A stretch of DNA of 64,000 nucleotides from Dysgonomonas mossii DSM 22836 (GTDB lineage: Bacteria; Bacteroidota; Bacteroidia; Bacteroidales; Dysgonomonadaceae), in assembly GCF_000213575.1 (NCBI RefSeq), contig NZ_GL892009.1, positions 186,001 through 250,000 of the forward strand, written 5' to 3'. A model generated the notes under the pieces. It was not told the DNA's origin and did not search any database. It saw only the letters and a list, made by a program, of their open reading frames with translations. This document shows positions 1 through 64,000 of this stretch, in pieces. How positions within the stretch are numbered: position 1 is the stretch's first letter; each line of letters starts with the position of its first letter. Position numbers and translations under genes: made by a program.

Positions 1-476
1 ATAATTACTCTATTATCTATTGCCGAGTTATCTGATCTTGATAACTCTTTTTGAATTATAGACAAGCATTGTGTGATATTATAGAATTCCTCTTCTTGTA
101 TTTTGACACTTCTATGATTTAATAGATTATCTGTTAGCACCTTTCTATACAGATCATCTATAAGGTTAGGCTCTACTGCAATACCCCAACCGGATAGACC
201 TTTAAGTTCAGGGAGATTTGGAAGATTTGATTGTACTTGTCCCGGAAAAATATAAAATATAGATCTATCCTTTATTTGAAAGTCCTTAAAATCAATTTTA
301 ATATTTGCATTACATTTATCCATTACCATAAACATATAGTAATCATCTCGATGCATCTCCATATTAGCAATATCTATATTTGACCAACTATCGTAATTAT
401 CTTCTAAATTTATCAGTATAAAACCAATGTCGGTAAAATTTCCCAGTTTATGTACGGGTATGTTTTTTTTTGCCAT
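1..476 (-). CDS. AraC-like transcriptional regulator, N-terminal part (partial)
   Basis: The reading frame opens at an ATG at 476 and stays open leftwards to the window edge, giving about 158 residues with no stop. The protein begins MAKKNIPVHKLGNFTDIG and contains a cupin-like stretch ending in IFYIFPGQVQ, followed by a helical segment rich in charged residues. This is the usual look of the N-terminal sensing half of Bacteroidetes AraC-family regulators, whose DNA-binding helix-turn-helix domain would lie at the C-terminus beyond the edge. That domain is not visible, so the family call is inference. It lies downstream of the ZIP gene in the same orientation but is separated by more than 300 bases and is probably its own transcript. 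Confidence 0.6.
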   Translation of the reverse strand, partial: MAKKNIPVHKLGNFTDIGFILINLEDNYDSWSNIDIANMEMHRDDYYMFMVMDKCNANIKIDFKDFQIKDRSIFYIFPGQVQSNLPNLPELKGLSGWGIAVEPNLIDDLYRKVLTDNLLNHRSVKIQEEEFYNITQCLSIIQKELSRSDNSAIDNRVI

Positions 477-810
477 TATTCCAAAAGATTAAATCTTGCT
501 TTTTTCTCAAAAATAGATATATCTTCTGAAAGAACTGCTTATTCTTCCATAAAATAGCTTTTTCAAGGCTTAAATACGGATATGTAAATGAGAAAAAAGC
601 GCAGCTGATTGTATTCCGGCATTGATAGCTATGAGTGTAATATACTGCAATATGTGGGGATCGGAGAACTCAGAATCACTATTGATATAATTCCAAAGCG
701 ACTAAAGCGCAATATATAATCTTAAAATGAATAAAATATACCAACATTTTTGCTCCGTCTTTGTTTTATTTTCTATTTTCTAATATCATGTTGCCTCACA
801 AAGATAGAAT
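477..810. other. Intergenic region without a supported gene
   Basis: This 334-base gap separates the partial AraC-like gene from the ZIP gene. The minus strand carries a TATCTTTG box at 806-799 that fits the Bacteroidetes -7 consensus. It could start a long leader for the AraC-like gene, but no clear -33 element is seen. A short protein-like minus-strand frame ends at the stop at 570-572. It is blocked upstream by an in-frame TAG and has no start codon, so it is at best a gene remnant. Confidence 0.4.
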
Positions 811-1563
811 TCAGTGGCTATGGCCATTCTGTAGTCCTATGTAATAGATGAAAGCTAGCCCTGATAGAATAAAAATAATATTTACAGCCAGATTTTTCTT
901 GGTAGTATCCCGTAATATTTCCGGAATTAAACAGCCCGTAGCCAGATAAATAAAACCTCCGGCTGCTACGGGAAGCATATATATAGAAAAATGGGCGATT
1001 TGAGTTCCTATCCAAAGAGCTATCGCTGTTCCCAATATTGCTGTACAAGCTGAAATGAAATTAAATAGCAAAGCCTTACGTTTATTAAATCCGGCACGGA
1101 GCAATATGCCAAAATCGCTGATTTCCTGAGGTATTTCATGCAAGATTATACCTAGTGTTGTAGCCAGACCCAGTTCCGGGCTGAACATCCATGTCGCACC
1201 AATGAGTATACCGTCTACAAAATTGTGTATTCCATCGGCATAGAGGCTCAAATATCCATATGGTTTGATAGTCTTTTTGTTTCCATGGTTGATATGTATT
1301 AATTGTTCCATTACAAAAAACACTAAAAAACCTCCGAGGATGAACCATGAAGTTATTGCGGCTGATTCCATGTGAAAATAAGATTCCGGCACTAGCTGGA
1401 AAAAAGCATTTCCCAATAAGGTACCTATAGCAAAGCAAATCAGGAGATTTAAAATTCCGCTTAATTTGTCCGATTTAAAATATAAAAGAAATACCCCGAC
1501 AAATGACAGGGCACTGACAAAACATGCGCTTAATATCGCATATAAAGCATTATTAATTTCCAT
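811..1563 (-). CDS. ZIP-family divalent metal (zinc) transporter
   Basis: A 250-residue, highly hydrophobic protein with about eight membrane segments, the usual size for bacterial ZIP (ZupT-like) transporters. The two signature metal-site helices are present: HNFVDG with H113, N114 and D117, and HEIPQE with H142, E143, Q146 and E147. The loop before the first signature holds HINHGN, a short histidine cluster. ZIP proteins import Zn2+ (sometimes Fe2+ or Mn2+) across the inner membrane into the cytosol. It is the last gene of the leftward operon that begins at 3975, 21 bases after the DUF3299-like gene. The context with Zur-type regulators and COG0523 GTPases makes zinc the likely substrate. 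Confidence 0.9.
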   Translation of the reverse strand: MEINNALYAILSACFVSALSFVGVFLLYFKSDKLSGILNLLICFAIGTLLGNAFFQLVPESYFHMESAAITSWFILGGFLVFFVMEQLIHINHGNKKTIKPYGYLSLYADGIHNFVDGILIGATWMFSPELGLATTLGIILHEIPQEISDFGILLRAGFNKRKALLFNFISACTAILGTAIALWIGTQIAHFSIYMLPVAAGGFIYLATGCLIPEILRDTTKKNLAVNIIFILSGLAFIYYIGLQNGHSH

Positions 1564-1584
1564 ATCTGTAGTTGTAATTTTAAT

Positions 1585-2037
1585 TTATTTAATAACGCGT
1601 ACCAGTTCTGCATCATATAGCATATACATCAAATGGTAAGGGTCATTTCTGTTTAGTCGTAGAATTCCTTTTATTTCAATATATTTATCTGTTTTGACTC
1701 GCTTTAGTTCCTTGTGGCCTTTTTTTACAAATATCTCCATAACGGTTTCTATACCTCCCGTGCCACAGAAGAAACACATGTTTGACGGAGATTTAGAAAG
1801 GGCAAATATTTTGCCTTCCATATCAATCGGCACATAAAAACCTTTAATCAATATCTCTTTATTGTTGAGAGCTTCAATGCTCGCTCCAAAACGTGCTACA
1901 TCATAATATCCATCCAACGCTTTAACATAGCTGCGTTTCCACGTTACATCATTCAATGCCTGCCAGGCAATGGCTTTCTGGGCTTTTACCGAACAAAAAC
2001 AACAAATGAAAATTATAGCAAAAAATACTTTCTTCAT
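1585..2037 (-). CDS. Secreted DUF3299-like protein of a zinc ABC system
   Basis: A 150-residue protein with a signal peptide (about residues 1-19, ending in VKA-Q). The mature part has a beta-rich domain with a GFYVPIDMEG segment and then CFFCG (C88, C91), features of the DUF3299 family. From memory, DUF3299 proteins accompany FtsX-type ABC transporters in zinc-regulated operons of Pseudomonas (PA4063-PA4066) and Vibrio (zrg genes). The biochemical role is unknown; the cysteine pair could bind metal or act in redox. The start codon overlaps the end of the permease gene by four bases (ATGA at 2037-2034), so the two are translationally coupled. Confidence 0.7.
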   Translation of the reverse strand: MKKVFFAIIFICCFCSVKAQKAIAWQALNDVTWKRSYVKALDGYYDVARFGASIEALNNKEILIKGFYVPIDMEGKIFALSKSPSNMCFFCGTGGIETVMEIFVKKGHKELKRVKTDKYIEIKGILRLNRNDPYHLMYMLYDAELVRVIK

Positions 2038-3323
2038 TGACTTAATGTTTTTGAGATATTTGTTTTCATTGCTTTAATAGCGGGAATTATTGCAGCAACT
2101 ATACCAATGATCAAAGAAGCGATCAATAAAGAAAGATCCGTAGGAGTTACCCATTGTTGCAATGTGTAATTAAAGTTATTATCAGTATAGGTAGATAGAG
2201 CAAACATCACAAAACGGCTGGCCACAAATCCGACAATATATCCGATAATAGCAAAACTAATCCCTTCCAGAATAACGATAACAAACAATCGGAATCGACT
2301 TCCTCCCATAACGCGTATTAAAGCCAATTCATATTTTCTTTCTTTTAAGGAGTTCAGAAGAGAGATAAATATACTCAAGGCTGAGATTAGGATTATAAAT
2401 CCGCTTATATAAGTCAAAGCTTCTATCCCAAGCCCCAACAAGGAATACAGGCGATTTATTTCCTGTACGGGAGATGCAGCCTGCATATTTGTCGACTTAT
2501 TGATAAGACGCGGCAGGCTGATAGCACCCATCGGATTTTGGTACCGGATCAACAATGTTGTTATTTCTTTAGGATGCTCCCCTTCCTCGTGTTCACGTTC
2601 CTCATGGCTGTGATCACAATCTGCATCGTGCTCGTGCTCATGTCCCCCATCCGTATCATGCTCATGATCTTTTTCTGCCTCGTTATGCTCATGATGATGC
2701 TCATGACTATCATGTATTTTCCATACACTCTCAATATTGGTTAAGATCAATTGGTCGAGCACCGTTCCAGTTTCTTTAAAGATGCCCGTTACTGTATAAG
2801 GAGTACTCTCATGTACATCATCCGACTCTGCCGATAGCCCGTGTACCCCTGCAAATTGCCGGCCTATTACTAAGCCTGTTTTTGAGGCGACTTTCGAACC
2901 TATCGTTGCCTCAAAGTCTTTTTGCCACAAGCTTCCCGCTTGTATTTGTCCATTATAAATAGTGGGGTATGCCTTATTGGTTCCAACTATGCGGAATCCG
3001 TTAAAGTTATCTCCAAGGGCAAGAGGAATAGCCTGTTTTATCAAGGGATTCTTGCTCAGTTCTATTGACTCATTATAATCTATATTTCCGGTTGGATAAT
3101 CTACATGATAAATACCGGATAGTATCAGTTGTAGAGGGCTACCTTTAGCCCCCACTACAAGGTCAATTCCTCCGGCATTTTTATCCATTTGGTTTTCAAA
3201 TGAGTCTTTAAGGAGGAAAACCAAAGAGATAATAGTAACTCCGGTTGCAAAAAGAATTATATTCAAAACCGAGGATAACGGACGGCTCTTTATTTGTTTG
3301 AAGTTGAATTGTATAATATTCAT
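2034..3323 (-). CDS. FtsX/MacB-type ABC permease with histidine-rich loop
   Basis: A 429-residue permease of the LolC/MacB/FtsX type: one N-terminal membrane segment (about residues 18-38), a large periplasmic domain, and three C-terminal membrane segments (about 300-325, 343-372 and 393-418). Residues 204-250 form an insert with 15 histidines among Asp and Glu, and one cysteine. Such a loop is not part of ordinary LolC or MacB proteins and is a probable Zn2+-binding segment. It pairs with the ATPase encoded 10 bases upstream. FtsX-type permeases usually do not carry small solutes through a channel; they transmit force or extrude periplasmic substrates. Whether this one moves zinc, a zinc-binding protein or a lipoprotein is open. 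Confidence 0.85.
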   Translation of the reverse strand: MNIIQFNFKQIKSRPLSSVLNIILFATGVTIISLVFLLKDSFENQMDKNAGGIDLVVGAKGSPLQLILSGIYHVDYPTGNIDYNESIELSKNPLIKQAIPLALGDNFNGFRIVGTNKAYPTIYNGQIQAGSLWQKDFEATIGSKVASKTGLVIGRQFAGVHGLSAESDDVHESTPYTVTGIFKETGTVLDQLILTNIESVWKIHDSHEHHHEHNEAEKDHEHDTDGGHEHEHDADCDHSHEEREHEEGEHPKEITTLLIRYQNPMGAISLPRLINKSTNMQAASPVQEINRLYSLLGLGIEALTYISGFIILISALSIFISLLNSLKERKYELALIRVMGGSRFRLFVIVILEGISFAIIGYIVGFVASRFVMFALSTYTDNNFNYTLQQWVTPTDLSLLIASLIIGIVAAIIPAIKAMKTNISKTLSQ

Positions 3324-3333
3324 GTCTGTTTTT

Positions 3334-3975
3334 TTAAGATTCTAAATGAACGATTTTTGAGAAATCCGGAATAAGCCTGTTGTCATGTGTAACGATTACC
3401 AACCCCGCCTGAAGTTTTTCAGCCTGGTAGCGAAGCAGCTTTATAGCTTCTCTACAATTTTTATCATCAAGGCTGGATGTCGGTTCATCTGCGAGGATTA
3501 GCGAGGGTTTATTTATAACAGCCCGTGCTATAGACAGGCGTTGTAATTCTCCCTGACTCATCTCATTTGTTTTACGATTCCGACAATGACTTATATTCAA
3601 AGTATCGAACAGGATATCCAGATACACATTATCTACAGATAGCTTACTAAGGGATACTGTCATCTTTAGATTTTCCTCTGCTGTTAACGATTTTATAAAT
3701 TGAGGAGTTTGAAAAACAATTCCGATTTGCCGTCCTCTGTATTTATCCAACTTGGTACCTCTTAATTGAGCAATGTCATTTCCTTTTATCAAAATACTCC
3801 CCCTTTTGGGTGTAATCAAACCCGCAATCAGGTGAAGCAATGTTGTTTTCCCACAACCCGAAGCCCCGGTAATAAGTAAATGTTCTCCTTTTTCACAAAC
3901 AATATCCGGAAACACGAACGTATAGTTCTTATTATAAGAATATTGAACACTATTTGTTATTAAGTTTTTTTCCAT
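3334..3975 (-). CDS. ABC transporter ATP-binding protein (LolD/MacB-like)
   Basis: ATPase of 213 residues when started at the ATG at 3975 (MEKNLITN). An earlier possible ATG at 3996 lies inside the predicted -7 promoter box, so the shorter start is preferred. Walker A is GASGCGKTT (37-45), the signature is the variant MSQGE (139-143) instead of LSGGQ, Walker B ends in LADEPTSSLD (161-170), and the H-loop is VTHDNR. It is the first gene of the leftward zinc operon and energises the adjacent His-loop permease. Transcription probably starts at the TACATTTG box at 4001-3994, next to the palindrome at 4029-4055, so zinc repression is likely. Confidence 0.9.
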   Translation of the reverse strand: MEKNLITNSVQYSYNKNYTFVFPDIVCEKGEHLLITGASGCGKTTLLHLIAGLITPKRGSILIKGNDIAQLRGTKLDKYRGRQIGIVFQTPQFIKSLTAEENLKMTVSLSKLSVDNVYLDILFDTLNISHCRNRKTNEMSQGELQRLSIARAVINKPSLILADEPTSSLDDKNCREAIKLLRYQAEKLQAGLVIVTHDNRLIPDFSKIVHLES

Positions 3976-3993
3976 AACCAATAAAATTTTCAA

Positions 3994-4001
3994 CAAATGT
4001 A
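3994..4001 (-). promoter_or_regulatory. -7 box of the leftward zinc operon
   Basis: On the minus strand this reads TACATTTG, matching the Bacteroidetes -7 consensus TAnnTTTG. A TTG lies 18 bases upstream (minus strand) and a second TTG 21 bases upstream, both at the left edge of the palindrome at 4029-4055. The ATPase start at 3975 is about 20 bases downstream. Confidence 0.6.
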
Positions 4002-4028
4002 ATTATTTTTCTTTATCCGCAACAATGT

Positions 4029-4055
4029 TGCAAATGAATTTATATTACATTTGCA
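4029..4055. promoter_or_regulatory. Putative Zur box between divergent zinc operons
   Basis: A 27-base interrupted palindrome: TGCAAATG (4029-4036), an 11-base AT-only spacer, and CATTTGCA (4048-4055). The symmetry extends outward, with ACAATG before and CATTGT after, offset by two bases. AT-rich palindromes of this size are typical Fur/Zur operators. The right half-site overlaps a TACATTTG -7 box on the plus strand (4046-4053), and the left edge touches the -33 region of the leftward promoter. A bound dimer would therefore block both operons. Assignment to the regulator encoded immediately downstream is inference. Confidence 0.65.
4046..4053 (+). promoter_or_regulatory. -7 box of the rightward zinc operon
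   Basis: TACATTTG matches TAnnTTTG and overlaps the right half of the palindrome at 4029-4055. The regulator start codon at 4090 is 37 bases further on. The -33 element is less clear; a TTG at 4028-4030 is somewhat close. Confidence 0.5.
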
Positions 4056-4089
4056 TTGTCAATTCATTTCAGATTTAAAATACATCATT

Positions 4090-4500
4090 ATGGAATCTGT
4101 CAAAGAAATATTACACAGGAATAATTTAAAAGGAACATCAGCCCGTATCGCCATCTTGAATACGATTATAGGCAGTGAGGCTCCTTTGAGTGAATCTGAT
4201 ATAAAAAAAAGAATACATGAAATTGACAGGGTAACATTCTATCGCTCAATTAAAAGTTTGTTGGATACGAAGATTATTCAGGGCATAATCACCCAAAGAA
4301 AAATAATCAAATACACCTTCTGTCATGAGAATCATAGCAGTGAAACATCAGTCCGGTTTTATTGTACCGAGTGTAAAAAACTGACAGACGTGGAGATAGA
4401 AGCCCAGATTCCTGTTGTTCCGCAAGGATATACGGAAAAAACATGCAGTATAACTATAACCGGAATTTGCAAAGCATGTAATAATTCAGATGAAGATTAA
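4090..4500 (+). CDS. Fur/Zur-family metalloregulator (first copy)
   Basis: A 136-residue Fur-family repressor when begun at the ATG at 4090 (MESVKEIL). A start further upstream would lie inside the operator. The winged-helix part (about 1-75) includes the family stretch DRVTFYRSIKSL. The C-terminal dimer domain has two CxxC pairs, CTEC (92-95) and CKAC (127-130), which form the structural zinc site. CHENHSSE at 78-85 gives candidate regulatory metal ligands, although the classical HHDH motif is not conserved. Operon context with zinc chaperones and transporters favours Zur over Fur or PerR. It heads the operon and probably represses itself and the divergent genes through the palindrome at 4029-4055. 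A paralogue of the same length lies at 11782-12192. Confidence 0.85.
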   Translation: MESVKEILHRNNLKGTSARIAILNTIIGSEAPLSESDIKKRIHEIDRVTFYRSIKSLLDTKIIQGIITQRKIIKYTFCHENHSSETSVRFYCTECKKLTDVEIEAQIPVVPQGYTEKTCSITITGICKACNNSDED

Positions 4501-4541
4501 CGAGTGTCGCAATTTAACATTAAAATATAAAAGAGTCGATA

Positions 4542-4829
4542 ATGAAAGAGATCAAAGAAGAATATAAATTAATTGAATTCTATGCAAATTGGTGTGTTTC
4601 ATGCCACATACCCGAGATCACTACAGCCTCAATAGAGAAGAAAAATGAGAATCTTAATATTCAAAGAATAGATATAGATTCCAATCCGGATCTAACCCTA
4701 CAGTTTGGAGTTCGCTCTATACCTGCATTGACACTTCTTAGAGGAGAAACTGAAATTTGGAGATATTCAGGTCTGATATCCGAATCTGAACTGGTTTCCG
4801 TATTAGCAAAGCATTTAAATAATAAATAA
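4542..4829 (+). CDS. Thioredoxin-like protein (CVSC active site)
   Basis: A 95-residue protein with no signal peptide, so cytosolic. It has the thioredoxin core: FYANWCVSCHIPE (C18 and C21 in a WCVSC variant of WCGPC), the R-I-D-I-D strand, and the cis-proline segment RSIPALTLLRG. It is slightly shorter than E. coli TrxA. It lies 41 bases after the Zur-like gene and 6 bases before the next gene, so it is part of the zinc operon. A plausible job is to keep cysteine ligands of metallochaperones or of the CPIC protein reduced when zinc is scarce. That role is inferred from position only. Confidence 0.85.
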   Translation: MKEIKEEYKLIEFYANWCVSCHIPEITTASIEKKNENLNIQRIDIDSNPDLTLQFGVRSIPALTLLRGETEIWRYSGLISESELVSVLAKHLNNK

Positions 4830-4835
4830 AACAAG

Positions 4836-5471
4836 ATGGAAGTAAGCAATCTATTTTATGGGATACTCGCTGCATTAGGCTATGTATTACTGCAATCGAT
4901 GTTTATTGTTGGTGTGCGAATAGCTGCCGATGACAGCACTGAAATTTTACCCAACGGAAAACAAAGAGATCGTATGGGGATGATATTATATCCGGTTTTA
5001 AAATACCTGAGTCGAACAAAACAGGAAAAAATATACTATGAGGGTTCTCAGTTTACGAGTTTAATCAGCAAGATTAGGATGGCGATACCTGATTTGGCTA
5101 TAATTGAAGGAGATGGCCGATTGAAAATTATAAGCAGAGGGCGGTCTTTAGGGATATATTCTAATAAGATAGAAGATACACTCTATCACATTGACAACAG
5201 GATAAAGATAGAGATGGAAGAGGGACTACTTCGGTTTTACAGAATGGACGAGCAATACCGACTCAATAAATACCTGCGGAAACCTATTCTTCAATGTCCT
5301 ATCTGTATGTCTTCAGTCTGGAGTATACCCAGTTATTGGATACCCATTATATATAAGTTCGGCTTTAATATGGAGGTACTATATCTGGGAGCGGTTAATA
5401 TCTGTGTGGTAGCTTGCGTCAATGCCCTGATCTGGGTGAAATTCAAATCCATGCAGAAATCATTAATGTAA
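4836..5471 (+). CDS. Unrecognised membrane protein with a CPIC motif
   Basis: A 211-residue protein I do not recognise. It has one hydrophobic segment at the N-terminus (about 6-30), a soluble middle of about 120 residues rich in charged and aromatic residues, then CPIC (C154, C157) immediately before a hydrophobic C-terminal region (about 160-202) that can hold one or two membrane segments. The CxxC pair next to the membrane could bind zinc or form a disulfide with the thioredoxin encoded just upstream. It is 22 bases before the first GTPase gene and clearly co-transcribed. Similar small membrane proteins with a CxxC before a hydrophobic tail occur in phages, so a borrowed phage gene is possible. 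Confidence 0.6.
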   Translation: MEVSNLFYGILAALGYVLLQSMFIVGVRIAADDSTEILPNGKQRDRMGMILYPVLKYLSRTKQEKIYYEGSQFTSLISKIRMAIPDLAIIEGDGRLKIISRGRSLGIYSNKIEDTLYHIDNRIKIEMEEGLLRFYRMDEQYRLNKYLRKPILQCPICMSSVWSIPSYWIPIIYKFGFNMEVLYLGAVNICVVACVNALIWVKFKSMQKSLM

Positions 5472-5493
5472 AACAAATTATCAAATCAAAACA

Positions 5494-6465
5494 ATGAAGG
5501 GCAAAATCCCCGTAACGATAATAACCGGCTTTCTAGGAGCTGGAAAGACTACTCTTATCAATAACCTGATAAAGAAGCACCCTGATAAAAAGTTTGCTAT
5601 TATCGAAAATGAATTTGGCGAAATTGGCTTGGACGGGAGTTTCATTATCGGAGCTGATGAAAACATATTCGAACTGTCCAACGGATGCATCTGTTGTTCG
5701 TTGAACACCGATTTTTATGAACTGATCAATAAGTTACAAACAGGAGGATATGATTTCAACCATTTATTGATTGAAACAACAGGTATAGCAGATCCTACAT
5801 CGATCGTAAATGCTTTTCTTTCCGATTATGAGATCATCGAACGTTTTACTATTGATTCAGTTATCTGTCTGGCGGATGCTGTCAACATTGAAGATCTGAT
5901 AGACTCGGAACCGGAAGCCCGTAAACAATTAACTATAGCTGACATTATCTTATTGAACAAAATAGATTCGGTAAGGCAAGGTTACTGTGATGGGCTAATG
6001 AGTAGAATACAGGATTTTAACCAACTGGCTACGATATATCCGACTTCACAGGCAGATATTTCACAGTTGGAAATTCTGGATACTTGCCAGTATTCGGGCA
6101 GGAAAATAGAACAATCGGTTTCGACTTTTAAAAATCTTGCCTTTCTGGGAAGTAATAATCTAAAGCATGATATCAAATCAATTGGAATCTCCATTCCCGG
6201 AGATCTTGATTTTGAGCGTTTCCGCTTCTGGTTTGAGACAATTCTCTATTTTGCCAAGTACAGGCCATACCGGGTAAAAGGGATTCTCAGTTTTAAAGAT
6301 GTACCCGAAAAATGTATTCTGCATGCGATAAAAGATAATTATGTCTTTGACAGGGGCGATTTGTGGCAGCAAGACGAAGATCGTTATTGCAAGCTCGTAT
6401 TTATCGGTCGTAATCTGGATAATCTGGAAATAGAAGAAAATATATACAAATTAAGAGCAGAATAA
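5494..6465 (+). CDS. COG0523 (CobW-like) GTPase, putative zinc chaperone 1
   Basis: A 323-residue G3E-family GTPase. The P-loop is GFLGAGKTT (12-20), the family metal-binding motif CICC is at 65-68, the switch region contains ETTGIADPTS, and the guanine specificity motif is NKID. The C-terminal CobW domain ends near residue 320. Members of COG0523 deliver metals to client enzymes; those under Zur control (ZigA/ZagA/ZNG1 group) hand over zinc during starvation. The client here is unknown. A second paralogue follows after 15 bases. The two differ in C-terminal length, which suggests different clients rather than redundancy. Confidence 0.88.
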   Translation: MKGKIPVTIITGFLGAGKTTLINNLIKKHPDKKFAIIENEFGEIGLDGSFIIGADENIFELSNGCICCSLNTDFYELINKLQTGGYDFNHLLIETTGIADPTSIVNAFLSDYEIIERFTIDSVICLADAVNIEDLIDSEPEARKQLTIADIILLNKIDSVRQGYCDGLMSRIQDFNQLATIYPTSQADISQLEILDTCQYSGRKIEQSVSTFKNLAFLGSNNLKHDIKSIGISIPGDLDFERFRFWFETILYFAKYRPYRVKGILSFKDVPEKCILHAIKDNYVFDRGDLWQQDEDRYCKLVFIGRNLDNLEIEENIYKLRAE

Positions 6466-6480
6466 TAAACTAAAAAAACA

Positions 6481-7671
6481 ATGAATAAGATACCTGTAAC
6501 AGTCTTAAGTGGCTTTTTAGGAGCCGGAAAGACAACCATATTAAATCATATACTCAATAACCGGGAGAATATGAAAGTAGCTGTCATAGTCAACGATATG
6601 AGCGAAGTCAATATCGATGCACAGTTAGTGGAAAAAGGTTCGGCACTTTCCCGCACAGAGGAAAAACTGGTACAACTCAGCAATGGATGTATCTGTTGTA
6701 CTCTGCGTGATGATCTGGTAAAAGAAGTAACCCGCTTAGTTGAAAACGGCAAGTTCGATTATCTGCTAATAGAAGGAACGGGTATTGCAGAACCTATGCC
6801 GATAGCCCAGTCATTCAGCTATGCTTTCGAAGACTTGGGTGTTGATCTGACTAAAATTTCACGTCTGGATACAATGGTAACAGTTGTTGATGGCTTTAAT
6901 TTTTATAATGACTTCGGATCATCCGAAACATTAACAGACAGGGATCCAGACAATACGATCAGCGAACGTTCCATAGTAGACCTCCTCGTGGAACAAATTG
7001 AATTTGCGAATGTCATCGTACTGAATAAAGTAGACCTGATCTCGGCCCATCAACAAGAAGAGATGAAACATATTATCCGAAAACTAAATCCGGATGCAAA
7101 GATTATTCAAGCTGATCATGGAAAGATTGATCCGAAAGAAATACTAAATACCCATTTATTTGATTTTGCTGAGGCTGCTCAAAGTTCGGGCTGGCAGAAA
7201 GAACTACAGAATAAGCATACTCCCGAAACAGATGAATACGGCATCGGTTCATTTGTGTTTCGTGAGCATCGCCCTTTACACCCCAGAAGATTCAAGGAAT
7301 ATCTCAGCAAAAACTGGGATACAGGTATTGTACGTAGCAAAGGATTCTTCTGGCTGGCAAGCCGAAAGAATGAGGCATTATTACTAAGTCAGGCCGGAGG
7401 TTCTATCGTGGTGGAACGTATCGGTTCATGGTGGGCTTCTTTTCCAACAAAAGAAAGAAATCAACATCCTTCGTTTCAGGCAAATGAGGAATATATCATG
7501 GGTCGTTGGGATAAGACATGGGGTGACCGGATGAATGAGATTGTATTCATCGGACAAGATATGGATGAGCAAAAGATCAGAAAAGAAATGGAATACTGTC
7601 TCTGTACAGACATTGAATATAATGCTTATCAGAATGAACTGCTAACAGATAATAACTGGGATTTCTTATAA
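6481..7671 (+). CDS. COG0523 (CobW-like) GTPase, putative zinc chaperone 2
   Basis: A 396-residue G3E GTPase with GFLGAGKTT (11-19), CICC (70-73) and NKVDL. It is longer than its neighbour and has the extended C-terminal domain with [10 protein letters not shown], a WWASFP stretch and a [16 protein letters not shown] ending. This is the architecture of the Zur-regulated ZigA/ZagA type. The predicted role is GTP-dependent zinc transfer to essential zinc enzymes in the cytosol under limitation. It lies 12 bases before the TonB receptor gene, in the same operon. Confidence 0.88.
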
Positions 7672-7683
7672 AGAAAAGGTCTA

Positions 7684-10029
7684 ATGAAATTTACTTATAC
7701 ACTACTGACACTCGTTTTATGCTGTTTCACTTTATCAGCTCAATCTTCATTCAAAATCAGTGGGTTTGTGATGAATGAAGATAGGATGCCGGTAGAAGCA
7801 GTATCTATTTCTGTGGTAGGGAATAACAATACAATACAAAGTGACCAAAATGGCTTTTTTGAACTTACTTTGGCTGCTTCGGGGACTATAATACTTCATA
7901 TTGATGCTCTGGGATATTTTCCTCAGTCAACACAATTAAGCGTAAGTAATAATATACATCGCGACTTTATTCTCAGAAAGAATAATATAGAGTTGGAAGA
8001 GGTCGTTGTCAGCGGAAACAATAAGAGAAGTCTTCAAATGAAATCAGCTCAAAATCTCGTTCAGGTTGATAAATCATATATCGAAGATAATTTCTCCGGT
8101 AGCCTGATGCAAAGTCTGGAGAAAATACCGGGAGTCAGAGCGATGACTATCGGTTCGGGACAGTCCAAGCCTGCTATCAGAGGACTTGGTTTCAACAGGA
8201 TGATGGTTACCGAGAATGGAATCAAGCACGAAGGACAGCAATGGGGCGAAGATCACGGATTGGAAATAGATCAGTTTTCGGTAGATGATATTGAAATCTT
8301 AAAAGGTCCGGGTTCTCTATTATACGGAGGCGATGCCATAGGTGGAGTAATCAGTTTACGTAATAATTATGTCCCTTCAGCTAAAATCGAAGGAAATATA
8401 AATCTCTATGGCAGAAGCAATAATGAGTCACTTGGTTTTTCCGGTCAGATAGCAGGACGAAAGAATCGATTTTATTATAAAGTGAATGCCACCTATGTGG
8501 ATTATGGAGATTACAAAGTTCCTACTGATAGCATACAGTATTATTCTTATTACATAAAACTAAAGGACAGACGACTCAGAAATACTGCCGGAAAAGATCG
8601 GAACGCCGGAATTACACTCGGATATATTGATAAAAACTTTAGAAGTAACTTTCTGATATCTGATGTATATTCAAAGAGTGGCTTCTTTGCCGATGCACAT
8701 GGTCTTGAAGTGCGCATGTCCGATATCGACTATGACAAATCCTCCAGGGATATCAACCTGCCCTATCATTCGGTAAACCATTTCAAAGTAATCAACAACT
8801 CCCATTTGCAGATCGGGACATTACATCTTGATGGTAATTTTGCTTATCAAAATAATCTGAGAAAGGAACTGTCAGAACCCGTATCGCATGGATATATGCC
8901 TATCCCACCCGATGCTTTGGAGCGTAAGTTTAATAAGAATACATACACATCCAATATCTCCTTCAAACTACCATTCAAGAACAAGCACTCTCTGCAAGGA
9001 GGCATTAATGTCGAACATCAACATAACTCAAGAGGCGGATGGGGCTTCATTATTCCAGACTTTCGGACAACAGGTATAGGAGCTTTCCTCTATGACCGCT
9101 ACTTACTGTCCGAAGATTTAATTCTCAGTGCAGGTATACGTGCCGACCAAACGAATATTCATATAGACAGTTATCACGATTGGTATCAGGCTCCTGTGGA
9201 AAATGGAGATTGGGTATATAAAGAGCGGGCTGCCAATCTGAAAAGGAGTTTCAATAGTTTCACATGGTCGGCAGGCATTAATTACAATATAGACAGTTGG
9301 ATGCTTAAAGCCAATGTGGGTAAAAGTTTCCGTGCTCCTACTCCCAAAGAACTAGGTTCTGATGGGGTAAACTATCACATTTTCCGTTACGAAAAAGGAG
9401 ATAAGAACCTGAATGCAGAAGAGTCTTATCAAATAGACTTCGGGATTAACTGGAAAAATGATGTTCTGGATATCCAGATAGAACCTTACCTGAACTATTT
9501 CCCCAACTATATCTACCTGAACCCGACGTCGGGTTATTACGAAGGTTTACAGATGTATTATTATACACAGGCTAAAGTAATAAGATACGGATTTGAAGCC
9601 AGTTTAGAATACAAACCCACCCAACAGATCACATTAGGATCACAAGGTGAATATTTGTATGCAGAGCAGCTTTCCGGAGATAAGAAAGGTTATACGCTTC
9701 CGTTTTCTCCACCGTGGTCTTGCAACTTTACAGCTGCTTATCACCCCAAGAACAAAATATTCGGAACGGATAGCGATATTCAGCTAGAGTATAATATAAC
9801 AGGAGCGCAGGACAGAATTGTACCCCCTGAAAACAAAACAAAAGGATATCAAACTATAAATATATCGATAGGGCGTAGCTGGCAAATCAATCAAAACAGA
9901 ATAAAATTACGTCTGCAGGGGCAAAATCTATTGAATAAGCGGTATTACGATCATACAAGTTATTACCGGCTGATAGATGTTCCCGAACCGGGACGGAATA
10001 TATCAGTTATGATCGGATATAATTTTTAA
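7684..10029 (+). CDS. TonB-dependent outer-membrane receptor, ZnuD-like
   Basis: A 781-residue receptor with a signal peptide ending in LSAQ (about residue 20), a carboxypeptidase-like beta domain (about 22-100), a TonB plug (about 110-230) and a 22-strand barrel region ending in aromatic F. The plug contains a polar loop, GQQWGEDHG, which resembles the metal-binding region of Neisseria-type ZnuD. It is 781 residues, shorter than the SusC-type receptors in this window (over 1000), as expected for a small-ligand receptor. It sits within the zinc operon between the GTPase and DUF4625 genes. TonB-driven zinc uptake across the outer membrane is the most likely role; a chelated metal ligand is possible. 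Confidence 0.85.
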   Translation: MKFTYTLLTLVLCCFTLSAQSSFKISGFVMNEDRMPVEAVSISVVGNNNTIQSDQNGFFELTLAASGTIILHIDALGYFPQSTQLSVSNNIHRDFILRKNNIELEEVVVSGNNKRSLQMKSAQNLVQVDKSYIEDNFSGSLMQSLEKIPGVRAMTIGSGQSKPAIRGLGFNRMMVTENGIKHEGQQWGEDHGLEIDQFSVDDIEILKGPGSLLYGGDAIGGVISLRNNYVPSAKIEGNINLYGRSNNESLGFSGQIAGRKNRFYYKVNATYVDYGDYKVPTDSIQYYSYYIKLKDRRLRNTAGKDRNAGITLGYIDKNFRSNFLISDVYSKSGFFADAHGLEVRMSDIDYDKSSRDINLPYHSVNHFKVINNSHLQIGTLHLDGNFAYQNNLRKELSEPVSHGYMPIPPDALERKFNKNTYTSNISFKLPFKNKHSLQGGINVEHQHNSRGGWGFIIPDFRTTGIGAFLYDRYLLSEDLILSAGIRADQTNIHIDSYHDWYQAPVENGDWVYKERAANLKRSFNSFTWSAGINYNIDSWMLKANVGKSFRAPTPKELGSDGVNYHIFRYEKGDKNLNAEESYQIDFGINWKNDVLDIQIEPYLNYFPNYIYLNPTSGYYEGLQMYYYTQAKVIRYGFEASLEYKPTQQITLGSQGEYLYAEQLSGDKKGYTLPFSPPWSCNFTAAYHPKNKIFGTDSDIQLEYNITGAQDRIVPPENKTKGYQTINISIGRSWQINQNRIKLRLQGQNLLNKRYYDHTSYYRLIDVPEPGRNISVMIGYNF

Positions 10030-10096
10030 CACAATACACTAAGTATTATTTATTCTCTAACCGGGCATATATAGCCCACTTAATTAATTAAATGTT

Positions 10097-11191
10097 ATGA
10101 AACAAAAATTTCTATGGGGAACAATCCTTTTTCTAAGTACGTCATTATTCATCTTTACATCATGTAGCAGTGATGACGATGATGACAATCCGGCAAAACC
10201 GGTTATAAACCTGACTGAAGTCGGTAGTGAAAATAGCAAGATTGGAGTTGCCGGAAGCGATCTGCATCTGGAAGGCACTATCGTGGCTGATGGGATGATA
10301 AAGCAAATTGATGTTGAAATTCATCAGGAAAGTGGAGGCAGCTTTAAAATTGAAGAATCATATAAAGACGGGAAATATATCGGAGTAAAGAATGCCGATT
10401 TCCACGAGCATATCGATATTCCGGCTGATGCTCCTGCGGGAGATTATCACCTGCATTTTACAGTAACTGATCAATTCGGACAAACAACAACGGTAGAGTC
10501 GGAACTGACTATCGAAGCTGAACCTGTGAATATTAGTATAGACGGTTTGACTTTCGGAGCAGGACATGATTTTGCTGATAATAAGATCGGATATATCGGT
10601 ACTGCCCCTGTTGTAGAGGCTACATCTATTAAAGCTGAAAATGGAATTGACAAGATATTTGTAGAAATTCACAGCGAAGGCGAAACATCTGCTTTTGAAC
10701 TCGATACAACTTATACTTATGCCGGTGAAACGGAATTAATAGATTTCCACAAACATCTCTCTATTCCAGAAAACACTCCGGCCGGCGATTACCATTTACA
10801 TTTCAAAGTATATGATAAGAACGGTAAATCATTGGAAAAATCAATGGATGTAGAAATTAAAGAAACAGGAATCGCAATATCCGGTTTAGAAATAGGAAGC
10901 GCTAATTCGGCAGTAGCATCTAATATCCATACCGAATTTAAGGTAAATGCTTCAGATCCTTTGACCTCTATTCGTGTCCGTATTTATAAAGCTGCAACTC
11001 CGACAACCTATGTATTCAATGAGACATATTCTGATGAGTTTGCGACCGGAGATGTAAAAGAGTACACTTTTCATAAACATTTGAAAGCAACCGGTGCTGC
11101 AGAAGGAGAATATGTAATTGAGATAAGAACAAATGATGCGAAAGGAGCCAATAAAACCATAAAGGAAAAATTGACCATTACAGGAGCATAA
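10097..11191 (+). CDS. DUF4625 surface lipoprotein with three His-rich repeats
   Basis: A 364-residue lipoprotein: hydrophobic signal with lipid cysteine C23, then SSDDDDD, an acidic stretch of the kind that sends Bacteroidetes lipoproteins to the outer leaflet. Three tandem repeats of roughly 110 residues follow, each with an Ig-like look. Repeats 1 and 2 share the pattern F-H-(E/K)-H then AGDYHLHF about 15 residues later; repeat 3 keeps FHKHL but has GEYVIEI in place of the HLH part. These histidines could form zinc sites. DUF4625 has no established function known to me. Position right after a ZnuD-like receptor suggests surface zinc capture and delivery, as inference. Confidence 0.75.
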   Translation: MKQKFLWGTILFLSTSLFIFTSCSSDDDDDNPAKPVINLTEVGSENSKIGVAGSDLHLEGTIVADGMIKQIDVEIHQESGGSFKIEESYKDGKYIGVKNADFHEHIDIPADAPAGDYHLHFTVTDQFGQTTTVESELTIEAEPVNISIDGLTFGAGHDFADNKIGYIGTAPVVEATSIKAENGIDKIFVEIHSEGETSAFELDTTYTYAGETELIDFHKHLSIPENTPAGDYHLHFKVYDKNGKSLEKSMDVEIKETGIAISGLEIGSANSAVASNIHTEFKVNASDPLTSIRVRIYKAATPTTYVFNETYSDEFATGDVKEYTFHKHLKATGAAEGEYVIEIRTNDAKGANKTIKEKLTITGA

Positions 11192-11254
11192 TAAATTATA
11201 AGATATCAATAGCGAATAGTTTTGAAAAAGAACTATTCGCTAAAAATAAAGAAT

Positions 11255-11737
11255 ATGATAAATAGAAAAATCATTTTATACTCTCTTGTTTGCCTTTTTG
11301 TTATGGGATGTAGCAACGACGATGATGATAGTCAGGATATGGAAAAACCTTCCATCGATATGAGTGGCAGCAATGCTTTTCCTCAGAATTGTATCGTTTT
11401 ATATCGGGGTGAAAGCTTTCCATTTAGAGCGGTATTTGCTGATAATCAGGAATTGGGAAACTATAATATCGAAATACATAATAATTTCGATCATCATTCT
11501 CACAGTACGGATGATGTGGAGTGCGATCTGGAGTCAAAAAAAACTCCTGTAAAGGCATTCGTTTACAATCAGGATTTCACTATTCCTTCGGGTAAAAATA
11601 CTTATCAAGCCAATAATGAAATTTCTATACCCTCAGATGTAGATACAGGAGATTATCATTTTATGATTCGGTTGACAGATAAGGCCGGATGGCAACAGTT
11701 GAAAGCTATAAGCCTGAAAATAAAAGATAAAAATTGA
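11255..11737 (+). CDS. Short DUF4625-like His-rich lipoprotein
   Basis: A 160-residue lipoprotein when started at the ATG at 11255 (MINRKIIL). An upstream in-frame TTG at 11222 would spoil the signal peptide. Lipid cysteine C19 is followed by SNDDDD, a surface-export type signal. It holds a single DUF4625-like unit with a denser histidine patch, FDHHSHSTDD, and the family ending GDYHFMIRLTDKAGW. It probably arose from the same ancestor as the three-repeat protein upstream and ends the operon, just before a symmetrical terminator. The predicted role is surface zinc binding. Confidence 0.7.
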   Translation: MINRKIILYSLVCLFVMGCSNDDDDSQDMEKPSIDMSGSNAFPQNCIVLYRGESFPFRAVFADNQELGNYNIEIHNNFDHHSHSTDDVECDLESKKTPVKAFVYNQDFTIPSGKNTYQANNEISIPSDVDTGDYHFMIRLTDKAGWQQLKAISLKIKDKN

Positions 11738-11751
11738 AATTCTTTGTATTT

Positions 11752-11790
11752 AAAACCGAATATATTAAATTGTATTCGGTTTTATTTTTT
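11752..11790. terminator. Bidirectional rho-independent terminator
   Basis: Stem AAAACCGAATA (11752-11762) pairs perfectly with TATTCGGTTTT (11773-11783) around a 10-base loop. T-runs lie on the right for the zinc operon, and A-runs before the stem serve the convergent Fur-like gene. The stop codon of that gene (11784-11782) is within the stem. Confidence 0.8.
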
Positions 11791-12192
11791 CATACAATCG
11801 GGACAAATTCCTTCAAGTAAAACTTGAGCAGAATCAACTTTATAACCAGATGGCAAGTGAAGGTTTCTATCCAATAAAGACGAATCTAGACAAGTTACCT
11901 TATCACAGCTAGTACAATGAAAATGAGGATGTATTTTTGACAGAACTAAAAGACTGCTTAGGGCATATTTGACCGTATTATTATTCAAGACAATGCGATG
12001 TATCACTTTGGCTTCTTCTAATGTTTTAAGAGAGCGGTAGAAAGTGACACGATCGAATAAGCCTGAAAATGCATCTTTGATTTCATTTTCAGTTAAAGCT
12101 GTATCATCGCTTTCGATCAGTTTATCTATAATACATTTACGACAAACTGTCTTTTTTATTCCATGTTGTTTTAATATCTGTTCTGCATTCAT
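11782..12192 (-). CDS. Fur/Zur-family metalloregulator (second copy)
   Basis: A 136-residue Fur-family protein from the ATG at 12192 (MNAEQILK); an alternative ATG lies two codons upstream. It matches the first copy in length and in the stretch DRVTFYRSLKTL. Structural zinc cysteines are CTSC (93-96) and CPDC (130-133), and HPHFH (88-92) gives candidate regulatory ligands nearer to the classical Fur pattern than in the first copy. It faces the zinc operon and shares its terminator. It may be a second zinc sensor with a different set-point, or a peroxide or iron sensor. I see no operator like the 4029-4055 palindrome upstream of it. Confidence 0.85.
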   Translation of the reverse strand: MNAEQILKQHGIKKTVCRKCIIDKLIESDDTALTENEIKDAFSGLFDRVTFYRSLKTLEEAKVIHRIVLNNNTVKYALSSLLVLSKIHPHFHCTSCDKVTCLDSSLLDRNLHLPSGYKVDSAQVLLEGICPDCMKK

Positions 12193-12429
12193 GATCATTC
12201 TTTTTACAAAAATAATAAAAAGCCTCATATTAACTTATTAGATTTTTGACAGAATATTCAAAAGGGAAATATATAAATCAATTAGTTAATTTCTGAAATT
12301 ATTATCTACAGGAGTTCATTAATACTTCTAGGTATTCAAATAAGTTAAAATACCAAGAAATGCTGATTGTACTATTTCGTTTATAGTTGTTATTTTGGAT
12401 TCAAATAATGAACATTGTTCTCTATTGAA

Positions 12430-12678
12430 ATGAGGGTATTAAAAGACGATAAATATAGATCTATAATAGGATCTGCCCGAAAGGAGTTTATACTAAGAGG
12501 CTTTAAAGATGCATCCATGCGTACTATTGCAAAGGATGCAAATGTAGGATTGAGCAATATTTATAACTATTTCAAGAATAAAGATGAAATATTTCTTGAA
12601 ATAGTATCACCTGCCACGGATGATTTGTTTGCTTTTGTAAAAGACAAACATACAGAAAAGTATATAGACTTCAATTAA
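12430..12678 (+). pseudogene. Truncated TetR-family regulator
   Basis: The frame from the ATG at 12430 (MRVLKDDKY) encodes 82 residues: a complete TetR N-terminal DNA-binding domain with the helix-turn-helix DASMRTIAKDANVGLSNIYNYF, shown here as DASMRTIAKDANVGLSNI followed by YNYFKNKDEI. It then stops at 12678 just after the start of the ligand-binding domain. Normal TetR proteins have about 190-210 residues, so roughly 60 percent is missing. The stop falls next to an unrelated-looking segment and a tRNA gene, which suggests a deletion or insertion scar. A short DNA-binding-only protein could still be made, but no dimer domain would be present. Confidence 0.7.
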
Positions 12679-12850
12679 CCAAATTGACAGGTAGTGATAA
12701 TGATAAAGCTAAACCCAATGCTGCAGGTTTTGCAGCAAGTACTTTTAATCTTTCTATATCTTGATTGACAGCCGCTCGACGTAGATTTTCAGGAGATCCC
12801 CTAATTTTAGACTTGAGCCAAAGTTTTCTTCTCAAAACTCCACATTTTAC

Positions 12851-12885
12851 CAAAACAAAAAAGGCTTACAATTTCTTGTAAACCT
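12851..12885 (-). terminator. Terminator downstream of tRNA-Arg
   Basis: On the minus strand the stem AGGTTTACAA and TTGTAAGCCT encloses a GAAA tetraloop (one G-U pair) and is followed by TTTTTTG TTTT. It lies 12 bases beyond the tRNA 3' end. Confidence 0.8.
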
Positions 12886-12897
12886 CTCTTCTTAAAG

Positions 12898-12971
12898 TGA
12901 CCACGGCAGGATTCAAACCTGCAACCTTCTGATCCGTAGTCAGATGCTCTATTCAGTTGAGCTACGTAGCC
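12898..12971 (-). tRNA. tRNA-Arg (anticodon ACG)
   Basis: A 74-base cloverleaf on the minus strand. The acceptor GGCTACG pairs with CGTGGTC, discriminator A. The D arm has AGCTCAACTGAATAGAGC. The anticodon stem TCTGA/TCAGA encloses the loop CTACGGA, giving anticodon ACG. The T arm contains GGTTTGAATCC. The 3' CCA is not encoded, as is common in Bacteroidetes. A strong promoter lies just upstream and a terminator just downstream, so it is transcribed alone. Confidence 0.93.
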
Positions 12972-12990
12972 GTTTTCCTTAAATGCGATG

Positions 12991-12998
12991 CAAAGGTA
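12991..12998 (-). promoter_or_regulatory. Promoter of tRNA-Arg
   Basis: On the minus strand TACCTTTG (-7) is preceded by TTTG (-33) with 20 bases between. This is a near-perfect Bacteroidetes primary-sigma promoter, and the tRNA begins 20 bases downstream. Confidence 0.75.
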
Positions 12999-13122
12999 AA
13001 ATAGTTTTGTTTATTATGCAAATATATTCTGAAGTATTTTCTCCTCAAAAGTGATTATTGAAGCCGAGAGCAAGCTATAATATTGTTTTAAAGATGCTTA
13101 TAAACACAAAATAAAATGCATA

Positions 13123-13142
13123 AAATGCTTCGCTCAGCATTT
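13123..13142 (-). terminator. Hairpin after pheS, probable terminator
   Basis: AAATGCT (13123-13129) pairs with AGCATTT (13136-13142) around six bases. On the minus strand it is followed by the T-rich TATGCATTTTATTTT. It lies 14 bases beyond the pheS stop. Confidence 0.55.
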
Positions 13143-13156
13143 ACGATAAGTACATC

Positions 13157-14176
13157 TTAATATGCACTCTCAAACTGATCAAGAAACCGTTGATCATTCT
13201 CGGAGAACATACGAAGATCCTTAACTCTATATTTAAGATTTGTGATACGTTCCACTCCCATTCCGAGAGCATATCCCGTATACACTTTACTATCTATACC
13301 ACAGTTTTCCAACACATTGGGATCTACCATACCACAGCCTAATATCTCTACCCAACCGGTGTGTTTACAGAATGGACAACCTTTTCCGCCACAGATATTA
13401 CATGAAATATCCATCTCTGCGCTAGGCTCTGTGAAGGGGAAATATGAAGGACGTAAACGTATCTTGGTATCTGCACCAAACAACTCTTTAGCAACGAATA
13501 ACAAAGCTTGTTTTAGATCAGCAAAAGATACATTCTTATCTATATACAATGCCTCAACCTGATGAAAGAAACAATGCGCACGATACGATATAGCCTCGTT
13601 ACGATACACTCGGCCGGGACAAATAATGCGTATCGGTGGTTGTTGCTTCTCCATCACTCGGGTCTGAACAGAAGAAGTGTGTGTACGCAATACAATTTCA
13701 GGGCTTCGTGCAATAAAGAACGTATCCTGCATATCACGAGCCGGATGATCTTCCGCAAAGTTAAGAGAAGAGAAAACATGCCAGTCATCCTCTATCTCAG
13801 GACCTTCGGCGATAGAAAAGCCTAAACGGCGAAAGATATCACAAATTTCTTTTCTTACAATCGATAGCGGATGGCGAGTACCGAGCTCGATAGGCGCAGC
13901 AGTGCGAGTAAGGTCGATTGTCTCATCCACAGTCTGAGAATTTTCTAAAGATTCTTTCAACTGATTTATTCGCTCCTGAGCCTTTTCTTTTAGTTCATTC
14001 AGTTTTATACCTACCTCCCGTTTCTGTTCTGCAGCGACAGTGCGAAAATCGTTCATCAAAGCCGATACTTCACCTTTCTTACTAAGATACTTAATGCGCA
14101 AAACCTCTATCTCATCTGCTTTAGAAGCTTTCAGTCCCTCAATTTCTGCCAACAGCTTATTTATTCTATCAATCAT
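13157..14176 (-). CDS. pheS: Phenylalanyl-tRNA synthetase alpha subunit
   Basis: 339 residues from the ATG at 14176 (MIDRINKL); an upstream TTG is less likely. The N-terminal coiled coil (about 1-90) binds tRNA. The class II catalytic core carries motif 1 near EGPEIEDDWHVF, motif 2 with VYRNEAISYRAHCFFHQVEAL, here split as VYRNEAISYR and FHQVEAL, and motif 3 GYALGMGVERI. A CxxC-rich insert (CNICGGKGCPFCKHTGW) is typical of many bacterial PheS proteins. With PheT it charges tRNA-Phe in the cytosol as an alpha2beta2 enzyme. The pheT gene is not adjacent, as is usual in Bacteroidetes. A TATTTTTG -7 box at 14232-14225 is the likely promoter. Confidence 0.96.
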   Translation of the reverse strand: MIDRINKLLAEIEGLKASKADEIEVLRIKYLSKKGEVSALMNDFRTVAAEQKREVGIKLNELKEKAQERINQLKESLENSQTVDETIDLTRTAAPIELGTRHPLSIVRKEICDIFRRLGFSIAEGPEIEDDWHVFSSLNFAEDHPARDMQDTFFIARSPEIVLRTHTSSVQTRVMEKQQPPIRIICPGRVYRNEAISYRAHCFFHQVEALYIDKNVSFADLKQALLFVAKELFGADTKIRLRPSYFPFTEPSAEMDISCNICGGKGCPFCKHTGWVEILGCGMVDPNVLENCGIDSKVYTGYALGMGVERITNLKYRVKDLRMFSENDQRFLDQFESAY

Positions 14177-14576
14177 AAACCTCAATTATGAATTATACTT
14201 TTATAAGTTTCTCACTTTGGAATACAAAAATACACTTTTCTTTTTATTATCAATCATTTTAACACAGAAGCCGCCTCAACTTTTAGTTATATCTACACAA
14301 CTAGAGTTTTACAATCTCACGTATCCATTAAATCCAAAAAGGTTACAATTTCCCACAAAATCAGATAAAACATAAACAACAGTATATCAAACATGTAAAT
14401 ATCAAAAAGTAACAAAAGTAATAGCTATCCGTAATATTATAAATTGTCACTTTAATTTACTTATAAACAACAACAAACATCTTAATACTAGATAATTTAG
14501 CCTGTAAGAAATAAAACAAATAGGAAATCCTGAATATTAAACTATATTTGCCATAGTTAAACTACAGATCACAAAA
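14177..14576. promoter_or_regulatory. Divergent promoter region of pheS and the M28 peptidase
   Basis: A 400-base AT-rich gap. The minus strand has TATTTTTG at 14232-14225 for pheS. The plus strand has TATATTTG at 14543-14550, with 26 bases to the peptidase ATG. Both fit TAnnTTTG. I see no gene between them. Confidence 0.55.
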
Positions 14577-15524
14577 ATGAAACTTATATACACTTTTATC
14601 ATATCCACGCTTTTATTTGTTCCACACAATCTGCATGCTCAGTCGGATACAGAACGTATACAAAAACATCTTACTGCTATTACCAAAACACAAGGATTTC
14701 GCAACTTTGAGGATACTGTAACACTCAACAAGGTGGCAGACTATATATTCACAGAATTTAGCCAATATGCAGATACAACATACTATCAAACGTACACTGT
14801 AGACAATGTTAATTATAAGAATGTTATTTGTCGGTTTGGCACAAAACAACAAAAAGCGTTGGTTGTAATCGGTGCTCACTACGATGTTTGCGGAAAACAA
14901 GAAGGTGCTGACGATAATGCATCAGGCGTAACTGCTATACTCGAATTGGCTCGGTTATTTAACCGATCAAACTTAACACGCCCCATAGAACTAGTTGCGT
15001 ATACGCTCGAAGAACCACCCTTTTTTGGCACTCAATCTATGGGTAGTTACATCCATGCCAGTGAACTGAAAAAATCGAATACTCCCGTTTATGGGATGGT
15101 GGCTGTAGAAATGATCGGATTCTTCAATGATGCTGAAGACTCACAGAGTTATCCATTTGCGCCGATGAAACTATTCTATGGCAATAAGGGTGACTTTATA
15201 CTCTTAACAAAGAAAATGGGACATGGGCAATTTGTAAAAGATTTCTCCAAACAATTTTACAATGCAAAAACAATTAAAACTAAAAATCTGACAAGCCCCG
15301 GAATGATAAAAGGAGTAGATTTTTCAGATCATCGCAATTATTGGGCACTCGGCTTTGATGCCATGATGATTACCAATAGTGCATTTTATCGCAATCACAA
15401 TTATCATAAACCGGGAGACAAAATGGATCGTTTAGATTTTAAACGAATGGCAGGAGTTATTGACGCCATTTACTATGCGATTATCAACATCGACAAACCT
15501 ACATCTGTGAAAAAGAAAAAATAA
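14577..15524 (+). CDS. Secreted M28-family zinc aminopeptidase
   Basis: 315 residues with a signal peptide ending near AQ-S (residue 22). The M28 fold is recognised by GAHYDVCGKQEGADDNASG, with zinc ligands H101 and D112 and helper D103, the catalytic EE pair at 145-146, and the later ligands in VEMIGFF and in the DHRNYW/HNYHKPGD segment. M28 enzymes remove N-terminal residues from peptides; this one acts in the periplasm or outside. It is a single gene with its own promoter, converging on the hydrolase gene to its right. Confidence 0.88.
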   Translation: MKLIYTFIISTLLFVPHNLHAQSDTERIQKHLTAITKTQGFRNFEDTVTLNKVADYIFTEFSQYADTTYYQTYTVDNVNYKNVICRFGTKQQKALVVIGAHYDVCGKQEGADDNASGVTAILELARLFNRSNLTRPIELVAYTLEEPPFFGTQSMGSYIHASELKKSNTPVYGMVAVEMIGFFNDAEDSQSYPFAPMKLFYGNKGDFILLTKKMGHGQFVKDFSKQFYNAKTIKTKNLTSPGMIKGVDFSDHRNYWALGFDAMMITNSAFYRNHNYHKPGDKMDRLDFKRMAGVIDAIYYAIINIDKPTSVKKKK

Positions 15525-15571
15525 TCATTGATACTATAACTAAAATAAACTTTAGCCCGATTTCCAAAAAT

Positions 15572-16306
15572 CTAAATTTCTTTTATCAAAAGGATACCAC
15601 TCAGAATAGTACTTATCGCATCAGCTTTTTTTACCACCATCAGGTGATCCCCGCCCTCTACAGGAAATGCATTTCGTATATGTTCATAAGAGAAAATCTG
15701 ATCTTCGGTTCCATGTATATGATAGAGATGTTTACATTTATTTTCGGGCACCCAACCTACAATTTGCTCAATAGCCCACTTAATATAAACAGGATCAACA
15801 AAAGTCATTACCTCAGCCAATTCTGATGTTGGTACATTGTAAACAAAACGATTGAAAAGATCCGTTATAAGCTCTGTTGAAGCATATACACGCATCGGAA
15901 TGCGGTCTGCCACATTTGTTCTTTTAGCTGCTCGAAATAGGATTGGAATCTCTTCGTCTCTTTTAAAAGACGAAATAAGTACTGTTTTTATTGGAGATAA
16001 GAAAGAACTCATCACCTGAACAATAACGCCTCCAAAAGAATATCCTATCAGTATATACGGTCTGGAGGTATCAATCTCTTTTGCCATAACAGAAGTATAT
16101 TCCTGCAACGTCTGTCCGGGAATGGGAACGTGCCATTCAATATATTTCTTCTTATATCCTTCTGGTAATACTATTTTATCAAATACACTACAATTATAGC
16201 ACATCCCTGAAATAAAATAGACATTAATATCCTTTTTCCAAAGCTTCTTTACACGCTTCAAAACTTCGAATATTCTGTGCGTACCTGTCTTTTTCTTTCT
16301 GTCCAT
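15572..16306 (-). CDS. Alpha/beta-hydrolase-fold protein
   Basis: 244 residues, no signal peptide. The nucleophile elbow is GYSFGG with S90, and the likely catalytic partners are D202 (HGTEDQIF) and H221 (GGDHLMV). The N-terminal segment is basic. The general layout fits small esterases or lipases that act in the cytosol. The substrate cannot be told. It lies alone between the convergent M28 peptidase and the long leader of the SusC operon. Confidence 0.8.
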   Translation of the reverse strand: MDRKKKTGTHRIFEVLKRVKKLWKKDINVYFISGMCYNCSVFDKIVLPEGYKKKYIEWHVPIPGQTLQEYTSVMAKEIDTSRPYILIGYSFGGVIVQVMSSFLSPIKTVLISSFKRDEEIPILFRAAKRTNVADRIPMRVYASTELITDLFNRFVYNVPTSELAEVMTFVDPVYIKWAIEQIVGWVPENKCKHLYHIHGTEDQIFSYEHIRNAFPVEGGDHLMVVKKADAISTILSGILLIKEI

Positions 16307-17095
16307 AATTTATATTAGCGAATGGGTATATAAAGATAACATTTTATTAACTAAAGATATAATATACACCTCTAGCTTTTCCTTAAACTTTATCAACCTT
16401 TTTAAAATCTTATTTCTATATCCATCCTATCTATACCTAATACATGGTACAAAAATACCATTTAATAGGTATTTACTCATTTGATCAAGAGGTATACTTT
16501 TACATAAATTTATTTATTAAGTTTTAAAATATGTAATAATTTGTATTTTAGAGATATAATCAGGATACACACACCTCAAAAACATATCATTTCGAACAAA
16601 TAAATCTAAATAAACAATCATTATGAAACAAAATATTTAAAAAAAAATCATTTTTTATCGTTTTTACAAAAAATTAATTTACATTTGCTCCTAGAAATAA
16701 GTTTACTCTTAAAACTTACCTCTAAATAAAAGTAGTGTTCTATAATGAAAATAAAGATAAAGGAAATCAAAGCTAACATAGCTTCAGATTACAGATATAC
16801 AACTGTAATGCTTTCAATTAGCTTTATCATGCCAAAAATATTTATATACAAAAACTATATAAATATCACACAAGAAGACAATCTAAATCAAAGGAATCAC
16901 AAAAGGGTTCTTCACCCTTCAATTAGCATGACTCCGCTTCAACATTGTATTCTTTAAGTTTATAAGCGACTCCAATAGCTCGCAGAACTAGTACCAATAA
17001 GTATACGAACGGAAAAAACAGTGAAAAAGGAAACTCCGGTCGGTACTACTCAATAGGTGTATTGTGTTAATATTAACAAATTTATGTGTACAAGT
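16307..17095. other. Long upstream region and leader of the first SusC operon
   Basis: A 789-base non-coding stretch. TACATTTG at 16680-16687 is a good -7 box; a transcript starting there would have a leader of about 400 bases before the SusC ATG at 17096. The leader contains a small perfect hairpin, AAGGGT (16903-16908) with ACCCTT (16914-16919). An open frame at 16745-16957 is not supported as a gene. Such long leaders in SusC operons often carry post-transcriptional control, but no known riboswitch is recognised. Confidence 0.45.
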
Positions 17096-20000
17096 ATGAA
17101 GAAAAAGTTGTTATTGATTTTATCCTGCTTACTGTTAAGCATAGGGTATATTGCCGCACAAACAACAAAGATTACAGGAACCGTTATAGATACGAATGGT
17201 GAGCCTGTAATAAGTGCTTCTGTTGTTGTGAAAGGAACTACAGTCGGAACAGTAACCGATCTGGATGGAACATTTTCAATAAATGTTCCGGATGGTAAAA
17301 ACACGCTGGTATTCAATCTGGTTGGGATGAAAAGTCTTGAAACTAAAGCTACTCAAAATATGCGGGTAGTGATGGAAAATGACGACAAACTTTTGGATGA
17401 AGTCGTTGTAACAGCAATGGGGATTCAGCGCGATCAGAAAATATTGGGGTATGCTGCGACTCAAGTGAAATCGGATGAAATATCAGCTGCAAAATCCGGC
17501 TCTGTCATGGGCGGATTGAATGGTAAAATAGCCGGAGTAAACATTTCCGCTTCAGGACCGGCAGGTACATCTCAAAAAGTATTAATTCGTGGTATTTCTT
17601 CATTTAACAGCAACAATCCTTTATACATTGTAGACGGTGTGCCGATCACAAATGAACGTTCAGGAACAGATTATGTAGACTTTGGTAATAGCGCCAATGA
17701 CATAAACGCTGAAGACGTAGAATCCGTAACAGTTTTGAAAGGAGCCTCTGCTACTGCCCTATATGGATCTCGTGCAGGGAATGGAGTTATCATGATCACA
17801 ACAAAGAGAGCCAAAAGCGAAAAACTAACAGTAACATACGATGGTGCATTTACGGCTTCAAATGTTCTTCGTGTAATGCAAACTCAGGATCTTTATGGAC
17901 AAGGTTGGGGTGCTTGGGATAGAGCCGAAAACGGTTCATGGGGACCACGCCTTGATGGTAGTATTCATGAGTGGGGTTCAGATCAGTTAGCAGAACCAAT
18001 GACCAAACCTTTTTCGTATGTAAAAAACAATATCCGCAATTTTTACAAGACAGGTCACGAATTGAATAATGTTGTATCTCTTCGCTATGGCACAGAGAAC
18101 CTTGGTCTTTATGTTTCTTATGGAAATGTAACCAGCAATGGAACTTTACCAAATAATGCCGACACATATTCTCGCAACACATTCTCTTTGCGTGGTAATG
18201 CGAAATGGGACAAACTAGCTATAGATGTATCTGTTAACTATGCGCGTAAAGATATCCGTCGTACTGAACAAATGGAGATCGAACTTTTACAAAACCCTGT
18301 CGACATTGATATCGCTTCAATGAAAAACTACAATGACGAACGTTATAATCTTGATAATTATTACACTTTTTATGCAACAAATCCTTATTGGATGGTTGAT
18401 AATAATTATTTCCTATATCAAGACAACCATACATACGGTAAAGTTGAAGCCTCTTATCAGTTGTTGGGTGGCCTAAAAGCTACAGCACGTTTGGGTGGCG
18501 ATTTTCTTAATTATAGCAGAGAAAATATAAATGCTAAAAATTCATTTATACCCGGATCGTATAGCGATTTAGGAGGTGCTACTGCTCAAAACGGTTATTA
18601 TTCGAATAATAGATATAATAGAGATCAGCTTGATGCAACAGCATTCTTGTCTGCAGATTATAAAGTATCAGACTTTACTCTTAGCGGCACAGCCGGCTGG
18701 AACTTAAATCAACGGACATATGCATACACAGGAGGATATGTAAACGGATTAGGTGTTTCTGATTGGTATAGTCTGGAAAACTCAGGCTCTGCTGCTGTCT
18801 CTCAGCAATATTCTGAAAAAAGAAGACTTATCGGTTTATTTGCTCAGGCTGAACTAGGATACAAAAGTTTTGCATATCTAAACCTTTCAGCCCGTGCTGA
18901 TAATTCATCAACTCTACCTAAAAATGAAAACACCTATTTTTATGGAGGGGGTAATGTTTCATTTATTCTTACGGAATTATTTTCGTCATTAAAAGATAGC
19001 AAAATTGACTTTTTGAAATTAAGAGCAGCTTTGGGACAAACAGGTAATGACGCTGGAGTATATCGTACCTCATCATGGTTCGAACCATACAATAGCTATT
19101 ACACGTACCTTCCTATTCATGGAGTATTGGGCTTAACTGAATATAATAGATTACCGAGTCAATCATTAAAGCCGGAGATTACAACTGAATACGAATTTGG
19201 CGTTCAAGGAAATTTCTTCGACAATCGTGTTCGTCTGGACTTTGCTTATTATAACAAACGCTCAAAGGATCAGATAATAAATGCAACGCTAGCTCCTGAA
19301 ACCGGGTATACATCCGAAACTCGTAATGTTGGAGAATTGGAGAATAAAGGTATAGAACTAGCCGCAGGATTCACACCTATAAGATCAAAAGACTGGCAAT
19401 GGGATGTAAATGCAACATTTACCAAAAACACAGGAAAAGTGATTGAACTTTGGGATGGATTGCAAGAATACAATATCTACAGCTGGCGTGGTATTGAATA
19501 TAGAATGAAAGTAGGAGAAAAAATTGGAACATTCCAAGTTCCATCAGTAGACCGTGTAACTGACAAAACTAGCCCTTACTATGGTTATATGATTGTAAAC
19601 ACAAATGGATTCCCTACTCAATCTACTACAGAAAAAGAAGTAATAGGATCATCACAGCCTGATTTTATTTTAGGATTGAACACTTCTATTAAATTTAAGG
19701 ATTTTAGACTTACAGTTGTTGGTGACTGGCATAAAGGGGGATGGATGGCCTCGAATACATCATACATCACTCACTTTAACGGAAACTCAACACAGACTGT
19801 GTATAATGAGCGTAACTCATTTATTTATCCAAACTCTGTGAAAATAGTAGGCGGACAATATGTGGAAAATAATATCCCTGTTATGGCTAATCAGATGAAT
19901 TATACACTAGGTAACTATTCGTACAATCCTCTAGTACGTAATGAGATGGTAATACCAAAAGATTTCTTTAAAATCAGAGAGGTAACGCTTTCTTACGATC

Positions 20001-20209
20001 TTCCAAAGAAAGCATTAAAGTCTACGCCATTGAGTAAAGTTACATTAAGCTTTATTGGACGTAACCTCTTCTTATTTACACCAAAGAAGAATAATTATGT
20101 AGATCCTGAAGTAGCCAATATGGGCAACGACTTGACTTCTGAATTTGGTGAAATATCTAGTGGTACTTCTTATCGCAGTTTTGGTGGAGCTATCAAAGTA
20201 GAGTTTTAA
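17096..20209 (+). CDS. SusC/RagA-family TonB-linked outer-membrane protein (pair 1)
   Basis: About 1037 residues from the ATG at 17096 (MKKKLLLIL); an upstream in-frame ATG at 17057 would bury the signal peptide. Order: signal peptide ending in AAQ, CarboxypepD_reg-like domain with the G-x-P-V-I-S-A-S-V pattern, TonB plug with the LDEVVVTAMG boundary, GLNGKIAGV and LYIVDGVPI signatures, then the beta-barrel ending in VEF. SusC proteins import oligosaccharides or peptides together with a SusD lid. No STN signalling domain is present, so it is not controlled by an anti-sigma partner. It is followed after 20 bases by its SusD gene. The substrate is unknown. Confidence 0.93.
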   Translation: MKKKLLLILSCLLLSIGYIAAQTTKITGTVIDTNGEPVISASVVVKGTTVGTVTDLDGTFSINVPDGKNTLVFNLVGMKSLETKATQNMRVVMENDDKLLDEVVVTAMGIQRDQKILGYAATQVKSDEISAAKSGSVMGGLNGKIAGVNISASGPAGTSQKVLIRGISSFNSNNPLYIVDGVPITNERSGTDYVDFGNSANDINAEDVESVTVLKGASATALYGSRAGNGVIMITTKRAKSEKLTVTYDGAFTASNVLRVMQTQDLYGQGWGAWDRAENGSWGPRLDGSIHEWGSDQLAEPMTKPFSYVKNNIRNFYKTGHELNNVVSLRYGTENLGLYVSYGNVTSNGTLPNNADTYSRNTFSLRGNAKWDKLAIDVSVNYARKDIRRTEQMEIELLQNPVDIDIASMKNYNDERYNLDNYYTFYATNPYWMVDNNYFLYQDNHTYGKVEASYQLLGGLKATARLGGDFLNYSRENINAKNSFIPGSYSDLGGATAQNGYYSNNRYNRDQLDATAFLSADYKVSDFTLSGTAGWNLNQRTYAYTGGYVNGLGVSDWYSLENSGSAAVSQQYSEKRRLIGLFAQAELGYKSFAYLNLSARADNSSTLPKNENTYFYGGGNVSFILTELFSSLKDSKIDFLKLRAALGQTGNDAGVYRTSSWFEPYNSYYTYLPIHGVLGLTEYNRLPSQSLKPEITTEYEFGVQGNFFDNRVRLDFAYYNKRSKDQIINATLAPETGYTSETRNVGELENKGIELAAGFTPIRSKDWQWDVNATFTKNTGKVIELWDGLQEYNIYSWRGIEYRMKVGEKIGTFQVPSVDRVTDKTSPYYGYMIVNTNGFPTQSTTEKEVIGSSQPDFILGLNTSIKFKDFRLTVVGDWHKGGWMASNTSYITHFNGNSTQTVYNERNSFIYPNSVKIVGGQYVENNIPVMANQMNYTLGNYSYNPLVRNEMVIPKDFFKIREVTLSYDLPKKALKSTPLSKVTLSFIGRNLFLFTPKKNNYVDPEVANMGNDLTSEFGEISSGTSYRSFGGAIKVEF

Positions 20210-20229
20210 TAATCTAATAAAGAAGAAAA

Positions 20230-21798
20230 ATGAAAAAGAAGAATTTAATATATATAGCTTTATTGCTACTGTTAACAAGCGGAACATTTACGTCTTGCGA
20301 TAACTATTTGGATGTGAACACCAATGCCAACTATCCACCAAATGCCAGCTTGGAGAGCCTTCTCCCATCGGCAGAAGCAAGTACTATTGCTCAATTGGGA
20401 TTAAATGGGCAATTGATAGGGAGTTTATGGTGCCAATATGTAACTCAGGGAAACTCTACCAACCAGTACAATACTACTGTGAATTACAGTCTAAATCAAG
20501 AATCATATAATGCTTTCTGGACCAATGCTTATGCCAATACATTACAGGATCTCAAAATTATGATCTCTTTGGCAGAAGAAAAACAAGCTTGGAACTATTG
20601 GATTATCGGTAAAGTTTTAACTGCATACAACTATCACGTGCTGACAGATTTATACGGAGATATACCTTTTACTGAAGCATTGGATATAAAAAAATATCCG
20701 GCGCCAAAGTATGATGACAGCAAAACCGTTGTATATCCGGGTATTATAGCGATGTTAGATGAGGCTATAGCAAAAGCGCCCAGTGCATCAGGAGGGATGA
20801 ATCCTCTAATAGAAAAACAAGATTACTTTTTTGGAGGTAATATTGACTCTTGGGTCGCTTTAGCAAAAAGCTTAAAATTAAAAATATATTTACGTGACTA
20901 TGAATCGAATAAGACTCAAATAGCAGCCTTAATAAGCCAAGGAGGATTATTTACCGGCAATTTTGCTTTCACTGTATTTGATGATGCAACCAATAAAGGA
21001 AATCCTTTATTTGAGTATAATATTCGCCAATTAAATACTAAGGAGAATATACGGGCATGTCATACTTTCCTTGAATTCTTACTTGCAGCCAATGATCCAC
21101 GTATAGAACAAATCTACGAAATAACTACTGCTGCTAAAGAAGCTATTAAAGAAGGACAAGTTCTTACTACTTATAGACAATTGTATGAAGGTTTACCTTG
21201 CGGAACTAAGCCTTCAACGACTGTTGGAGCTTCAGAAGCTGTACCGCTTGTTAATTCATCAAGATATAAACAAGCATATTCGGATACTACATATTTAATG
21301 AATTCAGCTGAAGCTTATTTTATGATAGCAGAGGCTCAAGCAAGAGCAGGAAAAACAGCTGAAGCAAAAACAGCATACGATGAAGGTGTGAAGCAAGCTT
21401 TTGGACGCTGGGGATTTGATGCTACCGACTTTATTAAAGCCGGAGGTCCATATGAATTCAAAAGTTCCTCTTTAAGCACAATGCTAAAATCTATCTTAAC
21501 CCAAAAATGGGTAGCTGCAGCAAAAGCCAACGCTTGGGATGCTTGGATGGATCGTAACCGTACAGGAATTCCGGCAATTAGTGACGCTGAAAAGGTACGT
21601 TTAAGCAATACAGCTCCCGGACTTGAGGAAGGTTACGAACTAGGATCTTTAGTTCGTCCGGGAACAACAGTACTACAAGCGAGAGAAATACCTCGTCGGC
21701 TTCCGGTTCCTAACGTATCGGCTCTCTACAATGTGAATGCACCTGCCACAAAACCAACTCAAGAACCATTATGGTGGCAAGTAGCTCAAGGAAATTAA
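20230..21798 (+). CDS. SusD/RagB-like surface lipoprotein (pair 1)
   Basis: 522 residues, lipoprotein with lipid cysteine C23 followed by DNYLDVN. The sequence has the helical TPR-like scaffold of the SusD superfamily, with the C-terminal EAYFMIAEAQARAG helix and an ending rich in Pro and Trp. It looks closer to the SusD-like_2 branch than to classical starch SusD. It caps the barrel of the SusC upstream and binds the ligand at the surface. No degradative enzyme is encoded in the operon. Confidence 0.9.
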   Translation: MKKKNLIYIALLLLLTSGTFTSCDNYLDVNTNANYPPNASLESLLPSAEASTIAQLGLNGQLIGSLWCQYVTQGNSTNQYNTTVNYSLNQESYNAFWTNAYANTLQDLKIMISLAEEKQAWNYWIIGKVLTAYNYHVLTDLYGDIPFTEALDIKKYPAPKYDDSKTVVYPGIIAMLDEAIAKAPSASGGMNPLIEKQDYFFGGNIDSWVALAKSLKLKIYLRDYESNKTQIAALISQGGLFTGNFAFTVFDDATNKGNPLFEYNIRQLNTKENIRACHTFLEFLLAANDPRIEQIYEITTAAKEAIKEGQVLTTYRQLYEGLPCGTKPSTTVGASEAVPLVNSSRYKQAYSDTTYLMNSAEAYFMIAEAQARAGKTAEAKTAYDEGVKQAFGRWGFDATDFIKAGGPYEFKSSSLSTMLKSILTQKWVAAAKANAWDAWMDRNRTGIPAISDAEKVRLSNTAPGLEEGYELGSLVRPGTTVLQAREIPRRLPVPNVSALYNVNAPATKPTQEPLWWQVAQGN

Positions 21799-21850
21799 TT
21801 ATAGTAGAGCTAAGTTTAATTAAATACTCAGTTTTTTAAAAGAAAATAAT

Positions 21851-22360
21851 ATGAAACAAATAAGATATATTTCAGTCCTGTTATTATTACTCCTAGGATT
21901 TGCATCTTGCGAAACATACGGAGACTATGAAATAGAATATTCTTCTATCCATCCGCTGGGAGGCAAGTATAGAGTGATTGTGAAAGATGAAGCCGGAAAG
22001 CAGGTATATAAAAACTACTGTGAAATTTCTAATACTTCTGATGAATCAAAAACTCAATGTTGGATACGTATTGGTAGTTATTCACTAAGTGGAGCAAATG
22101 CTTACTCTATTAATGGTAAAATCAATTGTGACTTATCAGCTCTCAGTTTTTCAGGAAGTAATATCGAAAATCTGGCAGGAAATGTTGCTTCTTCAACAAA
22201 TACATTTACATTGACAGATGGAAAGATTATTTTGAAAGGAGCCACTGCTCCCTCAGGTACTGTTTCCGATTCGATATATTTCACTTTTACGAATTCTCGT
22301 TTCCCTGGAAAAACATATACAGCTCAAGGTTATCGTTATACTGGATGGTCTGAAGATTGA
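21851..22360 (+). CDS. Lipid-binding-type small lipoprotein (Lipid_bd-like)
   Basis: 169 residues with lipid cysteine C20 (FASC-ETYGDYE). The mature protein is beta-rich and contains GGKYRVIVKDEAGK near the start and a C-terminal YTAQGYRYTGWSED. This matches small lipoproteins that commonly follow SusD genes and are listed as putative lipid-binding hydrolases (PF12888). The family name is not backed by a defined reaction, to my knowledge. It lies 52 bases after the SusD gene and ends the operon. It probably sits in the outer membrane with the SusCD complex. Confidence 0.65.
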   Translation: MKQIRYISVLLLLLLGFASCETYGDYEIEYSSIHPLGGKYRVIVKDEAGKQVYKNYCEISNTSDESKTQCWIRIGSYSLSGANAYSINGKINCDLSALSFSGSNIENLAGNVASSTNTFTLTDGKIILKGATAPSGTVSDSIYFTFTNSRFPGKTYTAQGYRYTGWSED

Positions 22361-22385
22361 TCATATAAGTTGAAAGTATCAATAA

Positions 22386-22496
22386 AAAGGAGACCGAGCG
22401 CGCTCCTTATAATTACGCGCTCATCATACAAACACGCTTTTAATGCAGTGATGCGTCAAACTTTAAAGAGACCGAATTCGGTCTCTTTGTTTTTTT
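22386..22496 (+). terminator. Terminator of the first SusC operon with an upstream competing hairpin
   Basis: A perfect 24-base palindrome at 22465-22488 (arms AAAGAGACCGAA and TTCGGTCTCTTT) followed by GTTTTTTT is a strong terminator. Upstream, AAGGAG pairs with CTCCTT at about 22387-22408. The sequence GAGACCGA occurs in both elements, so the first copy could also pair with the CGGTCTC arm of the second. Confidence 0.75.
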
Positions 22497-22619
22497 ATAT
22501 ACTTATAACTATACAAACCTTAAAAAATTGAATAACGAAGCCTCCATTCAGAGATACTCTATTGCTATTTCTTAATCAAATTTTCCATCTCTTAGTAATA
22601 ATCTAGACACCTTTTTCAG

Positions 22620-22627
22620 TACCTTTG
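22620..22627 (+). promoter_or_regulatory. -7 box upstream of prfA
   Basis: TACCTTTG fits TAnnTTTG and lies 30 bases before the prfA start codon at 22658. Confidence 0.6.
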
Positions 22628-22657
22628 CCCCAAATTAAATATAAGATAGATTAAGAT

Positions 22658-23743
22658 ATGGCCCACTCGTCATTATTAGAAAGACTTGATGCACTCAATA
22701 TCCGCTTTGAAGAGATAGGGAAACTTATTACAGACCCTGCCGTAATTGCTGATATGAAGAGATACGTCAAACTGAATAAAGAATATCGCGATTTAGAAAA
22801 AATAGATATAGCACGTAGAGAATACAAACAACTACTAGCCACCATAGAAGAAGCAAAAGGTATCCTTGAGAACGAAGATGACTCTGAATTAAGAGAAATA
22901 GCAAAAGAGGAAATGGATGCCGCCAATGAACGTATGCCTAAGTTGGAAGAAGAAATAAAGTTCCTTCTAGTTCCGGCCGATCCTCAAGATAGCAAAAATG
23001 CAATAATGGAGATTCGTGGAGGAACAGGAGGTGACGAAGCCGCTATTTTTGCAGGAGACCTTTATCGCATGTATCAGAAATATTGTGAAATAAAAGGTTG
23101 GAAAACAGAGATTACAAGCGTCACTGAAGGCACTTCCGGGGGATTCAAAGAAATTATATTTACTGTAACTGGAGAAGGAGTATATGGCATTCTAAAATAC
23201 GAATCGGGAGTGCATCGCGTTCAACGTGTTCCCGCTACCGAAACTCAAGGGCGTGTACATACCTCTGCTGCGACTGTTGCTGTATTGCCCGAAGCCGAGG
23301 AGGTTGACGTGGATATAAACCCGGCTGATATTGAAATGCAGACAGCTCGCTCGAGTGGAGCAGGAGGACAGAATGTAAATAAGGTGGAAACCAAAGTACA
23401 ACTAACGCATAAACCATCAGGTCTAGTTGTTGTATGCCAGCAATCAAGATCTCAATTAGCCAATAGAGAGCTTGCGATGCAAATGTTGAGAACAAAACTT
23501 TATGACATAGAGCTATCCAAATATATGGATGCAATAGCTTCGAAACGTAAGACAATGGTATCGACAGGCGACCGCTCGGCTAAGATTAGAACATACAATT
23601 ATCCGCAAGGAAGAATGACTGATCACAGAATCAATCTAACCATGTATAACTTGTCGGCAGTAATGGATGGAGAAATCCAGCCAATTATAGATCAATTGAT
23701 AATTGCGGAAAATACCGAAAGGCTTAAAGAAAGCGAAATGTAA
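22658..23743 (+). CDS. prfA: Peptide chain release factor 1
   Basis: 361 residues, the usual RF1 length. The stop-codon recognition tripeptide PAT is at 192-194 (RF2 would have SPF), and the universal GGQ motif is at 236-238 in [10 protein letters not shown], the methylation site and hydrolysis centre. It releases the finished chain at UAA and UAG codons. The C-terminal domain with [10 protein letters not shown] is intact. pyrF follows after 56 bases and is probably co-transcribed. Confidence 0.96.
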
Positions 23744-23799
23744 AAAATAAAAAAGATTAGAAATAAGACAAAAGCGACTCTAATTTTGAAGATACAAAT

Positions 23800-24624
23800 A
23801 TGACAAAGCAAGAATTATTTGAGAATATTAAAAGAAAAAAATCTTTCCTCTGTGTTGGGTTAGATACAGATATAAACAAAATACCTTCTTTTTTATTAGA
23901 TGAAGAAGATCCTATCTATGCATTCAATACTGCAATAATAGATGCTACTGCAAAATATTGTGTTGCCTACAAACCTAATACTGCATTTTACGAAAGCCAG
24001 GGAGTAAAGGGCATAGTGGCTTTACACAAAACGATAGAATATATTCGTCTGAGATACCCCGATCAATTTATTATACTAGATGCTAAGCGAGGAGACATCG
24101 GTAATACATCGGAGATGTACGCCATGTCTGCATTCGAAGACCTGAAAGCAAGTGCAATCACTGTCGCACCTTATATGGGAGAAGATAGTGTGAAGCCTTT
24201 TATTAAATATGCCAACAAATGGGTTATTCTTTTAGCCCTTACTTCTAATAAGGGTTCTTATGATTTCCAATTGACAGAAGATAAGAACGGCGAGCGTCTT
24301 TTCGAAAAAGTACTCAAAAAATCTCAGAAATGGGCTACAGACGAACAATTGATGTATGTAGTGGGAGCTACACAGGGCGAAATGTTTGCTGATATTCGCA
24401 AATATGCGCCGACTCATTTCTTACTTGTTCCGGGTGTAGGTGCACAAGGAGGAAGCCTTGCCGATGTTGTAAAGTATGGGATGAATTCGCAATGTGGATT
24501 ACTCGTGAATTCTTCCCGCGCGATAATTTATGCAGACAGTTCTGTTGACTTTGCTTTTGCAGCGACAGCCGAAGCAAAAAAAATACAAGAGGAGATGGCT
24601 ACATACTTAGCTAAATTAGGTTAA
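23800..24624 (+). CDS. pyrF: Orotidine 5'-phosphate decarboxylase
   Basis: 274 residues, group 2 type of OMP decarboxylase (longer than E. coli PyrF). The active site is [10 protein letters not shown] with D94, K96 and D99, the N-terminal CVGLDTD and the phosphate-binding [11 protein letters not shown] are present. It converts OMP to UMP in the last step of pyrimidine synthesis, in the cytosol. It follows prfA, an arrangement also known in other Bacteroidales. Confidence 0.95.
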
Positions 24625-24708
24625 CTATCTTTTATACTTTGATATAAAAAACTTTGAGTCTTTATTTTAAAGAAACAAAGATTGTAATATTAGATATACC
24701 AAAATAAG

Positions 24709-24752
24709 AAAACTCCGAGGTTGTTTATAAGAACGGCTTCGGAGTTTTTCTA
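24709..24752 (+). terminator. Terminator after pyrF
   Basis: AAAACTCCGAGG (24709-24720) pairs with CTTCGGAGTTTT on the right (to 24748), followed by T residues. The loop is about 16 bases. Confidence 0.75.
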
Positions 24753-25125
24753 TTAATACATTTAAGACGTAATTGAAGAGAGGAAATAAGTTAATTATAA
24801 AATTAACAATCCGCAAGTAAAAATATTATGTTTTTTTATAAAAAAGATACAACTTTTTTATTCCTTTGTAGCAAATTTCAATAAATAAGATTCAGAAAAA
24901 TTGAAGACCAGCTCATATAATATTCATTTTAATATTTCCAGCACGTTAACCTAAACAGGCAGATAGATCAAATCGCCTTTAAAGGGGTAGATAATAACGA
25001 AATTTACCTTTATATTCTGTAAGAAATAATTAATAAATACTTAATATAATATTGTCTGTCTCTTTTGGCTTAACATCTATTTTTGCCTCTGCAATTTGAG
25101 ATAATTTAAATATAAAGCAAAATTT
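24753..25125. other. Leader region of the second SusC operon
   Basis: About 370 AT-rich bases before the SusC start at 25126. No exact TAnnTTTG box is seen; TTCCTTTG near 24862 is the nearest. A short palindrome CCTTTAAAGG lies near 24980. No gene is supported. Confidence 0.35.
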
Positions 25126-28100
25126 ATGTTAAAGAAGTATTTATTTAAAATTTTCATGTTTCTTACTTTTATGTCCATTTCCTCGCAGAGCGTATGGGCA
25201 CAAAGTACGCAAGTAAAAGGAACTGTATCCTCAGAAGGATCGCCCTTAGTGGGTGTTAGTGTGTCTGTAAAAGGGACAACCATAGGTACAATTACAGACT
25301 TGGATGGGAAGTATACATTAGACGTTCCTAACAAACAGTCTATTATACGCTATTCATTCATTGGATATGAAACAGTGGAGCGTGTTGCCGATGCAGGAAT
25401 TATTGACGTAACCCTTACTGAAAATGCCCAATCGCTAGATCAGGTTGTAGTACTAGGTTATGGAAGCAATGCCCGCAAACAGGATTTGTCTGCTGCGGTA
25501 GGTGTTATAAGCAATGCAGATGAATTAACCGTTCGTCCCGTAAGCTCTACCGAGAATATGCTTCAAGGACAGTTGGCCGGCGTAACCATTAGCTCGAATG
25601 GTGGAGACCCAACCTCTACTCCCAATATCGTAATTCGTGGACAAGGTTCTCAAAATGGGGACAACGTACTTTGGGTGGTCGATGGCGTTCCGGGAATGCC
25701 TATTGCTTCGATGAATGACATTGAATCTATTGTAGTGCTTAAGGATGCCGCATCAGCTGCTATTTACGGAGCTCAATCGGGAGCAGGTGGAGTAGTTTTG
25801 GTTACTACAAAAAAAGCAAAGAAGGGTGAACCATCACTTTCGTATGAGGGAATATTCGGTACACGTCAGGCTACTAATCTCCTTCAATCTTTAACTGCAG
25901 AACAGCAAATCGAAATGCGTAAGACCTCTTACAGTAATGCAGGCCTTACATTACCTATTGGTTGGGATACTAGCCGGAACCCATATGTAGGAACCACACG
26001 AACTGATTGGATGGATGAAATTTTTAGAACAGCCCCATATCAACGCCATAATGTAGCATTGAATGTAGGAACGGAAAGCTTTAAAAACCGTATATCATTT
26101 TCTTATGATAACGATCAGGGAACATTGATTAATACTTTCAACAAATCAATAAACCTCCGCTACAATGCAAGTATGAAGCTAAATAAGTGGGTAACGATTT
26201 CTGAAGATTTTGTTTGGAAGAATACACAAAGTCGAGGAATTAATACGGGAAGTGCTTATTCGGGAGCTATCCTTTCTGCACTTTATATGCCTCGTAGTGC
26301 TACAGTTTACAATCCTCTAGACGGATCTTACGGAGGAGTTACGACTGAAGACCCTGCTTATATTGCAAAATATGGTTCCAACTTTGCTGATATTCACGGA
26401 GATGCTATTAACCCGGTTCGCTTACTTCTTGCTGATAACAATTACAACAAAACAAGCAATACATGGACAAATACAACTCTTGAAATTGCGAACATAATAG
26501 ATGGACTAAAGTTTACCAGTCGTTTTTCATATAATTTAGCAAGCAATTATTATAAGAATTTTACACCTATCCGTGATGAAGTAGGTAAACCCGATATGTC
26601 AAACACTTTGAACGAATCTACTTATCGCTCAGATCAGTGGAAAACAGAAAACACGCTGACTTATGACGGAATATTTGGCAAACATTCGATAAGTGGACTC
26701 TTGTCTACTACTGCTGATCACTACGACCAACGTGGATTTAGTGTATCAGGAACCGGATTTGCCGATGAATCAGACTTTTTACAATATCTGGCTTTTGCAG
26801 GATCTACAACAGCGAAAGATTATCTAAATGGCCCCGATGCGAATGTCTCGCTGATATCACGGTTAGCTTATTCTTACGACGACAGATACTTTGTAACTGG
26901 ATCTTGGCGCCGCGACTATGCCGGACGTTTGCCAAAAGAAAACAATTATGGTGATTTTCCTGCAACGACGCTGGCTTGGAAAATTTCGAGCGAAAAATTC
27001 TTTAAGAAAACCGATCTCCTGAGTCTACTTAAAGTACGTGCATCATGGGGACGTGTAGGCAATATATCATCAGTAAATATGAATTACAAATCATTAATCC
27101 TCACAAAAGAGGAAAACTCAGATAATAATTCAGGACAATACGGAGTAACTACAGGAGGTAAATGGGGGACAAGCGTATACAAAAATTTGGCTATTAATCC
27201 TGATCTTACATGGGAAACCTCTGAACAAACCGACTTTGGTTTAGATGTCAGTATGTTTAGGGATCGCCTGGCTCTATCACTCGATTATTTTGATAAAAGA
27301 ACTTTCAACCTGATTCAAACTCAATCAATGGATTGGCCGACAACAATGGGGTTACAAGCGATGAAAATCAATGAGGGAGAAGTGCGTAATAGAGGATTTG
27401 AAGTACAGGCCAACTGGTCTGACCGTATCAACAAAGATATGTCTTACTTCGTGTCGGGTAATTTTTCTACTTTGAGAAACTGGGTATCTGACATAGGTGT
27501 AAAAAATGCAGACGGAACACCGGGCGTATGGACAGATAATACAACATTCCGAAATCTTCCTTATTTATATCAAACTGCGCAAGGACAACCGTTGAACTCT
27601 TACTTTTTGATCAAGACAGACGGAATTTTCCAAAGCGATGCAGAAGCCGCAGCGTATGTAGATAAGGACGGAAAACGTATTCAGCCAAATGCTGTAGCCG
27701 GAGACCTGAAGTTTGTAGACTATAATAATGATGGTACCATCAACACAGCCGACCGCCAATATTGTGGAAGTGCAATACCTAAAACAACATTTGCTTTAAC
27801 TCTAGGCTTCACTTACAAGAAAGTATCATTGAGTGCTATGTTTCAGGGTGTAGGTGGTGCACAATCGTTATACGTAGGCAAATACATGACTTTGAGTGAT
27901 GTTGAAGGCAACTTTAACCGCTCAAACGAAATATTGAATGCATGGAGTCCGACAAATACATCATCAAATATACCACGTCTATCAAAATCGGACCCTAACA
28001 ATAATTTCGCAACTGCATCAGATTGGTATTTGGAAGATGCTTCGTATGTGCGCTTCAAGAACTTGACTATTTCTTATGACTTGAGCAACATACTTCGCAA

Positions 28101-28269
28101 ATCATCTCACCTTGCCCAACGCAACAGCAATATGTCTGTTTATGTGAGTGGAGAGAATTTATATACATTCACCAACTACTCAGGAATGGACCCTGAAACA
28201 GGAGGATGGGATGCAATTAAATACCCGGTATCCAGAGTTCTATCTTTAGGAGTAAAACTTACATATTAA
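25126..28269 (+). CDS. SusC/RagA-family TonB-linked outer-membrane protein (pair 2)
   Basis: 1047 residues with a signal peptide ending near VWAQ (residue 25), a CarboxypepD_reg-like domain (about 28-110) with GVSVSVKGTTIGT, the boundary LDQVVVLGYG, a plug with QLAGVTISSNGG and VLWVVDGVPG, and a barrel ending in GVKLTY. No STN domain. It forms an import complex with the SusD encoded 76 bases downstream. There is no sugar enzyme or regulator in the operon, so the ligand (glycan, glycopeptide or peptide) cannot be predicted. Confidence 0.93.
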   Translation: MLKKYLFKIFMFLTFMSISSQSVWAQSTQVKGTVSSEGSPLVGVSVSVKGTTIGTITDLDGKYTLDVPNKQSIIRYSFIGYETVERVADAGIIDVTLTENAQSLDQVVVLGYGSNARKQDLSAAVGVISNADELTVRPVSSTENMLQGQLAGVTISSNGGDPTSTPNIVIRGQGSQNGDNVLWVVDGVPGMPIASMNDIESIVVLKDAASAAIYGAQSGAGGVVLVTTKKAKKGEPSLSYEGIFGTRQATNLLQSLTAEQQIEMRKTSYSNAGLTLPIGWDTSRNPYVGTTRTDWMDEIFRTAPYQRHNVALNVGTESFKNRISFSYDNDQGTLINTFNKSINLRYNASMKLNKWVTISEDFVWKNTQSRGINTGSAYSGAILSALYMPRSATVYNPLDGSYGGVTTEDPAYIAKYGSNFADIHGDAINPVRLLLADNNYNKTSNTWTNTTLEIANIIDGLKFTSRFSYNLASNYYKNFTPIRDEVGKPDMSNTLNESTYRSDQWKTENTLTYDGIFGKHSISGLLSTTADHYDQRGFSVSGTGFADESDFLQYLAFAGSTTAKDYLNGPDANVSLISRLAYSYDDRYFVTGSWRRDYAGRLPKENNYGDFPATTLAWKISSEKFFKKTDLLSLLKVRASWGRVGNISSVNMNYKSLILTKEENSDNNSGQYGVTTGGKWGTSVYKNLAINPDLTWETSEQTDFGLDVSMFRDRLALSLDYFDKRTFNLIQTQSMDWPTTMGLQAMKINEGEVRNRGFEVQANWSDRINKDMSYFVSGNFSTLRNWVSDIGVKNADGTPGVWTDNTTFRNLPYLYQTAQGQPLNSYFLIKTDGIFQSDAEAAAYVDKDGKRIQPNAVAGDLKFVDYNNDGTINTADRQYCGSAIPKTTFALTLGFTYKKVSLSAMFQGVGGAQSLYVGKYMTLSDVEGNFNRSNEILNAWSPTNTSSNIPRLSKSDPNNNFATASDWYLEDASYVRFKNLTISYDLSNILRKSSHLAQRNSNMSVYVSGENLYTFTNYSGMDPETGGWDAIKYPVSRVLSLGVKLTY

Positions 28270-28345
28270 AAAGTAATATTCAATACTAATTAAATAAACC
28301 GGCAGATCATTCTAATTACAGGATCTGCATTAATAATCAACGTAT

Positions 28346-29986
28346 ATGGATAGTAAAAAAATTATAATTGCATTAGTCTTATTTGTTCTGGCTTTTAGTT
28401 CCTGCTCCGATTTTTTGGATGTTCAGTCGGAAGGGAATCCTACTACCACTTCTTACTTTAAGAACGACCAGCAGGCTATAGATGCAATAACAGCTTTATA
28501 TAAACCTCTTCACAGAGAAACATCATATGGTCGTGACCTATTTTGGGAACAAGGCGCTGCATGCGACATCGTTTGGGGACGTACACGTGGTTTTCCTACA
28601 TTGGCTACTTTTGCTTATACGGGAGACGAAAGTCCTTTGAACAATAATTTCACTCTATTTTATGAAAATATTGCTTATTCCAACTGGGTAATTCAGGAGC
28701 TATTGAAAAAGCAAAAGAGTACAACCCTTAGCAGCATTGAAACACGAAGTCTGGGTGAAGCATACTTTATGCGTGGAATGTCTCACTTCGTTATGGCATA
28801 CAGATATGGAACCAACGAACAGGGAGCACCGTTTGTTCGCTACGAAGATTTTCCAAGCGATTATGATAACTCTATTCCTCCGCAACAAGCATCTGTTGTA
28901 GATAACTACAAGTATATTATTGAGGATATGGACAAAGCAATAACCTATCTTCCAAAGTTTGAAGCATACGCCGACGAAGATAAAGGTCGTGCACATCAGG
29001 CTGCTGCCGTTGCTTACAAAGCTAAGGTTTATGCCTATTGGGCAACATGGGACGAAACCCAATGGAAGAATGTAATAGATATGGTAAATTCGTTGGAAAC
29101 AAACTACGGACGTGCATTAGCACCTACATTCGCCGAAGTATTTTCTTCCGATTTCTCTAAATTCTGGAATAGTGAATATATCTGGTCTATCCCTTCGGAT
29201 GGTGGAGCAAACGGTGGTGGCAGTGAGTTTCCCGGAGTTGTTCTCGAAAACAAAGGATGGGGTATCTTTAATGGTTGGGGACAAAACAAACCATCATACG
29301 ATATTTACGAAGAAATGTTGAAAGATGGAGTAGGCAACGATCGTCTAAAACGTTCTATTCTTGAATACAACCAAGAGTTCCAGTTTTGGGGTACAACTCG
29401 TAAATTCTACTCAACATCAGATATAGAAGCCGGATTTATGATCAATAAATACATGGACCCGTTCAAATATGCAAATGCATCGGAAGCCGGTTATGTGAAT
29501 ACAAGTGGAGACTGGCCTACTGCCCGTATCAATTTTCCACTTATCCGCTTTGCCGAAATGCTTCTATTCCGTGCTGAGGCTTATCTGATGACCAATCAGG
29601 CGGATAAAGCCAAAAAAGATATTGATGCGGTACGTCAAAGATCAAATCTAGCACTTCTTGATCATACACCTACAATGGCTGATTTGTATCATGAGCGTCG
29701 TTGTGAGTTGGCCTTTGAATTCACAGACCACCTATTCGATTTGAAACGCTGGAATCGTTCTTCTAATGCTACTATCAAAGCTTTAGCTAACAAAGAGTTG
29801 AATTCTCATCCTCGTGTACGTAAATATGCTGATCGTGCTAACCCTGAGTCGACATTTGAAATCGCAGATTATCAAGATTATAAGATAAAGAATCCCTATC
29901 AAGACTATATGATGGTATTTCCTTATCCGGCAGTTCAAGTTACCAAATCGAATGGAAAGCTGAAACAGAATAAAGGATATCAATGA
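28346..29986 (+). CDS. SusD/RagB-family surface lipoprotein (pair 2)
   Basis: 546 residues, lipid cysteine C20 followed by SDFLDVQSEG, the classical SusD N-terminus. The N-terminal half has helical repeats with AEAYFMRGMSHF-like pattern (here GEAYFMRGMSHF) and the C-terminal half has the RagB/SusD signature LIRFAEMLLFRAEAYL and RRCELAFEFTDHLFDLKRW, here given in parts: RRCELAFEF and LFDLKRW. It is the surface lid of the SusC upstream. A hairpin terminator follows. Confidence 0.93.
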   Translation: MDSKKIIIALVLFVLAFSSCSDFLDVQSEGNPTTTSYFKNDQQAIDAITALYKPLHRETSYGRDLFWEQGAACDIVWGRTRGFPTLATFAYTGDESPLNNNFTLFYENIAYSNWVIQELLKKQKSTTLSSIETRSLGEAYFMRGMSHFVMAYRYGTNEQGAPFVRYEDFPSDYDNSIPPQQASVVDNYKYIIEDMDKAITYLPKFEAYADEDKGRAHQAAAVAYKAKVYAYWATWDETQWKNVIDMVNSLETNYGRALAPTFAEVFSSDFSKFWNSEYIWSIPSDGGANGGGSEFPGVVLENKGWGIFNGWGQNKPSYDIYEEMLKDGVGNDRLKRSILEYNQEFQFWGTTRKFYSTSDIEAGFMINKYMDPFKYANASEAGYVNTSGDWPTARINFPLIRFAEMLLFRAEAYLMTNQADKAKKDIDAVRQRSNLALLDHTPTMADLYHERRCELAFEFTDHLFDLKRWNRSSNATIKALANKELNSHPRVRKYADRANPESTFEIADYQDYKIKNPYQDYMMVFPYPAVQVTKSNGKLKQNKGYQ

Positions 29987-30042
29987 TCTTTTTGAACAAG
30001 AGCAATATTATCGATAAGCAGGCTCTTCAATAATTTAACAAG

Positions 30043-30092
30043 CAAGGCAATACGAGAAAATAATATTTTCGACTATTGTCTTGTTTTATTTT
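30043..30092 (+). terminator. Terminator after the second SusD gene
   Basis: CAAGGCAATA at 30043-30052 pairs with TATTGTCTTG (30074-30083), and an inner GAAAATA/TATTTTC stem extends the hairpin. TTTTATTTT follows. Confidence 0.65.
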
Positions 30093-30168
30093 AAATCCGA
30101 AACTTAATTCGGAGACACCCCTACTCTACCCTACCCAACTACCTTATAAGAACTTCACAAGGCTCCGC

Positions 30169-30222
30169 AAAATCTTTATAAAATCTTTATACCGCATCTA
30201 TTTTCTTTACAAAATCCTTACA
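30169..30222 (+). promoter_or_regulatory. Putative KdpE operator: two pairs of 11-base direct repeats
   Basis: AAAATCTTTAT occurs twice in perfect tandem (30169-30179, 30180-30190), giving TTTATA-N5-TTTATA. A second pair, TTTACA-N5-CTTACA, lies at 30206-30222. One-turn direct repeats are what OmpR-family dimers such as KdpE bind, and the E. coli kdp site likewise contains TTTATA and TTTACA elements (from memory). They lie just upstream of the -7 box at 30233. Confidence 0.55.
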
Positions 30223-30232
30223 ACTTTCACCA

Positions 30233-30240
30233 TAGCTTTG
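30233..30240 (+). promoter_or_regulatory. -7 box of the kdp operon
   Basis: TAGCTTTG fits TAnnTTTG, 26 bases before the kdpF ATG. The -33 region overlaps the second direct-repeat pair and has no clear TTTG, as expected for an activator-dependent promoter. Confidence 0.5.
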
Positions 30241-30266
30241 TATCGTAATTAAAAAGAATATAAAAT

Positions 30267-30356
30267 ATGGAAATAACTTATATCATCGGAGCAATTATAG
30301 CTATCCTCATTCTAGGATATCTTATTTATGTATTAATAAAACCCGAAAAATTTTAA
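30267..30356 (+). CDS. kdpF: KdpF small membrane subunit of the K+ ATPase
   Basis: A 29-residue peptide, MEITYIIGAI to KPEKF, consisting of one hydrophobic helix with a short basic-acidic tail. Size, position and the ending match KdpF, which stabilises the KdpABC complex in the inner membrane. Its TAA stop overlaps the ATG of kdpA by one base (TAATG at 30354-30358), so translation is coupled. Confidence 0.9.
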   Translation: MEITYIIGAIIAILILGYLIYVLIKPEKF

Positions 30357-32059
30357 TGATAATTGATATGGAAATCAATGATTACATACAAATCTTCCTT
30401 TTTCTATTTTTACTTATAGCGTTGACACCTATATTGGGTTCATTTATGGCCAAAGTATTAAATGGAGAGAAGAATATATTAACTCCGATATTTAGCAAAC
30501 CGGAGAAGTTAATATACAAAATATGCGGAGTAGATACAAACCTATCGATGAATTGGAAGAAATACACCATGGCATTGTTACTATTTAACTTGATAGGATT
30601 TATCTTCTTGTTCTTAGTATTAGTAACACAAAAATGGCTACCATTAAATCCTCAGCAGATAGGGAATATGAATTGGCACACAGCATTTAACACTTCGGTG
30701 AGCTTTATAACCAATACCAACTGGCAGTCATATTCAGGAGAAACAGGACTGAGCTATTTCAGCCAAATGATAGGACTTACAGTGCAAAACTTCTTAAGCG
30801 CAGCAACAGGGATTGCTGTTTTGACAGCTCTAATACGTGGAATAAAAGGGAAGACAACTGATGTACTTGGCAATTTCTGGGTAGACATCACCCGTTCTAC
30901 ACTCTATATCTTACTTCCTTTATCCATAGTACTTGCTGTCTTATTGGCTGGACAAGGAGTAATCCAGAATTTTGATAGTTACGCCCATGTCACAACCCTG
31001 CAAGGAAATACACAAGTTATACCACAAGGTCCCGCAGCATCTCAGATTGCGATCAAACAGTTGGGGACTAATGGTGGTGGTTTCTTTGGGACTAATAGTG
31101 CCCATCCGTTTGAAAACCCGACGCCTTTTTCCAACTTTCTGCAACTTTTATCCATTTTACTCATCCCTGCGGCTTTAACATACACTTATGGAAAAATGGT
31201 AAAATCACAAAAACAAGGTTGGGCGATATTTACAACTATGTTTATTTTATTTGGAGCGGGTCTTTTTGTCTCTTTGTATTCTGAATTCCACCAATCGGAG
31301 GCATGGCACAATATGGCTTATATGGAAGGGAAAGAAACCCGCTTTGGAATAACAAACAGTGTGCTGTGGTCAACGGTCACAACTGCTGCATCTAATGGAT
31401 CGGTCAACGCCATGCATGACAGCCTCACTCCTCTTTCGGGAATGGTAGCCATGATAAATATGATGTTGGGCGAAGTCATTTATGGCGGAGCAGGTGCAGG
31501 CTTATATGGTATTGTGATATTTATTATACTCACTGTATTTATCGCAGGCCTTATGGTTGGCCGTACTCCTGAGTATTTGGGTAAAAAGATAGAAGCCTTT
31601 GAAGTGAAAATGGCTCTTATAGCTATACTTAGCCCTTCTATTGTTATTCTATTATTTTCAGCGATTGCATGCACTATTCCACAAGGGTTGTCGAGCCTGA
31701 ACAATGAAGGCTCACACGGATTATCAGAAATACTGTATGCCTTTACTTCTGCCGCAGGCAATAATGGCAGTGCCTTTGCCGGGCTCAATGCATCTACCGT
31801 TTTCTATAATCTTCTGATAGCTTTGGGGATGCTTATCGGGCGGTTCGGTATTATTATTCCTGTGCTTGCGATATCAGGAAGCCTTGCTCAAAAGAAAATC
31901 ATACCGGTGTCTCTAGGTACGTTCCGAACTGATAATCTCTTGTTTGTAGGATTACTCATATCAATTATCATCATAGTTGGAGGTCTGACATTTTTCCCTG
32001 CTTTGTCGTTAGGACCAATTGTAGACCACATACTAATGCAAAACGGAGTTCTATTTTAA
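30356..32059 (+). CDS. kdpA: Potassium-transporting ATPase A subunit
   Basis: 567 residues, ten membrane segments, typical KdpA length. K+ selectivity-filter glycine motifs are visible in the four repeats, such as TNTNWQSYSGE, GTNGGGFFGTNSAHPFENP (read as GTNGGGFFG and NSAHPFENP), and TSAAGNNGSAFAG. It is the K+ channel-like subunit of the high-affinity KdpFABC pump. The start could be the ATG at 30356 or the in-frame ATG at 30368; the former overlaps the kdpF stop. Confidence 0.97.
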   Translation: MIIDMEINDYIQIFLFLFLLIALTPILGSFMAKVLNGEKNILTPIFSKPEKLIYKICGVDTNLSMNWKKYTMALLLFNLIGFIFLFLVLVTQKWLPLNPQQIGNMNWHTAFNTSVSFITNTNWQSYSGETGLSYFSQMIGLTVQNFLSAATGIAVLTALIRGIKGKTTDVLGNFWVDITRSTLYILLPLSIVLAVLLAGQGVIQNFDSYAHVTTLQGNTQVIPQGPAASQIAIKQLGTNGGGFFGTNSAHPFENPTPFSNFLQLLSILLIPAALTYTYGKMVKSQKQGWAIFTTMFILFGAGLFVSLYSEFHQSEAWHNMAYMEGKETRFGITNSVLWSTVTTAASNGSVNAMHDSLTPLSGMVAMINMMLGEVIYGGAGAGLYGIVIFIILTVFIAGLMVGRTPEYLGKKIEAFEVKMALIAILSPSIVILLFSAIACTIPQGLSSLNNEGSHGLSEILYAFTSAAGNNGSAFAGLNASTVFYNLLIALGMLIGRFGIIIPVLAISGSLAQKKIIPVSLGTFRTDNLLFVGLLISIIIIVGGLTFFPALSLGPIVDHILMQNGVLF

Positions 32060-32071
32060 AACACCAAAATA

Positions 32072-34147
32072 ATGAAAAGTCAAAATAAAAATTTCTTAGA
32101 TAAAAAGATATTGATAGAGGCTATCAAAATGTCCTTTATCAAATTAAATCCAAGTCTATTAATCAAAAATCCAGTTATTTTTATTGTTGCAATCGGCGCT
32201 TTGCTTACAACCATAATTGTTTTGAAAGGAACGATAGACGGAGTATTCTCTACGTTCAACTTACAAATAGCAATATGGTTATGGATAACTGTTTTATTCG
32301 CCAATTTCTCGGAAGCTATTGCCGAAGGGAGAGGCAAAGCTCAGGCAGAGAGCCTGAAAGCCAATCGTTCCCGAACTAAAGCCCGCATTCTGAAAGATGG
32401 AAAAGAAGAAATTGCAGCTGCCGAAAATTTGAAAAAAGATGATGTTGTAATCTGCGAAACTGGGGATATAATTCCATCCGATGGCGAGGTGATAGAAGGA
32501 ATAGCAACCGTAGATGAATCAGCAATAACAGGAGAATCAGCTCCTGTAATCAGAGAAAGCGGAGGCGACCGAAATGCGGTGACAGGAGGAACAAGGGTAT
32601 TAAGCGACAAGATTATTATTAGAATAACCTCCGATGCCGGAAATACATTTATCGACAGGATGATCGCATTAGTGGAAGGAGCGAAACGTCAGAAAACACC
32701 AAACGAGATCGCCTTGACTATTTTACTTTCGGGACTTTCCATTGTTTTTCTTCTTGCTGTGGCTACACTACCTTCTTTTTTCGGCTATAGTCTGCATGCA
32801 TCAGGGCTACTGCAGTCCAACAATTTGAGTTTGCCTGTACTAATTGCCCTTTTGGTCTGCCTTATCCCTACCACTATCGGAGGATTGCTGAGTGCTATTG
32901 GTATAAGTGGCATGGATAGACTTATGAAGCATAATGTAATAGCCACCAGCGGACGTGCAATAGAAGCAGCAGGTGATGTGGATGTTTTACTATTGGATAA
33001 AACAGGAACAATAACTTTGGGAAATCGTATGGCAACCGATTTTATTCCCGCGGAAGGTGTAAGCACAAATGAAATAGCGAATGTAGCGCAACTCTCTTCA
33101 CTGAGCGATGAAACACCGGAAGGTCGTTCGATTGTAGTTTTGGCTAAAGAAAAGTTTAATATTCGAGGGCGTGACCTTGCGGGTATAGAAGCCGAATTTA
33201 TCCCTTTCACCGCACAAACCCGAATGAGTGGTGTAGATATAACTGTTAATGGCAAGATACAAAAAATAAGAAAAGGCTCTGTGGATGCGATACGTTCTTT
33301 CGTCCTTAACAATAACGGATTCTTTCCTGAAGATATAAAACAGAAGTCAGATGAGTTGTCACAACAAGGAGCCACTCCTCTAATAGTCGCAAGAGATAAC
33401 AAGGTGTTAGGTATTATACACCTGAAGGACATTGTGAAAGGTGGTATCAAGGAACGTTTTACCCAATTGAGAAAGATGGGTATAAAAACAGTGATGATTA
33501 CCGGAGACAATCCGTTAACTGCTGCCGCTATTGCAGCAGAAGCCGGGGTAGATGATTTTCTGGCCGAAGCAAAACCGGAAGACAAACTTCGAAAAATAAG
33601 AGAAGAGCAATCGAGCGGCCATCTGGTGGGAATGATCGGTGACGGCACAAACGATGCTCCTGCTCTTGCCCAATCGGATGTTGGCATAGCTATGAGTAGC
33701 GGCACACAAGCTGCACGGGAAGCAGGAAATATGGTCGATCTGGATAGCAACCCTACCAAGCTGATAGAAGTAGTAGAGGTTGGCAAACAATTGCTTATGA
33801 CCCGCGGTGCATTAACTACATTCAGTATAGCCAATGATGTAGCTAAATATTTTGCAATCATTCCTGCAATAGCTGTTACATTGTATGCGGGAATATCAGG
33901 TAAAGGAGCATTGTCGGTATTAAATATTATGGGTCTATCATCTCCGGAGAATGCAATTTTAGGTGCGATTATATTCAATGCCCTTATCATTATATTTCTG
34001 ATACCTCTTGCCCTGAAAGGAGTAAAATACAGAGCTGAATCACCTTCCAAATCTCTACTCCGTAATCTTTGTATTTATGGACTTGGGGGTATTGCAACAC
34101 CTTTTATTGGAATCAAACTAATAGATATGTTATTACAAATATTCTGA
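32072..34147 (+). CDS. kdpB: Potassium-transporting P-type ATPase B subunit
   Basis: 691 residues. P-type ATPase motifs: TGES at 153-156 (actuator), phosphorylated D309 in DKTGT, nucleotide-domain KGSVDAI, and [12 protein letters not shown] in the hinge. The serine of SAPVIRESG (S163) corresponds to the inhibitory phosphoserine known from E. coli KdpB. It hydrolyses ATP to drive K+ uptake through KdpA when external K+ is very low. Twelve bases separate it from kdpA and six from kdpC. Confidence 0.97.
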
Positions 34148-34153
34148 ACAAAT

Positions 34154-34729
34154 ATGAAAAGTCAATTAATTATATCATTAAAAATATTGGGAATAATGAC
34201 TATGCTTTTAGGCGTTATCTATCCTTTGTTCATAACCGGAATTGCTCAATTGGCTTTTCCATCAAAGGCCAATGGCTCATTAGTTGAGGCCAATGGCATA
34301 TTACGAGGGAGTGAACTGATTGGTCAAAAGACAGATACAGCTATCTATTTCAATCCCCGACCATCGGCAACGGATTATAACACGCTGGCATCGGGAGGCT
34401 CGAACCTCAGCCTGACAAGTAAGAAGCTATACGAGCTTGTGCAAATACGAAAAACAGGCATCATCACAAAGAATAAATTATCTAATGCAACCATCGTCCC
34501 AGCAGATTTGTTATTCGCTTCGGCTAGTGGATTAGATCCGCATATCTCGCCCGAGGCAGCAAAAATACAAATACAACGGATATCTGAAGCCAGAGGATTT
34601 TCGGAAGGACAAAAGCAAAAACTAAGTATGTTAGTAGATAAACTGATAGAGTCACCTCAATTTGGTATATTCGGATGTAAGAGAGTAAATGTTTTTATGC
34701 TAAATTTGGAACTGGATAAGTTGAAATGA
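34154..34729 (+). CDS. kdpC: Potassium-transporting ATPase C subunit
   Basis: 191 residues: one N-terminal membrane helix (about 9-30) and a periplasmic domain with FNPRPSATDYNTLASGGSNL, here FNPRPSATDYN and ASGGSNL, and the family ASGLDPHISPEAA. It stabilises the KdpA-KdpB complex. The last codons overlap kdpD by four bases (ATGA at 34726-34729), tying expression of pump and sensor. Confidence 0.95.
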   Translation: MKSQLIISLKILGIMTMLLGVIYPLFITGIAQLAFPSKANGSLVEANGILRGSELIGQKTDTAIYFNPRPSATDYNTLASGGSNLSLTSKKLYELVQIRKTGIITKNKLSNATIVPADLLFASASGLDPHISPEAAKIQIQRISEARGFSEGQKQKLSMLVDKLIESPQFGIFGCKRVNVFMLNLELDKLK

Positions 34730-37395
34730 AAATGGAAGAAAATCGTCCTGATCCTGATAAGCTTTTAACTTCGATAAATCAGGAAGAGGAAATCAAGAAA
34801 CGTGGGAAGTTGAAGATATTTTTCGGAATGTCTCCCGGTGTAGGCAAAACCTATTCGATGCTACAAACGGCACATATAGACTTGTCTAAAGGAGTTGATG
34901 TGGTGGTAGGATATATAGAGTCTCACAACCGACCCGAAACAAGCGCCTTATTAGAAGGCCTCGAAATTATCCCTCGTAAAAAAATAGAATATAAAGGAAC
35001 ATCTCTTGAAGAGATGGATTTGGATGCCATTATTTTGAGGCATCCTTATCTTGTTTTGGTAGATGAGCTTGCGCATACCAATGCCGAAGGAAGCCGACAT
35101 GCAAAACGTTATCAGGACATACAGGAGTTACTCGACAATGGTATAAATGTATATACCACTGTCAATATTCAACACCTGGAGAGTAGAAACGATACCGTAG
35201 CTCAGATAACAGGGGTAACCGTTAAAGAGACTATTCCGGACGAGCTGTTTGAAATGGCGGATGATGTGGAGCTGATAGACATTACTCCAAATGTTCTTCT
35301 CGACCGCTTGGCAGAAGGTAAGATATACGGATTACCGGAATCGAGAGAAGCCGCAAAAAACTTTTTCAGGAAAGGGAATATAACCGCATTGCGTGAGATG
35401 TCGCTTCGCCTTGTTGCCGACAGGGTAGACAAGCAGTTGAAATCGTACATGCAGCAGAAGCAAATAGCTGGTCCGTGGAAGTCGGGGTTACATCTGCTGG
35501 TTCTTGTAGGACCAAGTAAATCCTCAGCCAAACTGATACGATGGGCAAAAAATTTATCATATACGATGGGTGCCGACCTTGTCGCTCTGCATGTGGAAAA
35601 CACGCAGGTGCTGAATGAAGAGCAACAAGAACAATTGTCTAAAAACATTGATCTTGCCCGAGAATTTGGCGCAGAGGTAATTATAACTTCAGGAAGTGAC
35701 CTTGTTTCCACAACACTAGACATTGCACATAAAGAAAACATTACGCATATTATTATTGGGAAATCGGGCAAACAAAGTTTCTTTTCATCACTGTTTTCGC
35801 GTGACAACTTTGTAAATCGGTTACTGAAAGAAAGTGGAGAAATAGATATTTATGTTATAGAACCCGGATTTGAAGCAAAGCAATACAAAAGGAAGTTAGT
35901 TTCTTATCCGGATTTCTCATCGTCATACAAACATTACATTATAGCTTTTCTAGCCGTATTGGCTACTGTTTTGCTTTGCTTGCCTATTGTTAGGGAGACA
36001 GGCTATCAGTCTATATCTTTTATCCTACTATTTGTAATCCTCATCCTATCCATGTTTTTCCGCTTGGGTCCTATCATGATGGCATCGGCAGTAAGCGCTG
36101 TAGCATGGGATTTCTTTTTTATAACACCTCAATATACATTAAAGATAACTCAACCTGAGGATTTACTGGCATTCTGTATGTTCTTTGCCGTAGCATTAGT
36201 AACGGGAACACTAACAGCAAAAGTACGGAAACAGGAACGACTGACACGCAAGAGAGCCGAGAAAACAAACGCTTTATTTCATCTGACTAAGCAACTTGCA
36301 AATGCAGAAAATACAAAAAAGATCTTAGAGGTTTCTAAAGAAGATATAAATAACTATTTTGGCGTAGATGCATATTTTCTTCTTCAAGATGGAGAAGGTA
36401 GATTAAAGAAGAAACAACAGAATGCGAAGCCTGGAGACTTTACTGAATCGGAATATAGTATTGCTCAATGGGTTTTCAAACATTCGAAAAAGGCAGGAAA
36501 ACATACCGACACGCTTTCTTTAAGCGAATATACTTTCTATCCTCTGAAAAGTATAAAAACGAAACCGGGGGTTGTTGCGATAAAGCCTAAAAAGAAATTT
36601 AACGGAGAAACTGAGCTATTTTGGGATACATTCCTTACTCAGATCTCGAATACATTGGAGCATCACGATTTTGCTCAACAAGCAAAAAAAGCAAATCTGC
36701 TTGACGAATCAGATAAGTTGTACAAAACACTATTCAACTCTATATCGCATGAGTTAAGGATTCCGATTGCTACAATTATGGGAGCATCCGACACTCTCCT
36801 AGCCGATTCACATCCCGAAAAAGTACGCAAGGAGCTATATAGCGAAATACTAACAGCATCGGGGCGGCTGAACCGTCTAGTAGAAAATCTATTGAATATA
36901 TCGCGACTCGAAACAGGAAAGATAACATTGCATACCGATTGGTGCGATATGAATGATTTGTTTAACAAAGTAACGGATAATCTACGAGACGAACTGAAAG
37001 CTTACCGTTTAGATATTGTTGTGCCGCAAACAATGCCTTTAGTCAAACTCGATTTCGGGTTGATGGAACAGGTATTGCATAATTTAGTTTACAACTCGTG
37101 TAAATACTCCACTCCGGGAACTTCAATCCGCCTGAAATCTTTCTATGATAATGAATATCTGATTATCCAGGAAATGGATCGAGGTCCAGGTTTTCCTCCT
37201 GATACACTCCCTTTTGTCTTCAATAAGTTTTTCAAAACGGAACATAAAGCAACAGGAGGTTTAGGCCTAGGACTATCTATTGCGAAGGGATTTGTTGAAG
37301 CTCATAAAGGAACAATAAGTGTAGAAAACAGGCAGAATGGAGGTGCACGCTTCACGATAAAAATACCTACAAAAATATCTTACATAAACGCATAA
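34726..37395 (+). CDS. kdpD: KdpD sensor histidine kinase
   Basis: 889 residues, full-length KdpD architecture: N-terminal KdpD domain with Walker A GMSPGVGKT and Walker B-like DELAHTN (about 20-230), universal-stress-protein domain (about 250-375), four membrane segments of the DUF4118 type (about 400-500), a GAF-like region, HisKA with phospho-acceptor H675 in SHELRIPIA, and HATPase with NLVYNSCKYS, DRGPGFP and GLGLGLSIAKG. It senses low K+ or turgor and phosphorylates KdpE. No domain is missing. It is 5 bases from kdpE. Confidence 0.96.
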   Translation: MKMEENRPDPDKLLTSINQEEEIKKRGKLKIFFGMSPGVGKTYSMLQTAHIDLSKGVDVVVGYIESHNRPETSALLEGLEIIPRKKIEYKGTSLEEMDLDAIILRHPYLVLVDELAHTNAEGSRHAKRYQDIQELLDNGINVYTTVNIQHLESRNDTVAQITGVTVKETIPDELFEMADDVELIDITPNVLLDRLAEGKIYGLPESREAAKNFFRKGNITALREMSLRLVADRVDKQLKSYMQQKQIAGPWKSGLHLLVLVGPSKSSAKLIRWAKNLSYTMGADLVALHVENTQVLNEEQQEQLSKNIDLAREFGAEVIITSGSDLVSTTLDIAHKENITHIIIGKSGKQSFFSSLFSRDNFVNRLLKESGEIDIYVIEPGFEAKQYKRKLVSYPDFSSSYKHYIIAFLAVLATVLLCLPIVRETGYQSISFILLFVILILSMFFRLGPIMMASAVSAVAWDFFFITPQYTLKITQPEDLLAFCMFFAVALVTGTLTAKVRKQERLTRKRAEKTNALFHLTKQLANAENTKKILEVSKEDINNYFGVDAYFLLQDGEGRLKKKQQNAKPGDFTESEYSIAQWVFKHSKKAGKHTDTLSLSEYTFYPLKSIKTKPGVVAIKPKKKFNGETELFWDTFLTQISNTLEHHDFAQQAKKANLLDESDKLYKTLFNSISHELRIPIATIMGASDTLLADSHPEKVRKELYSEILTASGRLNRLVENLLNISRLETGKITLHTDWCDMNDLFNKVTDNLRDELKAYRLDIVVPQTMPLVKLDFGLMEQVLHNLVYNSCKYSTPGTSIRLKSFYDNEYLIIQEMDRGPGFPPDTLPFVFNKFFKTEHKATGGLGLGLSIAKGFVEAHKGTISVENRQNGGARFTIKIPTKISYINA

Positions 37396-37400
37396 GCAGA

Positions 37401-38081
37401 ATGAATACAGATACAATTCTGATTATAGACGACGAAACTCAAATACGCCGCCTGTTGGAAATAACCCTTTCGGCAAGTGGATACAAGACGATAGAGGCCA
37501 CAACGGGTAAAGAGGGGCTTCTGATGGTCGCTTCACACCAACCCTCACTTATTATTCTCGATTTGGGTTTGCCTGATATGGACGGAATAGATGTATTGAA
37601 AAGTCTGAGAGAGTGGTTCTATAAACCGATAATTATTCTATCTGTACGCAATTCGGAAGAAGATATTGTTCATGCTCTCGATAAAGGAGCAAATGATTAC
37701 CTCTCAAAACCTTTTAGAACAGGAGAGCTACTTGCCCGCATACGAGCATCACTAAGACAAGGACAAACAGCAAACGAGAGTCCTGTATTTCAAATTGGAG
37801 ATCTCTCTGTGGATATAGCAAACCACATTGCGAAGAAAAATGATGAATTATTAGACCTAACACCAACAGAATTCTCATTGCTAAGTTTATTTGTTAAAAA
37901 CCAAGGATGTGTGCTCACTCATCAGTATATACTCAAAGAAGTATGGGGTTATGGTTATGTAGAGCAAACCCAATATCTGCGTGTGTTTGTTGCTCAATTG
38001 AGAAAAAAGATAGAAGACAATCCCACTAAACCAACACTATTAGTTACCGAATCAGGTATAGGGTATCGTTTCGGATTATAA
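37401..38081 (+). CDS. kdpE: KdpE response regulator
   Basis: 226 residues, OmpR/PhoB type. The receiver domain (1-120) has D10/D11 and phospho-acceptor D54 (IILDLGLPDMDG) and K103-like KPF. The winged-helix DNA-binding domain (about 130-225) ends in ESGIGYRFGL. It activates the kdp promoter, most likely through the direct repeats at 30169-30222. Confidence 0.95.
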   Translation: MNTDTILIIDDETQIRRLLEITLSASGYKTIEATTGKEGLLMVASHQPSLIILDLGLPDMDGIDVLKSLREWFYKPIIILSVRNSEEDIVHALDKGANDYLSKPFRTGELLARIRASLRQGQTANESPVFQIGDLSVDIANHIAKKNDELLDLTPTEFSLLSLFVKNQGCVLTHQYILKEVWGYGYVEQTQYLRVFVAQLRKKIEDNPTKPTLLVTESGIGYRFGL

Positions 38082-38247
38082 ATATAAGGATTCTAAGAAA
38101 TGATATTTTTACCATTATTGGATCAAATTTAACAAAATCCAATTTCAAAAAATTCACAATATCATCAAGAAAACGAATAGAGTCAGCTGTAAAGATATGG
38201 CTAATATGAATTTTTCTAATATATCGGAAACTGATATATATATAGTA

Positions 38248-38283
38248 AACCCTAAAAGCCTAGTAGCTTTTAGGGTTCTCTTC
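38248..38283. terminator. Hairpin between kdpE and the GH2 gene
   Basis: Perfect 12-base stem AACCCTAAAAGC (38248-38259) with GCTTTTAGGGTT (38266-38277) and a six-base loop, between convergent genes. The T-run is weak (CTCTTC), so function in one or both directions is likely but not certain. Confidence 0.6.
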
Positions 38284-38322
38284 AAGGAATCAGTGGTCTT
38301 TCAATTTACACTCAATTGCGCC

Positions 38323-40950
38323 TTAAATATTAACCTCCAACAACGGGCTGTTCCACCCTTTAATATCCATTTTTATATTATTGCTACTAATAGCCCCTTT
38401 GTTTACCTTACATTCCAGGATTTTCTTTTGTCCGGGTAATATACTTATATAATTGTCGGACCAAAAAGCAGGAGTTATTATCTCTCCTCTGTTATCCTTT
38501 AATTTCAAATTTACCATAAATGCTATTTTATCAGATGGATTTTTTATTTCTACAGTATAAATTATATTATCTTGCTCTTCCGTTTTGTTTGTCTGAACAC
38601 CTAACTCAACTGTTTTTAAAGTAGATAGATTTTTAAAATCTCCATAACTTTTAGCTGGGGTATGCACCCAATCGGTTTTATCCCACATATATTCATCGGG
38701 CTTAGAAGATAGGCAATAGAAATTATCGGCGACCACCTCACCTTCTTTATTCAATATTTCTAAAGCAAGAAATATATTCTCTTTTAGAGGTGCTAGTTGT
38801 AAAATACTAACAGATGTATTTGTTTTGATATCTAATGGTATTTCTTTTTTCTCCTTAATGGTAGAGTTTACGTCAAACACCTGTACGACAGCTTTGTACC
38901 CGCTTACATCTTTTAGCTGTTCGTTAACGGCATATATATCATTATTCCCATAATTATAGATCAGCTGTAACGGTTGATTCGCTTTCTTTACAGAATAATA
39001 AGCAGCCGTAGGCACTTTGTAATAATCGTACATTTGCCAATACAAAGATGGCCATGCAGAGTTTAGCATCCATTGAACAATGCCTGTGGTTTTACCTATA
39101 TTTACTCTAAATGCTTCAAACATAGCTCGAGTGCCATCGTAATTGACAAGATCAGCCTTCATTAGGTAATCTTCCAGATTTTTAGCCTGTCCGTATTTAT
39201 TATTTATGACAGTTGTAAGCTCCTTCAATGAATTCATTGCAGCTATGGAGGTCGTACAATGGAAATTCCAAGTATCATTTAGCGGCCACAATTTATCTTC
39301 AGGTATAAATTTTTTAATCGATTCTAAAACCGGAAGTTGTGCACCTATTCCTGTTTCGGTATTGTAGCCAAATGCACCTCCATAAAGAGTATCAATATAC
39401 CAATAGTTTGGTCCTACATACTCATAAGGTCCGGCCATTTTAGTTCCTGTTTTTCCAGACAGTTCACTAGTTCTTTCTTTTGCAGCACCTACATAGATTC
39501 TGTTATCTGATTCTTTTAAGAATGCTAGATATTTTTCTTCCAATTTTGGTGTCGGAAGCATATCACTTCCCGGCATCCAAGATATAATACTCGGATGATT
39601 GCGCAACCATAGTACTTGTGTTGCGAAGGATTCTGCTATAAGGTCGATTTCTTTATCAGTGAGTATGCAACCATACATTTCATCACATGGTTTTCCAAAA
39701 TATGCCTCCCACTCCCATTGGCAACTCCAGCCTACAACAGCCATTATTCCGTACTTATCACACAAATCATATATATTAGAGCTTGTACCCCAAAAACTTT
39801 CGAAGCGAATCATGTTCATATTCATATCTTTGACATACTGCACCTGTATTTCATTGCTCTCAGGAGTATCGCGCAGGAATATATCGTCCGTCCACCCGGC
39901 AGACTTTAGCAAAACATTTTTTCCATTGAGTTTAAAACCTCTGTATCCTTCTTTTGTGAGATAAGATTCTATTTGACGTATACCAAATGTTATATCTTCT
40001 CTGTCTGATACAGTATTATCTGTTTTAAATTTTAAGTTCAGGTTGTATAGTTCAGGACTACCCATATTGTTACACCACCAAAGTCGAGGATTTTTGATGT
40101 GTAACATTGCCGCCTCAACCGATGTTATCTTTACTTTTTTCTTTTCGTAAGGAGCCAAAGTAACCGAATAAGAAAATTCTTTCGATTCTATTTCTCCAAT
40201 CAAATCTCCTGAAATCTCCTGATCTGTAAGATTTTCAACTTCAGTTTCTATTGTAAGCCACGCTTCCTCTAAAGTTTCAGTATTTACTTCGGGTTGCACA
40301 TATGTATTATTCAATCTTACATTGCCTGTTATAGACAAATATACATCTCTATATATTCCCATACTTTCGTCAGCCGGACGAGGGTTCCAATCGGCAAATC
40401 CTGTATTAGGATCTCCCGGGCGGGCTCTAAAAACTTCTACAGCTAAAACATTATTATCTGATTTTACATGCGAAGTTACATCAAAAGAGAAATGACGGTA
40501 TGTTCCATATATAGAATCTTTTGAGGCTATTAATTCACCATTCAACCAAATATTTGCATAATATGATATTCCATCGAAACAAAGAGATACATGCTGATTG
40601 TTATTCAACTCAGGCAATGCAAATTCATTACGATACCAGAACGGTTTATCAAACTGGGTTTTATCTATATCTTTAATATTCGTTCCTACAAAAATATCAG
40701 GAAAGACTCCATTTGCAGTAAGAACGCCCATCACCGTAGATGGAACTGTTGCTTTATACCAATTCTCTATCGACTGTTGAGAACTAGAGACAAAGTCTCC
40801 TTTATCTTTTATACTATCAGACGATTGAAGATACCAGTTAGTAGCTAGATTAATTTTTTGATGCATATTCTCTTCTTGTTCACGGCATGAGCTTGCAGAA
40901 AAAAGAAGACACAGTAATATAAATAGAGATAATATTTTTTTGTAAATCAT
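38323..40950 (-). CDS. GH2 exo-beta-D-glucosaminidase-like lipoprotein
   Basis: 875 residues with lipid cysteine C22, so probably periplasmic-facing or surface anchored. Domains: sugar-binding jelly roll (about 35-210), Ig-like domain (about 215-325), TIM barrel (about 330-660), and C-terminal beta domains. The putative acid/base is D463 in PGSD rather than the NE pair of ordinary GH2, and the nucleophile is E532 in GYNTETG. This Asp/Glu pair is the mark of the exo-beta-D-glucosaminidase subfamily of Amycolatopsis CsxA (D469/E541, from memory), which removes glucosamine from the non-reducing end of chitosan-like chains. KMAGPYEYVGPNYWY and WMLNSAWPSLYWQ also match that subfamily. It is the enzyme of the sigma/FecR/SusCD locus upstream. 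Confidence 0.82.
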   Translation of the reverse strand: MIYKKILSLFILLCLLFSASSCREQEENMHQKINLATNWYLQSSDSIKDKGDFVSSSQQSIENWYKATVPSTVMGVLTANGVFPDIFVGTNIKDIDKTQFDKPFWYRNEFALPELNNNQHVSLCFDGISYYANIWLNGELIASKDSIYGTYRHFSFDVTSHVKSDNNVLAVEVFRARPGDPNTGFADWNPRPADESMGIYRDVYLSITGNVRLNNTYVQPEVNTETLEEAWLTIETEVENLTDQEISGDLIGEIESKEFSYSVTLAPYEKKKVKITSVEAAMLHIKNPRLWWCNNMGSPELYNLNLKFKTDNTVSDREDITFGIRQIESYLTKEGYRGFKLNGKNVLLKSAGWTDDIFLRDTPESNEIQVQYVKDMNMNMIRFESFWGTSSNIYDLCDKYGIMAVVGWSCQWEWEAYFGKPCDEMYGCILTDKEIDLIAESFATQVLWLRNHPSIISWMPGSDMLPTPKLEEKYLAFLKESDNRIYVGAAKERTSELSGKTGTKMAGPYEYVGPNYWYIDTLYGGAFGYNTETGIGAQLPVLESIKKFIPEDKLWPLNDTWNFHCTTSIAAMNSLKELTTVINNKYGQAKNLEDYLMKADLVNYDGTRAMFEAFRVNIGKTTGIVQWMLNSAWPSLYWQMYDYYKVPTAAYYSVKKANQPLQLIYNYGNNDIYAVNEQLKDVSGYKAVVQVFDVNSTIKEKKEIPLDIKTNTSVSILQLAPLKENIFLALEILNKEGEVVADNFYCLSSKPDEYMWDKTDWVHTPAKSYGDFKNLSTLKTVELGVQTNKTEEQDNIIYTVEIKNPSDKIAFMVNLKLKDNRGEIITPAFWSDNYISILPGQKKILECKVNKGAISSNNIKMDIKGWNSPLLEVNI

Positions 40951-41026
40951 GGCATTTGGTTTGAGTAATTGATCTGTTTTTCTTAGTAGATGAAAATATA
41001 CAGAAAATTATAAATATGGAGAAAGA

Positions 41027-41053
41027 GAATGCAAGAATATACATCTTGCATTC
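41027..41053 (-). promoter_or_regulatory. Hairpin between the SusD and GH2 genes
   Basis: Perfect inverted repeat GAATGCAAGA (41027-41036) and TCTTGCATTC (41044-41053) around seven bases, 26 bases after the SusD stop. On the minus strand TCTTTC follows, so it may act as a partial terminator that lowers expression of the enzyme relative to SusCD, or protect the mRNA end. Confidence 0.5.
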
Positions 41054-41078
41054 ATCCCTCCAAAAACATTAAAATTGA

Positions 41079-42722
41079 TTAGAAATTGGCTTTGTTCACA
41101 TCCCACCAAATACGAGTTATAGGTAAATCTGGACCTCCTAATTTTTTAATTGCATCAGCAACTCCCTCAGCATTACCACTTACTTCTGATTCAGAGAATT
41201 TAACTCTACGGAATCCTGTTTCTGTTGGAACAGCTCCCCCACTAGTATTATTAGTAATAGGAAATAATTTAGGATAGCCTGTGCGGCGATATTCAGCCCA
41301 TGCATTATATCCCTCAGGAAATCCTGCAATCCATTTTTGAGTAATAATTTTTTCTAGTTTAATCTCATTATTTGCCGTATCATCCCATTTTGGAGAAACT
41401 TTAGATACTGCCAGGCTACTTTCTGTAGCAGGTTGTAATTGATCTGTAAATGCCGCTGGAAGCTTATCACTATTGAGGTAATCGCTAAGAGAGACTTTCC
41501 ATTGACTGAAAGATTTTGTTATTCCTGATTCATAATAAGACTTGGCTGTACCACCACCCATATTCCATCCTCTCAAGACACCCTCAGCGCGAAGAAAGTC
41601 TGCTTCTGCGGCAACCAGTAATATTGCAGGCATAGAGTTATCATTCATATGGATAGGAGGAGAAATCTTATAAAGCAATGGATCTCCACCAGGTACATAC
41701 TTGTTCTCGGCCAGATTATGAATTCCCTGACGCATTCCTTTGATTTGACCAATATGTTCTCCTGCATTTACCGGTAAAGCATAGGCTTGTAAACGAGGGT
41801 CTTGATATCCGAATAAAATTGATTCGACATTAGCACTTATAGAGGTATCTCCCCATTTAGCAATTGCTGTAAGTGGATGAAAATATCCTTTTCCACTGAT
41901 AGTAAAATTACCACTATTATCTTCTATCAAACCATATGCAGCTTTTACAGCTTTCTCGGCTTCTGTTTTAGCTAAATTGGGATCAGCTTTAACAATACGC
42001 ATAGCTAAACGAAGATGTAATGTATTGGCATATTGTATCCATTTAACATAATCTCCTCCGTATGCCATATCAAATTTAGCAAAAGGTTTTGCATTACGAG
42101 TCTCTTCTGCATTTACATATGCATTAAGTACTTGAACAGCTGTATCTAGATCTTTAAAGAAATTCTTATACAATTCTTCAACAGAATCATATGTACCTCC
42201 AGTCTTCGAATCTCCATAAGTAGAGTAGATAACCGGTCCATACATATCAGATAAACGAGCCAATGCTGTAACTTTCAGAATCTTATTTATTGCATCAAAA
42301 TGTCCATAAAAGTCATAATCTTTCTCCGATTCTTTTTTAACTATAAGCGTACTCGGCATCATATAAGCATAGGTATAATCCCAAGCAGGATCACTCCATC
42401 CCGGTTTATAGGAATATGTTCTGTTATCACTTGTAACACCTCCAAAAGCTGTTGCCGGACATAGATAGCCAGAAAATATATCTGCGTTTAGATTTTGCAT
42501 TACCTGAAAAGTCCAGTCTGTACCCCATCCCCAATTAAAATTGCAATATATCATTTGCTGCATTCCCGGGAAATAAGCCCCTATCTGGTTAAAATCATAA
42601 GAAAGTTGCTCTTCATCTATCCCTATCTTATTTTTATTGAGGTCTTCAAAACTATCAGTACAAGAAGTGATTAATCCCAATAATAAAAATCCGACAATTG
42701 TATGTTTTAATATCTTTTTCAT
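41079..42722 (-). CDS. SusD/RagB-like surface lipoprotein (pair 3)
   Basis: 547 residues, lipid cysteine C21 (TDSFEDLNKN follows). The pattern DFDLNKN-like start, NTLHLRLAMRIVKADP and QKWIAGFPEGYNAWAEYRRTGYP, here QKWIAGFPEGYNAWAEYR, places it in the SusD-like branch found with STN-type SusC proteins. It binds the glycan at the cell surface. It lies 12 bases after its SusC and 128 before the GH2 gene. Confidence 0.92.
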   Translation of the reverse strand: MKKILKHTIVGFLLLGLITSCTDSFEDLNKNKIGIDEEQLSYDFNQIGAYFPGMQQMIYCNFNWGWGTDWTFQVMQNLNADIFSGYLCPATAFGGVTSDNRTYSYKPGWSDPAWDYTYAYMMPSTLIVKKESEKDYDFYGHFDAINKILKVTALARLSDMYGPVIYSTYGDSKTGGTYDSVEELYKNFFKDLDTAVQVLNAYVNAEETRNAKPFAKFDMAYGGDYVKWIQYANTLHLRLAMRIVKADPNLAKTEAEKAVKAAYGLIEDNSGNFTISGKGYFHPLTAIAKWGDTSISANVESILFGYQDPRLQAYALPVNAGEHIGQIKGMRQGIHNLAENKYVPGGDPLLYKISPPIHMNDNSMPAILLVAAEADFLRAEGVLRGWNMGGGTAKSYYESGITKSFSQWKVSLSDYLNSDKLPAAFTDQLQPATESSLAVSKVSPKWDDTANNEIKLEKIITQKWIAGFPEGYNAWAEYRRTGYPKLFPITNNTSGGAVPTETGFRRVKFSESEVSGNAEGVADAIKKLGGPDLPITRIWWDVNKANF

Positions 42723-42734
42723 ATTTTCTAGATT

Positions 42735-45700
42735 TTAGAAGTCTAATTTTAAATTAAATCCAAATGATCTCAATGATGGCATACCAAAAACATCTATACC
42801 TTGTAAGTTATTTCCGGTAGATAAAGATGCATCTGGATCATACGACGCATTATTCTTAAAGAAGAATAAATTTTTTCCAACAAATGAAAGTTCACAACCT
42901 CTTACAAACTTATTAACAAACAGTTTTGCTGGTAATCTATAGCCAAAGGATAGCTCTCTCAACCTTATATTTGTAGCACTTTCCACATAATATTCAGTAA
43001 TACCACTACGTCCGCCAACAGCATCATAGAACCCTTTTACATCTTTGATTTGTTTACCATCAAAGTTCACATATCCTCTATTTCTATCATCTCCTGTCCT
43101 TTTAGTCACACCATACAGATCAAGATCAGCTTGAGTGATTGATAATACATCGCCCCCAAAACGTCCATCTATAAGGAAATATAATGTAAAGTCTTTATAT
43201 TTGAATGTATTACTCCAACCTAAATTAAATTTAGGGGCACTATTTGCTATTTTCTCAAAATCGCCTGTTGATGCGTAAGGAAGATCTTGATCGTTATACA
43301 AGATATTTCCTTTATCATCTCTAGCAAATGTTCTACCATAAATATCTCCAAAAGCTCCCCCTTTATATAAACGCATCTGATAGTTATTTGAATTTTGATC
43401 TCCAAACTTAAAGAAATCCAGATCTTCAGCAAGTTCTTTTACCTTATTACTATTCTTTGCAAAGTTTACTGAAGTTTTCCAAAGAAAATCATTAGTCATT
43501 ACCGGACTACCTCCTAATACGATTTCTATACCTTTATTTTCGATGTCCCCTGCATTAATATAATAGTAGGAATAACCAGATCCTGAAGGTGCAGGCATCG
43601 TAAACAACTGATTTGTTGTATTCGTTTTGTAGAATGTAAAATCAAAATCAATTCGGTTATTCAAGAATTTCCATTCTGTACCAAATTCCCAGGATTTTGT
43701 CATCTCGGGTTTCAATTCAGTAAATGGAGCATAGCCATTTTGAATTAGAGAACCTCCAGCACCTATCGAATTGATTGGATGGCTAATATATGGAGGCAAA
43801 CCGTTTCCTACTTTTGCCCAAGAACCTCTGACTTTTCCAAAACTAATGAATTCTGGAAGCTTAACAGCTTCATTAATAACCCATGTCAGACCTACTGAAG
43901 GATAAAAGAAACCATTATCTACACTTTTGGTATATGCTAATGTGGAAGTCCAATCATTCCTAGCTGTAACATCAAGGAATAAACAATCTGCAAAACCTAT
44001 TTGTCCTGCAAAAAAGATAGATTGCGATTGAGTATGTAGATCCTCTTCTGTAATATAACCTCCATTCAGGTCCATATTTGCAACAGTAAATACATTAGGG
44101 AAGAACAAGGTACTAGGACGAGAGTCTAATCGAAGCGACTTATTACGTTGATCTGTAATACTTGTACCTAAGGATGCAGATACTGAAAATTTATCATTTA
44201 ATTTTTTCTGATAAGTCATTAACAAATCGGCATAAGTACTTAGCATTGTTGCTTCGTAAGTAATATATCTGCCATTTTCTCCAGCCAGATTGTTATGAGT
44301 CCCTACATACATCTTCTGATTATATTTATCTGATATATAATCAGCTGTACCTCTTGCCTGAATATTCAAGTCTTTAGTTATTTTGTAATTTACAGATAGG
44401 TTTGCAATAGTACGTAATCTTACATCTTCACTTGGGGTTTTATTCACTAACCAATAAGGATTCTGATCCATATCTGAGAATCCACCATACCAGTTCTGTA
44501 CATATAGGTTGCGACTTTCGTTAAAACGCTGATAATTATTCTTATAATAATCGAACGACTCGCCTCCCTGAACGCCACCTCTTGGAAAATGGTATAGACC
44601 GACCAATGGATTTATGTAATATCCCCCTGGAGTAGACCCATTATTTAACCTTTGATATAATAGATTAATGTTAGCATCAAGTGTTAGTTTATCATCGAAA
44701 AAGTTTGCTGTTTCACGAAAGTTAAAGTTGTGTTTATTCAGAGTATTATTCTCAATAACTCCTTTACCGTAAGTATTTGCATAAGAGAAATATGTTTGCA
44801 TCTTTTCCGAACCGGAGCTTAAAGCAATTGAGTTTATGGTTGTTACTCCAGTATTAAAGAATTCTCCCGTATAGTCCGACTTTGAACCTTTTGTTATCTT
44901 ATCACCCCAACTCTTTTCTGCTCCAGTATAAGTATTTTGAAAATCAGGAATACCATAAGCTGCATTATCAAATGTTGTATTAGAGTTAAAGCTAATCGAT
45001 GTACGTCCCACTTTTCCTTTCTTTGTTGTAATAACGATAACACCGTTAGCAGCCTGACTTCCGTAGAGAGCTGCCGCTGATGGTCCTTTCAGTATATTCA
45101 TTGATTCAATATCATCTGGATTCAGATTAGATATACCATCACCTCCGTCACGATTTCCGGCGTCATTAGTACCTCCAATCGAAGTAGAAGTTTGGTCTGT
45201 AATCGCATTATTCATCGGAACACCATCAATTACATAAAGAGGCTGGTTATTTCCTGATGCGGAACGATTCCCTCTAATAACAACTTTAGCTGAACCTCCT
45301 AACCCTGAAGCACTCCTATTAATTTGAACCCCTGCAGTTTTACCAGCCAGGGCTGTGATCATATTAGGATCCTTAGTCCTTGTCAGCTCATCTCCTCCGA
45401 CAACTTGAGTCGAATAAGTTAAAGATTTTTCTTTCTTTTTTATACCTAATGCTGTTACAACAACTTCATCAAGCATCTTTGAGTCTTCTTTAAGGGTGAA
45501 ATCGACTGTCTTCTGACCATTCAAGGGAATCTCCTGAGAGAGATATCCTACAAAAGTGACAACTAATGTAGCATTTGCCGGAACCGTCAAGCTATAATCG
45601 CCATCTACTCCTGTCATCGTTCCATTTGTTGTGCCTTTTTCTGACACACTGGCACCAATCAAAGGTTCTCCGGCCTCATCCAGAGCAATTCCTTTTACTG

Positions 45701-46040
45701 TAATTTTTTGAGTTTGTTGTGTGGTCTTGGGGTCCTGATTAACGTCTTTCTTTTCAGAAAGAAGGATTTTTTTGTCTCTTATTTCGTAAGAGATGTTTGT
45801 TCCAGAAAAAACTTTCTGCAACACTTGAGGCAAGTCTGAGTTTGCTACCTCAATGCTTACAATTCTATCGGTATTGACTACAGGCTGGCTATATGCAAAA
45901 GTATAACCTGTCTGTTCGGCAATTGTTGATAAAACTTTTTCCAGCTTCGCCTGCTGAAGATTCATAGTTACCTTTTGTGCAGACACTGTTATCGTCGTAC
46001 ACAGAAACATAACCAGAAAAGCTAAAATTACACGTTTCAT
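42735..46040 (-). CDS. SusC/RagA-family receptor with STN signalling domain (pair 3)
   Basis: 1101 residues. After the signal peptide (ending VSAQ, about 22) comes a secretin/TonB short N-terminal domain (about 25-95, with LEKVLSTIAEQTGYTFAY), then a CarboxypepD_reg-like domain (about 112-195), the boundary LDEVVVTALGIKKKEKSL, plug with PLYVIDGVPM, and barrel ending in GFNLKLDF. The STN domain contacts the FecR anti-sigma factor encoded upstream and signals substrate occupancy, as in FecA. This makes the locus self-inducing by its own ligand. The gap to FecR is 113 bases. Confidence 0.94.
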   Translation of the reverse strand: MKRVILAFLVMFLCTTITVSAQKVTMNLQQAKLEKVLSTIAEQTGYTFAYSQPVVNTDRIVSIEVANSDLPQVLQKVFSGTNISYEIRDKKILLSEKKDVNQDPKTTQQTQKITVKGIALDEAGEPLIGASVSEKGTTNGTMTGVDGDYSLTVPANATLVVTFVGYLSQEIPLNGQKTVDFTLKEDSKMLDEVVVTALGIKKKEKSLTYSTQVVGGDELTRTKDPNMITALAGKTAGVQINRSASGLGGSAKVVIRGNRSASGNNQPLYVIDGVPMNNAITDQTSTSIGGTNDAGNRDGGDGISNLNPDDIESMNILKGPSAAALYGSQAANGVIVITTKKGKVGRTSISFNSNTTFDNAAYGIPDFQNTYTGAEKSWGDKITKGSKSDYTGEFFNTGVTTINSIALSSGSEKMQTYFSYANTYGKGVIENNTLNKHNFNFRETANFFDDKLTLDANINLLYQRLNNGSTPGGYYINPLVGLYHFPRGGVQGGESFDYYKNNYQRFNESRNLYVQNWYGGFSDMDQNPYWLVNKTPSEDVRLRTIANLSVNYKITKDLNIQARGTADYISDKYNQKMYVGTHNNLAGENGRYITYEATMLSTYADLLMTYQKKLNDKFSVSASLGTSITDQRNKSLRLDSRPSTLFFPNVFTVANMDLNGGYITEEDLHTQSQSIFFAGQIGFADCLFLDVTARNDWTSTLAYTKSVDNGFFYPSVGLTWVINEAVKLPEFISFGKVRGSWAKVGNGLPPYISHPINSIGAGGSLIQNGYAPFTELKPEMTKSWEFGTEWKFLNNRIDFDFTFYKTNTTNQLFTMPAPSGSGYSYYYINAGDIENKGIEIVLGGSPVMTNDFLWKTSVNFAKNSNKVKELAEDLDFFKFGDQNSNNYQMRLYKGGAFGDIYGRTFARDDKGNILYNDQDLPYASTGDFEKIANSAPKFNLGWSNTFKYKDFTLYFLIDGRFGGDVLSITQADLDLYGVTKRTGDDRNRGYVNFDGKQIKDVKGFYDAVGGRSGITEYYVESATNIRLRELSFGYRLPAKLFVNKFVRGCELSFVGKNLFFFKNNASYDPDASLSTGNNLQGIDVFGMPSLRSFGFNLKLDF

Positions 46041-46153
46041 AGTTTACATTTTTTAAGGTTAAAAAATAGGTCCTTTACATAATAGACCCACGAGGATAAA
46101 AAAAGTATGACTAGGAAGTGTATTTTTTTTATAATTTTATTTTAGTAGGGCTA

Positions 46154-47137
46154 TTACATGCTGACAATCACCGTGTTTTCATCAAGAGTAAATTTTACAG
46201 GAGAGATCTTTTCTAAGTCTTTTAAAATTTTCTCTAATGATACGTTCTCCGAAACAATGGTATATGAGTAAATATAAGCTCGCTTATCTTCTACTGTAAA
46301 AGAGACATTATACCAACGTTCGAGATCTGCAATAACATCTTTTAGAGGCGTATCTTTAAATGCGAGAATATCTTTTTTCCATAACGAAACAAAGCCGGTA
46401 TCTTCATTTTTCGTAATTCTACATTCACCGGTTTTTCTATCATAAGCAAGTTTTTCTCCCGGCTTTATATAATATTGTCCTTTTGCAAAAGGGATAAGGC
46501 TTATATTACCATTATCCAAAGCTAAATATATTAGGTTGCTGGTAGAATATGCCTTGACATTGAATTCTGTACCATAAACCTTTACCATATCATCATCCAT
46601 CTGTACAATAAATGGTCTGTCAGGGTTTTTATCTACTGTAAAATAGGCTTCACCGTTCAAAAAAACTTTTCTGTCAAACAGACTAAATTTTTTAGGGTAA
46701 CGCAAATGAGTATCCGAATTCAGATACGCTTTTGTACCATCCTGAAACATAACCTGTAACCGCTCTCCTTTAGGTACATATACATCAACATACTCTGTTT
46801 TACCAAAAAGATCTACTTTCTTATTTACCTGCCACCCCAATCCGAGCAACAAAATAAATGGTATGACAATAGCAGCAGCTCTGTATATTGTACGACGCAA
46901 TTTTCGCCGCCTTTCCCTGGCAAGTATTTCATTAAACATTTTATCTGATGGAATTTCATGATCAACAAAAAGCTCTTCGTAGCCTTCTTTTGCATTATAG
47001 GAACGCATATCTATCTCATGAGACAGATACATTTGTCCTTCCTCGGTAGCAAACCATTCTACTACCGTTGCAGTTTCCTCGAGTGTTGCAATACCATCAA
47101 CAACTTTTCTGATAGTTTCTTCAGATGGTCTTTCCAT
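46154..47137 (-). CDS. FecR-family anti-sigma factor
   Basis: 327 residues: cytosolic N-terminal part (about 1-85) that binds the sigma factor, one membrane helix (about 86-106, AAAIVIPFILLLGLGW), the FecR periplasmic domain (about 118-210, with VPKGERLQVMFQDGTKAYLNSDTHLRYP, here VPKGERLQVMFQDGTKA), and a C-terminal DUF4974 domain (about 258-327) containing FKDTPLKDVIADLERWYNV. The DUF4974 part is expected to bind the STN domain of the SusC. It lies 60 bases after the sigma gene. Confidence 0.93.
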   Translation of the reverse strand: MERPSEETIRKVVDGIATLEETATVVEWFATEEGQMYLSHEIDMRSYNAKEGYEELFVDHEIPSDKMFNEILARERRRKLRRTIYRAAAIVIPFILLLGLGWQVNKKVDLFGKTEYVDVYVPKGERLQVMFQDGTKAYLNSDTHLRYPKKFSLFDRKVFLNGEAYFTVDKNPDRPFIVQMDDDMVKVYGTEFNVKAYSTSNLIYLALDNGNISLIPFAKGQYYIKPGEKLAYDRKTGECRITKNEDTGFVSLWKKDILAFKDTPLKDVIADLERWYNVSFTVEDKRAYIYSYTIVSENVSLEKILKDLEKISPVKFTLDENTVIVSM

Positions 47138-47197
47138 TTTTAATACGAATTATAATATAATATGTTAGCATTTTCATATAATATTGACACACATAAC

Positions 47198-47797
47198 CTA
47201 TGAAAGAATGATAAATAAAATACTTATTAACATTTTTTCTAAGTGGGCTCTTAATAGTTTAATTGATTGCGCATAATGAGTCTTTACCGTATGGATAGAA
47301 ATTTCCATTTTATCAGCAATTTCTTGATTCGATAATTCTCCTTCCATTTTTAATAAACAAACCTGCTTTTTTTGTAGAGGCAGCATTTCCAAGGCTTTTC
47401 TGAAAAGCATCATTAATTCTTTTTGTTCAATAATATCCAATAGGTTATCTTCATAAGATTCTGTAGATTGAGCTAACTCATAATTCTTTTTTATAGCAGT
47501 ATTATTATCTCTGATCTGGTTTAGTATATAGTTTTTCGTAATAGTATAAAGAAAATTCTTTAGGCTGGCTTTAATCTTAATATCCTTACGAAATTCCCAT
47601 AATTTAGAAAAAACATGCTGAATGGCATCTTCCGACATATCTCTATCTTTCAGATATGTATATGCTAATAGATACAATTGTTTATGATATCTATTATATA
47701 CGATAGTAAAAGCCTCCTTATTGCTTTTCTGTATCAAAAAGAATAAGTCAGAATCGTCCATGTGTTGATCTATACGCGCATGTAGTTTTAGAGACAT
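47198..47797 (-). CDS. ECF-type RNA polymerase sigma factor
   Basis: 199 residues. Region 2 (about 20-90) includes YNRYHKQLYLLAYTYLKDRD and DAIQHVFSKLWEF; region 4 (about 135-190) is LPLQKKQVCLLKMEGELS with the helix-turn-helix NQEIADKMEISIHTVKTHY. It is the FecI-like partner of the FecR encoded next and directs transcription of the SusCD and GH2 genes when the ligand is present. The start may be the ATG at 47797 or the in-frame ATG at 47761. A TAGATTTG box at 47830-47823 is a good housekeeping promoter. Confidence 0.93.
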   Translation of the reverse strand: MSLKLHARIDQHMDDSDLFFLIQKSNKEAFTIVYNRYHKQLYLLAYTYLKDRDMSEDAIQHVFSKLWEFRKDIKIKASLKNFLYTITKNYILNQIRDNNTAIKKNYELAQSTESYEDNLLDIIEQKELMMLFRKALEMLPLQKKQVCLLKMEGELSNQEIADKMEISIHTVKTHYAQSIKLLRAHLEKMLISILFIILS

Positions 47798-47822
47798 ACT
47801 GAATTAAGAAAGGTTAACGATA

Positions 47823-47830
47823 CAAATCTA
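47823..47830 (-). promoter_or_regulatory. -7 box of the sigma factor gene
   Basis: On the minus strand TAGATTTG fits TAnnTTTG, 25 bases before the ATG at 47797. A TTG lies about 21 bases upstream of it. Confidence 0.55.
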
Positions 47831-47903
47831 CTAATTTTATATATTCAAGACCAAAATGCTCAATAGCTTTTGTCCGAAAGTTTCTATAATTGATCTTTTT
47901 ATC

Positions 47904-47911
47904 TAAATTTG
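47904..47911 (+). promoter_or_regulatory. -7 box of the TPR gene
   Basis: TAAATTTG fits TAnnTTTG and lies 46 bases before the ATG at 47958. It is back to back with the sigma factor promoter. Confidence 0.45.
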
Positions 47912-47957
47912 CAAAAGAAGCCGCTTAAAACTGTATCAATACTTTATTCTATTTAAA

Positions 47958-48749
47958 ATGAGGATCATATATATATCATCGTTGTCTTTAATGTTTACCT
48001 CGTGTAACTCGTCTTGGTTTGTAAATATAGGTATAATTGGTATTATAGCAATGTTCGGGATAATGTTATTATCATTTGCCTTAATGTTTTTCTTAATAGC
48101 ACGCCGGAAAAAGAAAGGAGAAAAGAGCTTAGTTAAATTTAACAATGATCTATATTTTGCATTAAAAAAGTTAGATACTCCTCAACAGAAAGTAGATATG
48201 CTAAATACCCTCATCGAACGCATAAATAATGATGAGAAATATAAAAAAGATACCGAATGGCGAAACAAGGTGCTATTGAAGACCTATGTACACCTCGCTA
48301 CAGCATATTATCAGATGGGAGATGAAATACGTACATTGAATGTATGCTCCGACATTATAGACCTCGATCCCAAAGACGCGATGTCATATTATAACCGAGG
48401 CTCAATATATAGCAATATGGGACTATACGATAAAGCTTTGTTAGATCTTGATAAAACAATAGACTTACAGCCCGATTATGCCAGTGCCTATAACAATCGT
48501 GGGTTAGTATATGAAAAACTTGAACATTACGACAAAGCCATACTTGATTATAACAAAGCCTTAAAGCTTGAAAATTCAGCAATAGCTTATTATAATAGAG
48601 GAAATACTTATTATGAGATGGAAGAATACAATAATGCGCTGCAAGATTACCAAACTGTAATAGAAATGTTAAATGAAAATAATGATTCTGACCTAAGAAA
48701 AGAAGTAGAAGCTAGCATTAAGATTGTAAAAAGCAAAATAGACCAATAA
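47958..48749 (+). CDS. Membrane-anchored tetratricopeptide-repeat protein
   Basis: 263 residues. A first hydrophobic segment with a possible lipobox (FTSC, C16) is followed by a strong membrane helix (about 23-48) and a basic RRKKKGEKS anchor. The rest is helical, with at least three TPR units around 120-235 marked by YYNRGSIYSNMGLYDKALLDLDK, here YYNRGSIYSNMG, and AYNNRGLVYEKLEHYDKA. TPR proteins hold protein partners; no catalytic motif is seen. The soluble part faces the cytosol if the basic stretch obeys the positive-inside rule. The partner is unknown; it is divergent from the ECF sigma gene. Confidence 0.8.
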   Translation: MRIIYISSLSLMFTSCNSSWFVNIGIIGIIAMFGIMLLSFALMFFLIARRKKKGEKSLVKFNNDLYFALKKLDTPQQKVDMLNTLIERINNDEKYKKDTEWRNKVLLKTYVHLATAYYQMGDEIRTLNVCSDIIDLDPKDAMSYYNRGSIYSNMGLYDKALLDLDKTIDLQPDYASAYNNRGLVYEKLEHYDKAILDYNKALKLENSAIAYYNRGNTYYEMEEYNNALQDYQTVIEMLNENNDSDLRKEVEASIKIVKSKIDQ

Positions 48750-48850
48750 ATAAGTATTGGCTAACAACTTACCTTCAGAATTCAGATAAATAAATATAGA
48801 TATAACCTTTTCTCCAAGAAGTAGGATTATGCTGTAGATTCGTTTTGTGC
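48750..48850. other. Short spacer after the TPR gene
   Basis: About 100 AT-rich bases between the TPR stop and the terminator of the predicted small RNA. Nothing further is seen. Confidence 0.3.
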
Positions 48851-48884
48851 AAAAGAAAGTCCGCGAAATCACCTTCGCAGACTT
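48851..48884 (-). terminator. Terminator of the predicted small RNA
   Basis: On the minus strand AAGTCTGCGAA (48884-48874) pairs along all 11 positions with TTCGCGGACTT (48867-48857), one as U-G. The loop is GGTGAT and TCTTTT follows. Confidence 0.8.
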
Positions 48885-49091
48885 CCCAACCTTAACACAA
48901 ACTTTACAAAACTACACAATAGAGTTGATTGCAGCCTGATTACTTGGTTCAAATGTATTTCAGGAACCAACTCTGTGTTTCTTTATATTGTATTTTTGAT
49001 TGTAAATAACAAAGCGATCCTTCATTATTGAAGCGGTGATTTTACCTGACTCGATTGTATTTATCTCAAAAATTAATATTATCTCTATTTG
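48851..49091 (-). ncRNA. Predicted small RNA of about 240 bases
   Basis: The minus strand has a promoter (TATCTTTG at 49104-49097, TTG at 49125-49123, 18 bases apart) and, about 210 bases on, a strong terminator. The transcript between contains GAGTTG pairing with CAACTC and an inner CCTGA with TCAGG, alternatively TTGGTTC with GAACCAA, plus CTTCA-ATAA-TGAAG. No long frame is present. Length and isolation downstream of uvrA fit a stable RNA; 6S RNA is one candidate but not shown. A 21-codon frame from an ATG at 49025 is the alternative coding reading. Confidence 0.5.
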
Positions 49092-49096
49092 CTCAG

Positions 49097-49125
49097 CAAA
49101 GATAGTAAATTTTACACATTAACAA
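49097..49125 (-). promoter_or_regulatory. Promoter of the predicted small RNA
   Basis: TTG (49125-49123), 18 bases, then TATCTTTG (49104-49097) on the minus strand. It lies 46 to 74 bases past the uvrA stop and therefore cannot serve uvrA. Confidence 0.6.
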
Positions 49126-49170
49126 TAGATAATATCTATTTTTTTTCGAAATTAATCCTATTTAGCGATT

Positions 49171-52011
49171 TCACTTGCTTATTTCTTTTCTTAAGTATTC
49201 AGAAGTGAAGCTATTACCCTTTCTCACAATGTCTTCGGGTTTACCATAAGCAACCACAGTTCCACCTCCAATTCCACCATCAGGTCCCATATCGATGATG
49301 TAATCTGCACTTTTTATTATATCTTGATTATGTTCTATAACGATTATTGTATTTCCTCTATCAACAAGCTTATTAAGTACTCCGAGTAAAACCCGTATAT
49401 CCTCAAAATGTAAGCCGGTAGTAGGTTCATCCAATATATATATAGTATTTCCGGTATCTGTACGGGCTAACTCGGTTGCGAGTTTCACTCGTTGAGATTC
49501 CCCACCGGACAATGTAGTTGACGGCTGTCCAAGTTTTAGGTAGCCAAGTCCGACTTCTTGCAATACTTTAATCTTATGCAGTATATTAGGAACATTCTCA
49601 AAGAACTCTACAGCCATATTGATGGTCATATCCAAAACGTCTGCTATCGATTTCCCCTTGAATCGTACCTCTAGCGTTTCCCTATTGTAGCGTTTTCCAT
49701 GACATTCTTCACATTGCACATATACATCAGGCAAGAAATTCATTGCAATGGTTTTGTACCCGTTACCTCCACACACTTCGCAACGCCCACCTTTCACATT
49801 AAAAGAGAAACGTCCGGCTTTATAGCCCCTTATTTTGGATTCAGGAAGATTAACGAATAGATTTCTTATATCTGAAAAAACGCCCGTATAGGTTGCCGGA
49901 TTTGAACGTGGAGTACGTCCTATCGGCGATTGATCTACACTTATCACCTTATCTACAAGATCTATCCCATCAAGAGTCTTATAAGGTAGCGGATCGGCCA
50001 AAGATCGATACAAATGTTGACTCAGAATAGGTAATAATGTTCCATTTACGAGACTCGACTTTCCACTGCCCGAAACACCCGTAACACAAATAAAGGTATT
50101 CAAGGGAAAGGAAACATCCACCCCCTTAAGATTATGTCCGGTTGCACCTTTTAATGTAATCTTCTTTCCATTGCCTTTGCGTCTATTCTTAGGTATCTCA
50201 ATTTCAAGCTTACCGTTCAGATAATTAGCTGTCATTGTATTAGTTTTCAGCATATCGTCAGGAGTACCAGCAAAAACAACCTTCCCTCCTCGCCTGCCGG
50301 CATAAGGCCCCATATCTACAATATAGTCCGCTTCCAACATTATATCTTTATCGTGTTCTACTACAATGACAGAATTGCCTGTATCACGTAACTTTTTCAA
50401 CGAATCTATCAGCCTTGTATTATCTCTCTGATGAAGTCCGATACTAGGCTCGTCGAGTATATAAAGTACATTTACAAGTTGAGATCCGATCTGTGTAGCC
50501 AAGCGTATACGTTGACTTTCACCACCCGAAAGGGATACGGATGGACGATTTAGAGATAAATAATTAAGACCGACATCTAACAAAAAGGACAAGCGGGATA
50601 CGATCTCTTTCTTTATTTCTCCGGCAATCAGCTTTTGTCTTTCTGAAATATGCACATCCATATCTTGTATCCATTCGTAGAGATGCTGAATATCCATCTC
50701 GGCAAGATCGGCTATATTCTTATCATTTATTTTATAATGAAGAGCTTCTTTACTCAATCGTTGTCCATTACAGTCGGGACAGACATCTGTTTTGATAAAC
50801 TGTTCTGCCCATTTTTGTGCCGAAGCAGAAGAATCACTATCCTGCTGCATTTCAATATATTTGGCAACGCCCTCAAAAGCGACTACATAATTAGAACTTC
50901 CTAGAGACTCGTTCTTAATTTGCAAACGCTCTTCTGTTCCAAACATGATTTCATCTATCGCTTCCTCCGGAACATCTTTGATTGGTGTCTTAATAGTAAC
51001 GCCATGTTTCTCACAGATAGCTTCTATCTGCCAGAAGAACAAAGAGTTTTTATATTTTCCTAATGGGGCTATACCTCCGGCATAGATACTCAATTGTGGT
51101 TTCGGCACAATCTTTTCCATATCTATTTTGTTCACTATCCCTAACCCCTTGCAACGAGGACAAGCGCCGTGTGGCGAGTTAAATGAGAATGAATGCGGAG
51201 CAGGATCACTATAAGATAACCCTGTAGACGGACACATCAGTTGGCGGCTAAAATGCCTTACCTCACCTGTATCTACATCTTGTATCATTATCAGTCCATC
51301 ACCTTGCTTCATTGCTGTGCGCAAGCTAGTTTTGAGATTATCAGCAAATTTATTGGAAACAGCCAACTTATCAATCAAGATTTCCACACTGTGCATCTTG
51401 TATCTATCAAGACGCATACCCGGTATAATTTCACGAATTGCACCATCTACACGTACTGTCAAATAGCCTTTTTTGCTTATTTGCTCAAACAATTCCTTGT
51501 AGTGACCTTTCCTGTTGCGGACAACAGGAGCAAGCAAATATACTTTCTTCCCGATATAACGTTCAAGAATAAGCTCTAAGATTTGGTCTTCGGTATATTT
51601 AACCATCTTCTCCCCGGTGAGATAAGAATAAGCTTCTCCCGCACGGGCATATAACAAGCGAAGAAAGTCGTATATTTCGGTGGTTGTTCCTACAGTCGAT
51701 CGTGGGTTACGGTTTGTTGTTTTCTGTTCTATAGATATTACCGGACTCAGACCTGTAATTTTATCTACATCAGGTCTCTCCATACCACCCAAGAAGTTAC
51801 GCGCATAAGCCGAAAACGTTTCTATATAACGTCTTTGGCCTTCTGCAAAAATAGTATCGAATGCTAATGATGATTTCCCACTACCACTGAGCCCTGTAAT
51901 CACAACAAGGGAATCTCGTGGAATTTCTACATCAATATTTTTAAGATTATGAACACGTGCGCCATATACATTTATGACGTCTTTTTCTTCGGGTATAGTT
52001 GTCTCCATCAA
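49171..52011 (-). CDS. uvrA: Excinuclease ABC subunit A
   Basis: 946 residues, standard UvrA length. Two ABC ATPase halves: Walker [11 protein letters not shown] near residue 40 and [10 protein letters not shown] near 645, signatures LSGGESQR in both halves, and Walker B ILDEPS and ILDEPT. Zinc modules are present as CPRCKGLG and CPDCNGQR in the first half and CEVCGGNG with CEECHGKR in the second. It finds DNA damage in nucleotide excision repair with UvrB. It follows the lytic transglycosylase gene after 38 bases and may share its promoter. Confidence 0.97.
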
Positions 52012-52049
52012 ATTTCCAAACGCTCCTTGTCTAATTATGCATATTTTAA

Positions 52050-53027
52050 TTAGTCATGCGAAATCCATGCTTTATCATGGACTCTTACCTTACTACCTTT
52101 CTTGTAGTATAATGATTCCTGTGTAGGAATAAGAATTGTATATGAACTTTGGCTTTTAGCCGAAATTGTTAATTTACGATCTCTCAGCCAACTATTAAAA
52201 TCTTTCAATTGTGCATATGTCAACCCTTTTTCTTTTGCAAAAGATGCCAGATCGGGAATCGATTCTGTTACTTCAACTTTTGTAAATTCAATCGGTTTGT
52301 ACAGATCTTTTTCTGTGAGGATAAATCCATATTTGGAAGGATTTTCAAATAGCAACTTTATAGCCAACATCCGGAAATAGTAGCGTGAAGTCTCAGAAAC
52401 GAGCCACAGATCAAGACTTTCGTCAACCTGCTGTTTATCCAGCTCTCCGCTGATACGCCCCTGTCCGGCATTGTACGACATTGCCACACTTGTCCAACTG
52501 CGATATTTGCTGTAAGCTTCCTTCAGATATTTACATGCAGCCCGAGTTGATTTTTCGATCGAATATCTTTCATCCACTTCAGAAGAAACCTCCAATCCAT
52601 ATCCGGGTGCGGTTTTTGGCATAAACTGCCATAGCCCGGCAGCACCGACAGAGGATACTGCTCTATGGTCTAAACTACTTTCTATTACCGCCAGATATTT
52701 AAAATCTTCAGGAATTCCATTTTCTTTTAAGATCGGCTCAATAATAGGAAAATATCGATTCGCTCTTTTTATAAGTAATAACGTCGTCGAATGTAAGTAT
52801 GTAAATCCGTTTATCTCTCTATCGAATCTCTCATGAAGATCGTATCGGTCAAGCTTTATCTCCTCCCCTGCAAAATTAACCTTCTCCGGAATCTCTATAG
52901 ATTTCGTCATAGATAATACATAAGGAACTCTAGACTCTGTTTCGCTATGGCTATTATTTGACAATAACACAAAGGCTAAAACACAGACACAAACGACTGG
53001 AATAGTGAACAATAATACTTTCTTCAT
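52050..53027 (-). CDS. Lytic murein transglycosylase (SLT family, MltD-like)
   Basis: 325 residues with a signal or anchor segment (about 6-24). The SLT domain (about 90-215) has catalytic E116 in AVIESSLDHRAVSSVGAAGLWQ, here AVIESSLDHRAVSS, the SAAGLWQFMP-type GAAGLWQFMPKTA, and SYNAGQGR. The C-terminal region (about 255-320) resembles a LysM-like peptidoglycan-binding segment ending in TILIPTQ. It cleaves glycan strands to 1,6-anhydro products in the periplasm. The likely promoter is TACCTTTG at 53076-53069. Confidence 0.88.
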   Translation of the reverse strand: MKKVLLFTIPVVCVCVLAFVLLSNNSHSETESRVPYVLSMTKSIEIPEKVNFAGEEIKLDRYDLHERFDREINGFTYLHSTTLLLIKRANRYFPIIEPILKENGIPEDFKYLAVIESSLDHRAVSSVGAAGLWQFMPKTAPGYGLEVSSEVDERYSIEKSTRAACKYLKEAYSKYRSWTSVAMSYNAGQGRISGELDKQQVDESLDLWLVSETSRYYFRMLAIKLLFENPSKYGFILTEKDLYKPIEFTKVEVTESIPDLASFAKEKGLTYAQLKDFNSWLRDRKLTISAKSQSSYTILIPTQESLYYKKGSKVRVHDKAWISHD

Positions 53028-53068
53028 TTATCGCTAGTTTTGTAATATTTCATTAAAAAAATAGCTAT

Positions 53069-53076
53069 CAAAGGTA
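53069..53076 (-). promoter_or_regulatory. -7 box of the transglycosylase-uvrA operon
   Basis: TACCTTTG on the minus strand fits TAnnTTTG, 41 bases before the ATG at 53027. Confidence 0.5.
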
Positions 53077-53170
53077 CAATTTTATTTCTGGAAGTAAAAG
53101 TCCGGCAAACATTGCTTATCTATAATTAATCTTAATGCTCCAATTTTGAGCATCACAGCCCTTCCTATTT

Positions 53171-53995
53171 TTAGTATTCGAATTTTCCTTGTTGACAAAA
53201 ACAGTTCTTATAAACAGATTCCAAGGCCTCAACTTGTTCGCTGAAAATACCATAGACAGATGAACCAGACCCCGACATTGAAGCATACAGTGCACCCTGC
53301 TGGTATAAACTATTTTTTATATCACCTATAGCCGGATATTTAGCAAATACACTTTCCTCAAAATCATTTACCATCAAACCTCGCCATTCTGCAACAGGCA
53401 GTTTTACGATTTCCATCAGAGACTGTTTTGGTTGTTTGGGAGAAACCAAAGCAAAAGCATCTTTTGTTGGGACATGTACCTCTGGCTTTATCAGTACAAA
53501 ATAATAGTTTTTGAGAGACAATTCAACCTTTTGAAAAACCTCTCCTATTCCTGTGGCAAATACGGGGTGATTATATATAAAGAAGGGACAATCAGCACCA
53601 AGCTGAACAGCCAATCTGATTAGTTCCTCATCAGACACATTCAACTGAAAAGTTTGATTCAGCAGCTTAAGCATAAATGATGCATCAGCAGATCCTCCAC
53701 CCAAACCTGCGCCAAACGGAATTTTCTTTAATAGATGGACTTCCACAAATGGAAAATCATAATGTTTTCGCATTAAGGAGAGTGCCCTCATCACTAAATT
53801 TGTTTCGGGTTCTGCATCGACCTTAATTCCTGATTCAAAAAAAGTATCCTTACCTTGCCCATCTTTTACAATGATTTCAAGAGCATCTTTTATTGCTAAT
53901 GGATAAAAAATTGTTTCAAGGTTGTGATATCCATCAGGTCTCTTTGATACTATATTCAACCCTAAATTTATTTTTGCATTGGGAAAGGTTATCAT
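53171..53995 (-). CDS. ispE: 4-diphosphocytidyl-2-C-methyl-D-erythritol kinase
   Basis: 274 residues of the GHMP kinase family. The N-terminal FPNAKINLGLNIVSKRPDGYH, here AKINLGLNIVSKRPDGYH, is the IspE signature; the ATP-binding glycine motif is PFGAGLGGGSADASF, and the C-terminal SGSGSSVYGIF motif is intact. It phosphorylates CDP-ME in the non-mevalonate isoprenoid pathway in the cytosol. It stands apart from its neighbours, 143 bases before the transglycosylase gene. Confidence 0.95.
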   Translation of the reverse strand: MITFPNAKINLGLNIVSKRPDGYHNLETIFYPLAIKDALEIIVKDGQGKDTFFESGIKVDAEPETNLVMRALSLMRKHYDFPFVEVHLLKKIPFGAGLGGGSADASFMLKLLNQTFQLNVSDEELIRLAVQLGADCPFFIYNHPVFATGIGEVFQKVELSLKNYYFVLIKPEVHVPTKDAFALVSPKQPKQSLMEIVKLPVAEWRGLMVNDFEESVFAKYPAIGDIKNSLYQQGALYASMSGSGSSVYGIFSEQVEALESVYKNCFCQQGKFEY

Positions 53996-54031
53996 ATTTC
54001 AGTTTGGATTATAAGTCTAATGATTTTTGAT

Positions 54032-54100
54032 AGTCTGCCTCAAAAGCAAATCGCCTGTTTATAATAAAAATAAATGGAGACCTAACTTTTGGGGCAGACT
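54032..54100. repeat. 69-base element bounded by 15-base inverted repeats
   Basis: AGTCTGCCTCAAAAG (54032-54046) and CTTTTGGGGCAGACT (54086-54100) pair at 14 of 15 positions, the odd one being T-G. The 39-base centre is AT-rich and codes for nothing. Ends with GCCCCAAAAGTTAG resemble IS3-family termini, so this may be a miniature derivative or scar. No target duplication is seen. As RNA it could also form a hairpin between ddh and ispE. Confidence 0.5.
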
Positions 54101-54114
54101 TCCTAATATAATTA

Positions 54115-55011
54115 TTACACCAGTTTCTTGATTAGAGCCTCTTTATCTCCATATATATAGTCAATAACAGGAACTTCTATCATTGTATAAGCTCCCGGCG
54201 CTTGCTTCATTGTTGCTCTTGCCGAAGCAACTAGTACCTGAGCTGTTAAAGCCGGATTATTGATCTTCATATTAAAGTCTAAGAGCTGATTCTGAGTTGC
54301 ACCCGACACCCCTTTACGCACCATATTCACGCCATGTCCCATATCTTTCAGGTTGTCTACATTTTCAACCTGCATCACATGTGTTTCATCATGAGCAAAA
54401 TAATCATCACTTTTTATTGCTGACGCTACATCAGAAAAGTTAAAGCCCTCTTCAACCTCAATATACACCATACGACGATGAATGCTTGTACCCAATGGAA
54501 TAGTCATCGACAAAGCCGCCTTTACTCCCTTAATAGCTTTTACGGCAACAGTATGCCCCATACTCATACCCGGACCAAAATTAGTATATGTCACGCCTTT
54601 AGGTGCCATAAACTCAAACATGGAGCGAATCATAGAGTCTGTACCCGGATCCCATCCTGCTGATATGATAGATACCGTATTATTTGCTTTGCCCACAGCA
54701 TCCAGCTCACGACGTAAATTTACAATACCACCGTGTATATCATAACTATCTACCGTGTTGATACCCAATGCAAGGCACTCTTTAGCATATTCTTCAACGC
54801 TGCGAGTTGGAGTACAAAGCACAGCCACACTCACATCTTTTAATTCTTTTATTGATTGTACGACCTGATATTTTTTTAGTTCATCAGGCACATTTGATGG
54901 ATCACGACGGACAATACCGGCCACCTCAAAATCGGGTGAAGCAATAATTGCATCCAATACATACTGTCCAATATTTCCGTAACCTACAATAGCTGCTCTA
55001 ATTTTATTCAT
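54115..55011 (-). CDS. ddh: meso-Diaminopimelate D-dehydrogenase
   Basis: 298 residues. Rossmann motif GYGNIGQYV at 11-19, followed by VAGIVRRDP for NADP binding; the central domain contains [12 protein letters not shown] and [16 protein letters not shown], which are typical of the DAP-dehydrogenase family. It makes meso-DAP from tetrahydrodipicolinate in one NADPH-dependent step, feeding lysine and peptidoglycan synthesis and bypassing the acylated intermediates. It lies 52 bases after the DUF2461 gene. Confidence 0.93.
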
Positions 55012-55063
55012 TGATATTGATTTATATTTGTTAGATTTATTACTATAATTTCCTATTATCAGA

Positions 55064-55750
55064 TTATATCTGAGTGGCTTCCTTCATAAAGTTGTATAAC
55101 CATTCCATCGCAAGAAAATCGTCTTTTATCAAATTAGCAAAGTCAGCAGAAAATAACTCTTCTCCTACAGGTCTTGTCTTACTTACCCATATCCCTTTGC
55201 GTTGTATCCATGGTTGGAAGTACTCAGGCAGATCGTTAGGTATAGGTCGCTTATATTCCTCTCCATTTATTATATACCCCCGATCCAATACCGACTGTTG
55301 AGTGATTCGCTGAAACTCCTCAGCATCATAAGTAACTTCATCACGGAAAGCATCCATCACTTTTTTCTTTGGCTGAAACAGCCCTAAGCCAAGCGTATAC
55401 CCGATAGCCGATATCTCCAGAAAGTATCCCGGATAGTCTTTCCATATATCGTTTGTTACAGGTATCTGAAAAGCCATCCACATAAAATCTTTATAGGGAT
55501 CTTTATTCTTCGAAAAACGTGTATCTCTATATATCCTCGATAAGCATCGGTGGGGACGCAACTCAAAAGACTGATCGATATTATGCATTGCGGGAGACAA
55601 TGCCGTAACCAATGCCTTTAATGGATTCAACAACTCTTTCTCATACACATGCTTATTCTCATCAAACCATTCTTTATAGTTGTTCTCTTTCAGTTCTTTG
55701 AGAAACTGAAAAGTATTTGGAGTAAAGCCTTTGAATGTTAATTCTTTCAT
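55064..55750 (-). CDS. DUF2461-family protein
   Basis: 228 residues with the DUF2461 (TIGR02453) signature: the N-terminal [21 protein letters not shown] pattern and [21 protein letters not shown], here [16 protein letters not shown]. It has no signal peptide or membrane segment. The family is widespread and has no assigned function. It is in the same orientation as ddh and glmM but separated from glmM by about 100 bases. Confidence 0.9.
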
Positions 55751-55852
55751 AACTATATTGATCCTTTATATATGATAATTTTCTATACCTAAATATAAAG
55801 GTAAAAAAATAGCAGCTTTATACAAAACTGCTATTCTTTATTTATTCTATTT

Positions 55853-57238
55853 TTATTTTGCAAGTTGCTCGATAACAGCCATTACCTCAGCTCCGATATC
55901 TTCAGCCTCTTTCATAGAATGAGCTTCAGAATATACACGGATAATAGGCTCGGTATTGGACTTACGGAGGTGCACCCATTTGTCGGGGAAATCTATTTTC
56001 ACTCCATCTATATCTGTTACATCATATTGAACATATTTTTCTTTCACCGCTTTCAGTATAGCATCCACATCGATACTTGGTGTTAGCTGTACCTTCTGTT
56101 TTGCAATAAAATATTCGGGATATGAGGCACGTATTTCGCTTACTTTTTTCTTCTCGTGTGCCAAATGAGAAAGGAACAATGCAATGCCTACCAAAGAGTC
56201 ACGCCCATAGTGGCTTGCAGGATAAATTACACCACCATTTCCTTCGCCTCCGATAACAGCATTGGTAGCCTTCATCAGCGTAGTTACATTTACTTCTCCC
56301 ACAGCAGAAGCATTATATTCACAACCATATTTACGTGTTATATCACGCAAAGCACGGCTAGAACTTAGATTGGATACTGTATTTCCCGGAGTGTGTTTCA
56401 AGACATAGTCTGCTACAGCAACCAGCGTGTATTCTTCTCCAAAAAATTCTCCGTTCTCGCATACAATAGCTAAACGATCTACATCCGGGTCAACAACAAA
56501 GCCCACATCAGAAGGTGTGGTCTTTACCATTGTGAATATATCTTTGAGATGCTCAGGCAAAGGCTCTGGATTATGCGGAAAATCACCATTCGGTGTGCAA
56601 TAAAGCTCATTGACTCTATTTACTCCCAAAGCTTTTAATAGTTTAGGTAGCACAATACCTCCCACAGAGTTTACACAATCGATAGCTACTTCAAAATCTG
56701 CGGCTTTAATAGCTTCGACATCTACAAGCTCTAAATCTAAAACCGCCTGTATATGTTTATCAGTATAGTCTTTTTCAGTAAGCGTACCAACATGATCGAT
56801 GTGCGCATAATCAAAATCTTCTGCTTCAGCTATACGAAGAACTTCTTCTCCTTCTTTTGCATTTAAGAATTCTCCTTTTTCATTCAGAAGCTTCAATGCA
56901 TTCCATTGTTTTGGGTTATGGCTTGCCGTGAGTATAATTCCACCACATGCTTTTTCCATTGTTACGGCCAACTCGGTAGTAGGTGTTGTAGCCAAACCAA
57001 TATTTACGACATCAAAACCCATGCCCATAAGAGTTCCGGTAACAATCTGCTCCATCATCTTACCCGACATACGGGCATCGCGTCCAACAACTATTTTGTT
57101 TGAATCATTATTCTTACTTTCTCTGATGAAAGTGGCATAGGCCGATACAAATTTCACAGTATCTAAAGGGTTTAATCCATCGCCGACTCTACCGCCAATG
57201 GTTCCTCTAATTCCTGAAATAGATTTAATTAAGGTCAT
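55853..57238 (-). CDS. glmM: Phosphoglucosamine mutase (phosphohexomutase)
   Basis: 461 residues. Catalytic serine S106 in TASHNPKQWNALK, metal loop DPDVDRLAIV, sugar-specificity loop GEGNGGVIYP and phosphate-binding loop RKSNTEPIIRVYSE. It converts glucosamine-6-P to glucosamine-1-P for UDP-GlcNAc synthesis. Relatives include phosphomannomutase and phosphoglucomutase; length and motifs match the enzyme annotated as GlmM in Bacteroidales. It lies 33 bases after the DUF4827 gene, likely one operon with it and the genes upstream. Confidence 0.9.
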   Translation of the reverse strand: MTLIKSISGIRGTIGGRVGDGLNPLDTVKFVSAYATFIRESKNNDSNKIVVGRDARMSGKMMEQIVTGTLMGMGFDVVNIGLATTPTTELAVTMEKACGGIILTASHNPKQWNALKLLNEKGEFLNAKEGEEVLRIAEAEDFDYAHIDHVGTLTEKDYTDKHIQAVLDLELVDVEAIKAADFEVAIDCVNSVGGIVLPKLLKALGVNRVNELYCTPNGDFPHNPEPLPEHLKDIFTMVKTTPSDVGFVVDPDVDRLAIVCENGEFFGEEYTLVAVADYVLKHTPGNTVSNLSSSRALRDITRKYGCEYNASAVGEVNVTTLMKATNAVIGGEGNGGVIYPASHYGRDSLVGIALFLSHLAHEKKKVSEIRASYPEYFIAKQKVQLTPSIDVDAILKAVKEKYVQYDVTDIDGVKIDFPDKWVHLRKSNTEPIIRVYSEAHSMKEAEDIGAEVMAVIEQLAK

Positions 57239-57271
57239 TTTTATTATATTAATATAGTAAGTCTCTACGGC

Positions 57272-57889
57272 TTATTTTGCATCAGGTACAATTGTATATT
57301 TCAGACGCCCAAAATATATGGGTTCGTACGATCCTGATTGCTGATAATAAGATCCATTTGAAAAAGGAACAATTAAACTCACCTGTGCCTGATTTCCCAA
57401 ATTATAATCTAAAGGCAAAGCACATCCCGGTGAAAGGAAATAATACATATAATACTCGCTAGACAAACTATAGATATAGTTGCTATTACTGAAGAGATAC
57501 GAACTGGTATTTCCATAATCCATATACATATATGCAAATTCAGTAACCCCTTGAATATCATTCGTAATTAAAGTATCCGGGTTTGTTTGCAGCATTTTTG
57601 TATCATAGAAACGCATTGTTACGTAATCTCCTGATTTAATCTTGTCTTTTGTGCCCGAATCAATTACATGAATATAAATACCTGTATTAGGTTCTTTAAA
57701 ATATTCTTTATCTTTAAAAACTCTGGTTTCAGGATATTTATTAATCACCTTTATACCTGATGTATCGATAAAGCGATTGATCGTTTTCTCTTCTTTCTTT
57801 AACTTATCGGCATAAGTCTCGCTTCCACATGCAACAAATATGATCGCAAATCCGATAAAAGCAAATATAACACCAATGATTTTTTTCAT
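57272..57889 (-). CDS. DUF4827 lipoprotein
   Basis: 205 residues, lipid cysteine C21 (FVAC-GSETYADKLKKEE). The body resembles the DUF4827 family of Bacteroidales, which has an FKBP-like fold without clear isomerase residues. The C-terminal segment GCALPLDYNLGNQAQVSLIV matches this group. It lies 12 bases after the DHH gene and before glmM, an order conserved in Bacteroidales from memory. The role is unknown; an envelope location is expected. Confidence 0.8.
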   Translation of the reverse strand: MKKIIGVIFAFIGFAIIFVACGSETYADKLKKEEKTINRFIDTSGIKVINKYPETRVFKDKEYFKEPNTGIYIHVIDSGTKDKIKSGDYVTMRFYDTKMLQTNPDTLITNDIQGVTEFAYMYMDYGNTSSYLFSNSNYIYSLSSEYYMYYFLSPGCALPLDYNLGNQAQVSLIVPFSNGSYYQQSGSYEPIYFGRLKYTIVPDAK

Positions 57890-57901
57890 CTATATTCTAT
57901 G

Positions 57902-58948
57902 TTATTTAGTAAGTATATTATTCTTTTTCAATAAGTCTCCAAATTCGGGTAATGCTTTCTCAAATATTGCGATAGCCTCATCCATTGTACCGTAAAACTC
58001 CCCTCCTGCTGCATTTAGGTGACCACCACCGTTAAAACATTTTGAAGCAAATTGATTGCTTGGAAAGTCTCCTTGTGAACGAAACGAAATTTTTATAAAA
58101 TCATTGTCTTCACGAATAAAAACTGAAAAAATAATTCCTTTTATATTCAACGGTAAATTTGCAAAACCTTCAGTGTCACCTTTTTTTACATTATATCGAT
58201 TTTGCTCCTCATTCGTCAACCAAATGAGAGCTGAGTTATATTCAGGATAAACCTTCATTTTCTCACTTAATGTATATCCTAACATACGATAACGATCTTC
58301 GGTATAGTTATGGTATACATTCGAATATATCTGATCTTTATTTATTCCTTTTTTCAGTAATTCTCCTACGATATAGTATATTTCAATATTATTGGAGTTA
58401 TAAGTAAATGCTCCTGTATCTGTCATCATACCGGTATAAATAGCAGTAGCACTATTATAGCTCATCGCCTCAAAATCCCCCATACGGCAGATCAAACGAA
58501 ACACGAGTTCGCTAGTAGATGATATTTCAGGGTATGAAATCATCACATCACAAAACTCTGTTGGATCAGGATGGTGATCTATCAATACTTTTTTCCCTTT
58601 CGCAGCCTCAATAAATGGAGCCAAATGGTGTGACCGTTTTGGCACATTAAAGTCGAGACAAAAGATAAGCTCAGCCTCTGCTATAAGCTTTTGAGCATAT
58701 TCCGGATATTTTTCATAATCAAAAATATCCTTCGCTCCGGGTATCCATTTCAAAAAATCAGGAAATGAATTAGGAACTATAATATTTACATCATTACCCA
58801 AGTCATTCAAATAATGGTACAAACCAAGAGAAGATCCAATAGCGTCTCCGTCAGGTGAAACATGGGTAACTATTACAATTTTGTCATATTGATCGAGTAG
58901 CTCTTCTACCGCTGTTATCTTCTGACTAGCTATTATTTTCGATATCAT
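57902..58948 (-). CDS. DHH-family phosphoesterase (NrnA-like)
   Basis: 348 residues. DHH domain with VSPDGDAIGSSLG, FCLDFN and LIDHHPDPTEF; C-terminal DHHA1 domain ends with FNGGGHLNAAGGEF. This is the layout of NrnA-type enzymes that degrade short oligoribonucleotides and 3'-phosphoadenosine 5'-phosphate in the cytosol with Mn2+. It lacks CBS or membrane domains, so it is not a GdpP-type c-di-AMP phosphodiesterase. It lies 44 bases after comEC. Confidence 0.9.
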   Translation of the reverse strand: MISKIIASQKITAVEELLDQYDKIVIVTHVSPDGDAIGSSLGLYHYLNDLGNDVNIIVPNSFPDFLKWIPGAKDIFDYEKYPEYAQKLIAEAELIFCLDFNVPKRSHHLAPFIEAAKGKKVLIDHHPDPTEFCDVMISYPEISSTSELVFRLICRMGDFEAMSYNSATAIYTGMMTDTGAFTYNSNNIEIYYIVGELLKKGINKDQIYSNVYHNYTEDRYRMLGYTLSEKMKVYPEYNSALIWLTNEEQNRYNVKKGDTEGFANLPLNIKGIIFSVFIREDNDFIKISFRSQGDFPSNQFASKCFNGGGHLNAAGGEFYGTMDEAIAIFEKALPEFGDLLKKNNILTK

Positions 58949-58992
58949 TTAAAGAATTCCTTATTCTAATTAAAATACAAACAACAAAAGTA

Positions 58993-60966
58993 CTAAAAAA
59001 TCAAACTAAATGCACCACTTTGAGTTACATCGTGATAAGGAATATTTAGTTTTTGACATTCTTTAGCTAGCCGACGTCTTGTATATCTTGATAATGAAGC
59101 ATCTAAAACCACATTTTCTATCCAAAAGAGCTGAGTTAAAGAATATAAAGAGAAACTGTTACAGTGAGTAAGCACTAAGTTGTTCACTTTGAATCTTTCT
59201 TCCGTTGCCTTCTCTTTCCAATTATCAGAAGACAAAATCAGCATATTGCTTGTTTGATTACCGATGTATATATAGCCACTAGGCGCATCACCCGGTAGTA
59301 TATCGGTTTCCTGTCCCGGCTTGCTCCATTTTATTTCTGAAGCATGGCTTCTATTATAAACTATTACCATTTCGGGTTTATCAACAATCTTACTGTGAAT
59401 ATGACTCGTGAGCAATACGAATATGGCGATTAGGCCTATAATTAAAGCCTTCGATTTCTTATATATAAGGAAAATCAATATCCCTATTATTATGGTAAAG
59501 ATCAACAACAAGTCGACGAAAGATACTTTCGCATTTTGTAAAAGAGCAAAGGGTAATTGTTCAAACAGATGAATCGTGTATGTCATAAAACTGACTAAAG
59601 CCTGTAATGCCTTCACCGGAAGATAGTATAAGTAATAACTAAAATCAGGGAATACAAAACTCAACATTTTTGCAAACACAATCCCTCCGGCTACATACAT
59701 AATCAAAGAAACAACAGGAACAATTATCAGATTGGCAACAAAGAAATATGTAGGAAACGTTCCGAAGTAGTAAAGGCAAATAGGAAACGTAGCCAACTGT
59801 GCAACGAGTGAAAGAGCAAACATCTGCCAAATATATCTTATGTACTTATTTTCTATCTTCATCAGCCCCGACATCTTTGGATGAAGATATAAGATGGAAA
59901 GGACCGACATAAAACTTAATTGCAGCCCGATATCAAACAAAGAGAAAGGGTTGACTAAAAACATAAAGAATGCAGCGATGAACAAGGCGTGAATAGAAAA
60001 GCTTTTTCGCCTAACTATTTCCGATACACAAAACACACTTAACATTGCGCTTGCCCTAACTACCGAAGGAGGCAAACCCGTAATAAAAGCATACCCCCAC
60101 AATAAAAGAATTATAAGGACTGGCTTTATCCAATAGTACTTTGAATTTCGATGAACAAACCCCAGTAAGAGAGTTATCATTACATAAATAATACCGACAT
60201 GTAACCCGCTGACAGATAAAACATGTACGGTTCCCGTCGTCCTGAATCCTTGTTTCAGATCATCACTTAATTCATTCTGATAGCCAAGAGTCAATGCTGA
60301 CAAAACAGCATACTCTGTTTCTTTCAGATCCAAAGCCTTATAGAAATCGAGAATAGCTTGTCTGCAACGTAAAGCTTGATACTTAATGTTAGATGAGACT
60401 TCACCTGTCCTTTTATAAGCATCTGATGAGACGTAAACAGATCCTACAAAGTTCTGATTATACATATACCTGACATAATCAAAATCATCCGGATTCCCCA
60501 TATTTCGGAAGGGTTGAATCTCTCCATAAAAAAGGAACTCATCACCCGGATACAATCGATCAGAGATCAACGAATCTCTTTGAAAATAACAGACTACCTG
60601 CTTATCTTCATCGGGTAAAAACACCCGATATGCAACAGTCTTCGCTTTTTCCTGAGGAGAGTCTGTCACAATACCTCTATAAAGGGTTTTAGTCTCCGAA
60701 AAAGCATATTCAGATAAGTGCTGACGATATGCTGTAGAGAAAGCACCTATTCCCACCGTTGCTAAAATCACCCCCAAACCAAAGAGCCAGCGTAAAGAAA
60801 ATCGCCGATCCTTTGGTACAAGATATGACAAAAGCATAGCCATATTTCCTAAAAGGAAAAAGACTATGCTTATATATTCGTTCTTAAAATAGTACTGAAA
60901 CAGGATACCTACAATCAGCGAGAGCAGAAGGAAAAGGAATGGTATTTTCGACAATGGATTTCTCAT
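58993..60966 (-). CDS. comEC: ComEC/Rec2-family DNA-uptake membrane protein
   Basis: 657 residues. N-terminal DUF4131 domain with two membrane segments and an OB-like part (about 1-190), then the Competence domain (about 225-500) with TVHVLSVSGLHVGI and TGLPPSVVRASAMLSVF. The C-terminal domain (about 540-657) lacks the HxHxDH metallo-beta-lactamase motif found in longer ComEC proteins such as that of Bacillus. It should form the inner-membrane channel for single-stranded DNA during transformation. It is 33 bases after rpe and starts at an ATG at 60966. Confidence 0.9.
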   Translation of the reverse strand: MRNPLSKIPFLFLLLSLIVGILFQYYFKNEYISIVFFLLGNMAMLLSYLVPKDRRFSLRWLFGLGVILATVGIGAFSTAYRQHLSEYAFSETKTLYRGIVTDSPQEKAKTVAYRVFLPDEDKQVVCYFQRDSLISDRLYPGDEFLFYGEIQPFRNMGNPDDFDYVRYMYNQNFVGSVYVSSDAYKRTGEVSSNIKYQALRCRQAILDFYKALDLKETEYAVLSALTLGYQNELSDDLKQGFRTTGTVHVLSVSGLHVGIIYVMITLLLGFVHRNSKYYWIKPVLIILLLWGYAFITGLPPSVVRASAMLSVFCVSEIVRRKSFSIHALFIAAFFMFLVNPFSLFDIGLQLSFMSVLSILYLHPKMSGLMKIENKYIRYIWQMFALSLVAQLATFPICLYYFGTFPTYFFVANLIIVPVVSLIMYVAGGIVFAKMLSFVFPDFSYYLYYLPVKALQALVSFMTYTIHLFEQLPFALLQNAKVSFVDLLLIFTIIIGILIFLIYKKSKALIIGLIAIFVLLTSHIHSKIVDKPEMVIVYNRSHASEIKWSKPGQETDILPGDAPSGYIYIGNQTSNMLILSSDNWKEKATEERFKVNNLVLTHCNSFSLYSLTQLFWIENVVLDASLSRYTRRRLAKECQKLNIPYHDVTQSGAFSLIF

Positions 60967-60999
60967 TCCACAATAGCTATCAATACTACATTAGGTCTA

Positions 61000-61650
61000 T
61001 TACAGACTCTTCAGTTTGTGAATCATTTCTGTCGGGTTGGCATCCGCAAACACTGCGTTCCCGGCAACCAGAACATCTGCTCCGGCATCAACCAAACGTT
61101 TGCCTGTTTCCAGATTTACACCTCCATCTACTTCGATAAGTGTATGCAATCCTCGTCTTACAATCATATCTTTAAGGCAGGACACTTTATCGAGTGTACG
61201 CTCTATGAATTTCTGACCACCAAAGCCCGGATTTACAGACATAAGCAATACCATATCCAAATCCTGAAGTATATCTTCGAGCAGACAAACAGGTGTATGA
61301 GGATTTAAAGTAACGGCAGCTTTCATCCCCGCATCGTGTATTGCAGCAATAGTTCGATGCAAGTGTACACAAGCTTCGTAATGCACATTCATCATATATG
61401 CACCCGCATCCTTTACAACAGGAATATACTGATCGGGGTTTACAATCATCAGATGTACATCCAATGGTTTCTTTGCCATTTTACTGATCTGCTTAATTAT
61501 CGGAAAACCGAACGAAATATTGGGAACAAATGTTCCGTCCATTACATCACAATGAAACCAATCGGCCTCACTATTGTTTACCATTTCTATGTCGGCTTGC
61601 AAATTAAGAAAATCAGCAGACAATAATGACGGAGCTATTTTATGGTGCAT
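61000..61650 (-). CDS. rpe: Ribulose-phosphate 3-epimerase
   Basis: 216 residues, TIM barrel. The N-terminal IAPSLLSADFLNLQADIEMV, here IAPSLLSADFLNLQ, the metal ligands in HCDVMDGTFVPNISFG and HLMIVNPD, the MSVNPGFGGQKFIE signature and the EVDGGVNLET end are all present. It interconverts ribulose-5-P and xylulose-5-P in the pentose phosphate pathway. A TATTTTTG box at 61704-61697 (minus strand) is the probable promoter of rpe and the genes after it (comEC, the DHH gene, DUF4827, glmM). Confidence 0.96.
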   Translation of the reverse strand: MHHKIAPSLLSADFLNLQADIEMVNNSEADWFHCDVMDGTFVPNISFGFPIIKQISKMAKKPLDVHLMIVNPDQYIPVVKDAGAYMMNVHYEACVHLHRTIAAIHDAGMKAAVTLNPHTPVCLLEDILQDLDMVLLMSVNPGFGGQKFIERTLDKVSCLKDMIVRRGLHTLIEVDGGVNLETGKRLVDAGADVLVAGNAVFADANPTEMIHKLKSL

Positions 61651-61696
61651 ACTATTGAATTATAAGTTATAAATTTGATGTTATCATCCTTCAAAG

Positions 61697-61704
61697 CAAA
61701 AATA
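61697..61704 (-). promoter_or_regulatory. -7 box of the rpe operon
   Basis: TATTTTTG on the minus strand fits TAnnTTTG, 46 bases before the rpe ATG at 61650. Confidence 0.45.
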
Positions 61705-61786
61705 CGAAAAAGAGCACAAGTGACAAAAAGAAAAAAGGTACAAACATCAAATGCCTATACCCTTTATTTCTTTTCTGAGAGATTTC

Positions 61787-61948
61787 TTAATTCACACAAA
61801 ATTCATTTAGTGATCTTGGCAAAGATTTCTCAGCATAATATGTTCGTGCAAATTGTTTCAGAAAGTCCAGCGTACTTTTGGCAGGTGCGACAACCTCCCC
61901 TTCATTATCAACACTTTTGCACAGCTTATGAGTATAGTTTTTTTTCAT
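61787..61948 (-). CDS. Small conserved-looking protein of 53 residues
   Basis: The minus strand encodes MKKNYTHKLCKS to the C-terminal SLNEFCVN, with an ATG at 61948 and TAA at 61789-61787. The middle segment EVVAPAKSTLDFLKQFAR followed by TYYAEKSLPRSL is amphipathic and very protein-like. Short Bacteroidales proteins of this pattern (a P-T/S-x-x-T-L-x-F-L-x-x-F-A-R helix and a short C-terminal tail ending in N) are known to me as unnamed hypotheticals beside many genes. No signal peptide, cysteine motif or membrane segment. The function is unknown. It lies between nspC and rpe in the same orientation. Confidence 0.7.
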   Translation of the reverse strand: MKKNYTHKLCKSVDNEGEVVAPAKSTLDFLKQFARTYYAEKSLPRSLNEFCVN

Positions 61949-62031
61949 AGGCAATTTCCTTAAATAAGTTAGTTCTATCTATGAAACGCCAACCTTATAT
62001 CTATATTGTTTATGATCTAATATTTAACATT

Positions 62032-63174
62032 CTAGCTCATACGAGTTTTATAATCCTCGTAACTAAATTCCCTATAAATCTCTAACTGGTTAGACTTATT
62101 CCAAAGGGCGATAGCCGGATGAGATATACCATTAAACATAGTAGTCTTCACGATTGTATAATGAATCATATCTTCGAATATAATCTTATCACCTATAAGA
62201 AGAGGCTCATCAAAAGACCATTCTCCTACAAAATCGCCACTCAGGCAACTACTTCCCCCCATACGATAAGTGGGTAGTCCTTGTACCGGTTCGTGATATG
62301 CACCTCTGATATGCGGTTTGTAAGGCATTTCCAAACAATCGGGCATGTGACATGCAAAAGACACATCGAGTATTGCTGTCTTAATCCCTCTATTCTCTAC
62401 AATATCTACCACTGTAGAAACCAGAACTCCTGTTTGCCAAGCAAAAGCACTCCCCGGTTCCATGATAATCTCAAGATTAGGATGCTTCGCTTTAAAAGAT
62501 TGGAGTAAGCCGATAAGATGTTCCACGTCATAATCTTTTCGGGTCATAAGGTGTCCTCCGCCCATATTAAACCACTTAACCTGCGACAATAGATGCCCAA
62601 ACTTTTGCTCAATCACTTCCAGTGTTTTCTCTAAGTCGTACGACGACGATTCGCACAATGTATGGAAATGAAGTCCTTCTAGTCCTTCGGGTAACTTATC
62701 GCCCAATTGATCCAAAGAAACGCCAAGACGTGAACCCGGAGTAGCCGGATTATATAAATCAGTCTCTACCGTAGAATATTCGGGATTGATACGTAAGCCA
62801 CAGGATACTTTGTGTGAATGTTTCAACGTTTCGGGATAAAACCGATCGAACTGCGATAAAGAGTTGAACGTGATGTGGCTGCTATAACGCATGAAAAGAG
62901 GAAAATTTTCGGATGTATATGCCGGAGTAAAAGTATGCGCCAAGCTACCCATTTCTTCATACGCCAATTGAGCCTCATACACAGAACTAGCTGTAGAACA
63001 TGGTATGTATTCTCTTATAATAGGAAACGATTTCCACATTGCATACGCCTTGAATGCCAATATAATATTCACTCCTGCCCTATCTTTCACCGATTTGATA
63101 AGACTGAGATTGTTTCTAAGCAATTCTTCTTCCATCACAAAGCAAGGTGACGGCACTTTATTTATTTCTATCAT
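62032..63174 (-). CDS. nspC: Carboxynorspermidine decarboxylase
   Basis: 380 residues from the ATG at 63174 (MIEINKVPSPCF); an ATG further upstream at 63213 would add 13 unsupported residues. It is a fold-III PLP enzyme: the PLP lysine lies in ILAFKAYAMW, the glycine loop is NMGGGHLMTR, and EPGSAFAW and GGSSCLSGD hold the phosphate and active-site cysteine regions. It makes spermidine (or norspermidine) from the carboxy precursor, the usual polyamine route in Bacteroidetes. Its partner dehydrogenase is not in the window. Confidence 0.93.
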   Translation of the reverse strand: MIEINKVPSPCFVMEEELLRNNLSLIKSVKDRAGVNIILAFKAYAMWKSFPIIREYIPCSTASSVYEAQLAYEEMGSLAHTFTPAYTSENFPLFMRYSSHITFNSLSQFDRFYPETLKHSHKVSCGLRINPEYSTVETDLYNPATPGSRLGVSLDQLGDKLPEGLEGLHFHTLCESSSYDLEKTLEVIEQKFGHLLSQVKWFNMGGGHLMTRKDYDVEHLIGLLQSFKAKHPNLEIIMEPGSAFAWQTGVLVSTVVDIVENRGIKTAILDVSFACHMPDCLEMPYKPHIRGAYHEPVQGLPTYRMGGSSCLSGDFVGEWSFDEPLLIGDKIIFEDMIHYTIVKTTMFNGISHPAIALWNKSNQLEIYREFSYEDYKTRMS

Positions 63175-63394
63175 TTTTATTGAGTTTTTCGTCAAAAAAA
63201 TTACAAGCTGCAAAGGTCGTGATTTTATTCTCGATGTTTAAATAATTTACTATAAAAAATTAACCTCTTTCTTTACTATGATTAATCTTCCCTATAAAAC
63301 ATATCAGCTTTTATTTTACTTTCTTCATATCAATAAAACTTAATCCTAAACTATTTACTAATTTTACCCCCTCTTATTATATGATAATTTCAGA

Positions 63395-64000
63395 ATGAAA
63401 AAATACATCCTCCCCGATATAAACCGCCGGACAGATACAATCATACTGGCTAATGGTAATTTCCCTTCCAATCCTTTGGCTTTATCGATACTCAACAACT
63501 GCAAGTACCTTGTCTGTTGCGACGGGGCAACCAATAATCTGGCAGACACAAGCCGTGTGCCGGATGCAATAGTTGGCGATTGCGATTCGCTCTCGGAAGA
63601 GAACCAAATACGGTTTGCGGATATTATACACAGAATCCCCGAACAGGAGACCAACGACCTTACAAAAGCCGTACGATTCTGCTTGAAGCAAGGAAGAAAA
63701 GAGTTGACGATACTCGGCGCAACAGGTAAACGGGAAGATCACACCATTGCCAATATCAGCCTGCTATGCGAGTATATGAATGACGCAGATGTAGAAATGA
63801 TTACCAACTACGGCGTATTTAACGGAATAGACTGTACCTCTCTTTTCGAAAGCTATAAAGGACAGCAAGTCTCTTTGTTCTGCATAGATCAGAGCATGGT
63901 AACATCGCACAACCTTTTGTATGCTATCGAAAAGCGGATATTTACCAACTGGTGGCAAGCTACCCTGAACGAGTCTACAAGCGATGAGTTTACGATAGAA
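63395..64000 (+). CDS. Thiamine pyrophosphokinase (partial)
   Basis: The ATG at 63395 opens a frame that runs to the window edge (202 codons, no stop). The motifs VGDCDSLSEE, ETNDLTKAVRFC and GATGKREDHTIANISLL are those of thiamine pyrophosphokinase, which converts thiamine to thiamine diphosphate with ATP. The expected family length is about 205-215 residues, so only a few codons are missing. It is divergent from nspC across a 220-base gap. In Bacteroidetes it often sits beside the PnuT thiamine transporter, which could lie beyond the edge. Confidence 0.92.
   Translation, partial: MKKYILPDINRRTDTIILANGNFPSNPLALSILNNCKYLVCCDGATNNLADTSRVPDAIVGDCDSLSEENQIRFADIIHRIPEQETNDLTKAVRFCLKQGRKELTILGATGKREDHTIANISLLCEYMNDADVEMITNYGVFNGIDCTSLFESYKGQQVSLFCIDQSMVTSHNLLYAIEKRIFTNWWQATLNESTSDEFTIE

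Follow-up and report, generated by a model that had tools for sequence, protein, structure and literature searches.

The 64,000-nucleotide window analysed here (positions 186,001 to 250,000 of contig NZ_GL892009.1 of Dysgonomonas mossii DSM 22836, a gut-type bacterium) holds near its start an island of genes that was initially read as a complete set for zinc acquisition, all of it serving one zinc-starvation response. The locus raises the question of whether its genes form one regulatory unit, whether zinc is the metal, and which of its parts belong to the response.

Gene order of the island

All of the claimed genes are present among the open reading frames at 811-12228 (open reading frame list and Pfam searches of the window), so the inventory given in the initial annotation stands. 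The leftward arm, on the minus strand, consists of an ABC ATPase (3334..3996; PF00005, 3.1e-33; listed from a TTG start, with an ATG inside), its partner FtsX/MacB-type permease (2034..3323; PF02687, 1.5e-11), a divergent DUF3299 protein resembling ZrgE and PA4066 with a signal-like N-terminus (1585..2037) and a ZIP-family metal transporter (811..1563; PF02535, 1.1e-39). The rightward arm, on the plus strand, begins with Fur1 (4090..4500; PF01475, 26 bits, 9.6e-6; listed as an open reading frame from a TTG at 4051, 4051-4500) and continues with a thioredoxin-like protein containing WCVSC (4542..4829; PF00085, 6.3e-15), a CPIC-motif membrane protein (4836..5471), two COG0523 GTPases, CobW1 (5494..6465; PF02492, 8.9e-51; PF07683, 2e-14) and CobW2 (6481..7671), a TonB-dependent receptor of the ZnuD/hemin-receptor class (7684..10029) and the lipoproteins DUF4625a (10097..11191) and DUF4625b (11258..11737; listed from a TTG at 11222).

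Gaps within the operons range from -4 to +67 bp, and the description of two tightly packed, divergent operons holds for these arms. It does not hold for the final gene, Fur2 (11782..12192, minus strand; PF01475, 1.6e-10; open reading frame listed to 12228), which stands apart as its own unit and runs toward the plus-strand operon, with a terminator-like hairpin at 11751..11784 between the two. Since the hairpin scan barely exceeded expectation (nine found, 7.3 expected), this hairpin is judged solely from its place between convergent genes and its 14-pair stem; it also has a T run. Dysgonomonas sp. BGC7 (L013/L081) has the island in identical gene order, with proteins 86-98% identical one by one, and the arrangement is therefore not a chance one.

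The shared palindrome and the two Fur proteins

Between the two arms lies an operator-like palindrome, CGCAACAATGTTGCA (4018..4032), the sole match in the window at up to one mismatch. It is flanked by divergent copies of TACATTTG, which we take to be a -7 promoter element type: one at 3994..4001 on the minus strand, 16 bp from the box, for the leftward operon, and one at 4046..4053 on the plus strand, 13 bp from the box, for the rightward operon. This single palindrome could control both operons. The D. mossii genome has just two intergenic boxes at up to one mismatch, and these are at its two DUF4625 loci.

The box recurs in related genomes. Of 72 related receptor/DUF4625 modules, 22 have TGCAACNNNGTTGCA with at most one mismatch in their upstream region, compared with 10 of 888 control upstream regions. 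Thirty-nine boxes occur in 1.37 Mb; 32 adjoin labelled module genes, and four more precede an open reading frame of 113-117 aa directly upstream of the receptor. The exact box was found at 19 sites in 10 genomes and the reversed pattern at none. Of 45 sites, 28 have a -7 element no more than 25 bp from the box, whereas 5.4% of 4000 control draws do. All of these sites and loci were drawn from related genomes, and the counts are not independent. Box sites were limited to one mismatch because a relaxed genome scan with two mismatches was too noisy (130 sites versus 74 in the control). A close box directly upstream is absent in 50 of the 72 modules, many of them from Prevotellaceae and Paludibacteraceae records; seven of these 50 (L081, L082, L128, L130, L134, L152, L160) have a box further upstream, at the operon start or ahead of the preceding gene. 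The recurrence of a lone operator-like palindrome supports the claim that both operons belong to one response, and, as far as sequence shows, the two arms share an operator at their promoters as the genes of a Zur-type zinc-starvation regulon do. In Zur regulons of other phyla, too, uptake genes have a palindrome at their promoter and a gene of the Fur family next to it. The motif that a 2018 review gives for E. coli differs from TGCAACAnTGTTGCA, and the main text of that review contains no word beginning "Bacteroid".

One variant of the box is near a P-type ATPase, an RND pump and a Fur gene, and the palindrome is therefore possibly used by more than one metal regulator. MerC-type genes occur near several boxes.

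A motif census separates the two Fur proteins. Fur1 is without the HxHF metal-sensing motif and is not supported as the sensor, whereas in Fur2 the HPHF motif and the two CxxC pairs are intact, as expected of a metal-binding repressor of the Fur family. The sensor is for this reason more likely to be Fur2, which adjoins the receptor/DUF4625 core in Dysgonomonas genomes G002 and G003 as well.

The receptor and the DUF4625 lipoproteins

The receptor contains a TonB plug and barrel, and its best NCBIfam model is that of ZnuD (NF038289). "ZnuD-like" is nevertheless a soft label, given a score of 153 bits, where the cut-off is 950, and one of 129 bits for the hemin-receptor model; in the Flavobacterium receptor L122 the ranking of the two models is reversed. 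Neisseria ZnuD is likewise TonB-dependent, but the island receptor adds an N-terminal CarboxypepD-like domain and neighboring DUF4625 lipoproteins.

Both lipoproteins match PF15418 far above the gathering cut-off of 27 bits: DUF4625a with 149 bits in three stretches (1.4e-43) and DUF4625b with 148 bits (1.8e-43). Their models contain three Ig-like domains (pLDDT 90.9) and one (pLDDT 88.6), respectively. They had been described as His-rich surface lipoproteins. The surface location is favored by the export signal, since, of 106 proteins having a lipobox match (129 examined), 102 have at least two acidic residues following the Cys, whereas the histidine content is modest, at 15 of 364 residues in DUF4625a and 5 of 171 in DUF4625b. 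Most of these histidines are conserved, and some are invariant in alignments of 14 DUF4625b and 15 DUF4625a sequences. Conservation was read from alignments of loci obtained by profile or CPIC search (A1/A2) and not from one whose members were fetched by motif patterns (A4).

In 74 of 80 loci, and in 64 of the 67 that have full flanks, DUF4625 has a homologous receptor no more than 5 kb away, compared with 1 of 70 distant segments; the 80 are the closest of at least 573 relatives of the window protein. In a profile-based sample the receptor was linked in 11 of 15 loci, and in the remaining four (L054, L057, L064, L065) the sequence read around DUF4625 contained no receptor homologue. The higher linkage in the first set is due to its being made up of the closest relatives. 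A receptor gene adjacent to genes for lipoproteins with an export signal is the arrangement of the XusAB, BtuBG and SusCD pairs of Bacteroidota. Unlike those, the DUF4625 proteins are Ig-like sandwiches that carry conserved histidines, no SusD-like fold was among the matches listed, and the cargo here is predicted to be zinc. PDB sequence searches and a fold search with DUF4625b gave generic Ig-like sandwiches, with TM at most 0.54 among the 50 matches listed for DUF4625b.

Because of the receptor linkage, the conserved histidines and the surface signal, the proposal that DUF4625 is a new part of the response is well supported by the sequences, the response being one to metal starvation, most likely for zinc. 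Its extension is more tentative, and we put it somewhat short of an even chance: DUF4625 may be a widespread Bacteroidota family of surface lipoproteins for zinc capture, the metal-ion counterpart of XusB and BtuG, loading a dedicated class of TonB-dependent receptors, with TGCAACAnTGTTGCA as a hitherto undescribed Bacteroidota Zur operator at a -33/-7 promoter and Fur1 as a metal-blind competitor at the same operator.

The added cassette and the proposed zinc response

Both GTPases have CobW and CobW_C domains in Pfam. CobW2 aligns across nearly the full ZigA model (NF038288), scoring 540 bits against a cut-off of 600, with the next model at 168 bits; it differs from ZigA in being preceded by a different second COG0523 GTPase. 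The zigA gene is listed as a member of the Zur regulon of A. baumannii (PMC6103462). We found no paper in the open-access literature linking Zur, Bacteroides and COG0523.

The permease has exactly 15 histidines in residues 204-253. The DUF3299 candidate had no direct match by Pfam, own-genome search or PDB sequence, and the assignment holds through homologues, 12 of the 21 members of its alignment (A7, the window protein and homologues) matching PF11736 (best 9.5e-9). With that assignment the unit shares an FtsX-type permease, a separate ABC ATPase and a DUF3299 protein with ZrgABCDE of Vibrio and PA4063-PA4066 of P. aeruginosa, operons that are Zur-controlled in those hosts. It differs from them in carrying its His-rich stretch within the permease and in the strong divergence of its DUF3299 protein, and no counterpart of ZrgD or of the His-rich periplasmic protein ZrgA/PA4063 was recognized among the island open reading frames. 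In zinc-poor V. parahaemolyticus the DUF3299, permease and ATPase genes were reported to be up 76, 105 and 148 fold (PMC9817125). Loss of PA4065 was reported to raise the metal (cobalt) content of cells, and PA4064-4065 was argued to be a MacB-type exporter (PMC11481552). By analogy, the island FtsX/ABC unit may be an exporter. "Complete" was thus too strong a word for the island, since this unit may export and a ZnuA homologue is located elsewhere in the genome, its gene having no box.

The gene families point to zinc as the metal. The island could instead respond to a different or broader signal, such as cobalt, copper, iron/heme or metal stress in general, through a non-Zur member of the Fur family on the box. 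The closeness of the receptor to hemin-receptor models, the efflux and MerC-type genes near boxes and the reported movement of a pyochelin-cobalt complex by PA4063-4066 (PMC11481552) would fit such a signal; we consider it unlikely, as PA4063-4066 is itself reported to be Zur-controlled, and both ZigA-like GTPase and DUF3299-permease-ATPase genes are reported Zur targets elsewhere.

DUF3299-like and COG0523 genes co-occur in 13 genomes (4.7 expected) and are within 15 kb of each other in nine of the 13. The proposed co-occurrence with DUF4625 seldom takes the form of adjacency: among the 80 closest relatives, CobW is beside DUF4625 at 2 loci and DUF3299-like genes at 3, and the full island therefore looks like stacked modules. 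Of the loci that were fetched, G011/L081 alone showed a close relative of the ZIP gene at the same place. The thioredoxin is absent from core loci L243 and L244 and from L015. The CPIC protein has no family in Pfam or NCBIfam (PHROGs gave just E 0.65) and is full-length in 3 of 81 genomes, its own included, one of these in a decayed locus; this distribution led us to reject it as a conserved part, and its proposed role as a new component of the response is not supported.

The stacking could also be fortuitous, the core being a real zinc system and the cassette (Fur1, thioredoxin, CPIC, COG0523 and the FtsX unit) serving some other role. Dysgonomonas G002 and G003 carry the core alone. G019, a metagenome assembly, retains just a CPIC remnant of 23 aa and a Fur1 open reading frame of 84 aa, and G046 has a decayed cassette, the 20 kb read there containing no receptor and nothing more of DUF4625 than a weak match of 77 aa; the rarity of CPIC agrees with this. 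We regard chance stacking as improbable given the identical box between both arms, the box that separates a ZigA-like CobW gene from a divergently oriented DUF3299-like one in G082, a genome without a DUF4625 match, and that in Massilibacteroides L086, where it lies between an ABC-FtsX-DUF3299 arm and the core in the absence of the right-hand cassette. Direct zinc import by the FtsX/ABC/DUF3299 unit is equally improbable: the 15-His loop and the reported contribution of ZrgA to zinc acquisition (PMC9817125) speak for it, but the permease is of the FtsX/MacB type and PA4064-4065 was argued to export.

The reading that we favor, and consider fairly probable, is a zinc-starvation island of two stacked modules under one operator. 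One response for both arms remains a reasonable description, given the one operator between them, with zinc assigned from gene families, CPIC set aside and the modules stacked. The core would be the box, the receptor, DUF4625a, DUF4625b and Fur2, and the added cassette would be Fur1-Trx-CPIC-CobW1-CobW2 rightward and ABC-FtsX-DUF3299-ZIP leftward. The regulatory direction and all of the transport steps in the following scheme are inferred. With zinc present, a zinc-loaded dimer of a Fur-family protein, most likely Fur2 or else the Fur3 encoded at the second locus, would sit on CGCAACAATGTTGCA between the two promoters and block both; as zinc falls the repressor would leave CGCAACAATGTTGCA, and the island, judging from its sequence, most likely switches on at zinc shortage. 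The surface DUF4625 lipoproteins would use their conserved histidines to bind zinc, or a carrier of it, and hand it to the receptor, as XusB/XusA and BtuG/BtuB do with other cargo. Entry across the inner membrane would be by ZIP, perhaps with ZnuA/ABC-ATPase genes elsewhere in the genome, while the FtsX/ABC/DUF3299 unit would act in the periplasm, probably by mechanotransmission, and the COG0523 GTPases would supply scarce zinc to client proteins.

No Bacteroidota zinc operator or dedicated receptor-lipoprotein module was found in the open-access text searched, nor any paper on DUF4625 in the open-access literature; the closest report, on Riemerella ZntR, names some TonB-dependent receptors as no more than candidates (PMC11960050). 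The named box, the regulator pair and the module are direct targets for chelator RNA-seq and for DNA-binding and metal-binding assays, and the module would give DUF4625, a so far uncharacterized domain, its first function.

Organization of the island and its cassette

The island observed in the initial annotation is present as thirteen genes at 811-12228, and its gene spacing fits two divergent operons. Leftward run the ABC, FtsX, DUF3299-like, and ZIP genes; rightward run Fur1 (4090-4500), thioredoxin, CPIC (a membrane protein named for its motif), the COG0523 GTPases CobW1 and CobW2, a TonB-dependent receptor, DUF4625a, and DUF4625b. Fur2 (11782-12192, minus strand) stands apart as a single convergent gene, and this arrangement fits both the spacing and a terminator-like hairpin at 11751-11784. 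The FtsX permease has 15 histidines within 50 residues. Among the genes read in the left flank (L012), island proteins matched two common ABC ATPases and otherwise nothing. An 87-residue TetR-type ORF at 12415-12678 has the DNA-binding domain only and is possibly truncated. This genome (3.95 Mb) shares the locus with Dysgonomonas sp. BGC7 and with a metagenome assembly, Dysgonomonas UBA7710, its nearest named relatives to have it; in the loci fetched, ZIP adjoins the island in BGC7 and in the window but in no other.

Two Dysgonomonas genomes (G002 and G003) have a core only, consisting of an operator-like palindrome (the box), the receptor, DUF4625a, DUF4625b, and Fur2, so the window island looks like this core with a cassette of the other genes added. 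DUF3299-like and CobW_C domains occur in 30 and 39 of 247 Bacteroidota genomes and together in 13, against 4.7 expected (Fisher 1e-4). The initial annotation's reading of COG0523 and DUF3299 is right in outline. By distances read from coordinates the two are within 15 kb in nine of the 13; in a tenth genome, G274, the overlap consists of weak fragments with stops. In 19 of the 30 genomes with a DUF3299-like protein, the best match has an FtsX homologue next to it (1.5-kb flanks). The suggested new role of CPIC is unsupported, as it was found by score in five of 81 genomes, our own included, and two of these matches are a 23-residue remnant and a partial match of 26% identity. The cassette in locus L014 (G046:C13) is decayed: its Fur1 region has no long ORF, CobW1 is reduced to a short fragment, and ABC is separated from FtsX by a transposase-like ORF. 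This locus has one weak 77-residue DUF4625-like match and no receptor.

DUF4625 and its receptor

DUF4625 was matched in 15 of the same 247 Bacteroidota genomes (12 above the cut-off) and in 15 of 25 genomes within the genus. The co-occurrence that the initial annotation proposed as a check was found with both CobW_C (5 of 12 genomes against 1.9 expected, p 0.026) and DUF3299-like (5 of 12 against 1.5, p 0.008, the match in G101 being weak and partial), by a statistic that ignores phylogeny. A homologous receptor lies beside DUF4625 in 11 of the 15 stretches around these matches, and none was found in the fetched stretches L054, L057, L064, and L065. Relatives were sought in 84,980 species genomes; at least 573 were confirmed and the best 80 retained. 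In 74 of these best 80 loci (of at least 573), DUF4625 has within 5 kb a receptor that is 40% or more identical. The idea of DUF4625 as a new component is right in outline. Among those with full flanks, the receptor is within 5 kb in 64 of 67, versus one of 70 distant 5-kb segments. The same best 80 include 53 with two or more DUF4625 ORFs together and 21 with a Fur gene within 5 kb. In L083 (Bacteroides propionicifaciens), relatives of DUF4625b and Fur2 are adjacent, without a homologous receptor within about 10 kb.

Invariant residues are H86, H92, H94, H146, and D90 in DUF4625b (14 proteins) and D55, H57, H103, and H105 in DUF4625a (15 proteins). Confident structure models have one beta-sandwich domain for DUF4625b (pLDDT 88.6), whose closest solved folds are generic Ig-like domains, and three for DUF4625a (pLDDT 90.9). 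A lipobox-like motif is present in 106 of 129 proteins examined, and 102 of these 106 have at least two acidic residues among the seven following the Cys, resembling the signal for surface export in the Bacteroidetes (PMC5080379). The receptor/DUF4625 arrangement resembles XusB/XusA and BtuG/BtuB (PMC12574912, PMC6143338, and PMC10404256). Flavobacterium loci have a 400-residue lipoprotein, Lp406 (L059:6109-7329), downstream of the receptor, with only a beta-propeller match below the cut-off; in G242 (L180), an exact box accompanies a relative of 55% identity.

The genome has DUF4625 at a second locus too (G000:C4:168195-171792; L051:8195-11792), which contains Fur3, the box TGAAACAATGTTGCA, a small protein with HxxCxxC...RAPP, a receptor of 37% identity, and DUF4625. 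Such small proteins, of 101-124 residues, combine His and a CxxC pair with RAPP or RPPP at the C terminus and lie directly upstream of the receptor or module in L052, L051, L058-L063, and many of L081-L160; blastp found them in 39 of the best 80 loci (of at least 573). The three scanned matched no Pfam family above the cut-off, and the window island has none.

A box at module promoters

The ABC-Fur1 gap contains CGCAACAATGTTGCA at 4018-4032, flanked at 13 bp on the right and 16 bp on the left by TAnnTTTG, which we take to be the Bacteroidota-type -7 promoter element. A single operator here could serve both arms of the island. With at most one mismatch, TGCAACNNNGTTGCA occurs at seven places in the genome, five intragenic and two intergenic, the latter being this gap and the promoter of the second DUF4625 locus. 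In loci from the best 80 of at least 573 relatives, the box (at most one mismatch) is at 22 of 72 module starts versus 10 of 888 control upstream regions, eight loci having been dropped for lacking a plus-strand module gene or lying too near a contig end; seven of the 50 box-less starts have one farther upstream (L081, L082, L128, L130, L134, L152, and L160). The same 80 loci (1,366,279 bases) hold 39 boxes at this threshold, of which 32 adjoin labelled module genes, four precede an unlabelled ORF of 113-117 residues immediately upstream of the receptor, and three are elsewhere. Ten chosen genomes have 19 exact boxes, in eight of the ten, and no reversed pattern. Two of the 19 are within called ORFs, a 316-residue gene (L184) and a 109-residue ORF overlapping the receptor promoter (L179) that is probably spurious. 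Of the 45 boxes that 87 sources yielded, 28 have a -7 element no more than 25 bp away, versus 5.4% of 4000 control draws, and in 24 of the 28 the distance is 13 or 16-17 bp; these sites are non-independent, several genera being sampled repeatedly and six sources having been picked for their boxes.

At L052:13731-14781 and L063:8263-9322, an exact box and a Fur gene adjoin GTP cyclohydrolase I and MerC genes, of which the L052 copies match PF01227 and PF03203.

Candidate sensor and metal

The HxHF motif of the Fur family carries metal ligands. HxH[F/L/M] is present in 30 of 33 distinct Fur-like ORFs of 110-200 residues in the fetched loci, the exceptions being two Fur1 copies and a weak match, L106; the Fur1 ORF in G019 has only 84 residues. 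Fur2 accompanies the core and retains the HxHF-type motif missing from Fur1, so Fur2 or Fur3 would be the better candidate for the metal sensor, and the earlier choice of Fur1 as regulator is probably wrong.

Zinc is suggested as the metal by the ZigA-like CobW2, the DUF3299/permease/ATPase set, ZIP, and the ZnuD-leaning receptor. According to PMC9817125, the homologous Vibrio set is Zur-controlled (76, 105, and 148 fold for the three genes), and that of P. aeruginosa likewise according to PMC11481552. A metal other than zinc, or more than zinc, is a less likely alternative; in its favor, hemin-receptor models score nearly as high as ZnuD for the receptor, and boxes of a related type adjoin efflux genes. 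In L178, L182, and L176, genes for a P-type metal ATPase, an RND pump, and a further Fur protein have a sister box, TGCAACT..GTTGCA, nearby; an operator almost identical to the box may thus serve an efflux regulon. A further point that may count against zinc is that the genome's own ZnuA gene has no box in the own-genome scan; it lies in a run with an ABC ATPase and with ORFs we presume to be coaE-like and carbonic-anhydrase-like. The FtsX unit should not be named a zinc importer, since PA4063-4066 is argued to be an exporter of a cobalt-pyochelin complex (PMC11481552).

For specialists, the candidate operator and the module of DUF4625 and receptor would be useful and, though part of a system of known kind, new in detail.
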